From: an uncultured Pelagibacteraceae bacterium
GTDB taxonomy: Bacteria > Pseudomonadota > Alphaproteobacteria > Pelagibacterales > Pelagibacteraceae
Assembly (NCBI GenBank): GCA_902595375.1
Contig: CACJPW010000006.1
Coordinates: forward strand, 1-38,553
DNA: 38,553 nt
Direction: 5' to 3'
Under the pieces are notes generated by a model. That model was not told the origin of the DNA, ran no database searches, and was given only the letters and a program-made list of their open reading frames with translations. Made by a program: the position numbers and the translations under genes. This document shows positions 1-38,553 of this stretch, piece after piece. Within the stretch, counting starts at the first letter, position 1; the number at the start of each line of letters is the position of its first letter.

Positions 1-522
1 TTTTATTTTTTTGTTTTTAGAAATCTCACCAAAAGTTTTAACTTGGCCATTGGGTATGAATATAGGATCATAACCAAATCCTTTACTGCCTGATATTTTT
101 TTTGAAATAGTGCCGCTCAACTTTCCCACTACGTTAATTACTTTTTTATTAGGATGTTTAAAAGATAAACTACAAATAAATGTTGCTTTTCTATTTTTTT
201 TATTTTGCATTCTTTTTAATATATATTTCATTGCCTTAAGAAAATTTCCTTTAGTTTTTGCCAGTCTGGCTGAATAAATTCCAGGTTCGTTGTTTAGAGA
301 TTTTATACATAGGCCCGAGTCATCAGAGATTACTGGATAATTTACAAATTTAGAAAAAAAATTAACTTTCAAATTTGCATTACCGGTGAATGATTTACGC
401 GTCTCCTCAGGGCTAGGTATCTTTAGCGAAAAAGGCGAAATTTTTTTGTATTTTTTAGATATTAAATAGGAAATTTCTCTAAATTTTCCCATATTATGTG
501 TCCCAATTAATATTTTTTTCAT
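1..522 (-). CDS. rdgB: RdgB/HAM1 XTP/dITP pyrophosphatase (3' end cut by window edge)
   Basis: Hydrolyses non-canonical purine nucleoside triphosphates (ITP, dITP, XTP) to monophosphates and so keeps them out of DNA and RNA. The protein opens MKKILIGTHNMGKFREI, the T/S-x-N-x-x-K substrate-binding start of the Ham1 family, and continues with the SDDSGL catalytic loop (about residue 65), the PGIYSAR segment and the GFGYDPIF motif. The ATG lies at 520-522 on the minus strand. About 174 codons are present and the frame is still open at base 1, just after TFGEI, so only the short C-terminal helix is missing. It is divergent from grpE across 43 bp; in many alphaproteobacteria rdgB and hrcA-grpE are close, but no hrcA is seen here. 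Confidence 0.93.
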   Translation of the reverse strand, partial: MKKILIGTHNMGKFREISYLISKKYKKISPFSLKIPSPEETRKSFTGNANLKVNFFSKFVNYPVISDDSGLCIKSLNNEPGIYSARLAKTKGNFLKAMKYILKRMQNKKNRKATFICSLSFKHPNKKVINVVGKLSGTISKKISGSKGFGYDPIFIPNGQVKTFGEISKNKKIK

Positions 523-565
523 TTTCGTCTAGTAATTTAATTATTATTTACTATATAGCAAACAG

Positions 566-1138
566 ATGTCTGAAAAAAATGATAAAAGCGAAAAAGAACA
601 AAATTTAGATACTCCTGAGAAAAAATCTAAAGAGTTAAACGTGGAGGAAAAGCTCAAAGAAACAGAAGATAAACTTCTGAGGTCCTTAGCTGAAATTGAA
701 AATCAAAGAAGGAGGTTTGAGAAAGAAATTAAAGATGCTTTCGAATTTGGATCTTTTAATTTTGCAAAAGAAAGTCTGGCAATATTAGATAACTTAGAGC
801 GTGCTAAAAATGCGATAAAAAATGATGAAATTTTAAAATTAAACAAAGATCTAGACAAATTTTTAGATAATATCTCGATAATTGAAAAAGATTTAATTTC
901 AATATTTGAAAAAAATAGAATTATAAAAATTGAGTCAAAGGGTAAAAAATTTGACCCAAATTTTCATCAAGCAATGGTAGAAATTGAGGACAATAAGTCA
1001 GAAATAGGAACAATCATCCAAGAAATACAATCTGGCTACATGTTTGGAGACAGACTGTTAAGACCAGCATTAGTAGGAGTGACGAAAAAGAAAAGCTCAA
1101 AAAACGAGGAAATTAATGACAAAAAAGGGAAAAATTAA
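566..1138 (+). CDS. grpE: GrpE nucleotide exchange factor
   Basis: Cytoplasmic cofactor of DnaK that releases ADP and so resets the chaperone cycle. The 190 residues show the family plan: a charged, disordered N-terminal 25 residues, a long coiled-coil helix (about 27-110, including SLAEIENQRRRFEKE) and a C-terminal beta domain with FDPNFHQAM and the GY-x-x-x-x-x-LLRPALVGV signature ending near residue 173. The ATG at 566 follows an AT-rich stretch with no obvious Shine-Dalgarno. A TATATA at 552-557 lies only 8 bases before the ATG, so a very short or absent leader is possible (inference). dnaK starts 51 bp after the stop. No CIRCE-type inverted repeat is visible upstream. Confidence 0.95.
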   Translation: MSEKNDKSEKEQNLDTPEKKSKELNVEEKLKETEDKLLRSLAEIENQRRRFEKEIKDAFEFGSFNFAKESLAILDNLERAKNAIKNDEILKLNKDLDKFLDNISIIEKDLISIFEKNRIIKIESKGKKFDPNFHQAMVEIEDNKSEIGTIIQEIQSGYMFGDRLLRPALVGVTKKKSSKNEEINDKKGKN

Positions 1139-1139
1139 C

Positions 1140-1168
1140 CTTGTAGAAGAAAAAAAAACACCCATATA
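1140..1168 (+). promoter_or_regulatory. Sigma-32 (RpoH)-like heat-shock promoter before dnaK
   Basis: In the grpE-dnaK gap, CTTGTA (1140-1145; consensus CTTGAA) is followed after 14 bases by ACCCATAT (1160-1167; consensus CCCCATnT, 7 of 8 positions counting n as free). Spacing fits the 13-17 base range known for RpoH promoters. The predicted start near 1175 leaves a leader with a good ribosome binding site, AAGGA at 1178-1182, before the dnaK ATG at 1190. Read directly from the sequence; its activity is inferred. Confidence 0.6.
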
Positions 1169-1189
1169 AACGTTACAAAGGAACATATA

Positions 1190-3118
1190 ATGAGTAAAGT
1201 AATAGGAATAGACTTAGGAACTACAAATTCATGTGTGGCTATTATGGATGGCACACAAGCGAAAGTTTTAGAGAACGTTGAGGGAGCGAGAACAACACCC
1301 TCAGTAGTAGCATTTTTAGAAAATGAAGAAAAATTAGTTGGTCAGCCTGCTAAAAGGCAAGCTGTAACAAATGCTGGCGATACAATATTTGCAGTAAAAA
1401 GATTAATTGGTAGAAAATTTGATGGGCCTTCAGTTCAAAAAGATATTTCAAAAGTCCCATACAAAATTGTTAAATCAGACAATGGTGATGCATGGGTAGA
1501 AGGTAAAGGAAAAAAATATTCACCTGCGCAAATCTCAGCTTTTGTTTTACAAAAAATGAAAGAAACTGCCGAAAAATATTTAGGACAAGCTGTTACTAAA
1601 GCAGTTATAACTGTTCCGGCTTATTTTAACGACTCTCAAAGGCAAGCTACTAAAGACGCAGGAAAAATTGCAGGCTTAGAGGTATTAAGAATTATTAACG
1701 AACCAACTGCTGCCTCTCTTGCTTACGGGTTAGATAAAAAAGGCGGAAAAAAAATTGCTGTTTATGACTTAGGCGGAGGTACTTTTGATATTTCAATATT
1801 AGAAATCGGGGATGGAGTATTTGAAGTTAAATCAACTAACGGAGATACATTCCTTGGAGGTGAAGATTTTGACGATGCTATAGTGGAATACCTTGCATCT
1901 GAATTTAAAAAGGATAATGGAATTGACTTAAAAACTGATAAACTGGCTCTTCAAAGACTAAAAGAAGCTGCAGAAAAAGCAAAAATAGAGCTTTCATCTG
2001 CTGCGCAAACTGAAATTAATTTACCATTTATAACTGCCGACAAATCTGGACCAAAACATTTAAATTTAAAATTTACAAGAGCTAAACTAGAGGCCTTAGT
2101 TCAAAACTTAGTTGATAGAACTTTAGAACCGTGTAAAACCGCTTTAAAAGACTCGGGTTTTTCTGCTGCAGAAATTAACGAAGTAGTCCTAGTAGGTGGA
2201 ATGACAAGAATGCCAAAAATCATAGAAACGGTAAAAAATTTCTTTGGAAAAGAACCAAATAAGAGTGTTAACCCTGACGAAGTTGTTGCAATGGGTGCAG
2301 CTATACAGGGTGGTGTTTTACAAGGAGACGTAAAAGATGTGTTGCTTCTTGACGTTACGCCTCTATCTTTAGGAATTGAGACACTTGGGGGTGTCTCAAC
2401 AAAACTTATTGAAAAAAATACTACAATACCAACTAAAAAGAGTCAGGTGTTCTCAACTGCAGAAGACAATCAGCCTGCCGTTTCTATTAGAGTTTTACAA
2501 GGCGAAAGAGAAATGGCTGCAGACAATAAGATCTTAGGTAATTTTGAACTCGTAGGCATACCACCAGCTCCAAGGGGAACGCCACAAATTGAAGTTACAT
2601 TCGATATAGATGCAAATGGAATTGTAAGTGTTTCTGCAAAAGATAAGGGCACTGGTAAAGAACAAAAAATTCAAATCCAGGCTTCAGGAGGTCTTTCTGA
2701 TGAAGAAATTCAAAAAATGGTTAAAGATGCAGAAGCTAACAAAGAAGCTGATAAAAAGAAGAGAGAGGGTGTTGATGCTAGAAATCAAGCTGATAGTTTA
2801 GTATTTTCAACAGAAAAAAGTTTAAAAGAGCACGGAGATAAAGTTACCCCGGAAGAAAAAAAAGCTATAGAAGATGGAATTGCAGGTCTTAAAAAATCTT
2901 TAGAAGGAACAGATGTTGAAGATATAAAGAAAAAAACACAAAGTTTAATTCAAGTTTCAATGAAACTAGGAGAAGCAGTTTATAAAAGCCAACAGAAACC
3001 TAACGACAAAGATAAAGGTGCGAGTGGCGGACCCAAAGATACTAAACCTGATGAAAAAGATAATGTTGTCGATGCAGATTTTGAAGACGTAAAAGAGGAT
3101 AAAGAAAAAAGCGCCTAA
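1190..3118 (+). CDS. dnaK: Chaperone DnaK (Hsp70)
   Basis: ATP-dependent cytoplasmic chaperone that folds nascent and stress-damaged proteins with DnaJ and GrpE. The 642 residues match the usual length. The actin-like ATPase domain has the phosphate-1 loop [13 protein letters not shown] (residues 6-18), [11 protein letters not shown], the phosphate-2 loop DLGGGTFD and [10 protein letters not shown]. The interdomain linker reads [19 protein letters not shown], followed by the substrate-binding domain and a helical lid. The acidic tail ends [17 protein letters not shown], close to the DnaJ-binding EEVKDKK-like tail of proteobacterial DnaK. It has a strong AAGGA ribosome binding site and its own heat-shock-like promoter, and dnaJ follows 20 bp after the stop. 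Confidence 0.98.
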
Positions 3119-3138
3119 GATAAAAAAGGAGACGTCCT

Positions 3139-4257
3139 GTGGCTAAAAGAGATTGTTATGATGTCTTAGGTATCCCAAAAGGAGCTTCTAAAGACGAAAT
3201 TAAGAAAGCTTATAGAAAATTAGCATTAAAATATCATCCAGACAAAAACAAAGGCGACAAAAATTCAGAAGAAAAGTTTAAGGAGGCTAGCGAAGCTTAT
3301 CATATCCTTTCTGATGATAAGAGAAAAGCTAACTACGACCAGTTTGGTCATGCAGCTTTTGAAGGTGGTGGTGGTGGTTTTCAAGGCTTTGGTGGATTTG
3401 ATAGTTCATCTTTCTCCGATATCTTTGAGGATTTTTTCAGTGATTTTGGTGGCAGCTCCACAAGAAGAACTAGCAATAGAGGAAACGACTTAAGGTACGA
3501 CGTTAGTATCAGTTTGGAAGATGCATACGAAGGTATCGAAAAGAATGTCAGATATACAACTTACAAATCATGTAAATCTTGTTCAGGAAGTGGTGCTGCA
3601 AAAGGTTCGAAACCAATAAAATGTGATTATTGTTCTGGAAGAGGAAAGGTAAGGACAAATCAAGGTTTCTTCACTGTTCAGCAAACTTGTCCTCAATGCA
3701 GTGGTTACGGTGAAATGATAGGTACGCCTTGTAATAGTTGCAATGGTAACGGTAAAGTTCAATCGAATGAAAATGTTACCGTAAAAATTCCAAAAGGAGT
3801 AGATGACGGCACTAGGATAAGATTATCTGGTAAAGGTGAAGCAGGTTCAAAAGGTGGAAGTAGTGGAGATTTGTATTTGTTTATATCGATAGACAATCAT
3901 AATATTTTTAAGAGGTCTGACGAAAATTTATATTATGAATTGCCAATTTCGTTTTCTGATGCTGCCTTAGGCACTTCAGTTGAAGTTCCTTCAATAGATG
4001 GAGGAAAATCTAAAATAAAGATACCTCCAGGTACACAACATGGAAAACAATTAAGGCTGAGAGGTAAAGGCATGCCTGTATTAAGAAGAAGTTTGTATGG
4101 AGATCTTTATATCAGAGTTGTAACTCAAGTGCCTACCTCACTTTCAAAGAGACAGAAAGAAATATTAGAAGAATTCAATCAGATTGAGAGCAACAAACCA
4201 GATCCAGTGATTAAAAGCTTTTTTGAAAAAGCTAAAAAATTCTGGAAAAAAACTTAA
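3139..4257 (+). CDS. dnaJ: Chaperone DnaJ (Hsp40)
   Basis: Co-chaperone that binds unfolded clients and stimulates DnaK ATPase. The 372-residue type I architecture is complete: a J domain with HPD at residues 33-35; a Gly/Phe-rich linker (about 74-105); a zinc-finger domain with four CxxCxGxG repeats starting at C145, C162, C184 and C198; then two beta-sandwich client-binding domains ([40 protein letters not shown]). The start is GTG at 3139, chosen because AAGGAG at 3126-3131 is placed correctly and the family N-terminus ([10 protein letters not shown]) begins there. It lies 20 bp after dnaK and is probably co-transcribed with it. Confidence 0.98.
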
Positions 4258-4262
4258 TACGA

Positions 4263-4430
4263 ATGGAAACTGATCAAATAATGTCTGCAATATTTCTTAT
4301 TGCAGTGCTAGCTTTAATCTTACCCAGTTTTTTATCCACTAATAAAAAATTAAAACAATTTTTAAATAATTTATCTATCTGGACTATAATTTTACTAGTA
4401 ATTATTGTATTTATTTATTTGATTAGATGA
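4263..4430 (+). CDS. 55-residue membrane peptide between dnaJ and dapB
   Basis: An ATG five bases after the dnaJ stop opens a 55-codon frame that ends TGA at 4428-4430, overlapping the dapB start (ATGATGA). The predicted peptide has two hydrophobic segments (about residues 8-24 and 40-54) separated by a polar, basic stretch (STNKKLKQFLNN). The tight fit between two housekeeping genes supports a real gene. The pattern (helix, short basic loop, helix) resembles the N-terminal membrane part of the TIGR02281 aspartyl-protease-like family of alphaproteobacteria, without the protease domain. That link is a guess from memory of the family, and the function is unknown. Confidence 0.6.
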   Translation: METDQIMSAIFLIAVLALILPSFLSTNKKLKQFLNNLSIWTIILLVIIVFIYLIR

Positions 4431-5203
4431 TGAAAAAAATTAGCTTAGCAATAACAGGATGTATGGGTAGGATGGGTCAACAACTCATTAAATCAGCAAG
4501 CAAAAGTAAACAGTTTAAATTAGTATCTTTAACTGAAAATAGAAAGATAATGAAAAAAATTTCAGGAATAAAACCTCAACCCAATTCGTTAGATGCATTT
4601 AAAAAGGCAAATATAATTATTGACTTTACAGTTCCCAGATGTACTTTAGAAATTCTTAAATTTGCATCAAAACAAAAAAAAAGAGTTGTAATTGGTACGA
4701 CTGGTTTTACAAAAAAACAAGAAAATTTAATTAAAAAGTTTTCAAAAAAAATTCCTATATTGAAAGCTGGGAACATGAGTTTAGGTGTAAACTTGTTAAT
4801 GTATCTTACTGAAATTACGTCAAAATCTTTAGGAAAAAAATTTTTAAGTAAAGTTTTTGAAGTACACCATAAGGATAAAAAAGATTATCCATCAGGTACA
4901 GCATTAATGCTAGGAAAAGGAATCGCAATAGGAAAAAATAAAGAGTTTTATAACATGATTGGTAAAAAATATCTCAATAAGAAATCATTTCCTTTCGGGA
5001 AAAAAATTAATTTTAATTCAATCAGAAAAGGTGGAGTGATAGGGGAGCACGAGGTAACTTTTTCTAGCGGAAAAGAAATAGTTACACTAAACCATGAGTC
5101 TTTCGATAGAGCTCTTTACTCTGAAGGAGCTCTTACAGCTGCTAAATGGTTATTAAATAAAAAACCAGGTCTTTATTCAATGAGAGATCTTTTGAACTTT
5201 TAG
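4427..5203 (+). CDS. dapB: 4-hydroxy-tetrahydrodipicolinate reductase DapB
   Basis: NAD(P)H-dependent reduction step of the diaminopimelate/lysine pathway, feeding both lysine and peptidoglycan. The 258 residues carry the Rossmann motif TGCMGRMGQ (10-18), the VVIGTTGF segment, and the DapB signature EVHHKDKKDYPSGTA (145-159), with paired histidines and the catalytic lysine. GGVIGEHEV follows near residue 200. Two start codons are adjacent (4427 and 4430), and the family N-terminus fits either. The gene overlaps the upstream membrane peptide by four bases and its TAG stop overlaps the GTG start of nth, indicating one transcription unit. Confidence 0.96.
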   Translation: MMKKISLAITGCMGRMGQQLIKSASKSKQFKLVSLTENRKIMKKISGIKPQPNSLDAFKKANIIIDFTVPRCTLEILKFASKQKKRVVIGTTGFTKKQENLIKKFSKKIPILKAGNMSLGVNLLMYLTEITSKSLGKKFLSKVFEVHHKDKKDYPSGTALMLGKGIAIGKNKEFYNMIGKKYLNKKSFPFGKKINFNSIRKGGVIGEHEVTFSSGKEIVTLNHESFDRALYSEGALTAAKWLLNKKPGLYSMRDLLNF

Positions 5204-5856
5204 TGAATACCAAAGAAAAATCTAAGATTATAATTAATATCTTAAACAAAATATATCCTAAGATACCTATCCCGCTTAATTATAAAAATACTTTCACTCT
5301 TTTAATTTCTGTTCTCCTTTCAGCACAATGTACTGATGTAAATGTAAATAATGTAACCAAAAAAATTTACCCTAAGTATAATAAGCCTGAACATTTTGTA
5401 AAATTGGGAAGAAAAAGAATTGAAAATTTAATAAAAAAAATTGGAATATTTAGAGTGAAAGCTAAAAGCATTTTTTATTTATCAAAAAAATTAATTGAGA
5501 GACATAAAGGAAAGGTTCCTAAAACTTATGAAGAACTTGAACAACTGCCGGGAGTTGGACATAAAACAGCAAGTGTTGTTATGTCTCAAGGATTTGGCTT
5601 TCCTGCCTTTCCAGTAGATACTCATATTCATAGACTAGCTCAAAGGTGGGGTCTTACTAATGGTAAAAATGTTGTTCAAACAGAAAAGGATTTAAAGAAT
5701 GCATTTCCAAAAAAATACTGGAACAGACTTCATCTTCAGATTATTTGGTACGGTCGAGAATATTGTAAAGCTCGAGATTGTTATGGAATTGCTTGTAAAA
5801 TTTGTAAAAGCTGTTATCCCAATAGAAAAAAACCTGTTAAAACAAAAAAAGCTTAA
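5203..5856 (+). CDS. nth: Endonuclease III (DNA glycosylase/AP lyase)
   Basis: Base-excision repair enzyme removing oxidised pyrimidines and nicking the abasic site. The 217 residues show the helix-hairpin-helix LPGVGHKTA with catalytic Lys121 and the catalytic Asp139 in PVDTHIHR, matching E. coli K120 and D138. The C-terminal iron-sulfur loop is unusual: cysteines at 188, 193, 198, 201 and 204. The standard pattern C-x6-C-x2-C-x5-C would put a cysteine at 195, which is glycine here, so the second ligand must be C193 or C201 if a 4Fe-4S cluster is present. The start is GTG within TAGTG, sharing one base with the dapB stop. The kinase gene follows with no gap. Confidence 0.94.
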   Translation: MNTKEKSKIIINILNKIYPKIPIPLNYKNTFTLLISVLLSAQCTDVNVNNVTKKIYPKYNKPEHFVKLGRKRIENLIKKIGIFRVKAKSIFYLSKKLIERHKGKVPKTYEELEQLPGVGHKTASVVMSQGFGFPAFPVDTHIHRLAQRWGLTNGKNVVQTEKDLKNAFPKKYWNRLHLQIIWYGREYCKARDCYGIACKICKSCYPNRKKPVKTKKA

Positions 5857-6786
5857 ATGAAAATCTTAGGAATTGGTAACGCTATCGTTGATGTAATTTG
5901 TAAGGTTGATGAAAAATTTATCAAACAGAATAATTTAACTAAAAGCACAATGAAACTTGTAGACGAAGCTGAGTTTAAAAAACTATTATCCACTCTTAAA
6001 ATTGAGGAAACTGTATCAGGTGGATCAGTAGCAAACTCAATTGTTGGTCTATCGCAACTTAGAAATCAAGTTGGCTTCATAGGTAAAATAAGTGACGATG
6101 ATTTAGGTAATAAGTATGAGGAAGGATTATTAAAAGAAAATGTAAATTACTTTTATTCCAAAAAAAAAGAAATAATACCGACTGGAACTTGTCTAATATT
6201 GATCACTCCTGACTCAGAGAGAACCATGGTAACTTTTCTTGGAATAGCAGGAAAAATTAATGAAGACGATATTGATTCAAACGCAGTGAAGAGTAGTGAA
6301 ATTTTATTTCTTGAGGGATATCTTTGGGATGAAGGTGAGCCGAAAAAAGCTTTCGAAAAGGCCATTATTAATGCAAATAAAGTTGCAATGTCATTATCAG
6401 ACTTATTTTGTGTGGAGCGACATAAGTCTCAATTTTTGGACTTAGTTAAAAACAAATTAGATATCACGTTTGCAAACGAACAAGAAATAATGTCTTTAAT
6501 TGATGTAAAAAAATTTGATGAAGTAATTAATTTTGCTAAGGAGATTAATAAATTAATTGTTGTTACTCGTGGAGACAAAGGGGCAGTTGCAATAAATAGA
6601 AATGAAATCGTAGAATGCCCTGCAAAGAATAACCTTAAGATTAAAGATTTAACAGGTGCAGGAGATTTATTTGCAGGTGGTTTTCTTCATGGGTTAATCA
6701 ATAATAAATCAACTAAGGAAAGTTTAGTGACAGGAACAGAAATGTCCTCAAAAGTCATTCAAATAATTGGAGCTAGACTAAATTAA
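5857..6786 (+). CDS. PfkB-family sugar/nucleoside kinase (adenosine kinase-like)
   Basis: ATP-dependent kinase of the ribokinase/PfkB superfamily. The 309 residues contain the N-terminal substrate motif SGGSVANSIVG (54-64), the lid region, and the C-terminal PfkB signature DLTGAGDLFAGGF with anion-hole GAGD at 267-270, where D270 is the catalytic base. The N-terminus GIGNAIVDVICKVDEKFI and the overall layout are those of the branch annotated as adenosine kinase in alphaproteobacteria, so adenosine salvage is the best guess; ribokinase or another nucleoside kinase cannot be excluded. The ATG follows the nth TAA directly, so it is the last gene of the grpE-to-kinase strand block. No clear terminator follows. 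Confidence 0.85.
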   Translation: MKILGIGNAIVDVICKVDEKFIKQNNLTKSTMKLVDEAEFKKLLSTLKIEETVSGGSVANSIVGLSQLRNQVGFIGKISDDDLGNKYEEGLLKENVNYFYSKKKEIIPTGTCLILITPDSERTMVTFLGIAGKINEDDIDSNAVKSSEILFLEGYLWDEGEPKKAFEKAIINANKVAMSLSDLFCVERHKSQFLDLVKNKLDITFANEQEIMSLIDVKKFDEVINFAKEINKLIVVTRGDKGAVAINRNEIVECPAKNNLKIKDLTGAGDLFAGGFLHGLINNKSTKESLVTGTEMSSKVIQIIGARLN

Positions 6787-6806
6787 TTAAATATATAACT
6801 ATTTTT

Positions 6807-6929
6807 TTAAAGATAATTTAAATTAGTTTTTTTTCTTTTAAAACTCCCTTTCCCTTTTTTTGGTTTAACTACTCTTTTTCTATATTTGGATGTATGAAGA
6901 TCTATAGCAATTTTATTTCTTTTTTTCAC
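6807..6929 (-). CDS. arfA: ArfA-like alternative ribosome-rescue factor, 40 residues
   Basis: ArfA recruits RF2 to ribosomes stalled on mRNAs lacking a stop codon. This 40-residue basic peptide has the family core in one block: LH at 11-12, then YRKRVVKPKKGKGSFKRKK (16-34). This aligns without gaps to the E. coli segment FRQRV-x-KNKKGKGSYMRK. The start is GTG at 6927-6929, forming GTGA with the stop of the upstream winged-helix gene, so translation is probably coupled. It is shorter than E. coli ArfA (72 residues), ending soon after the KGKGS core with a normal TAA. No hairpin is visible before that stop, so the E. coli trick of making a stop-less arfA message is not evident. The motif match is seen; the function follows from the family. 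Confidence 0.78.
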   Translation of the reverse strand: MKKRNKIAIDLHTSKYRKRVVKPKKGKGSFKRKKTNLNYL

Positions 6930-7531
6930 AGGTAATAACCATCTTTATTATTAAGAATAAATTTTCCATCCATGAACTTTTCTGTAATTTTTTTTCTTAA
7001 TCTATATATATGTGTTTCAACAGTATGAGTATCTGCATCAGAAGAATAATTCCAAACAGTTGACAAAATAATATCTTTTGAAATTGGTTTCTCGCTATCA
7101 AGAAATAATTCCAAGAGCTGAACTTCTTTTTCTGTTAGTATGATATAATCATCTAATTTAGATAATCTCTTTTCGTTTTTATCTAACATATAGCCCTTTA
7201 TCTTCAGTGACGAATTGATACTAAATTTCTTCTTTGCTGCTGTATTCTCTACAATAGAATTTATTTCTTTGATGGTGGTTGGTAATACTAAAGTAGCATC
7301 GAAATTATCAGTGAGATCTTTTTTTCTTCCTGCACATATTTTTAAAGAATTTGTACTATTAATATAGCCCTTTTGTTTTTTGTCTAACAAAGCATCTGTG
7401 TGAAATAGGATAATATTTGAATTTTCATTTAAACTCTCTGATAAGGGATTAAACTTTAAAAAAACCTTTAATTCATTTAAAGTTGAAATAAATGAAGAAG
7501 GACCTAAAACTTTTACATTTAATTTATGCAT
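6926..7531 (-). CDS. OmpR-type winged-helix regulator with degenerate receiver domain
   Basis: A 201-residue transcription factor. The C-terminal half (about 125-201) is an OmpR/PhoB winged helix: LTEKEVQLLELFL, the W-N-Y linker, the recognition helix TVETHIYRLRKKI (170-182) and the wing ending KDGYYL. The N-terminal half has receiver-like strand spacing, but the phospho-acceptor position after strand 3 (IILFH, residue 44) is His, and the conserved Lys-Pro appears as Leu83-Pro84. Phosphorylation is therefore unlikely and it resembles atypical regulators such as ChxR or HP1043. No kinase gene is nearby. Its ATG lies in ATGCAT, back-to-back with the L,D-transpeptidase ATG. A candidate -10 (TATAAA, read on the minus strand) lies at 7556-7561 inside that gene. 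Confidence 0.82.
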   Translation of the reverse strand: MHKLNVKVLGPSSFISTLNELKVFLKFNPLSESLNENSNIILFHTDALLDKKQKGYINSTNSLKICAGRKKDLTDNFDATLVLPTTIKEINSIVENTAAKKKFSINSSLKIKGYMLDKNEKRLSKLDDYIILTEKEVQLLELFLDSEKPISKDIILSTVWNYSSDADTHTVETHIYRLRKKITEKFMDGKFILNNKDGYYL

Positions 7532-8026
7532 ATTTTAATTAGTAAAAAACACTTAATTTATAATAACTATAAAGTAAAATGTGCCATAGGTAAAAGGGGA
7601 ATTGATTGTAAAAAGAAAGAAGGTGATTTAATAACCCCAAAAGGTAAATATAAAATTAAATATATTTTGTTCAGAAAAGATAGAATAAAAAAAATCCAAT
7701 CTAAGATTAAAAAAATTGTTATTAAAAAGAACATGGGCTGGTGTGATGATCCCGAATCTAAACAGTATAATAAGCTTGTTAAATTACCTTTTAAATACAA
7801 ATTTGAAAAACTTTACAGAAAAGAGAATATCTACGATATTATATTGGTTTTAAATTATAATATGAATCCGGTAATTAAAAATAGAGGAAGCGCAATTTTT
7901 ATTCATATTGCAAAAAATAATTACGAAAAAACTAAGGGATGTGTTGCTATCAAAAAGGTTCATCTTTTAAAAATATTAAAAGAGTTAAAAATTAATTCAA
8001 ATGTTAAGATCGAGAGCCAAAAATAG
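7526..8026 (+). CDS. L,D-transpeptidase (YkuD) family protein
   Basis: YkuD-fold proteins form 3-3 peptidoglycan cross-links or attach proteins to peptidoglycan through a catalytic cysteine. The 166 residues include KEGDLITPKGKYKI (31-44), the GSAIFIHIA strand with H127, and the catalytic TKGCVAI with Cys139; the H...GC spacing fits the family. No signal peptide is apparent from this start, which is odd for a periplasmic enzyme; the related family of cytoplasm-start YkuD proteins in alphaproteobacteria looks the same. The ATG at 7526 abuts that of the divergent regulator. The 3' end overlaps the convergent yggS gene by 23 bases. Confidence 0.85.
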   Translation: MHILISKKHLIYNNYKVKCAIGKRGIDCKKKEGDLITPKGKYKIKYILFRKDRIKKIQSKIKKIVIKKNMGWCDDPESKQYNKLVKLPFKYKFEKLYRKENIYDIILVLNYNMNPVIKNRGSAIFIHIAKNNYEKTKGCVAIKKVHLLKILKELKINSNVKIESQK

Positions 8027-8654
8027 AACTTCCTATTCTAACAAATGTGGACTCGTGCTTGATTGCATCTAAATAATCTGCAGACATACCCATACTCATA
8101 TTTTTAAGACCAATTGATTTGTTAATTTCATTTAAATTTTTAAAATACTTTTTAGCATCATGGCCGATTGGTGGAATAATCATTAAACCTATAATTTTGA
8201 GATTAATTTCATTAACACAATAATTATAAAATCCTTCAAGCTCACTCACAGGTATTCCTGATTTTTGGATTTCATTACCAATATTTACTTGTATGAAGTA
8301 TTCTAAATTTCTATTAAGATTAATTTGATACTTAGCAATTGTGTCAGCTAGTTTTTGGTTATCTACTGAATGTACATAATCAAATATTCTTACTGCATCT
8401 TTTACTTTATTTCTTTGTAATTTACCTATCATATGAAGCTTTATATTTGAGTTATTTCTTTTTTCTTCGGACCACTTAGATAAAGCCTCTTGAACTTTAT
8501 TCTCTCCGAAATGGATATGACCATGATCTATTAAAGGCTGTATGTAATCTAACGTAAATGTTTTACTTACAGCTATAATATTAACTGGTTTAATAGGCTT
8601 TAAGGAAGCGATTTTAGATTTTATTTTTTCAAATCTATCAACTATTGTGCTCAT
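8004..8654 (-). CDS. YggS/PLPBP pyridoxal phosphate homeostasis protein
   Basis: PLP-binding, non-catalytic TIM-barrel protein that buffers pyridoxal 5'-phosphate in the cytoplasm and affects amino-acid metabolism. The 216 residues show VNIIAVSKT with the PLP lysine at position 31, HFGENKVQEALSKW, HMIGKLQRNKVK (the usual IGHLQxNK motif with Lys for His), VNIGNEIQKSG and the phosphate-binding C-terminus GMSADYLDAI...VRIGSSIFG. The ATG is 8652-8654, directly abutting the ATG of the opposite-strand ThiE-like gene (CATATG). The 3' end overlaps the L,D-transpeptidase gene. Confidence 0.93.
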   Translation of the reverse strand: MSTIVDRFEKIKSKIASLKPIKPVNIIAVSKTFTLDYIQPLIDHGHIHFGENKVQEALSKWSEEKRNNSNIKLHMIGKLQRNKVKDAVRIFDYVHSVDNQKLADTIAKYQINLNRNLEYFIQVNIGNEIQKSGIPVSELEGFYNYCVNEINLKIIGLMIIPPIGHDAKKYFKNLNEINKSIGLKNMSMGMSADYLDAIKHESTFVRIGSSIFGSRS

Positions 8655-9227
8655 ATGTTTATCATTAAAAATAAATATTTTTTAATAATTGAAAATATAA
8701 AAGATATTGATTTAAAAAACATAAAAAAACGTAATAAATTTTTCATAATCTATAGAAATTATAGAAAAATTGATAAATTAAGTAATTTAATGAAGTTTAG
8801 GATGGAATGTAAATCAAAAGGACTTAAATTGTATGTAGCAAATAATACAAAATTAGCAATTTCAATTAAATCAGACGGAATATATCTTCCATCTTTCAAT
8901 AAAAGTTTAAATTTTTTAAATTTAAAGAAAAAAAATTTTGATATCATAGGATCTGCCCATAATTTTAAGGAAATTTCAAACAAAGTTAAACAAGGATGTC
9001 ATATGATTTTATTTTCTAGATTATTCAAAGTTGATTATGATAAAAATTCCTCTTACCTGGGTGTAATAAAATTTAATAATTTTACAAGAATTTCTAACAA
9101 ATTAATCCCTTTGGGTGGAATTAATAATTATAACTTAAATCGATTAAATAATGTTTCTAGTAATGGTTTTGCTTTATTATCAGAAGTAAAAAAAAAGCCG
9201 GCTAAAATATTCAGCCGGCTTTTTTAA
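8655..9227 (+). CDS. Thiamine-phosphate synthase/TenI-like protein, divergent
   Basis: A 190-residue small TIM-barrel protein. Recognisable elements in order are VANNTKLAISIKSDGIYLPS (the INDxxDLALxxxADGVHLGQ region of ThiE), IIGSAHNFKEI (the VSTHNxEE region), GCHMILFSRLF, LGVIKF, and the phosphate-binding IPLGGINNYNLNRL. Several ThiE substrate positions are altered (INDR to VANN, GPVF to SRLF), so classical ThiE activity is doubtful. A TenI-like or repurposed role is possible; I do not assign a symbol. SAR11 cells are known to need an exogenous thiamine precursor, which makes this gene relevant. Its last codons (KKKPAKIFSRLF) are encoded by the terminator hairpin. Confidence 0.68.
   Translation: MFIIKNKYFLIIENIKDIDLKNIKKRNKFFIIYRNYRKIDKLSNLMKFRMECKSKGLKLYVANNTKLAISIKSDGIYLPSFNKSLNFLNLKKKNFDIIGSAHNFKEISNKVKQGCHMILFSRLFKVDYDKNSSYLGVIKFNNFTRISNKLIPLGGINNYNLNRLNNVSSNGFALLSEVKKKPAKIFSRLF
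9191..9225. terminator. Symmetrical (bidirectional) rho-independent terminator
   Basis: AAAAAAGCCGGCT (9191-9203), a nine-base loop and AGCCGGCTTTTTT (9213-9225) form a perfect 13-bp stem with a GC core and U-tracts in both directions. It can end the ThiE-like gene (+), whose stop codon is at 9225-9227, and the porin (-), which ends at 9246. It is the only strong hairpin-plus-T-tract I see in the window. Confidence 0.92.
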
Positions 9228-9245
9228 ATTTAAATTACTAAATGA

Positions 9246-10280
9246 TTAGAATGCAGCTTTGATACTGATTGTTCTAGTATCATCTTTTGCATCTTTAACC
9301 ATGTTAGCGTGGTCAGTAGAAGCATCTTGGAAACCAAGAGTTAATCCACCAACTGTGTAACCAATGTTAATCGCATCTGTTTCTTGCTTGAAGCTAGAAT
9401 CAGCATCTTTATTGTGCTGGCTTTGCTCCATCATATTGTAAGAAATAGATAGATTGTCATTCACTGCGTAAGCTAAACCAAGTGTATCAATCTTATAAAA
9501 GTCTGATGAGTCTGGTGCGCTTGTCATTATTGCAGGTGTTTGACCTGTATCAATTAATTCTTTTTGGTAACCATATTTAAGATTTCCAACAGAACCAGTT
9601 AATGCAACAGTGTATTCAAATCTGTCTGTTGTGTCTGTAGCTGTGTTAACTTCTTCTTCAGCATAACCTAAAGTAAGAGTAGCACCACCTAAAACATCAC
9701 CTACGAATGGTACATCACCCAATGACGTTTTTGTTACTAGTTCCATACCTGATCCAACACTACCGCTTGTGTTACCTGATGCAGTTTTATCACCGCTTTC
9801 AGATCCATCAGCTTTTGGTACGTATTGTCCTGATACTGATCCTATGATTGGTAATGAAGCTTTGAAACCAACACCCATTTCAGCAGCTAATCCACCAACG
9901 TCTTGGTATGTTCCTGAACCTGATCCATTAGCTTCTTCAAATGCTGAAGGCGTAATATCATCAATAGCATCTACTTCAGAACCATCAGTTCCAAGATAAA
10001 TGTCTACTAGTCCAGCTACATTTCCGAAAGTAATTTTGGCATCACCAAAAGAACCATCGTCACCGAAGTCTTGCATAACTGACATTGCAATACCATTATC
10101 TAACTCAGTAGAACCTTCGAAAGTTATTTCTCTGTCCATACCTAATGGGTTACCTGTCGTTCTGTCAACTTCAGACTGGTAAGTTGCTTGCATACTACCT
10201 GTTACTGACATTTCGCCAGCGTTAGCTGTTGAAACTGCGAACAAGAAAGATAAAGCAACTAGTATTTTAGTTATTTTCAT
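9246..10280 (-). CDS. Outer-membrane porin
   Basis: A 344-residue beta-barrel protein with a Sec signal peptide (basic KITK, hydrophobic core, cleavage after ANA near residue 21). The mature protein is acidic, rich in Gly/Ser/Thr/Asp with alternating hydrophobic strands, and ends in phenylalanine (SIKAAF), the BAM recognition signature. It likely forms diffusion pores for small solutes. Codon use is visibly richer in G and C (GCT, GGT, ACC, TCA) than the neighbours, and it has the best ribosome binding site in the window (AAGGAAA before the ATG), both signs of high expression. Long open frames on its antisense strand are shadows. Which solutes pass cannot be told. Confidence 0.9.
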   Translation of the reverse strand: MKITKILVALSFLFAVSTANAGEMSVTGSMQATYQSEVDRTTGNPLGMDREITFEGSTELDNGIAMSVMQDFGDDGSFGDAKITFGNVAGLVDIYLGTDGSEVDAIDDITPSAFEEANGSGSGTYQDVGGLAAEMGVGFKASLPIIGSVSGQYVPKADGSESGDKTASGNTSGSVGSGMELVTKTSLGDVPFVGDVLGGATLTLGYAEEEVNTATDTTDRFEYTVALTGSVGNLKYGYQKELIDTGQTPAIMTSAPDSSDFYKIDTLGLAYAVNDNLSISYNMMEQSQHNKDADSSFKQETDAINIGYTVGGLTLGFQDASTDHANMVKDAKDDTRTISIKAAF

Positions 10281-10296
10281 ATTTTTCCTTTGTTAT

Positions 10297-10316
10297 TTAA
10301 TTTATTAATAAATTAA
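10297..10316. repeat. Perfect 20-bp A/T-only palindrome upstream of porin
   Basis: TTAATTTATTAATAAATTAA is its own reverse complement across all 20 bases. It lies 16 bases before the porin ATG, just beyond the ribosome binding site, and overlaps or abuts the predicted transcription start. It could be an operator for a dimeric regulator or a weak hairpin. A/T-only palindromes arise easily in this genome, so function is not established. Confidence 0.5.
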
Positions 10317-10317
10317 T

Positions 10318-10346
10318 ATAATGTTTTTAAACCAAACCACTGTGAA
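10318..10346 (-). promoter_or_regulatory. Candidate sigma-70 promoter for the porin
   Basis: Read on the minus strand: TTCACA (10341-10346, 5 of 6 to TTGACA), 17-base spacer, CATTAT (10318-10323, 4 of 6 to TATAAT). This predicts a start near 10311 and a leader of about 30 bases carrying AAGGAAA. The -35 overlaps one arm of a short inverted repeat TGTGA/TCACA (10341-10345 and 10359-10363). Confidence 0.4.
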
Positions 10347-10396
10347 ATAGTTGAAAACTCACAAAAAATAATCTAATTTTTATACAGTGTGGTATT

Positions 10397-10425
10397 TTTA
10401 CAACATGGAAAAGATAGTGTAGAAT
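10397..10425 (+). promoter_or_regulatory. Candidate sigma-70 promoter for the DUF3576-leuS operon
   Basis: TTTACA (10397-10402), an exact 17-base spacer and TAGAAT (10420-10425); each hexamer matches consensus at 5 of 6 positions. The start would be near 10432, about 22 bases before the ATG at 10454. Confidence 0.55.
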
Positions 10426-10453
10426 CTCGATAATTTAATATATAACGCTAATT

Positions 10454-11020
10454 ATGTGTAAAAAATTCCAAAACAAGTTGTATTTTCACTCTTTCATTAA
10501 AAGAACTTTGGAAATTTTTATTATCTTAACTGTTATAATTACTTTTTCAGCTTGCTCAGTCCCCAATGCACTTAAACCAAAAAAAGTTGACCCTAGTATA
10601 CCTGTTAATGCTGATGAAAGAGCAAGGCAGAACATTGAAAAGGGCAGAGGAATTAGTCTTAAGGGTGCGATGGGCGGAAGAAAATCTACTAATTATGAAT
10701 TTAGCACATCCAATCCTTTGTGGAGGGCTTCACTTGAAATTATCGATTTTATGCCTTTAGCCACGGTTGATTATTCAGGAGGAATTATAATTACAGATTG
10801 GTACACCGATTCTCCTAACACTAACGAGTCAATAAAAATCACAGTAAGATTTTTATCAAATGAAATTAGATCTGAAAGCTTAAAAATTATAGTACACAAC
10901 AAAAAGTGTAAAACTAGTGAAAGCTGTAAAATAAATGAAATTGACTCCAGTATAAAATTTGAACTTCAAAAGTCTATTTTAGCAAAAGCAGTTAAGTTTG
11001 AACGCGAAACAAAAAAATAG
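10454..11020 (+). CDS. DUF3576 lipoprotein
   Basis: A 188-residue protein of the alphaproteobacterial DUF3576 family, normally found just upstream of leuS-lptE-holA as here. A hydrophobic N-terminal segment (about 18-32) ends in FSAC, giving a likely lipidated Cys34 (the -3 residue is Phe, slightly off the lipobox). Family blocks visible include [31 protein letters not shown] and the [10 protein letters not shown] segment. Position next to the LPS-transport lipoprotein LptE suggests an envelope role, but no function is established for the family. A good promoter precedes it and leuS starts 11 bp after its stop. Confidence 0.85.
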
Positions 11021-11031
11021 AATTTGAATCA

Positions 11032-13545
11032 ATGGAAAGATACAACTTTCTACAAATTGAAAAGAAATGGCGTGATAAAGATATATCAATATCTGTAAAA
11101 AATTCTAATTCTCAAAAAAAATATTATTGTTTAGAAATGTTCCCATATCCGTCGGGAAAAATTCACATGGGTCATGTCAGAAATTACGCAATTGGAGATG
11201 TAATAGCCCGCTATAAATTTTTAAATGGTTTTAATGTTTTGCACCCAATGGGTTGGGACGCTTTTGGTCTTCCTGCTGAAAATGCCTCAAAACAAAATAA
11301 ATTACACCCAAAAAAATGGACAGAACAAAATATAAAAACTATGAAAAAACAACTCAAATTGCTTGGTTTGTCAATTGATTGGAATAGAGAAATTTCGACT
11401 TGTGATAAAGATTATTATAAACATCAGCAAGAATTATTTATAGACTTTTATAATCAAGGCCTTGTTTCTAGAAAAGAAACTTATGTAAATTGGGATCCAG
11501 TTGAAAATTCAGTTTTAGCTAACGAACAAGTAATTAATGGAAGGGGTTGGAGATCAAATGCTTTAGTTGAAAGGAAAAAATTATCTCAATGGTTTTTTAA
11601 TATTACAAAATTTTCTGACGAGCTTTTAAATGAACTTGAAAATTTAAGTGGTTGGCCTGAAAAAGTCAAATTGATGCAGAAAAATTGGATAGGAAAATCT
11701 TTGGGATGCATTATCAACTTTGAATTAGAAAAAAATAACGAAAAAATAAAAGTTTTTACAACAAGACCTGATACAATTTTTGGTGCCACATTTATTGCTT
11801 TATCGGTAGACCATAAAATTAGTGATTTGTTCAAAGGAAAAAAAGATTTCGAGGCATTCAAGCTAAATTGTAACAAAACAGGCACCACTGAAGAAGCGAT
11901 TGCTAGTGCGGAAAAGATAGGATTTAAAACTGATTTATTCGTCAAACACCCTTTCATAAAAAACAAAAAGTTGCCTGTTTATTTTGCTAATTTTGTTTTA
12001 ATGGATTACGGCAGTGGTGCTATTTTTGGTTGTCCAGCTCATGATCAAAGAGACTTTGACTTTGCAAAAAAATATAATTTAGAAATTATTAGAGTAGTCT
12101 CAGATAAATCAAACAGTGCAGATATCCATGAAGCCTATACTGGTTTAGGAAAATTAGTTAATTCAGATTTCTTAAATGATTTAGACGTAGATTCTGCGAA
12201 GAAAAAAATAATAAGTATAATTGAAAAAGAAGAAATTGGTGAGAAAAAAACTTTATACAGGCTAAAGGACTGGGGAATTTCAAGACAAAGATATTGGGGA
12301 TGCCCTATACCTATGATTTATTTAAAAGATGGATCTGTTGTTCCTGTTGAAAAAAGTGAGCTACCTGTAGAACTTCCTGAAGATGTAAATTTAAATACTA
12401 AAGGAAATCCCCTTGACAACCATCCCAATTGGAAAAGTACTTTTCACAAAGCATCTGGCCAAGAAGCTACAAGAGAAACTGATACACTGGACACTTTTGT
12501 TGATTCATCTTGGTATTTTATGAGATTTTGTTCCCCTAAACATAATCTCTCACCTTTTGACGAAAATGAAGTTAATAAATGGATGCCAGTAGATCAATAT
12601 ATTGGTGGTGTCGAACATGCTATCTTGCATTTGCTTTACTCTAGATTTTTTACAAAAGGAATAAAAAAATATAATCATAATATTAAATTTTCAGAGCCTT
12701 TCGAAAATTTGTTTACGCAAGGTATGGTTTGCCATGAGTCCTACAAAGATAAGGATGGAAATTGGCTTTATCCCGAAGAAGTAGAAAAAGTTGATAGTAA
12801 GACATTTATAAAAAGATCTGACAAAAGTAATGTTAAGGTAGGTCCCCCTGAGTCAATGTCAAAATCAAAAAAAAATACAGTTGATCCAGAGGAAATGATA
12901 ATTCAATACGGAGCTGATGCTGTTCGATGGTTTATTTTATCAGATAGTCCGCCAGAAAAAGATATACAATGGTCAGATGTTGGTGTTTCTTCAGCCAATA
13001 AATTTTTACAGAAGGTTTATAATCTAGTCTTTACAATCTCAGAAAGAAAAGAAGTTTCGTTCAATAAAGAATTTGAAAAGCAGTTTGTTTCTAAAATTAA
13101 CATCTTCTCTGGAAAAATTGATGAAGCTATTAAAAATTTTAGATTTAATGTAGCAATTGCTAATTTCTATGAAATTTATAATTTTTTTAAAAGCACAGGA
13201 ATAAATAATGTTAGAAATAATATTTTAAAAGAAAATATAATAAATGTTATGAAAATGATGATTCCTTTTACTCCTCATTTGGCTTATGAGTGTTTGGATT
13301 TATTAAAATGTGAAGAAGTGAATAATTGGCCAAAAATAAACAGAGATAATACTGATGAAATCATCAAATTTGCTATTCAAGTAAATGGTAAAACGCGTGA
13401 TATTATTGATGTTAAAAAAAATTTAAAAGAAAAAGAAATTCATGAAAAAATATCAGGAACCTCAAAGGCAAATAGATATTTAAATAAAAATAAAATTAAA
13501 AAAACGATATTTGTTAAAAACAAGATTATAAACTTTATAATATGA
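11032..13545 (+). CDS. leuS: Leucyl-tRNA synthetase
   Basis: Class I synthetase that charges tRNA-Leu in the cytoplasm. The 837 residues show the HIGH-type motif HMGH (45-48) in [11 protein letters not shown], the CP1 editing domain with [12 protein letters not shown] (about 240-252) and [17 protein letters not shown], and the KMSKS-type loop as SMSKS at 608-612. An anticodon-binding helical domain and the C-terminal VNGKTRD block complete the bacterial form. Length is slightly below the usual 860. The TGA stop overlaps the lptE ATG (ATGA). Standard co-transcription with DUF3576, lptE and holA. Confidence 0.97.
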
Positions 13546-14015
13546 TAAAAAGTAGTTTTCTTATAAGCGCAGTGATATTAATTATTCTATCTAGTTGTGG
13601 TTTCAAAGTTGTAAACTATTCAGATTTAATAAATTTTGAAATAAAAGAAATCTCCACATCAGGTGATGAAAGAATTAATTATTTATTAAAAAACAAATTG
13701 TCATTTAGTTCTAAAAAGGATGAAGCTAGATCAATAATTATAGAAATAGACACAAAAAAGAAAAAAACAGTTAAAGAAAAAAATATTAAAAATGAAATTA
13801 CTAAATACAAAATTGCCATTGATACTAATGTCAAATTTAAGGAAATTTCTGGTAATTCATATAAAGAATTTAGTGTAAACAGAACTGGAGATTTTGACGT
13901 TAATAATCAATATTCTCAAACTTTGACTAACGAAAAAAAATTAATTGATTTATTAGCAAATGGAATTGCTAATGAAATCTTAACTGAGATTATTAGTAAA
14001 TTTAATGATTTATAA
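13542..14015 (+). CDS. lptE: LptE-like LPS-assembly lipoprotein
   Basis: LptE plugs the LptD barrel that inserts lipopolysaccharide into the outer leaflet. The 157 residues start with a lipoprotein signal ending LSSC-G (lipidated Cys19), followed by GFKVV and a mixed alpha/beta domain with [15 protein letters not shown] and [21 protein letters not shown], the pattern of LptE/RlpB. Sequence identity in this family is low; the call rests on the lipobox, size, and the conserved leuS-lptE-holA order. Overlaps leuS by 4 and holA by 11 bases. Confidence 0.8.
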
Positions 14016-14994
14016 AAGCTATTTAATTGAAAAAGACATTGATAATTTAAAACAAGATTTAGCATTATTTTATGGTGAAAATCTTGGATTAAGAATTCAC
14101 TTTAAAAAACTATTAAAATTAAAATTTAGAGGATCTGAGACACTAAGTTTAAATCAAGATGAAGTTCTTGCAAATCCGAACTTAATTTACAACGAACTAA
14201 GTAATTTATCATTATTTGAAAATAAAAAGGTAATTTTTATAGATCATGCAACAGACAAAATCGTAAATTTAATTGATGAAATAAAAAAAATCATTTTGAA
14301 CAACAAAGTTTTTTTATTCAGTGAAGCATTAGACAAAAGATCTAAGTTAAGAAAATTATTTGAAACTGAAAAAGTATGTGGTGTAATACCGTGTTATGCT
14401 GATAATGAAATATCAATAAAAAAAATTATTTCAGAAACTTTAAAAGAGTTTGATGGATTAACACCGCATAACATAAATTTAATTGCAGATAATTGTAACC
14501 TGGATCGAGTAAAATTAGATAATGAAATTAACAAAATTAAAGGCTATTTTTATAACAAAAGGATCGAAACAGAAAAACTAGAAATTCTTTTGGATGCTAA
14601 AATAATTGATAATTTTAGTGAGCTAAGAGACAACGCTCTTTTAGGTAATAAGACAAAAACAAATTTACTTTTAAGTGACACAATTATTGAAAAAGATAAA
14701 AACGTTTTTTACATTAATTCAATAAATCAAAGACTCAATAAATTAAAAGATGTAAGAGAAAAGTCAAAAAACAGTAGTTTGGAGCAGGCTTTAGAAAATA
14801 TAAAGCCACCTATATTTTGGAAAGACAAGCCTTGTTTTCTTCGTCAAGCTCAAAAATGGGATTTTAAAAAGATTAAAAACACATTGGAAAAAACCTATCA
14901 AATAGAGATTACGTTGAAATCAAACAACGATATAGACAAAAATGTGTTAATGAAAAAATTAATAGTAGATTTGTGTCACGTGGCTAATTCTTAG
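14005..14994 (+). CDS. holA: DNA polymerase III delta subunit (clamp loader)
   Basis: HolA is the wrench that opens the beta sliding clamp within the clamp-loader complex. The 329 residues have the expected length and layout: an N-terminal AAA-like domain lacking Walker motifs (YLIEKDIDNLKQDLALFYG, LFENKKVIFIDHA), a middle helical part with LIADNCNLDRVKLDNEINKI, and a C-terminal collar domain with NSINQRLNKLKDV and KPPIFWKDKPCFLRQAQKWD. Divergent, but position after lptE makes the call firm. The 3' end overlaps convergent parB by 11 bases. Confidence 0.88.
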   Translation: MIYKSYLIEKDIDNLKQDLALFYGENLGLRIHFKKLLKLKFRGSETLSLNQDEVLANPNLIYNELSNLSLFENKKVIFIDHATDKIVNLIDEIKKIILNNKVFLFSEALDKRSKLRKLFETEKVCGVIPCYADNEISIKKIISETLKEFDGLTPHNINLIADNCNLDRVKLDNEINKIKGYFYNKRIETEKLEILLDAKIIDNFSELRDNALLGNKTKTNLLLSDTIIEKDKNVFYINSINQRLNKLKDVREKSKNSSLEQALENIKPPIFWKDKPCFLRQAQKWDFKKIKNTLEKTYQIEITLKSNNDIDKNVLMKKLIVDLCHVANS

Positions 14995-15841
14995 TTAATA
15001 AATCTGAAATTAATTCAAATTGATCTAAATTCTTATACTCAATAACAACTCTGCCTTTGTTGTTTTTTTTATTCAAAATATTTACTTTTAAGCCTAGAAT
15101 TTTTTCAATACGCTCTTGAATTTTTATTATATCAGGATCGACTACTTTTTCTCCTTTTGAAGATTGTTTTTTACTTTTAATCAAATATTCAACTTTTCTT
15201 GCACTATAATTTTTAGTAACTATTTCCTCTGCAATAGATGATGCATTTGAAATCCCAATTAGTGGTCTTGCTTGTCCTGAAGTTAAAGAACCCTCCTCAA
15301 GCATAGAAATAACGTCTGAGGGTAGAGAGAGAAGTCTCAAGGTATTACTAATATGACTTCTGCTTTTTGACATAAGTTTTGAAATACTCTCGTGGTCATA
15401 ATTAAATTCTTCATTTAATCTTTTATAACCTTTGGCCTCTTCTATAGGATTTAAGTCGTCTCTTTGAATATTTTCAACTATAGCAACTTCAAGAGACTCG
15501 ACGTCACTCAAATCAAGAATGGTTACTGGTATTTGGTGCAAGCCTGCTCTCTGCGCGGCAAGCCACCTTCTCTCCCCTGCAATAATCTCGTATTTTCCAG
15601 AACCTGATTTACTTGGTCTAACAGCAATAGGCTGGATGATACCATTTTTCCTTATAGAATTAGCTAATTCTTCCAATTTATCCTCTTTAAAATTTTGTCT
15701 AGGTTGGTAAGGGTTCCTCGATAAATCTGCAATAGCTACGATGTTATTTTCGTTTTTTGCCTGAGTTTTCTCTTTAGGTGAGGTATCTCCAAAAAGTGCA
15801 GATAAACCTCTTCCTAAACCCTTTTTTTTTCCAGCATTCAC
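14984..15841 (-). CDS. parB: Chromosome-partitioning protein ParB
   Basis: CTP-dependent clamp that loads at parS and marks the origin region for segregation by ParA. The 285 residues have an N-terminal KKGLGRGLSALFG (a ParA-stimulating basic stretch), the CTPase fold with NPYQPRQNF, GERRWLAAQRAG (89-100) and ENIQRDDLNPIEEA (123-136), then a helix-turn-helix (about 150-175) and a C-terminal dimerisation domain. The start is GTG at 15839-15841, forming GTGA with the parA stop. Two parS-like sites lie about 1 kb away in rsmG. Spo0J-type chromosomal ParB. Confidence 0.96.
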   Translation of the reverse strand: MNAGKKKGLGRGLSALFGDTSPKEKTQAKNENNIVAIADLSRNPYQPRQNFKEDKLEELANSIRKNGIIQPIAVRPSKSGSGKYEIIAGERRWLAAQRAGLHQIPVTILDLSDVESLEVAIVENIQRDDLNPIEEAKGYKRLNEEFNYDHESISKLMSKSRSHISNTLRLLSLPSDVISMLEEGSLTSGQARPLIGISNASSIAEEIVTKNYSARKVEYLIKSKKQSSKGEKVVDPDIIKIQERIEKILGLKVNILNKKNNKGRVVIEYKNLDQFELISDLLTKN

Positions 15842-16635
15842 GCAGCACTCTCAATTTGATTTTTTTTTAAAAATTCTTCAGCAAGCTTGAAATATGATTT
15901 GCTCCCAACACAATTCTTATCATATATTACACATGGTAATCCGTGAGATGGTGCTTCAGATAGACGAACGTTTCTTTGAATTACAGTTTGATAAACTTTA
16001 TCTTTGAAATAATTTCTTGCCTCTTTATCTACTTCACTTGAAAGTTTATTTCGCTTGTCAAACATAGTTAACAGAATACCTCTGATTTTAAGATTCGGAT
16101 TTAGATTTTCTTTAATTCTATCAATTGTTTTCACAAGTTGAGTAATACCTTCTAATGCGAAAAACTCTGTTTGCAGTGGCACTAATAATTCATCTGAAGC
16201 AACTAATGCCATTATAGTAAGTAAACTTAATGAGGGTGGACAATCTATAAAAATATTATCATATTTTTTTAACGTATCTTTTTTTTTTAAATTTAAAATT
16301 TCTTTTAATACAAATGCTCTATTTGAGTCATTAGCTGTTTCGACTTCAAGACCTGAAAGGTTAACATGTGAACTTATCAAATCTAAGTTTTGAACATCAG
16401 TTTTTTGTATTATATTCTCAAGACTAATTTTTTTTATCAAAAGATTGTAAACATTTTTATTTTCATCATTATTGTTCTTACCCAATCCAGTCGTTGCGTT
16501 ACCTTGTGGATCTAGATCGATTATTAAATTATTTTGACCCATTATGGACAGTGAAGCTGCTAGATTAATCACTGTAGTAGTTTTCCCCACTCCACCTTTT
16601 TGATTTATTATCGCTAATGTATTTGGCTCTGACAT
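15838..16635 (-). CDS. parA: Chromosome-partitioning ATPase ParA (Soj)
   Basis: MinD/ParA-family ATPase that binds nucleoid DNA and moves ParB-parS complexes to the cell poles. The 265 residues begin with the deviant Walker A NQKGGVGKTTT (11-21), with signature Lys13; followed by IDLDPQGNATTGLG, IDCPPSLSLLT (Walker B) and LLTMFDKRNKLS. The N-terminus lacks the extra helix-turn-helix of plasmid type Ia ParA, as expected for a chromosomal protein. The ATG abuts the rsmG stop; parB follows with a GTGA overlap. Confidence 0.97.
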   Translation of the reverse strand: MSEPNTLAIINQKGGVGKTTTVINLAASLSIMGQNNLIIDLDPQGNATTGLGKNNNDENKNVYNLLIKKISLENIIQKTDVQNLDLISSHVNLSGLEVETANDSNRAFVLKEILNLKKKDTLKKYDNIFIDCPPSLSLLTIMALVASDELLVPLQTEFFALEGITQLVKTIDRIKENLNPNLKIRGILLTMFDKRNKLSSEVDKEARNYFKDKVYQTVIQRNVRLSEAPSHGLPCVIYDKNCVGSKSYFKLAEEFLKKNQIESAA

Positions 16636-17250
16636 TTAAGAGTTAATCTCCATTAGAATTATTTTAGAAAATTTATCTGTCATACTATTTTCTAATTTAT
16701 AAGGGTATTTTTTTCTTTTTAAAGATTTTTTTAGCTCTACCTGTGCATTTTGACCCTTTAAAATTATTAATTTATGGGGCTTTTTAGCAATTTCACGTGA
16801 AACTTGTATTACTTTATCCAATTTTTTGAATGCCCTACAAACAATTATATCCGTATCCAAAATTTCATCTTTTACACTTCCGAAAACCCTTGCATTTAAA
16901 TCTAATTGATCAATTACTTTACTCAGAAACTGCCTTTTGACTGGTGACTTTTCATACAATTTCACGTGAAAATCCTTGTTTTTATTGAATATTTCTAAAA
17001 CTAATCCAGGAAATCCTGCTCCTGATCCTAAATCAGCTAAAGAATTAGACTTAAAATTGATGAATTTAACCAATTGAGCGGAGTCTAATATATGTCTGTC
17101 CCAAATGGCGCTTTCAGTATTTTTTGAAATTAAATTATGAATTTTATTCTCTTTGAGAACCATTTTACAGAATATTTTGAGCTTTTCTATTGATCTATCA
17201 GTAAAATTGAGATTCTTTTTGAGAGTATTTATAACTTTCAACTGCTGCAT
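16636..17250 (-). CDS. rsmG: 16S rRNA m7G527 methyltransferase RsmG (GidB)
   Basis: SAM-dependent enzyme making m7G at 16S position 527. The 204 residues show the RsmG N-terminal helices (IWDRHILDSAQLV), motif I LADLGSGAGFPG (71-82), and VCRAFKKLDKV. Usual length. The gene also carries two 12-base palindromes TTTCACGTGAAA, read in different codon phases (as VSREI and as FHVK), which are candidate parS sites. Its ATG shares one base with the mnmG stop (TAATG) and parA follows directly: the classic gidA-gidB-parA-parB order. Confidence 0.96.
   Translation of the reverse strand: MQQLKVINTLKKNLNFTDRSIEKLKIFCKMVLKENKIHNLISKNTESAIWDRHILDSAQLVKFINFKSNSLADLGSGAGFPGLVLEIFNKNKDFHVKLYEKSPVKRQFLSKVIDQLDLNARVFGSVKDEILDTDIIVCRAFKKLDKVIQVSREIAKKPHKLIILKGQNAQVELKKSLKRKKYPYKLENSMTDKFSKIILMEINS
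16789..16804. promoter_or_regulatory. Candidate parS site 1 (within rsmG)
   Basis: AATTTCACGTGAAACT matches the near-universal bacterial parS TGTTTCACGTGAAACA at 13 of 16 positions, including the full central palindrome TTTCACGTGAAA (16791-16802) plus the following C. It lies about 150 bp upstream of parA within the parAB operon, the usual neighbourhood of parS. Confidence 0.75.
16958..16973. promoter_or_regulatory. Candidate parS site 2 (within rsmG)
   Basis: AATTTCACGTGAAAAT contains the same perfect 12-base core TTTCACGTGAAA (16960-16971), 169 bp from site 1, and matches the 16-base parS consensus at 12 positions. It is in a different codon phase from site 1, so protein conservation does not explain the recurrence. 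Confidence 0.7.
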
Positions 17251-19118
17251 TAAGCAGTAGCTTTATATCTGAGTTTTTTAATATGTGAAAGAAGAATAAT
17301 TATTGCAGCAGGGGTTACACCATCTATACGAATTGCTTGACCGAGTGTTTTAGGCTTGACTTGCAGTAATTTACTCTTGATCTCGTTGGACAAGCCACTT
17401 ATTTTTTCATAATTTATTCCCTCAGGTATAATAACAGACTCATCTTTCTTAAAAGACTCAATGTCTCTATCTTGCCTTTCCAGGTAACCCATATAATGAG
17501 CGTCCGTTACAACTTGGTTTTCTACAGAATCTGCAAAAGAGGGGATATCACTAAATACTTGCCTTATTTTTGCCATATTTACTTTACGTTGCCCCATTAT
17601 TTCTAAACAAGATCTTTTAACACCATCCATGGCAATTTTAATATCATATTGCTTAGCTTGGTTAGGTGTTAAATAATTATTTTTTAAAATTTTATTAAGC
17701 GCCAAAATATTTTTTTTCTTATCGTTAAATATTTTTTTTCTATTGGATCCAACTAGATTTAAATTGATACCAAAATCAGTTAGTCTTTGATCAGCGTTAT
17801 CAGCTCTTAAAGTTAATCTATATTCAGCTCTGGATGTAAACATTCTATATGGTTCTGTAACTCCTTTTGTAATTAGATCATCAATCATAACTCCAATATA
17901 AGAAGTTGATCTATCTAAAATAAACTCTTCTTGTTTTTGTATTTTTAAGGCTGCATTGACTCCAGCTATTAAACCTTGAGCTGCAGCTTCTTCATACCCT
18001 GTAGTTCCATTAATTTGGCCAGCGAGGAATAAAGAATTAATTTTTTTGGTTTCTAAGGTTGCTTTTAATTCCCTTGGATCCACGTAATCATACTCAATCG
18101 CGTACCCAGCCCTCATCATCTTAACATGCTCTAAACCCTTGATTTTACTTAATATTTTAAGCTGTATCTCCTCTGGAAGTGAAGTTGATATACCATTTGG
18201 GTAAATAGTATTGTCCTTTAGTCCCTCTGGTTCTAGGTAAATTTGATGCTTTTCTTTTTCCTTAAACTTAACGATTTTATCCTCTATAGATGGGCAATAC
18301 CTAGGTCCTACTCCTTTTATATTTCCTGAATACATAGCGCTTCTTGAAATGTTTTCACTAATAATTTTATGAACATCATTGTTTGTGTAAGTCATCCCAC
18401 ATTTAATCTGTTTATTGTTGATCTTGTTCGTCAAGAAAGAGAAATAATAATGATCATCATCAGCAGGCTGCATTTCTAAGTCATCATAATTAATTGTATC
18501 ACCATCTAGTCTAGGAGGCGTTCCAGTTTTTAATCTTCCAATTTGCATTTTAAATTTTGCTAATTGTTCACTTAAACCGGTAGATGGTTTTTCATCATAC
18601 CGACCAGCTGGTATCTGTGTTTCACCTATATGTATTAAACCATTCAAAAAAGTTCCCGTAGTAAGTATTAGTTCTTTAGTTCTTATTTCTTTACCACTCT
18701 GACAAACGAACCCTATTACTTTTCTGTTATCAAATAAGAATTTTACTACTGGATCGGCTACGACTTCTAAATTTTCATAGTTTAATAAAATCTTTTGCAT
18801 ATGCCCTTTGTAAAGAGCTCTATCTGACTGAGTCCTTGGTCCTTGCACTGCTGGGCCACGACTTCTATTTAATAATCTAAATTGAATACCTGATTTATCA
18901 GCTACAACACCCATAACACCATCCAAAGCATCGATTTCTCTCACAAGATGCCCTTTTCCAAGTCCTCCTATAGCGGGATTACACGACATTTCACCAATAG
19001 TCTCGATTTTATGGGTAAAAAGAGCAGTATTTACGCCCATTCTAGCGGAAGCTGCTGCTGCCTCACATCCGGCATGTCCTCCACCTATAACTACCACATC
19101 ATAGTTTTGTTTTGTCAT
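17250..19118 (-). CDS. mnmG: tRNA uridine-5-carboxymethylaminomethyl modification enzyme MnmG (GidA)
   Basis: FAD-dependent partner of MnmE in forming the (c)mnm5 modification at the wobble U34 of tRNAs. The 622 residues have the FAD-binding [10 protein letters not shown] (12-21), the GidA signature [23 protein letters not shown] (about 46-68), [24 protein letters not shown] with the family Cys/Arg region, [17 protein letters not shown] and the helical C-terminal MnmE-binding domain. Normal length. Encoded just downstream of mnmE (42 bp gap) on the same strand; rsmG follows with a one-base overlap. Confidence 0.98.
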
Positions 19119-19160
19119 GTTGTGAATGTAAACGTCTAGATTAAGAATACAAGTAATATT

Positions 19161-20489
19161 TTATTTACCGATACAGAAGTCTTTGAATATAGATCCAAGT
19201 ATTTCTTCCACATCTACCTTACCGACGATGCTACCAAGATGTCGTGTGGCCATTCTTAGGTCCTCTGCTGCTAATTCAAGGTCTTTATTTTGATCCTTTT
19301 TAAGAAACTTATCAATTTCTTTTAAGCAATCATTGAGCTTAACTCTATGCCTCTCTCTAGTAATTAAAGCGCTATTATTTGATGAAAATTTGTTACTCAA
19401 CTTAGTTTTAACTAAATTTATTAATTTATCGATATTTTCATTATTTTTTACTGAAGCTAAAACAGTATCAACATTAAATTTATGATTTTGCTTATCAGAA
19501 ACATCTGATTTATTTAAGAGAATTATAGTATCTTTATTAATCATACTCTGTATTTCTTTATTAATTTTTTTTGATGAATTATCGATGACTACTATATTTA
19601 AATCTGCTTCTTTTGATTTGCCTAAAGCTAAAGAAATACCTTTTTTTTCAACTTCGTTTTTAGCTTCTCTTATGCCAGCAGTGTCAGCTAGAAGAACAGG
19701 ATATCCATCTAAATTTAAATAGGTTTCTATAACATCTCTTGTTGTGCCGGCTTCATCTGAAACAATTGCTACTTCTCTTTTTGAAAGTAAATTTAATAAG
19801 GATGATTTACCTGCATTAACTTCTCCTGTAATTGAAACTCTGAAACCATCTCTAATTTTTTCTCCAACTTTGTTATCTTCAATAATTTTTGTAATTTCTG
19901 AATGAATTTCTTTAATTGATTTGTGGGCGTCTTTTAATACTTTTTCTGGAAGATCTTCTTCTGCAAAATCAATTTTAGCTTCTATAAAAGCGAGTGATTT
20001 TATTATTTTTTCCCTCAGATCATTATAATAATTCGAAGCGTTGCCCTGAACTAATTTAACTGCTTGTTGTCTTTGAAGTTCCGTCTCGGAATGGATTAGA
20101 TCTCCTATACTTTCTGCTTTTAACAAGTCGATTTTGTCATTTTGAAAAGCAATTTTAGTGAACTCACCTGGATCAGCTAATCTGCAGTTTTTTTGCTCTG
20201 ACAAAACTCTCAATAAAGCGTTTATTACCGCATTACTTCCATGGATCTGTAATTCTGCAAGATCTTCTCCAGTATAGCTATTTGGCCCAGGAAACCACAA
20301 TAATAGGGCCTCCGGATCTATTACATTGCCGTTATTAGGGTCATAGAACTTACAAAAATTAACTTCGTTTGACTTTATATCTTTGGACTTAGTCAAAATT
20401 TGACAAATCTTAAGTGTTTCACTTCCTGATATTCTAACAATAGCTATTCCAGAGGGTCCTCTACCCGAAGATAAAGCATAAATGTTCAT
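19161..20489 (-). CDS. mnmE: tRNA modification GTPase MnmE (TrmE)
   Basis: Dimeric GTPase that works with MnmG on wobble U34 modification. The 442 residues have a tetrahydrofolate-binding N-terminal domain (SSGRGPSGIAIVRISG, GEDLAELQIHGS), a G domain inserted in the helical domain with Walker A GEVNAGKSS (222-230), switch DEAGTTRDVIE, DTAGIREA and LLNKSD, and the C-terminal CIGK whose Cys439 is catalytically important. The ATG lies 4 bp after the stop of the ubiquinone hydroxylase gene, so the two are probably co-transcribed. Confidence 0.97.
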   Translation of the reverse strand: MNIYALSSGRGPSGIAIVRISGSETLKICQILTKSKDIKSNEVNFCKFYDPNNGNVIDPEALLLWFPGPNSYTGEDLAELQIHGSNAVINALLRVLSEQKNCRLADPGEFTKIAFQNDKIDLLKAESIGDLIHSETELQRQQAVKLVQGNASNYYNDLREKIIKSLAFIEAKIDFAEEDLPEKVLKDAHKSIKEIHSEITKIIEDNKVGEKIRDGFRVSITGEVNAGKSSLLNLLSKREVAIVSDEAGTTRDVIETYLNLDGYPVLLADTAGIREAKNEVEKKGISLALGKSKEADLNIVVIDNSSKKINKEIQSMINKDTIILLNKSDVSDKQNHKFNVDTVLASVKNNENIDKLINLVKTKLSNKFSSNNSALITRERHRVKLNDCLKEIDKFLKKDQNKDLELAAEDLRMATRHLGSIVGKVDVEEILGSIFKDFCIGK

Positions 20490-20493
20490 TGAA

Positions 20494-21603
20494 TTATAAT
20501 GATAAACCTCGATTAGAGATTATTTTACTAAATTTTTTTAATGTCTCGTTGTTCTTGATATTTTTAACAATTATTTCTTTGAATGGATCCAAATATTTAT
20601 TTTGTTTAAAAAAGTTATGTGTAAAATCAACACCTAAACTCATAATAGTATTTTCAGGTTTTCTGCTATTGTAAAAATCATCTAAAGCATAGCTATTTTT
20701 TAGAGAAATGCCTAAGCTCACATAATATTTGATAATTTCTTTTAGTTTTTTAATATCCCTCAGAACAAGGTTAAAACCCTGTCCAGCTACTGGATGAATA
20801 GTGTGCAAACCCTCTCCAAGAATTAATATATTTTTTAGATGATACTGTCTTCTTAAAGATAATGTGATCGGGTAGGACTGAATATTGCTGACAGTTATAT
20901 TTTGTTTACTCTTTATTAATTCTGTTATTCTGTTTTTAAGTAAATTTGTTATTTTTTTTGAATTATTCTCGAAAAAATGTTTTTTTACACTCCAAACAAA
21001 TGAAAAGTAGTTTTTTGAAAAAGGGAGTATGGCTAATGGTCCTTCTTTCAAAAAGAACTGGCTTGTGTTTAGGGTTTTGTAATTGTGTTTTACATATCCT
21101 GTAATAGCTATTTCTTTATAATCTTTACTAATAGGTCTGATTTTTGTTATGTTATTGTAAATTTTAGATTGCCCACCGATACAAAGAATAATTAAGTCAT
21201 AATTTTTTAATTCACCTAAGTTTTTTAAATCTTTTCTGATTAATTTAATTTTACTTTTTGAAATTTCTTTCAATAATTTACTTTTAACTTTATCATTTTC
21301 AAAAACATACATAAGGTTAGAATTTGTTTCATTAAGGTTTAAAAAATTAATTTTTTCTTTGGATGTTTCGTAAAAAAGCTCAATTTTTTTTGATGGCCAG
21401 AACAACTTTTGTCTAAAAGTTGTAATGTTTTGATTAATGAACTTATAATTTGTATCTGAAATAGCAGTAGTCCTTTTATCGGCGATATTTATACCTTTTT
21501 TAGCTATTAGAGTTACCTCTATACCCGATACTTTAGATAAAACACCAGCTGTCATTAAGCCTGAAAGACCGTCTCCGACAATGCATATTCTCTGTTTTAT
21601 CAT
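20494..21603 (-). CDS. UbiH/Coq6-family FAD-dependent hydroxylase
   Basis: Flavin monooxygenase of the family that hydroxylates the ubiquinone ring. The 369 residues have the dinucleotide motif GDGLSG (10-15), the central ATG-like LIILCIGGQS (about 137-146) and the C-terminal FAD motif GEGLHTIHPVAGQGFNLVLRD (263-283), closest to the UbiH form (NAAQTLHPIAGQGFNLGLRD). Which ring carbon it hydroxylates cannot be told: alphaproteobacteria use UbiL, UbiM or UbiH-like enzymes with mixed regiospecificity. It is divergent from ftsK across 55 bp and just upstream of mnmE. Confidence 0.85.
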   Translation of the reverse strand: MIKQRICIVGDGLSGLMTAGVLSKVSGIEVTLIAKKGINIADKRTTAISDTNYKFINQNITTFRQKLFWPSKKIELFYETSKEKINFLNLNETNSNLMYVFENDKVKSKLLKEISKSKIKLIRKDLKNLGELKNYDLIILCIGGQSKIYNNITKIRPISKDYKEIAITGYVKHNYKTLNTSQFFLKEGPLAILPFSKNYFSFVWSVKKHFFENNSKKITNLLKNRITELIKSKQNITVSNIQSYPITLSLRRQYHLKNILILGEGLHTIHPVAGQGFNLVLRDIKKLKEIIKYYVSLGISLKNSYALDDFYNSRKPENTIMSLGVDFTHNFFKQNKYLDPFKEIIVKNIKNNETLKKFSKIISNRGLSL

Positions 21604-21658
21604 ATAACAATTTTTAACACTTTCATAAAAATGGTAAAAAGTACGTAATCGATTCGTA

Positions 21659-23740
21659 ATGAATACAAACTTTTTAGATAGTTTAACAAATTTTTTGAAA
21701 AAGCGAACCTTTGAATTGCTAGGTTTAATCTTAGTTTTATTAAGTGTCGCACTTGCTATTGCCTTTACAACATATTCTCCTGAAGATCCTTCATTTGTTT
21801 ATGGAGATAAGAACTTTGAGATCCAGAATTTTTTTGGGATTTATGGAAGTAGCGTTGCAGATTTTTTATTACAAAGTTTTGGTTTGGTTTCTTTTTTATT
21901 ATTACTTAATTTTTTATTTTGGGGATTAGATTTAATAATAAAGAAAGAATTAAGAAGAATAATTTTAAAAATATTTTTAGTTGTAGCCTATTTAACTGTT
22001 GGAACAGTTTTTATCTATCTAACATTCGATAATTCTTTTTGGTTAATTGATAATGGTAATTCTGGTTTTGTTGGAAAAATAACATATAACTTTATTAATA
22101 CTTGGGCTCCGTGGATTGATAATACATATTCGATTTATGTACTACTTTTATTAACTATAATTTTTTTTTCATTCTCAGCCGATATAAATTATAAAAAGAT
22201 ATTCTCAATAATTATTTCACTTTTTAGGAGAAAACCTGTGGAGAATATTGAGCCAGATTTTAGTAGAATTAATATTGGTGATCAGCCACAGACTTTAGAA
22301 AAACCACAGCAATCTTTTTCATTTGACACTGACACAAGTTCTAAAACAGAGCAAGTTACTACAAAAACTAAATATAAATTACCGGATATAAATTATTTAG
22401 AAAAAATTTTATCTAAACTTAGTTCTGATGGAAATAAAAATCGTCCTGGTGCTGAGTTTATGGAAAAAATATTGTTAGACTTTGGTATAGATGGGAAAAT
22501 TAAAACAATTAATAATGGTCCTGTAGTAAGCCTTTATGAATTTGAACCAGCTCCTGGTGTAAAAGTTTCAAAAATAATTAATTTATCTGAGGATTTAGCA
22601 AGAAATACTAGTTCAACTTCTACAAGAGTTTCGGTCATTCCTGGAAAAAACACTGTTGGAATTGAAATCCCGAACGAGGAAAGGGAGGGCGTATCACTGA
22701 GAGAAATTATTTCTTATGATAAATTTCAAAAGAAAGATGTAAGACTTCCGATAGCACTAGGTAAAAGTATTTCTGGAATGCCAATTGTTGGTGATTTAAC
22801 GTCTATGCCTCATCTTTTAATTGCGGGTACCACTGGTTCAGGAAAGTCAGTTTGTATTAATACAATAATTGTTTCTCTTCTTTACAAACTAAGTCCTGAT
22901 CTTTGTAAATTTATTTTAATCGATCCAAAAATGTTAGAGCTATCTACTTACGAGGGAATACCTCATTTATTAACTCCAGTTATTACTGATGCTAAAAAAG
23001 CTACATCAGCGTTATCATGGACAGTCAAAGAAATGAATAGTAGATACAAACTAATGAGTAAAGTAGGTGTAAGAAATATTGATGGTTATAATGCTAAACA
23101 CAAACTTAAAATGCCTTACATTGTCGTAGTCGTCGACGAGATGTCAGACTTAATGTTGGTAGCAGGAAAAGAAATAGAAAATTATATTCAGAAATTATCT
23201 CAAATGGCAAGAGCAGCAGGTATACATATTATTATGGCAACGCAAAGACCAAGTGTTGATGTAATAACAGGTACGATAAAAGCGAATTTTCCAACAAGGA
23301 TATCTTTTCAAGTAAGTTCCAAAATTGATAGTAGAACCATTTTAGGGGAGCAAGGTGCTGAACAATTACTTGGAAAAGGAGACATGTTATTCATGTCATC
23401 AGCAAACAGAATAGTTAGAATTCATGGCCCTTACGTATCTGAACAAGAAATTGAGAAAATTACAAATTCGTTAAGAGCACAGGGAGAGCCAGATTATATG
23501 GAAGAAATTACTTCTCAAGAAACAACCGAAAACTCATTAACGCCTGGAAATGAAGGTGATGAGGATGAATTATTCAATCAGGCTGTAGAAATCATAAAGG
23601 CTGAAGGAAAAGCTTCTACAAGCTTTTTACAGAGAAAGTTACAAATCGGATACAATAGAGCTGCTAGAATTATTGATATGATGGAAGAGAAAGGTATAGT
23701 TAGTAAAGCAAATCATGTTGGTAAACGTGAAGTTCTATAA
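21659..23740 (+). CDS. ftsK: DNA translocase FtsK
   Basis: Septum-anchored motor that pumps chromosome ends and triggers XerCD dimer resolution at division. The 693 residues comprise four to five membrane helices (about 18-180), a very short linker (about 190-250, instead of hundreds of residues), the beta/alpha RecA-like motor with Walker A GTTGSGKS (390-397) and Walker B VVVVDEMSD (D493-E494), and a C-terminal gamma winged helix (about 630-693; SFLQRKLQIGYNRAARIIDMME) for reading KOPS polarity sites. The short linker fits genome streamlining. No Shine-Dalgarno is visible before the ATG. Confidence 0.97.
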   Translation: MNTNFLDSLTNFLKKRTFELLGLILVLLSVALAIAFTTYSPEDPSFVYGDKNFEIQNFFGIYGSSVADFLLQSFGLVSFLLLLNFLFWGLDLIIKKELRRIILKIFLVVAYLTVGTVFIYLTFDNSFWLIDNGNSGFVGKITYNFINTWAPWIDNTYSIYVLLLLTIIFFSFSADINYKKIFSIIISLFRRKPVENIEPDFSRINIGDQPQTLEKPQQSFSFDTDTSSKTEQVTTKTKYKLPDINYLEKILSKLSSDGNKNRPGAEFMEKILLDFGIDGKIKTINNGPVVSLYEFEPAPGVKVSKIINLSEDLARNTSSTSTRVSVIPGKNTVGIEIPNEEREGVSLREIISYDKFQKKDVRLPIALGKSISGMPIVGDLTSMPHLLIAGTTGSGKSVCINTIIVSLLYKLSPDLCKFILIDPKMLELSTYEGIPHLLTPVITDAKKATSALSWTVKEMNSRYKLMSKVGVRNIDGYNAKHKLKMPYIVVVVDEMSDLMLVAGKEIENYIQKLSQMARAAGIHIIMATQRPSVDVITGTIKANFPTRISFQVSSKIDSRTILGEQGAEQLLGKGDMLFMSSANRIVRIHGPYVSEQEIEKITNSLRAQGEPDYMEEITSQETTENSLTPGNEGDEDELFNQAVEIIKAEGKASTSFLQRKLQIGYNRAARIIDMMEEKGIVSKANHVGKREVL

Positions 23741-24278
23741 AATTTTTTTAGCAATTTTATTTCTACTTTTTTCATTTAACCTTAGCGCAGATGAGAAAAC
23801 TAAAATTGTAAATCAGTTAAAAAGTTTAAATTCATTAGAATTTACATTTAGCCAAGTTATCAATGACAAAACTGAAAAGGGTAGTTGTCTTTTAGAATTT
23901 CCTGGAAAACTAAAATGTGAATACTTTGATGAGAAAAAGAAAGAGCTTGTTATAAATAAGAAAAGATTAGCTATCACACAAAAGAGATATAATAAAACTT
24001 ACTATTATCCTATATCTAAATCACCTTTTTTAAATATCTTGTATAAGGAAAAACTTTTAGAGATCGTTAAAGCTGGTGAAATAAAAAAAGAAAGTCAAAT
24101 TTTAAAACTAACTTACTTAGATGAAAATGAAATCAATGTTTTATTTGATAGAAAAACTTTAGACCTAAGAGGTTGGAAGATTATTGATCAATATAATAAT
24201 AATATCAATTTTTCTCTAAATATTGTTTCTAAGAACGATATTTATCAAAAAGGGACTTTTAAAATACCAGAGATGTAA
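23727..24278 (+). CDS. lolA: Outer-membrane lipoprotein carrier LolA
   Basis: Periplasmic chaperone that ferries lipoproteins from LolCDE to the outer membrane. A signal peptide (FYKIFLAILFLLFSFNLSA) is followed by the LolA fold: LKSLNSLEFTFSQVIND, KGSCLLEFPGKLKCEYFDE, the TYYYP strand and ITxxPLNILL-like KSPFLNILYK. I prefer GTG at 23727 over ATG at 23715, because it puts the basic signal-peptide start immediately at the N-terminus; either way it overlaps ftsK. ftsK-lolA is a standard alphaproteobacterial pair, often followed by xthA, which is absent here. The protein has two cysteines in GSCLLEFPGKLKC that may pair. Confidence 0.85.
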   Translation: MKFYKIFLAILFLLFSFNLSADEKTKIVNQLKSLNSLEFTFSQVINDKTEKGSCLLEFPGKLKCEYFDEKKKELVINKKRLAITQKRYNKTYYYPISKSPFLNILYKEKLLEIVKAGEIKKESQILKLTYLDENEINVLFDRKTLDLRGWKIIDQYNNNINFSLNIVSKNDIYQKGTFKIPEM

Positions 24279-24373
24279 TTAATCGCTAGCTTCTTGTATC
24301 ATTTTATACAGTATACTTGCATTTTTTTTATTCACATTAACCTATTTCTTATTTTATCTTTGTCTAACCTGAT

Positions 24374-25294
24374 TTACCTCGGATCTAGACAATGAACACT
24401 AAAAAGTTTTTTTTTATCAACCCAAGTTTTTTTAATTTTCCATCCAGCTTTATTAGCTAAGTTTTTGAAAGATTTAATCGAGTATTTATGAGAATTTTCA
24501 GTATGGATTTCTTCGTTTTTTTTTATTAAATACTTTGAACCATTAACTTTAATATTGCTGTTTTTTTTACATTTTAATCTCATCTCAATTCTTTTTTTTG
24601 ATTTATTGTATATAGCTAAATGTTTATAGGAATTTAAGTCTATATTTCCTCCCAATTCAGTATTTATTCTACGTAAAATATTTTTGTTGAATTTTGCAGT
24701 GACGCCTTTTTTATCATCGTAAGCGGAAATTAAAGTTGGAATATCTTTAATTAAGTCAACTCCAATAATAATCATTTTTGCTTTAAATTTTGATTTAAGC
24801 ATTTTTAAAAATTTAATAGCATCTTTTTTTTCAAAATTGCCTAGTGTTGATCCTGGAAAAAAAATAACTATATTTTCTGATGAGTTAACTTTAAAAGGTA
24901 GTTTACTATTTCTCGAAAAATCGTATGCTTTTGGCGTAATAGCTACTTTAGGAAATTTTCTTTTAAAACCTTTAGATATTTTAGTCATATAATCTTCAGA
25001 GATATCTAAAGGTATGTATTTTTTTGGTTTATCCAAACTATCAAGAAAAATAGCTATTTTTTTGATATCGCCAGCACCTGGTTCAATTAAAGTAGCGCTC
25101 TTACCTATTTTATTAGCAATTTCAATTTTATTATCTTTTAAAATTTTTATTTCTGTTCTTGTTGGATAATATTCCTCCAATTCAGTAATTTGTTCAAAGA
25201 GTTTTGATCCATGAAAATCATAAAACCATTTAGAATTTAACTTCTTATTTTTTTTACTTAATCCTAAACTTACTTCTTGTAAAAATGATTTCAT
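24374..25294 (-). CDS. egtD: EgtD-type L-histidine N-alpha-methyltransferase
   Basis: EgtD uses three SAM to convert histidine to hercynine (histidine betaine), the first ergothioneine step. The 306 residues are full length and keep the family N-terminus KWFYDFHGSKLFEQITELEEYYPTRTE (22-48), a SAM motif EPGAGD (71-76), PGSTLGNF and AYDDKKGVTAKFN. Residues aligning with the histidine-binding set of mycobacterial EgtD are all present: Tyr43, Asn153, Tyr192, Met238, Glu266 and Ser268 (alignment made by eye). The protein is Lys-rich and the gene AT-rich like the host average. Last of a three-gene cassette, overlapping the preceding methyltransferase by 4 bases. No EgtB-like sulfoxide synthase gene is in the window, so the end product may not be ergothioneine. 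Confidence 0.88.
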   Translation of the reverse strand: MKSFLQEVSLGLSKKNKKLNSKWFYDFHGSKLFEQITELEEYYPTRTEIKILKDNKIEIANKIGKSATLIEPGAGDIKKIAIFLDSLDKPKKYIPLDISEDYMTKISKGFKRKFPKVAITPKAYDFSRNSKLPFKVNSSENIVIFFPGSTLGNFEKKDAIKFLKMLKSKFKAKMIIIGVDLIKDIPTLISAYDDKKGVTAKFNKNILRRINTELGGNIDLNSYKHLAIYNKSKKRIEMRLKCKKNSNIKVNGSKYLIKKNEEIHTENSHKYSIKSFKNLANKAGWKIKKTWVDKKKLFSVHCLDPR

Positions 25295-26211
25295 GTTATG
25301 TAGGGCTCAACTATAAGACGGTTAATTGGCATTGAAAATTGTCCTTGTTTTTCAGCATCAGTACTTTCTTTGGATATTGCTAGTATTTTAGATAGACTTT
25401 TAATCATTGATTTCCTCTTATCTGGCTTTAAAACAAATGCAGCATAAAAAAACCCTGCTGCAGTTTCAGCCACTTCAATGACAGGTCCTTTTATAGATAC
25501 AACATTAGTCTCAATAGTCACATTTGCCTCTGGAAATGTTTTATGTGCAAGATTGCTTAGGCTTTCGGTTCCCCTTATCCTTGGATCACCTAAATCAATT
25601 TCCCCATAATTAGGTATTCCTTCTTGTACATAACTATAAATTAAATCGTATACCTCTTTATAGCTTGGAACTGTATTAATTGGTCCATCAACTAATGCTG
25701 CGAACCGCCCCTCAGAAGTTAAAACCCTTCTGACCTCATTTAACACAGGAGTTATTGGATCCATTAATGTTAAAGCCCAATGACATAATACTATGTCGAT
25801 AGAGTTGTCATTGATTGCTGTCAAATTTTGTGCTTTTGACTCAATTAGATTAACTCCACTGTTTTTCAGAAGATTCTTTGCTAATTTTAATTCTTCAGGA
25901 CACATGTCTATCCCTTTTAAATTTAAATTTTGGTTTCGATCGAATAAGATTTTTAATAATGTCCCTGACCCGCAGGCAAGATCTAATACACGTAATTCTT
26001 TATTATTAGGGACAATTTCAGCTAGCCATTCATAACTATTGCGTCCAGCTTTATCGCGACACGAACTCGCGCACGTTTCAGTAAATCCAGTATGTTTTTG
26101 ATGTACAATTCTTAAATGATCAACTAGAGCGTTGCTATCAGGATGTAGATTGCGGTTGAGACTGTCAGTCCAGGGCGAATTCAGTCCATTCTGATTATTT
26201 ATGTCTTTCAT
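25291..26211 (-). CDS. Class I SAM-dependent methyltransferase (Methyltransf_11 type)
   Basis: A 306-residue methyltransferase with the Rossmann SAM site VLDLACGSGTLLKIL (75-89), acidic residue after strand 2 in KGIDMCPEEL, and the post-I region DNSIDIVLCHWALTLM followed by EVRRVLTSEGRFAALVDGP. An N-terminal extension carries CASSC (Cys47, Cys51) just before the fold, which might bind metal or form a disulfide. The C-terminal third (about 210-306) is not familiar to me. The substrate is unknown; flanked by a PhyH dioxygenase (2 bp gap) and EgtD (ATGA overlap), it probably acts on the same small molecule. Base composition looks less AT-rich than the housekeeping genes around it. Confidence 0.82.
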   Translation of the reverse strand: MKDINNQNGLNSPWTDSLNRNLHPDSNALVDHLRIVHQKHTGFTETCASSCRDKAGRNSYEWLAEIVPNNKELRVLDLACGSGTLLKILFDRNQNLNLKGIDMCPEELKLAKNLLKNSGVNLIESKAQNLTAINDNSIDIVLCHWALTLMDPITPVLNEVRRVLTSEGRFAALVDGPINTVPSYKEVYDLIYSYVQEGIPNYGEIDLGDPRIRGTESLSNLAHKTFPEANVTIETNVVSIKGPVIEVAETAAGFFYAAFVLKPDKRKSMIKSLSKILAISKESTDAEKQGQFSMPINRLIVEPYIT

Positions 26212-26213
26212 GA

Positions 26214-27206
26214 CTAATCTTTAATTGGCCAACAAATTGGATTTAGTGGACTAGCGGCTACGTCTCCTGGTTTAACATTGGGCATAAATTTTTGCCAATC
26301 ACCAGAAACCATCGTCGGGGCATTAACTACTCTTGCTCCATCTCGGTAGTAAGTATTGGCTAGAACCACCCGGCTGCGATTAGTACGATTACGTGAAGCA
26401 GTATGAAAATTTAAATTATGATGGAAGCTAACCTCACCCAGTTCAAATGGAGTTTCATTCACACTTACATTATTTTTTAAAAAAACATCTGAGACCCCAC
26501 GGTCATATCCAGTACCAGTCTTCTCAAACTTAACAGCGTTAACTAACTCGTGAACACTAAGTGGATAGGCAAAAGAAAGCGGTCCCATCTCAAGAGGTGT
26601 CGGTTGTGCTGGCACCCAAGCAGTAACTACATCATTAGTATCTAGCGGAAAATGATGGTCGTCGAAGTGCCATGGGGTACGACCACAACCAGCTTGTTTT
26701 GCTAATACATTATCATGGTAAAGTCTAACAGACTGTACTTCAAGAAGATCCGCTGAAATTTGTCCTAGACGTGGTGATAATACATAAGCACGAAGGAGTG
26801 CGTTGTCAGTCCAAATCATTTCAAGACTAAGGAAACGATCATGTGCTTCTTTATCTGGATCAACCTTGAACTTTTTTTTTAGTAGATTAATTAACTCAAC
26901 ACGAAGTTTTAGCACAGCTCCGGGTGAGAAAACCCTCCTAAGTTTTATAAAACCATTTTTTCTAAAAAAATCGATTTGGTCATTAGATAATCTGTAGGGC
27001 TTTGCTAATTCTGAGATGACCTCATCATCACTGGGTATTTGAATTTCTGGTAAGGGGTCGACATTAATGATTTCATTATCTTTAACATCATTATCTGCAA
27101 GACTAACGTACCAATCCCACCAGGCCTGATTATCCTTGTCCCACGGTTTGCTTATATCGGAGGCATCAGACGTTCTAGAATTAAAATTTTTATTAGATTT
27201 ACTCAT
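26214..27206 (-). CDS. PhyH-family Fe(II)/2-oxoglutarate dioxygenase
   Basis: Non-heme iron oxygenase of the phytanoyl-CoA dioxygenase fold, which hydroxylates small substrates with 2-oxoglutarate and oxygen. In the 330-residue form starting at ATG 27206, the iron triad is His180-x-Asp182 (in PWHFDDHH) and the distal His268 (NFHTASRNRTNRSR), with Arg279 as the likely 2-oxoglutarate anchor. The upstream TTG at 27212 is a less likely start. The first 65 residues (Trp-rich: DNQAWWDWYV) are an extension not typical of PhyH. G/C content and codon use (GGTGCT, CGG, GCG-type codons) differ visibly from the AT-rich neighbours, hinting at acquisition. First gene of the cassette; not a CoA enzyme as far as can be told. 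Confidence 0.85.
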   Translation of the reverse strand: MSKSNKNFNSRTSDASDISKPWDKDNQAWWDWYVSLADNDVKDNEIINVDPLPEIQIPSDDEVISELAKPYRLSNDQIDFFRKNGFIKLRRVFSPGAVLKLRVELINLLKKKFKVDPDKEAHDRFLSLEMIWTDNALLRAYVLSPRLGQISADLLEVQSVRLYHDNVLAKQAGCGRTPWHFDDHHFPLDTNDVVTAWVPAQPTPLEMGPLSFAYPLSVHELVNAVKFEKTGTGYDRGVSDVFLKNNVSVNETPFELGEVSFHHNLNFHTASRNRTNRSRVVLANTYYRDGARVVNAPTMVSGDWQKFMPNVKPGDVAASPLNPICWPIKD

Positions 27207-27214
27207 TAACAACT

Positions 27215-27243
27215 ATTATAGTATTATTTTTAATTATTATTAA
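27215..27243 (-). promoter_or_regulatory. Candidate promoter of the PhyH-methyltransferase-EgtD cassette
   Basis: Read on the minus strand: TTAATA (27238-27243), 17-base spacer and a perfect TATAAT (27215-27220). Transcription would start around 27206-27209, at or within a few bases of the PhyH ATG (27204-27206), so the message would be leaderless or nearly so. The rest of the 27207-27333 gap shows no terminator or RNA gene that I can support. Confidence 0.5.
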
Positions 27244-27333
27244 AGGGCGTTTTGACATGGTTTATCTGGTTTTTTTATGAATTATAAATAATCCGCTAGG
27301 CTAGTGGGGAATATTGCATGCCTCTTAAACAAA

Positions 27334-27840
27334 TTATGCTACAAAATCAATTTCTTCTTCTTTAAAAATTTCAAAACCTTTGGATTTATAATTTTGTAAT
27401 GCGTGTTTGTGGTCTAAACTACAAGTATGAACCCACATTCTACTAGGATTTTTTCTAGATGCGCTTGCAATAGCATGATTTACAAGTGTTGACCCAAGCT
27501 TCAAACCTCTGAATTCTTTTAGTACCCCTAAATTGATAAGCTCAACTTCATTTGATCCAGGATGATATTCCTGTTCATAATATCCTACTAAATCTTCACC
27601 TTTTTTTAGAACATGTGTTTCTAGGTTTTTATTTGTGACATACTTTACCCATTCGCTATCAGACCAAAGTAATCTATCTCTCCAGTAATGATCTACGCCT
27701 ATTTGTTTATAAAAAAATCTATTTAAATGAAAATTATCTTTATAGTCCAAAATAATTTGGAAATTTTCTGGAAGATTTAAATCAACTGTTTTTGAAAAAT
27801 CTTTTATTTCTAAGAAATATCTTTTCACTCTTGAAACCAT
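27334..27840 (-). CDS. GNAT-family N-acetyltransferase
   Basis: Acetyl-CoA-dependent transferase with unknown acceptor. The 168 residues show the GNAT core in the C-terminal half: GYYEQEYHPGSNEVELINLGVL (strand 4 region), the acetyl-CoA pyrophosphate loop EFRGLKLGSTLVNHAI (R/Q-x-x-G-x-G/S form), then SRMWVHTCSLDHKHALQNYKSKGFEIF, the usual motif B. The N-terminal half (RDRLLWSDSEWVKYV) is unlike RimI or PhnO. It is the last gene of the his-hinT strand block; its ATG overlaps the hinT stop (TGATG). Confidence 0.83.
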   Translation of the reverse strand: MVSRVKRYFLEIKDFSKTVDLNLPENFQIILDYKDNFHLNRFFYKQIGVDHYWRDRLLWSDSEWVKYVTNKNLETHVLKKGEDLVGYYEQEYHPGSNEVELINLGVLKEFRGLKLGSTLVNHAIASASRKNPSRMWVHTCSLDHKHALQNYKSKGFEIFKEEEIDFVA

Positions 27841-28196
27841 CAGCTTACCATCTTTCCAATCTTTTCACCTGCAAATATATGATAGTGTAAATGAGGAACT
27901 TCCTGACCACCATCACTGCCAATATTAGTTAAAGCTCTGTAACCTTTGTCTTCTGCGCCTATTAAGTTTGCGACATGCGTCACGGCTTTGTTTAACTCTA
28001 CAATTTCTTTGTCAGAAGCTTTACTGTTGAAATCATTAAGATCTACGTATTCACCTTTGGGAATAACTAAAACATGAATTTTCTTTTGAGGATTGATATC
28101 ATGAAAAGCTAAAACATGATCATTTTCATAAACTTTTTTACAAGGGATTTCACCTCTTAGAATTTTAGCAAATATATTATTTTTGTCGTAACTCAT
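27840..28196 (-). CDS. HIT-family (HinT-like) purine nucleotide hydrolase
   Basis: Histidine-triad protein that hydrolyses AMP-phosphoramidates and related compounds. The 118 residues match HinT length and show NIFAKILRGEIPCKKVYEND, FHDINPQKKIHVLVIPK and the triad HLHYHIF (His102, 104, 106). In alphaproteobacteria it normally sits after hisE, as here, overlapping hisE by 4 bases and the GNAT gene by 1 base. Confidence 0.94.
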   Translation of the reverse strand: MSYDKNNIFAKILRGEIPCKKVYENDHVLAFHDINPQKKIHVLVIPKGEYVDLNDFNSKASDKEIVELNKAVTHVANLIGAEDKGYRALTNIGSDGGQEVPHLHYHIFAGEKIGKMVS

Positions 28197-28465
28197 TTTT
28201 GTCTTTTCTTAAGTTCACTCATCACATCTTCAATTTTTATGTTGTTAGCCTCTAAGTAAACCATCAAATGATAAACCACATCAGCAGCTTCGTGTATCTT
28301 ATTTGAATTTTTTTCCACAGATTCTATTAATTCGCCTATTTCCTCTTTTACTTTTGAAACACTTAGGTTTTTATCATTCAAAAGTTTATTAGTATAAGAC
28401 TTATCTGGAGAAGAATTTTTTCTCTCTCTGATTGTTTTAATTAATTGTTCTAAGTTTTCAAACAT
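28193..28465 (-). CDS. hisE: Phosphoribosyl-ATP pyrophosphatase HisE
   Basis: Second step of histidine biosynthesis, PR-ATP to PR-AMP. The 90 residues form a MazG-like all-alpha fold with KVKEEIGELIESV (the metal-binding E-E-x-x-E) and the second acidic motif HEAADVVYHLMVYL. Stand-alone HisE (no HisI fusion) as in most alphaproteobacteria. It follows hisF by one base and overlaps hinT (ATGA). Confidence 0.95.
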   Translation of the reverse strand: MFENLEQLIKTIRERKNSSPDKSYTNKLLNDKNLSVSKVKEEIGELIESVEKNSNKIHEAADVVYHLMVYLEANNIKIEDVMSELKKRQK

Positions 28466-28466
28466 T

Positions 28467-29225
28467 TTATAACCTTACCGATACATTTTTAGAATTCAAA
28501 TATTCTTTAGCATCTTTGATTTTATATTCGCCATAATGAAAAATAGAAGCCGCTAGGACTGCACTTGCTCCACCTTTAACTATGCCATCATATAAGTGAT
28601 CTAGAGTTCCAACTCCACCGGAAGCTATCACTGGAATATTAGTACTATTTGTAATTGTTTTTAATAAATCAACATCGTATCCAGATTTAGTTCCATCTTT
28701 ATCCATCGAAGTTAATAAAATTTCTCCAGCTCCATTTTCTTCTACTTTTTTAGCAAAATCCACTGCATCGATACCAGTTTTATTTCTACCACCGTGTGTA
28801 AACACTTCCCATTTATTTTCTGAAACTTGTTTTGCATCAATCGCAACAACAATGCATTGAGATCCAAATTTTTTTGAAGCTTCCTTAACAAAGTCGACAT
28901 TCTTTACGGCGGCAGTATTAATAGAGACTTTATCTGCACCAGCTAATAATAAATCGGTAATATTTTGAATACTTCTAACTCCACCTCCAACAGTTAAAGG
29001 AACGAAACATTCTTTCGCAGTTTTTCTAACAATATCAACAATCGTTTCTCTATTTTCATTTGAAGCGGTAATATCAAGAAAACAAATCTCATCAGCACCA
29101 CCGTCACTATAAATTTTAGCTTGTTCTACTGGATCTCCAGCATCTTTTAGTTCAACAAAGTTTATACCTTTAACAACTCTTCCATTCTTAACATCAAGAC
29201 AAGGTATAATTCTATTTTTTAGCAT
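28467..29225 (-). CDS. hisF: Imidazole glycerol phosphate synthase, cyclase subunit HisF
   Basis: Uses ammonia from HisH to close the imidazole ring, yielding IGP and AICAR. The 252 residues form a (beta/alpha)8 barrel with [16 protein letters not shown] (catalytic Asp11), [29 protein letters not shown] (second catalytic Asp), and the phosphate sites [10 protein letters not shown] and [11 protein letters not shown] set the start at ATG 29225; a TTG one codon upstream is unlikely. Its start overlaps the hisA 3' end. Confidence 0.98.
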
Positions 29226-29943
29226 CAATCTCCTTTGCTAGCTCATCAAGTTTAATATCACCATCATAAATAGCTTTACCAACAATGATACCTTCAATTT
29301 TATTATTGTTTAACTCTCTAGCTTTCTTAATATCGTTTATTGAAGAAACACCTCCTGAAATCACAACTGGACAATTAGAAAGCCCTGCAATTTTCACACT
29401 CTCATCTAAGTTCGGGCTAGTTTTCATTCCATCTCTATTTATGTCTGTAAAAATAATTCTGCTTACGCCAAAATCATTTATTTCTTTTAAGAAATCTGTG
29501 GTTTTAATTTCTAGATTTTCTTTCCAGCCTGATACTGAGAGATTTCCATCTTTTTCGTCTAATCCCAAAGCAATTTGACCTTTAAATTTCACACAAGACT
29601 CTTTTAAAAATTCTTTATTTTTAATAGCACCACTTCCTAAAATTACTTTCTCAACACCGGTATCGACGTATTGTTTAATACTATCGAGAGATCTAACACC
29701 GCCACCTATTTCAATCTTCAAATCATATTTACTTACTATTTCTTCTATTATATCTAAATTGACTGTTTTGCCCGTTAAAGCTCCATCTAGATCAACTATG
29801 TGTAAGTTTTTAAAGCCATGATCTTTAAATTTTGCTGCTTGCTCAATGGGTGAAGTTTCATATTCAGTTTTATTTTCGAAGTTACCTTTGATTAATCTTA
29901 CGCATTTCTTATCTTTTATATCTATTGCAGGAAATATTTTCAT
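29212..29943 (-). CDS. hisA: ProFAR isomerase HisA
   Basis: Amadori isomerase converting ProFAR to PRFAR. The 243-residue half-barrel repeat protein, paralogous to HisF, has [17 protein letters not shown] (Asp8), [21 protein letters not shown], the second catalytic Asp in LGLDEKDG, and [11 protein letters not shown] with the phosphate-binding [12 protein letters not shown]. Its ATG shares a base with the hisH stop (TAATG). Confidence 0.98.
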
Positions 29944-30569
29944 TATAATTTTAAAAAGTTATCAATTACTTTTAATCCTATTTTATCACTCTTTTCAGGG
30001 TGAAACTGTGTGCCAAATAAATTATCTCTTTCAATAGAACAGACAATATTTGACGAGTAATTTGTTGTCGCTGAAATGACTGATTTATCTTCAGGAATAA
30101 ATTCATAACTATGAACAAAGTACATATGAGATTTATTTTTTATTTCTTTAAATATTTTACTTTCTTTTTGAATTTCAATTTCGTTCCAACCTATGTGTGG
30201 AAGTTTAAATTTTCCTTTTTGATTATCAATTTTAGATACTTTACCAGAGATCCAACCTAATCCCTTTGTTTCTGCTTCCTCATACCCGATGTCTGCGAAC
30301 ATTTGTAAGCCTACACAAATTCCTAATAAAGGTTTCTTATTTATAATTGCAAATTCTTTAAGCGTGTCTACTAATCCAGAGATACTATTTAGAGAGTCAA
30401 TACAGCTTTTAAATGAACCTTGGCCAGGTAAAACAATTTTATCACTAGATTTAATTTTTTTAATATCAGAGGTTACTTCTAGATAAACTTTTCCTTTAGC
30501 TACCTCTGTAAATGAATTTATGACAGAGCTTATATTGCCCGATTGGTAGTCAACAATTGTGACGTTCAT
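29943..30569 (-). CDS. hisH: Imidazole glycerol phosphate synthase, glutaminase subunit HisH
   Basis: Class I glutaminase that feeds ammonia to HisF. The 208 residues have VTIVDYQSGN, the PGQGSF oxyanion-type loop, nucleophile Cys85 in LLGICVGLQMF, and the His-Glu pair in GTQFHPEKS. The start is ATG 30569; the TTG just before it is a poor alternative. It lies 5 bp after the hisB stop. Confidence 0.97.
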   Translation of the reverse strand: MNVTIVDYQSGNISSVINSFTEVAKGKVYLEVTSDIKKIKSSDKIVLPGQGSFKSCIDSLNSISGLVDTLKEFAIINKKPLLGICVGLQMFADIGYEEAETKGLGWISGKVSKIDNQKGKFKLPHIGWNEIEIQKESKIFKEIKNKSHMYFVHSYEFIPEDKSVISATTNYSSNIVCSIERDNLFGTQFHPEKSDKIGLKVIDNFLKL

Positions 30570-30574
30570 CAATT

Positions 30575-31165
30575 TTAAATAGAGCCTTTTGTCGAAGGTA
30601 TTGAATTTTTAATTCTTTTATCAATCGCTAAAGCATCTTTTAATGATCTAGCTAAACCTTTATAACATGACTCAATTTTGTGGTGACTATTTTCACCGTA
30701 AATATTTTCTATGTGTAAAGTAACTCCAGCTGATTGTGAAAAAGCTTGGAACCACTCTTTAAATAATTCAGTATCCATCTCACCAAGTTTTTCAACCGGC
30801 AGATTTACTTTCCAGATTAAATAAGGCCTATTCGATACATCTATTGAAACTCGGCTTAAAGTTTCATCCATAGGAATCATTGTTGATGCGTATCGTGTAA
30901 TTCCTTTTCGATTACCTGCTGCCTTTTTAATAGCTTCTCCAATTGCTATGCCAGTATCCTCAGTAGTATGGTGTAAATCTATATGTGTGTCACCTTCAGC
31001 TTTAACTTCTAAATCTATTAGAGAGTGCTTTGATAATTGTTCCAACATGTGATCTAAAAAACCTATTCCAGTTTTTACTTTATACTTACCCTTTCCATCT
31101 AAATTGACCGCGACAGAAATACTTGTCTCTTTTGTTTTTCTCGTAATTTTTGCTTTTCTACTCAT
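30575..31165 (-). CDS. hisB: Imidazoleglycerol-phosphate dehydratase HisB
   Basis: Mn-dependent dehydration of IGP to imidazole acetol phosphate. The 196 residues are the monofunctional type (no phosphatase domain) with metal-site motifs [43 protein letters not shown] and [18 protein letters not shown]. First gene of hisB-hisH-hisA-hisF-hisE-hinT-GNAT; a sigma-70-like promoter precedes it in the 96-bp gap shared with divergent hslV. No attenuator leader peptide is visible. Confidence 0.98.
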
Positions 31166-31187
31166 AAACTATGCCCGATTTACCTTT

Positions 31188-31216
31188 GATATATATTTAA
31201 ATCGTCATTTTATCAA
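31188..31216 (-). promoter_or_regulatory. Candidate sigma-70 promoter of the his operon
   Basis: Read on the minus strand: TTGATA (31211-31216), exact 17-base spacer, TATATC (31188-31193). The transcript would begin near 31181, about 16 bases before the hisB ATG. The short leader leaves no room for a histidine attenuator. Confidence 0.55.
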
Positions 31217-31225
31217 TAAATCACT

Positions 31226-31255
31226 ATTGAAGATCTCAAATTAATCTCCACATAT
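31226..31255 (+). promoter_or_regulatory. Candidate sigma-32-like promoter of hslVU
   Basis: ATTGAA (31226-31231; CTTGAA consensus, 5 of 6), 16-base spacer, CCACATAT (31248-31255; CCCCATnT with one mismatch). The start would fall around 31261, at the hslV ATG (31262), which lacks a Shine-Dalgarno. The hslVU operon is a known RpoH target in other proteobacteria; activity here is inferred. Confidence 0.45.
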
Positions 31256-31261
31256 AACTCC

Positions 31262-31801
31262 ATGAATACAGCTGAAAAATGGCACGGTACTACAATTGTC
31301 CTTCTTAGAAAGGGTGGTGAAACCATTGTAGCAGGTGACGGTCAAGTGAGTCTTGGTAATACAGTTTTAAAAAGCAAGGCAAAAAAAGTTAGAAAAATTG
31401 AAAGCAGAGGAGTGATCGCAGGATTTGCCGGTTCAACTGCAGATGCTTTAACTTTATTTGAAAGACTTGAGGCAAAATTAGAAAAGCACGCTGGGAATTT
31501 GCAAAGGGCAGCTGTTGAATTAGCAAAAGATTGGAGAAGCGACAAATTTTTAAGAAGATTAGAAGCGTTGATGGCTGTGGCAGATAAAAATCATAGCTTT
31601 ATCATATCTGGAACTGGTGACGTATTAGAACCTGAAGATGGAATTATTGGTATAGGTTCAGGAGGTAACTACGCGTTAGCAGCAGCTAAAGTATTAATTG
31701 AGACTGATATGAAAGCAGAAGAAATTGCTAAAAAGGCTCTAAAAGTTGCTGCGGATATATGTGTGTTTACCAATAATAATGTAACTATGGAAAAAATTTA
31801 A
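31262..31801 (+). CDS. hslV: ATP-dependent protease proteolytic subunit HslV
   Basis: Threonine peptidase forming the double-hexamer core of the HslUV protease. The 179 residues start with a nine-residue propeptide ending HG; Thr10 of [11 protein letters not shown] becomes the N-terminal nucleophile. Other family blocks are [37 protein letters not shown] and [14 protein letters not shown]. No ribosome binding site precedes the ATG. hslU starts immediately after the stop. Confidence 0.97.
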
Positions 31802-33178
31802 ATGTCAAAATCTAAAAAAGAAACAAATTTAAAACTTGTAAAAGGATCTAAAGAAGATTCTTCAAAAGTTAGCGCTTTATCTCCAAGAGAAATAGTATCT
31901 GAGTTAGATAGATATGTCATAGGACAAAAAGATGCAAAAAAAGCTGTGGCAGTAGCTTTAAGAAATAGGTGGAGAAGACAAGCTCTTTCAGATGAGATGA
32001 GAGATGAAGTGCTGCCTAAAAATATTCTTATGATAGGACCAACTGGAGTAGGTAAAACTGAAATTTCAAGAAGGTTGTCAAAATTAGCGGAAGCGCCTTT
32101 CATTAAAGTCGAAGCGACAAGATTTACTGAAGTAGGCTATGTTGGTAGAGATGTAGAACAAATTGTTAGAGATCTAATTGAGATCGCTATAGCAATGGAG
32201 AGAGAAAGAAAGCGAAAAGAAGTGAAAGCTAAAGCTGAGTTGAAAGCTGAAGAAAAAGTATTGGACGCTTTAGTTGGAAACAAAGCTAGCGTAGCCACTA
32301 GGGAAAGCTTTAGAAAAAGACTTAGAAATGGTGACTTAGACTCTAACGAGATCGAAATAGAGGTTCAGGATAGTTCTTCAGGTTTTCAAAGCTTTGAAAT
32401 ACCAGGTATGCCAGGTGGTAATGTAGGTATGGTTAACTTGGGTGATATTTTAGGAAAATCTATGGGAAATAAAAAAGGAAAGAAAAAAAAGATGTCTGTT
32501 AAGGAATCTCATAGCATTTTAGTAGCACAAGAATCTGATAAGATGATTGAAGAAGATAAAATCATTAAAGAAGCTAAAAAAGCAACAGAGGAAAATGGAA
32601 TTGTATTTCTTGATGAAATAGATAAAGTTTCAGCTAGAAGTGACAGGGTAGGCGGTGACGTATCAAGAGAGGGTGTGCAAAGAGATTTATTACCTTTAAT
32701 TGAGGGAACTACAGTCAGCACTAAACACGGTCCGATCAAAACTGACCATATTTTATTTATTGCATCGGGAGCTTTTCAACTTGCAAAACCATCTGATTTG
32801 CTGCCAGAATTACAAGGAAGACTTCCAATAAGAGTAGAATTAAATGCTCTTAATGAAGATGATTTTAAAAGAATTTTGAAGGAACCAGATAATAGCTTAA
32901 TTAAGCAATACAAAGCATTATTAAAAACGGAAGATGTTAATCTTGAATTTTCAGATGACGGAATTGATATGCTTGCTAAAATTTCTGCTGAAGTAAATTC
33001 TTCAGTTGAAAATATTGGAGCTAGAAGGCTTCATACTATAATTGAAAAAGTCTTAGATGACATAAGCTTCAACGCAACAGATAAAGCTGGTGAAACGATT
33101 ACTGTCAACAAAAAATTTGTGCAAGATAATTTAGGAAACCTTGTGAAAGATACAGATTTATCTAAGTTTATTCTGTGA
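31802..33178 (+). CDS. hslU: HslUV ATPase subunit HslU
   Basis: AAA+ unfoldase that feeds substrates to HslV. The 458 residues have [25 protein letters not shown], Walker A GPTGVGKT (79-86), the central-pore GYVGRD, an inserted I domain (about 110-245), Walker B VFLDEIDK (Asp271, Glu272), and the sensor-2 region [10 protein letters not shown]; it ends LSKFIL, the tail that docks into HslV. The I domain and an N-terminal extension make it slightly longer than the E. coli protein (443). The 3' end overlaps the convergent Smr gene by 21 bases. Confidence 0.97.
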
Positions 33179-33589
33179 TTTCAACTTTATAAGCAAAGCG
33201 CCGTCTCCGCCATCATTAATCTCGGCTTCCTCAATTGATTTAATAAATTTACCAATTTCTTTGTTTGATTTTATAAACTCAGGCACAGAATATTTTAATT
33301 TACTGAAATCTTTAGAAACAAAGACATCTTTGTCATTTTTTGAGTGTAAACCTTTGCCTGTTATCAATAATACTTCTTTATATTTTTTTTTAATACATGA
33401 AAATATTATTTCACTTACTTTTTCATTCGCATTTTCAAGAGTGTATCCATGTAGATCGAATTTAAAACGTGACTTATGTTGAGCATCATCAACGCTTATT
33501 CTATCTTTATCAAATATGTTTGATGGATCTTTTATAAACTCTTCCCAGATTCTCTTATCTTCCTGGGAAAGATCTTTTTTCTTTATCAC
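33158..33589 (-). CDS. Smr-domain protein
   Basis: A 143-residue stand-alone Smr (small MutS-related) protein, a fold with nuclease or nucleic-acid-binding activity. The domain begins [17 protein letters not shown] (Leu-His-Gly with His47) and continues [11 protein letters not shown] and [10 protein letters not shown] at the end. A charged N-terminal region precedes it ([12 protein letters not shown]). The start is GTG at 33587-33589, forming GTGA with the timA stop. Role in the cell unknown; RNA or DNA cleavage linked to ribosome rescue or repair is known for other Smr proteins. Confidence 0.88.
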
Positions 33590-34188
33590 TTACTAATTAT
33601 TTCAGATAAATACCAATTAGGACTTTTTTGCTTAATATTTTTTGTAAATTTCCAGCTATCACTTACAAATTTAATTTTATCAGGATTACCTTCTAATACT
33701 TTATTGTCTTTGTCTCTCTTAACTGAAATTACCTCAGCTACAAATTTAACAGTAGCAAAAAGATTATCTTTAATTTTTTCATATTTTTCAACAGATGCTT
33801 CTTTAACCCCAATTAAAGTAAATTCTGATTTTATGTTTTCCTTATTTCTAGCTTTAATAGCATCAGAAAAATTTGAAAACATATTTGGGGCTAGCAAAGC
33901 TTTTAATTTTATCAGATCGCCACTTGAAAAAGAAGTTAGAATGCTTTCGTAAGCTATTTCTGCACCTTTTAAAAATTCCTTTTTCTCATTTCCTTCCAGG
34001 ACATCAAAATTTTGTTCTTTTGGTTTGACATCTTGATTGGGCATACTGAATTTATTTTCTGCAAAATTAGGATAAATTTTAGATTCATGTCCTGTTTTTC
34101 TTCCAAGAATACTTCTTAATCTAAGGATTATAAATCCTGCAATCATTCCCAGTAAAATTATGTCTAAATAGCCGAAACTGTTACTCAT
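33586..34188 (-). CDS. TimA/Tim44-like inner-membrane protein
   Basis: Bacterial relative of the mitochondrial import protein Tim44, studied as TimA in alphaproteobacteria. The 200 residues have one N-terminal membrane helix (YLDIILLGMIAGFIILRL, about 6-23), followed by LRSILGRKTGHE, a short linker, and a Tim44 domain (about 65-200: FLKGAEIAYESILTSFSSGD, LLAPNMFSNFSDAI). I prefer ATG 34188 (family start immediately before the helix) over ATG 34206, six codons upstream. Often followed by mltA and smr in relatives; here Smr follows directly with no mltA. Confidence 0.87.
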   Translation of the reverse strand: MSNSFGYLDIILLGMIAGFIILRLRSILGRKTGHESKIYPNFAENKFSMPNQDVKPKEQNFDVLEGNEKKEFLKGAEIAYESILTSFSSGDLIKLKALLAPNMFSNFSDAIKARNKENIKSEFTLIGVKEASVEKYEKIKDNLFATVKFVAEVISVKRDKDNKVLEGNPDKIKFVSDSWKFTKNIKQKSPNWYLSEIISK

Positions 34189-34232
34189 AATTTGATAAAT
34201 ATACATGAATAATATAATTTTGTATCAGACAA

Positions 34233-34664
34233 ATGAACACATTTTTCCTAGTTTTTATTGGTTTACCAGCCTTAGAGATATTTTTAATGATAAAAATTGG
34301 AGGAAAAATTGGCGCGCTTAATACAATAATTCTTATATTCTTCACAGCTATCGTAGGCATTTATTTTGCAAGAATTCAAGGGATCCAAACCTTAAAATCA
34401 GGAATAGTTAATATGTATGCTAATAAGATGCCTATTTATGAACTTTTATCTGGAGCATCAATAGCTTTTGCAGCCTTATTGCTAATCATACCTGGTTTTT
34501 TTTCAGATTTAATTGGTTTTTTGCTTTTAATTCCTATTACAAGAAATTTATTTTTCAGAATAATTTTTAAAAACAAAAATATTAATAATCTAAACAAGCA
34601 ACCCAACAAAAAAAATAATACAATTGATGGGGAAATAATTGATAAAAAAAAAGATGACTTATAA
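34233..34664 (+). CDS. fxsA: FxsA family membrane protein
   Basis: Small inner-membrane protein; in E. coli, overexpressed FxsA lessens exclusion of phage T7 by F plasmids, but the normal role is unknown. The 143 residues have about three membrane segments, the family N-terminus GLPALEIFLMIKIGGKIGALNTI, the Q-rich cytoplasmic loop, LLLIIPGFFSDLIGFLLLIP, and the typical C-terminal DGEIID tail. It precedes secB, as in many alphaproteobacteria, overlapping it slightly. Confidence 0.93.
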   Translation: MNTFFLVFIGLPALEIFLMIKIGGKIGALNTIILIFFTAIVGIYFARIQGIQTLKSGIVNMYANKMPIYELLSGASIAFAALLLIIPGFFSDLIGFLLLIPITRNLFFRIIFKNKNINNLNKQPNKKNNTIDGEIIDKKKDDL

Positions 34665-35073
34665 GATTATCGGTAAATACATTAAGGATCTAAGCTTTAG
34701 CATACCCAATCCTAAAACATTTTTTTTACTTTCTAAAAATATAGAAAATTATAAAATTAATATTAATATTACAAGTAATCAGGTTAAACAGAATATTTTA
34801 GAGATATTGGTCTCTCTTAATCTAACACCAACAATGAATAATTTTGAAAAGATAAATACTAAAATTGATTTCGCTACTATTATTGAATTAACTAAAAGCA
34901 ACATGAACAAAGAAGAAATCGAAGAAATCGTTTTAATAAAGGTACCAACGGAAATTTACAGCGAATTAAGAAAAATATTTATCAATTTATTTGAAAACTC
35001 TGGATTCAAGGATATTAAAATTAGTGAGAAGGTAGACTTTCAAAAACTATATAAAATGAGAAAATTTCAATAA
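34654..35073 (+). CDS. secB: Protein-export chaperone SecB
   Basis: Tetrameric chaperone that keeps preproteins unfolded and hands them to SecA. The 139 residues show the conserved GKYIKDLSFSIPNP near the N-terminus, then beta strands (YKININITSNQ). The family QAPxLLFPYAR block is strongly altered here to KVPTEIYSELRKIFINLFENSGF, and the protein is shorter than usual (about 155), so it is a divergent SecB. I chose ATG 34654; an in-frame TTG at 34639 adds five lysine-rich residues and is less likely. Overlaps fxsA by 11 bases and faces dnaQ with a 7-base 3' overlap. Confidence 0.8.
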   Translation: MTYKIIGKYIKDLSFSIPNPKTFFLLSKNIENYKININITSNQVKQNILEILVSLNLTPTMNNFEKINTKIDFATIIELTKSNMNKEEIEEIVLIKVPTEIYSELRKIFINLFENSGFKDIKISEKVDFQKLYKMRKFQ

Positions 35074-35726
35074 AAATTTTTTTTCATCTCTTTTTTTAAA
35101 AATTCTTTATGTAATTTAATTTCCGTTTCCGAAATACTTAGAACTTGCTTATTATAGCTCTGACTCGTTTCTATATTGTTTTGATTACTATCGTTAGATA
35201 AATTAAATTTAGGCTCTTTAACATCAAGAAGATTGATATAAACCTCACGAAGAAGATCACAATCAAGTAATGCATTGTGCTTAATTCTTTTCGATAAATC
35301 AATGTTAAATTTTTTACAAAGAGCATCTAGAGAATTTGAAGTTCCAGGGAACTTATTTCTTGCTACTTCGAGTGAATCGATTACATTTTTTTTGTCTATT
35401 AAATCCCTATTGATGAGACCTAACTCTCCGTTTAAAAAACTTAAATCAAAGAGAGCGTTGTGAATTATCAATTTTTTATTTTTAATAAAATTTAGAAAAT
35501 CATCGGCAACATTTTCAAATATCTCTTTATCACTTAAAAATTTCTCAGAAAAACCATGAACTTTAAATGCGTCGTCTGGCATGCTTCTTTTTGGATTAAT
35601 TAATTTATGAAAAATATTACCTGTTGGTATTAAATCTTTAGTTTCAATGCAGGCTATTTCTACAATTTTATGACCGTCTTTAAATGATAAACCAGTTGTT
35701 TCGGTATCTAAAAATATCTCATTCAT
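35067..35726 (-). CDS. dnaQ: DNA polymerase III epsilon subunit (3'-5' exonuclease)
   Basis: Proofreading exonuclease of the replicase. The 219 residues show ExoI FLDTETTG (Asp7, Glu9), ExoII HNALFDLSFLN (Asp94) and ExoIII KHNALLDCDLL (His150, Asp155) of the DEDDh class. A C-terminal tail (about 175-219) should bind the alpha subunit. Standard neighbour of coaE; the two overlap by 8 bases, and the 3' end overlaps secB by 7. Confidence 0.96.
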   Translation of the reverse strand: MNEIFLDTETTGLSFKDGHKIVEIACIETKDLIPTGNIFHKLINPKRSMPDDAFKVHGFSEKFLSDKEIFENVADDFLNFIKNKKLIIHNALFDLSFLNGELGLINRDLIDKKNVIDSLEVARNKFPGTSNSLDALCKKFNIDLSKRIKHNALLDCDLLREVYINLLDVKEPKFNLSNDSNQNNIETSQSYNKQVLSISETEIKLHKEFLKKEMKKNFY

Positions 35727-36285
35727 ACTTTTTTAATATATATAATAATTTTTTTTTTAAAATCTTAATATTTTTTTCATTAACAACTATATGATCACAA
35801 AAATTAATTTTTTTATGTGCACTTAGTTGTTTTTTATCAAGTATTTTGAAAAGCTTTTTATCACCACCTTTTGATTTAAATCTTTTAAGTCGGATACTTT
35901 TTTTTGCTTTAATAAAAATAATTACGTCAAAATTTTTCATTAAATTACTTTCTACTAAAAGAGGTATTTCAAAGAAAATCATCTTTCTTTTTTTATTTTT
36001 TTTTGAAAATTTAGACATTTCTTTTCTAACTAGTGGATGGATTATCTTCTCAAGTTTGTTTACAAGGTGCCCATTTCTTACAAGTTTTTCTTTTAAAATA
36101 TTTTTTAAGTTTTTTGTATTATCTATATTTAATTTTTTTGCTAATTTTTTTTTAAAAATTTGATTCCTATAAAGATTTTTTACTACTAAATCAGCACTAA
36201 AAAGGGATCCTTTTCTTCCAGATAAAATTTTACTCGCCGTAGTTTTTCCTGAGGCTATAGAACCTGTTATGCCAATTTTTTTCAT
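35719..36285 (-). CDS. coaE: Dephospho-CoA kinase CoaE
   Basis: Last step of coenzyme A synthesis. The 188 residues carry the P-loop GSIASGKTT (8-16), the DPCK motif FSADLVVKNLY (a common form has DAD), HPLVRKEM and FFEIPLLVESNL. Strongly lysine-rich, as is usual in low-GC genomes. Its ATG overlaps the aroE stop (ATGA). Confidence 0.95.
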   Translation of the reverse strand: MKKIGITGSIASGKTTASKILSGRKGSLFSADLVVKNLYRNQIFKKKLAKKLNIDNTKNLKNILKEKLVRNGHLVNKLEKIIHPLVRKEMSKFSKKNKKRKMIFFEIPLLVESNLMKNFDVIIFIKAKKSIRLKRFKSKGGDKKLFKILDKKQLSAHKKINFCDHIVVNEKNIKILKKKLLYILKKYE

Positions 36286-37100
36286 TTTAGTTTTGATAAT
36301 AATATTTCAACTAAATTTTGATCTATTTCAGGATTAATTTTATTCCAAAGATAAAAAGCTTTTTGCCCTTGATAAATAAGCATATCAAGTCCATTAAATA
36401 CTTTAATATCTTTGTCTTTTAAATATTTAAAAGTCTTTGTTTCTAAAGGGTTATAGACCGTATCAATGTAGATCAAATCTTTTTTAACTAGTTCAAAGTT
36501 AAAATCAAAATCTTCTCCATCTTTCATGCCTAAACTTGTAGCATTTACTATAATATCAAATTCCTTGATCTGTTCTTTCAAATTTTTCCATTCAATAATA
36601 TTTAGATTCTTAAATTTTTTTTTTAAAAAAATGCATTTCTCTAATGTTCTATTAATTATAGAAATGTCCTGCACTCCTGATTTTTGTAAAGAAACTATCA
36701 CTGAAGGAGAAACTCCGCCTGCACCTATAACTAGCGCCTTCTTTTTTAACGAATTATCTATTTCCTTTAAATATGCTGCTTGTAAACCAAAAACGTCTGT
36801 ATTTTCACCAATCAATTTATTATTATCGAGATAAAGCGTATTAACTGAGTTAGTTTTTTTTGCATCGTTTATAATACTATCTAAATGAGGTATAATTTTT
36901 TGTTTGTATGGCAAAGTAATATTAATACCAATTATATCTTTTTCTTTAATTTTTTTTAATACATCTTTTAGTTCGTTTTCACTAGTTTCTATTATTGAGT
37001 AAGTCGCATCAATTTCATATTTTTTGAACCAATAATTGTGAAGCACAGGTGACAGCGAATGATTTATTGGGTTACCAATTATTCCATATTTTTTTTTCAT
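36282..37100 (-). CDS. aroE: Shikimate dehydrogenase AroE
   Basis: NADPH-dependent reduction of 3-dehydroshikimate in aromatic amino acid biosynthesis. The 272 residues have the shikimate-binding GNPINHSLSPVLHN (9-22), NITLPYKQ with catalytic Lys, GENTDVFG, the nucleotide-binding GAGGVSPSVI, INRT, NATSLGM and the C-terminal GLDMLIYQGQKAFYLW. Overlaps maf and coaE by 4 bases each. Confidence 0.96.
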   Translation of the reverse strand: MKKKYGIIGNPINHSLSPVLHNYWFKKYEIDATYSIIETSENELKDVLKKIKEKDIIGINITLPYKQKIIPHLDSIINDAKKTNSVNTLYLDNNKLIGENTDVFGLQAAYLKEIDNSLKKKALVIGAGGVSPSVIVSLQKSGVQDISIINRTLEKCIFLKKKFKNLNIIEWKNLKEQIKEFDIIVNATSLGMKDGEDFDFNFELVKKDLIYIDTVYNPLETKTFKYLKDKDIKVFNGLDMLIYQGQKAFYLWNKINPEIDQNLVEILLSKLK

Positions 37101-37681
37101 TTATTATAAAGTTTAATATAATTGATAATGTCTTTAATAGGCAAACCCATAATTGAGTTCATGTCTCCTTTGATATACTCAAAAAGTTTTAAACCGTCAG
37201 ATTCTACTTGATACACACCATATGCTAGTAAAGTTTCAGTATTTATTTTATTTAAGTAATTCAAGAGTTGATTCTCTGTAAAATTTTTCATTTTCAACTC
37301 AGAACTTTCAGAGTGATGCCATATCATAGCTCCATTTTTAGAGAAACAAACAGAACTAATTAAATAATGTTTAGAATTATTGAGTTTTTTTAAAATTGCT
37401 AATGCTTCTTCTCTAGTTCTTGGTTTATTAATTAACTCATTATTAAATGAAATAACACTATCAGCACCTAAAACAAGCCTATCTGGGTTTTTGGAACTGA
37501 CTTTGATTGATTTTATTTCTGCTAGATTTTTTGATATCAAAAGAGGGTTAGCACCTTCAGCGATCAGAGATATCTTTACCTCGTCTTCGTCAACATACGA
37601 GGGTATAACGTCAAATTCTATGTTGTGATCTTCCAAAATTTTTTTTCTAACACCACTTTTAGAAGCTAAAACTATTTTCAT
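37097..37681 (-). CDS. Maf-family nucleoside triphosphate pyrophosphatase
   Basis: Maf proteins hydrolyse non-canonical or modified pyrimidine NTPs. The 194 residues show LASKSGVRKKIL (the SxxR phosphate motif), the IPSYVDED segment, LVLGADSVISF (catalytic Asp), NKPRTREEALAIL, and the C-terminal GVYQVESDGLKLFEYIKGDMNSIMGLP. Subtype (YhdE or YceF-like) is uncertain; the GDMNSIMGLP tail suits both. Together with rdgB the window carries two house-cleaning NTP pyrophosphatases. Confidence 0.92.
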   Translation of the reverse strand: MKIVLASKSGVRKKILEDHNIEFDVIPSYVDEDEVKISLIAEGANPLLISKNLAEIKSIKVSSKNPDRLVLGADSVISFNNELINKPRTREEALAILKKLNNSKHYLISSVCFSKNGAMIWHHSESSELKMKNFTENQLLNYLNKINTETLLAYGVYQVESDGLKLFEYIKGDMNSIMGLPIKDIINYIKLYNK

Positions 37682-38496
37682 GTATTTCTTTTAATCTCTA
37701 TTATTTTAAGTATTGATGCAGCCGTTTCTTCAACGGATCTCCTTGTAACATCAATAATCGGCCAATTATTTTTTTTAAATAAATTCTTTGAATCTATTAA
37801 TTCTTTCTTGATATAATCCAAATTAGTATAATCTTTTAAATTGTGATCTTTCATAATGGCAACCCTATTTCTTCTTATATCTGCAAGCCTTTCTGGATCA
37901 GCTACAAGTCCTATGATACATACTTTTTGATTTAATTTTAGGTCTCTTGGCAGCTGCTGGTTTAGAACTAAAGGTATGTTAATAGTTTTATAACCTCTGT
38001 TAGCTAAATAAATTGAGGTCGGAGTCTTACTAGTTCTGCTAACACCTAGTAAAACTACATCTGCTTCGTTTATATCATCAACTCTCTTTCCATCATCATG
38101 AGACATAGTGAATTGTATGGCTTCGATCCTTTTGTAATAATCATCATCTAGCACATGCTGTGCACTTGGCTTGTGAATGGCCTTTTGGTTTAATAGCTTT
38201 GAGAAGCTCAAAATTAAATTTCCTAAAATACCAAAACAAGGAACATTATTTTGTTCACTTTTCTTTGAAATATATTTTGCAAGTTTTGTTTCTACAATGG
38301 TATATAGAATTAATGAATTTTCTAGCTTATTACATTCTTGAATAATTTTGTCAATTTGTTGTTCTGTTCTTACAAACGCAAACTCTTTTTTTTCATAATC
38401 AAAATTCGCGAATTGAGATTTCAAAGATAAAAAAATTCTATCTAATGTTTCTCCGGTGGAGTCAGACACAAGATATACATTGTATTTTTCGTTCAT
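37678..38496 (-). CDS. Pyruvate,phosphate dikinase regulatory protein (DUF299)
   Basis: Bifunctional kinase/pyrophosphorylase that switches pyruvate phosphate dikinase (or PEP synthase) by ADP-dependent threonine phosphorylation. The 272 residues have VSDSTGETLDR near the N-terminus, the P-loop GVSRTSKTP (151-159), and the C-terminal IIDVTRRSVEETAASIL with the conserved SVEE. In alphaproteobacteria it heads the ppsR-maf-aroE-coaE-dnaQ cluster beside hemE, as here; whatever precedes it lies beyond the window edge. The 57 bases upstream (38497-38553) are AT-rich with no gene I can support. Confidence 0.94.
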   Translation of the reverse strand: MNEKYNVYLVSDSTGETLDRIFLSLKSQFANFDYEKKEFAFVRTEQQIDKIIQECNKLENSLILYTIVETKLAKYISKKSEQNNVPCFGILGNLILSFSKLLNQKAIHKPSAQHVLDDDYYKRIEAIQFTMSHDDGKRVDDINEADVVLLGVSRTSKTPTSIYLANRGYKTINIPLVLNQQLPRDLKLNQKVCIIGLVADPERLADIRRNRVAIMKDHNLKDYTNLDYIKKELIDSKNLFKKNNWPIIDVTRRSVEETAASILKIIEIKRNT

Positions 38497-38553
38497 ATAA
38501 TTGTTAATAAATAAATGATAAATAATGCTTTTCCACCTCTTTCGAAGATAAGT

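Follow-up and report, generated by a model that had tools for sequence, protein, structure and literature searches.

The locus and its genomic setting

The analyzed window is a 38,553-nucleotide stretch of a contig from an uncultured Pelagibacteraceae bacterium. According to the ORF list and the sequence, positions 24374 to 27206 hold three intact, tightly coupled genes on the minus strand, encoding a PhyH-type dioxygenase (PhyH), a methyltransferase (MT) and an EgtD homologue (Table 1). The TAG of PhyH is followed by a 2-bp gap and the ATG of MT, and the MT and EgtD frames overlap in ATGA, so the ORF list and the sequence bear out the tight coupling that an earlier note on this DNA had described. 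Translation of PhyH from the ATG at 27206 gives 330 aa, and from the first start in the ORF list, the TTG at 27212, 332 aa. No sulfur-handling gene is found among the three ORFs.

Table 1. Features of the cassette locus, in window coordinates
Feature	Position	Strand	Description	Basis
EgtD	24374..25294	-	L-histidine N-alpha-trimethyltransferase homologue, 306 aa, last gene of the cassette	TIGR03438, PF10017, seven site residues
MT	25291..26211	-	class I SAM-dependent methyltransferase, 306 aa	PF13847/PF08241, AlphaFold2 fold
PhyH	26214..27206	-	PhyH-type Fe(II)/2-oxoglutarate dioxygenase with Trp-rich N-terminal signature NQAWWDWY	PF05721, SnoK 5epa, invariant residues
Promoter-like conserved element 5' of PhyH	27207..27258	-	ATGTCAAAACGC..., TATAAT at 27220-27215	motif recurrence across loci
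Inserted stretch between lolA and GNAT gene	24279..27333		3055 bp	same-genus lolA loci without insert

The cassette is a clean insertion of 3.06 kb that separates lolA from a GNAT gene. These two genes abut, tail to tail, in all 22 other lolA loci of the same genus, which are the set that the comparison covered. The earlier note had held that relatives often have xthA after lolA, a claim not borne out in this set, where the neighbor was the GNAT gene in 22 of 22 loci. The cassette appears to be a small mobile operon, which in the window would have been inserted whole between the two genes.

The sequence GTCAAAACGC occupies this place, 5' of PhyH, in 44 of 74 loci; both strands of 1.07 Mb contained a single further copy. 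An exact TATAAT was present in the upstream stretch of just 5 of the 24 loci read, and 7% of random stretches hold one. Judging by the promoter-like motif, the operon probably carries its own promoter. A tiny reading frame in this element that starts with MSKR was set aside: on visual inspection, g6-type loci such as L164 retain a variant of the DNA motif but have lost the frame. A search of positions 23500 to 28000 against Rfam gave no match at E values up to 1.

Sequence features of the three enzymes

The EgtD of the window scored 362.4 bits in the NCBIfam search against TIGR03438, an equivalog model whose curated cut-off of 290.9 it exceeded by 71 bits, and 338.2 bits against PF10017 in the Pfam search. 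The substrate residues of Mycobacterium smegmatis EgtD are Y39, Y56, N166, Y206, M252, E282 and S284. In the alignment, the window protein has YYNYMES at these sites, identical in 7 of 7. N166 of EgtD is also named in the available text of PMC9103826. With the curated cut-off passed and the histidine-type residues kept, the earlier description of the gene as an EgtD homologue proved correct, and the predicted formation of hercynine from histidine by the cassette enzyme is supported.

The M252 position varies in some relatives. It is occupied by G in three aligned g6-type rows, two from PhyH carriers and one from G090, a genome without PhyH, and by L in five rows, which trace to L160, L179 and L184 (locus or genome). 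Such replacements would suit an enzyme that methylates another amino acid, with a product unrelated to hercynine. However, the window EgtD and all site-covering SAR11 rows located directly after MT have M252, none of the 66 rows covering E282 and S284 departs from these residues, and the excess over the equivalog cut-off also speaks for histidine. We therefore regard a different amino acid substrate as very unlikely.

PhyH matched PF05721 with 51.3 bits (gathering score, 22). We aligned 85 PhyH rows: the window, 80 loci from a scan of GTDB and 4 more distant loci. The triad H180, D182 and H268 and the distal R279 were invariant in 85 of 85, so the H-x-D...H triad that had been reported as intact is indeed so; W29, W30, D31, W32 and Y33 were present in all 84 rows covering them. 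The nearest solved relative by sequence was SnoK (5epa; E value, 1.2e-11), and MysH gave an E value of 0.024. PhyH shares with SnoK/SnoN and MysH, whose structures have been solved, a PhyH-type sequence, and the SnoK alignment places the H-x-D, second His and Arg of the two proteins in register. However, the similarity to SnoK and MysH is weak, and the alignments begin at query residue 72 at the earliest, so that the NQAWWDWY extension lies outside them. Plasmid-borne relatives of PhyH in Streptomyces, Emticicia and Priestia, with 29 to 46% identity, stand in other gene contexts, and no annotated methyltransferase was found near them (three of four records, gene tables incomplete). None of 21 pattern-matching stretches of viral contigs encoded a relative.

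MT matched generic models only (PF13847/PF08241 in Pfam), and no NCBIfam model exceeded its cut-off among the 25 matches listed. Its AlphaFold2 model (pLDDT, 88.8) has a class I methyltransferase fold. The top five structural matches in VIA-align, with Z values of 20.8 to 22.1, were GtmA (22.1), TmtA (21.8), OxaG (21.5), GtmA again and RoqN, the first three being tied. The TmtA entry is titled S-methyltransferase; all five matches are small-molecule methyltransferases, with differing target atoms. Because the top five matches differ in target atom, assignment of an MT substrate from structure was dropped.

Distribution of the cassette and its partner genes

The GTDB scan retained 80 loci, 72 in SAR11 and 8 outside it. 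MT lay 3' of PhyH in all of them. EgtD was encoded by 75 of the 80 carrier genomes, within the locus in 52 and elsewhere in 23 of the other 28; it was not detected in the remaining 5, of which four are SAR11 genomes and one is Rhodosalinus sediminis strain WDN1C137. Actibacterium sp. 188UL27-1 is among the carriers that have EgtD. In the window's order, each of the 15 PhyH carriers had EgtD, versus 34 of 247 genomes overall (hypergeometric P = 5e-15, with shared ancestry ignored). The three genes occurred in the same order in 13 of these 15 carriers; they thus recur together in other genomes, and their arrangement is not a product of chance. According to the tree, genes for EgtD from three or more lineages adjoin PhyH-MT, in three arrangements.

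PhyH and MT might instead have a substrate of their own, and EgtD might accompany them simply because mobile marine gene pools are rich in both. The more distant clusters L194 to L197 have no EgtD at the locus, and L194 to L196 hold PhyH, MT, MT2 and transporters; these clusters, the relatives of PhyH in other contexts and the five carriers without detected EgtD would fit such independence. Yet EgtD is encoded elsewhere in all four distant genomes, its presence in every PhyH carrier of the order far exceeds the background, and three EgtD lineages have come to lie beside PhyH-MT in three arrangements. An unrelated substrate is, in our view, quite unlikely.

Only 29 of the 80 GTDB carriers yielded EgtB: 20 have it in the locus and 9 elsewhere in the genome, one of these 9 as a fragment. 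It was not found in the other 51, of which 47 still encode EgtD, and of 48 carriers whose fetched locus lacks EgtB, only 2 yielded it. In 19 of the 80 loci, all from SAR11, EgtB immediately precedes PhyH in one gene row, and one Burkholderiales locus has the order EgtD-PhyH-MT-EgtB. Outside SAR11, EgtB was present in 4 of 8 GTDB carriers; of the four more distant genomes, two had an EgtB over the cut-off and two a full-length one below it. Among the 15 PhyH carriers of the order, EgtB was over the cut-off in 4, and no match exceeded it in the other 11. The one-contig carrier G158 gave only a partial EgtB match (TIGR03440; 41.8 bits versus a cut-off of 360). The genome from which the window comes (858,590 bases, 68% complete) gave none at an E value of 0.001, so an EgtB that would have spoken against the earlier note did not turn up in this incomplete assembly. 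The note's wording of a cassette without EgtB fits those 11 order carriers, and it fails for the 19 SAR11 loci, the Burkholderiales locus and the genomes with EgtB elsewhere. Thus, the constant module of the family is PhyH plus MT, and the lack of EgtB is not a family property, since EgtB stands in the gene row of some loci and elsewhere in other genomes.

In the tree of PhyH plus MT, the 19 SAR11 loci that have EgtB close by grouped as a single clade, which lies nested within EgtB-less loci. Because of this nesting, EgtB looks like a later addition in that clade, and repeated loss could also have produced the pattern. The EgtB genes bear on an alternative in which PhyH and MT modify ergothioneine, e.g., by S- or N-methylation and hydroxylation, and genomes without EgtB import ergothioneine from seawater. 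It would accommodate the 20 loci and 9 further genomes with EgtB, its frequency outside SAR11 and in the four distant genomes, and the presence of TmtA, tied with GtmA and OxaG, among the structural matches of MT. However, the EgtD kept by 47 of the 51 carriers without detected EgtB would serve no purpose if these carriers imported ergothioneine, and the nested position of the 19-locus clade, repeated loss aside, also argues against it. We consider modification of ergothioneine unlikely.

Of the order's 34 genomes with EgtD, 18 have EgtB alone as its partner, 11 PhyH-MT alone, 4 both and 1 neither; G090 (95% completeness) has EgtD with neither EgtB nor PhyH. EgtB and PhyH-MT are thus largely alternative partners of EgtD in the order, as might be expected if PhyH replaced EgtB in C-S bond formation on an EgtB-independent route to ergothioneine. 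Such a route is difficult to reconcile with a cassette devoid of sulfur-handling genes, would leave MT without a role, and is at odds with both the full H-x-D...H and Arg set of a 2-oxoglutarate enzyme in PhyH and the gene row that EgtB and PhyH share in 19 SAR11 loci. We judge it highly improbable.

A predicted route from histidine to a tailored betaine

EgtD of the ergothioneine pathway makes hercynine. The cassette has an EgtD of the same family, and EgtB joins the gene row in some relatives; the constant partners, however, are PhyH and MT rather than EgtB. Because of the co-occurrence counts for EgtD and EgtB and the three or more EgtD lineages beside PhyH-MT, hercynine is the most likely substrate of PhyH and MT, which would act either instead of the EgtB route or alongside it. 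That the mobile operon converts L-histidine to a tailored histidine betaine, with PhyH-MT acting on hercynine, is in our assessment probable. Co-occurrence alone is no proof that PhyH or MT touches hercynine.

EgtD would first trimethylate the alpha-amino group of histidine to yield hercynine, as family membership and site residues suggest. PhyH would then oxidize hercynine, most simply by hydroxylation of the side chain, and MT may add a methyl group to the new oxygen or to an imidazole nitrogen; these two steps may run in either order. The analogy is the carnitine route, in which trimethyllysine hydroxylase acts on trimethyllysine. Both share the logic of an amino-acid betaine oxidized by a 2-oxoglutarate dioxygenase, but the cassette differs in its betaine, its PhyH-type enzyme and its extra methyltransferase, and the likeness drawn here is one of logic. 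Trimethyllysine hydroxylase is named in the available text of PMC13245600.

PhyH-MT would represent a second outlet for hercynine beside EgtB, which leads to ergothioneine. It was the only outlet found in 47 of the 72 SAR11 GTDB carriers, the others also having EgtB in the same operon or genome. The hydroxylation, the further methylation and an osmolyte role of the product are what we infer for this outlet. The core idea of the earlier note, that hercynine is made and then modified, gains support from the EgtD residues, the recurrence of the genes and the scarcity of EgtB; some relatives do have EgtB in the same operon.

Several observations were counted against a hercynine substrate: the five carriers without detected EgtD, G090, the frequency of EgtB outside SAR11, the L194 to L197 loci without EgtD and the plasmid relatives of PhyH in other contexts. 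EgtB outside SAR11 would also suit a role after ergothioneine.

Hercynine is a cellular betaine in cyanobacteria as well, having been found in nine of ten strains, eight of which also contained hercynine thiol (PMC3826126). The available text of that paper describes no tailoring of the PhyH-MT kind. In the part of the open literature covered, we found no paper linking EgtD with a dioxygenase or PhyH, or SAR11 with EgtD, and mention elsewhere is possible.

SAR11 bacteria rank among the most numerous cells of the ocean, and their genomes are streamlined; a pathway that they retain and that moves about among them should therefore make something useful. The link of PhyH and MT to EgtD points to a defined precursor, hercynine, and to defined mass shifts, and EgtD alone must not be taken as a sign of ergothioneine synthesis. 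Whether SAR11 and scattered other bacteria make an undescribed oxygenated, further methylated hercynine, by means of a mobile PhyH-MT module joined to EgtD of at least three lineages, we regard as evenly balanced. Ergothioneine and selenoneine are known fates of the histidine betaine. If true, this product would be a third, and a nitrogen-rich betaine would be added to the compounds made in seawater.

Gene structure and site of insertion

The earlier note had proposed three tightly coupled genes, and the ORFs and the sequence bear this out. PhyH (an Fe(II)/2-oxoglutarate dioxygenase) is separated by a 2-bp gap from MT (a class I methyltransferase), which shares an ATGA overlap with EgtD (a histidine trimethyltransferase homologue). 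PhyH and EgtD belong to the families given in the table. No NCBIfam model matched PhyH at E 0.001, and the Pfam and NCBIfam matches listed for MT were all to generic methyltransferase models. By sequence, the closest solved relatives are SnoK for PhyH (E 1.2e-11), BamL for MT (E 1e-5) and M. smegmatis EgtD for EgtD (E 1.6e-46).

Features of the cassette and its surroundings in the window
Feature	Position	Strand	Remarks
PhyH	ATG 27206 to TAG ending 26214	-	PF05721 51.3 bits (gathering 22)
MT	26211-25291	-	generic methyltransferase models
EgtD	25294-24374	-	TIGR03438 362.4 bits (cut-off 290.9); PF10017 338.2
Inserted stretch	24279-27333		3055 bp, between lolA and GNAT gene
Promoter-like element 5' of PhyH	27207-27258		short MSKR-starting frame in many loci

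We found lolA in 22 of the 25 other genomes of the genus searched. It lies tail to tail with the GNAT gene in all 22; the four loci shown completely have a 4-bp overlap. Among the 247 genomes of the order search, no other member of the window's genus had a PhyH match. The G+C content is 0.395 for PhyH, 0.358 for MT and 0.246 for EgtD, as opposed to 0.302 for the window; this contrast would fit separate origins of PhyH-MT and EgtD.

Recurrence within the order

At E 1e-10, PhyH matched in 27 of the 247 order genomes. Fifteen of these, the window counted, encode a full-length protein with 83-100% identity; the remaining 12, whose matches are to different PhyH proteins of 20-29% identity, were set aside from the carrier count. 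The order PhyH-MT-EgtD was found in 13 of the 15 carriers (EgtD is cut by a contig end in one), and carriers G164 and G234 have EgtD elsewhere in the genome.

TIGR03438 matched in 36 of the 247 genomes at E 0.001. Excluding two chance-level matches (G035 and G097, E about 6e-4) left 34 EgtD genomes. Three of these, G164 at 281.7 bits and G124 and G194 with fragments, fall below the model's cut-off and were counted; the other 31 exceed it. The ergothioneine-pathway enzyme EgtB exceeded its cut-off in 22 of the 247 genomes, all of which also carry EgtD. Twelve genomes gave nothing better than a weaker EgtB match, among them G166 (a fragment at a contig edge) and G158 (a partial match of 41.8 bits); they were left uncounted because control genomes show that other proteins also yield such matches.

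The 34 EgtD genomes comprise 18 (of the 247) with EgtB only, 4 with EgtB and PhyH-MT, 11 with PhyH-MT only and 1 (G090) with neither. All 15 PhyH genomes are among the 34 (hypergeometric P 5e-15, shared ancestry ignored). Some genomes of the SAR11 family have an ordinary EgtB-EgtD pair, so part of the family probably makes ergothioneine. Such pairs were seen at 7058-9237 of locus L073 (G140) and 7890-10024 of L072 (G017).

Recurrence in more distant genomes

A scan of GTDB species genomes yielded 158 PhyH relatives, the best 80 of which were analyzed; several overlap the order set. The layouts in these 80 loci were PhyH-MT-EgtD (27), PhyH-MT (25), EgtB-PhyH-MT-EgtD (19), PhyH-MT2-MT (3; MT2 denotes an additional methyltransferase some 280 aa long), EgtD-PhyH-MT (2), divergent EgtD with PhyH-MT2-MT (2), PhyH-MT-EgtD-EgtD (1) and EgtD-PhyH-MT-EgtB (1). 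MT was present in all 80. By record title, 72 of these best 80 carriers are SAR11; the other eight are Marivita, Thioalkalivibrio, Actibacterium, Rhodosalinus, a Burkholderiales genome, a Rhodobacteraceae genome and two unclassified proteobacterial MAGs.

For the 28 loci lacking an adjacent EgtD, the remaining genome was searched with PF10017. At its cut-off of 23 this model also gives a hit in the E. coli control, but no genome was counted on a best match below 100.7 bits. EgtD was found elsewhere in 5 of 8 and 18 of 20 genomes, 13 of the 18 matches being nearly whole and 5 fragmentary. PhyH-MT co-occurs with EgtD in 75 of the best 80 carriers; PF10017 did not find it in L114, L121, L174 and L176 (SAR11) or L189 (Rhodosalinus sediminis).

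EgtB is optional. It was detected in 29 of the 80: 20 in the locus, 6 over cut-off elsewhere, 1 as a fragment elsewhere (L121) and 2 among 48 further carriers. The non-SAR11 carriers with EgtB number four of eight (L179, L184, L186 and L188). Among the 51 carriers in which EgtB was undetected, 47 have EgtD. No EgtB match turned up in any of the 28 SAR11 genomes whose locus has EgtD following PhyH-MT but lacks EgtB.

Four further genomes among 367 searched contain distant clusters (L194-L197) with a PhyH of 56-58% identity and MT2. In three clusters these are accompanied by MT and an MFS-type gene (identified by Pfam in L194 and by eye in L195 and L196), and a PutP-like sodium/solute symporter gene of SSS type is found in L195 (tested) and L196. 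These transporters perhaps serve a precursor or product. EgtD lies away from the cluster in all four genomes; EgtB is over cut-off in G387 and G565, and full-length yet below cut-off in G349 and G429. PhyH matched in 2 of 398 genomes of a phylum sample (the window and one weak match) and in 1 of 312 of the class of Thioalkalivibrio, the Thioalkalivibrio genome itself.

Conservation of active-site residues

In PhyH, all 85 aligned rows share H180, D182, H268 and R279, and the motif W29-W30-D31-W32-Y33 is present in all 84 rows covering that stretch. The alignments of four plasmid PhyH proteins begin at query residue 59 or later, leaving the W29-Y33 extension outside them.

Seven residues of the M. 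smegmatis EgtD site were compared: Y39, Y56, N166, Y206, M252, E282 and S284. The window's EgtD is identical at all seven. Across 70 aligned EgtD rows, E282 and S284 are conserved in all 66 covering them, and the M252 position holds 59 M, 5 L, 3 G and 3 gaps. A review (PMC9103826) also names N166 as an EgtD residue.

A divergent EgtD group with G at the M252 position (L075 7365-8267, G234; L076, G164; L077, G090) lies near ProXW-type betaine transporter genes, the ORFs being identified by eye. Neither EgtB nor PhyH-MT was found in the G090 genome. Beside ProXW, L077 4761-6415 holds a pair that, by eye, we take to resemble a gamma-butyrobetaine-type dioxygenase and an HD-domain oxygenase; it possibly handles a phosphonate betaine.

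History of the linkage

The PhyH+MT tree (85 rows) was built by a quick method with a single support test, and long branches were flagged in its outgroup. In it, the 19 SAR11 loci with adjacent EgtB form one clade (SH-aLRT 100), surrounded by forks with support of 85-90. This clade is nested among EgtB-less loci, which suggests that EgtB joined SAR11 PhyH-MT loci later. L114, L115, L118, L121 and L126, none with adjacent EgtD, form one clade beside the window; of their genomes, three carry both EgtB and EgtD away from the locus, a fourth holds just a fragment of EgtB, and the fifth has neither gene.

In the EgtD tree (32 rows), three separate lineages adjoin PhyH-MT: downstream in SAR11, upstream in L160, L179 and L184, and divergently in L183 and L185. 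Thus, the EgtD-PhyH-MT linkage arose more than once. A flank survey of 74 rows (the window and L110-L182), based on automatic ORF choice, found 18 families for the gene preceding the cassette (71 rows with such a gene) and 23 for the gene following it (68 rows).

A putative promoter ahead of PhyH

About 50 nt ahead of the PhyH ATG, many loci carry an element consisting of a ATGTCAAAACGCGCTCTTACTAAT block, an A/T-rich stretch and a TATAA-like hexamer; it also occurs between EgtB and PhyH. Of the 74 loci compared, L110-L182 and L187, some of which include little 5' sequence, 44 have GTCAAAACGC at the element position; it occurs outside that position once in 1.07 Mb, counting both strands. The remaining loci have variants, and the element is absent from the L114 clade. 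Of 24 loci read, only 5 have an exact TATAAT in their 5' stretch. Shared ancestry accounts for part of the conservation; sequence farther 5' varies between locus groups. We read the element as a putative promoter travelling with the cassette.

Proposed chemistry

Our search of an open literature library returned no paper linking EgtD with SAR11, a dioxygenase or phytanoyl-CoA dioxygenase. We propose that hercynine, the EgtD product, is a substrate of PhyH or MT: PhyH would hydroxylate it and MT would add a second methylation. The amino-acid betaine oxidation proposed for PhyH has a parallel in the carnitine route, where, according to a paper on muscarine (PMC13245600), human trimethyllysine hydroxylase is used with alpha-ketoglutarate to hydroxylate trimethylated lysine. 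A review describes hercynine as a competitive inhibitor of EgtD (PMC9103826); by this argument, an enzyme removing hercynine would help flux. The resulting product may serve these bacteria as an osmolyte or protectant.
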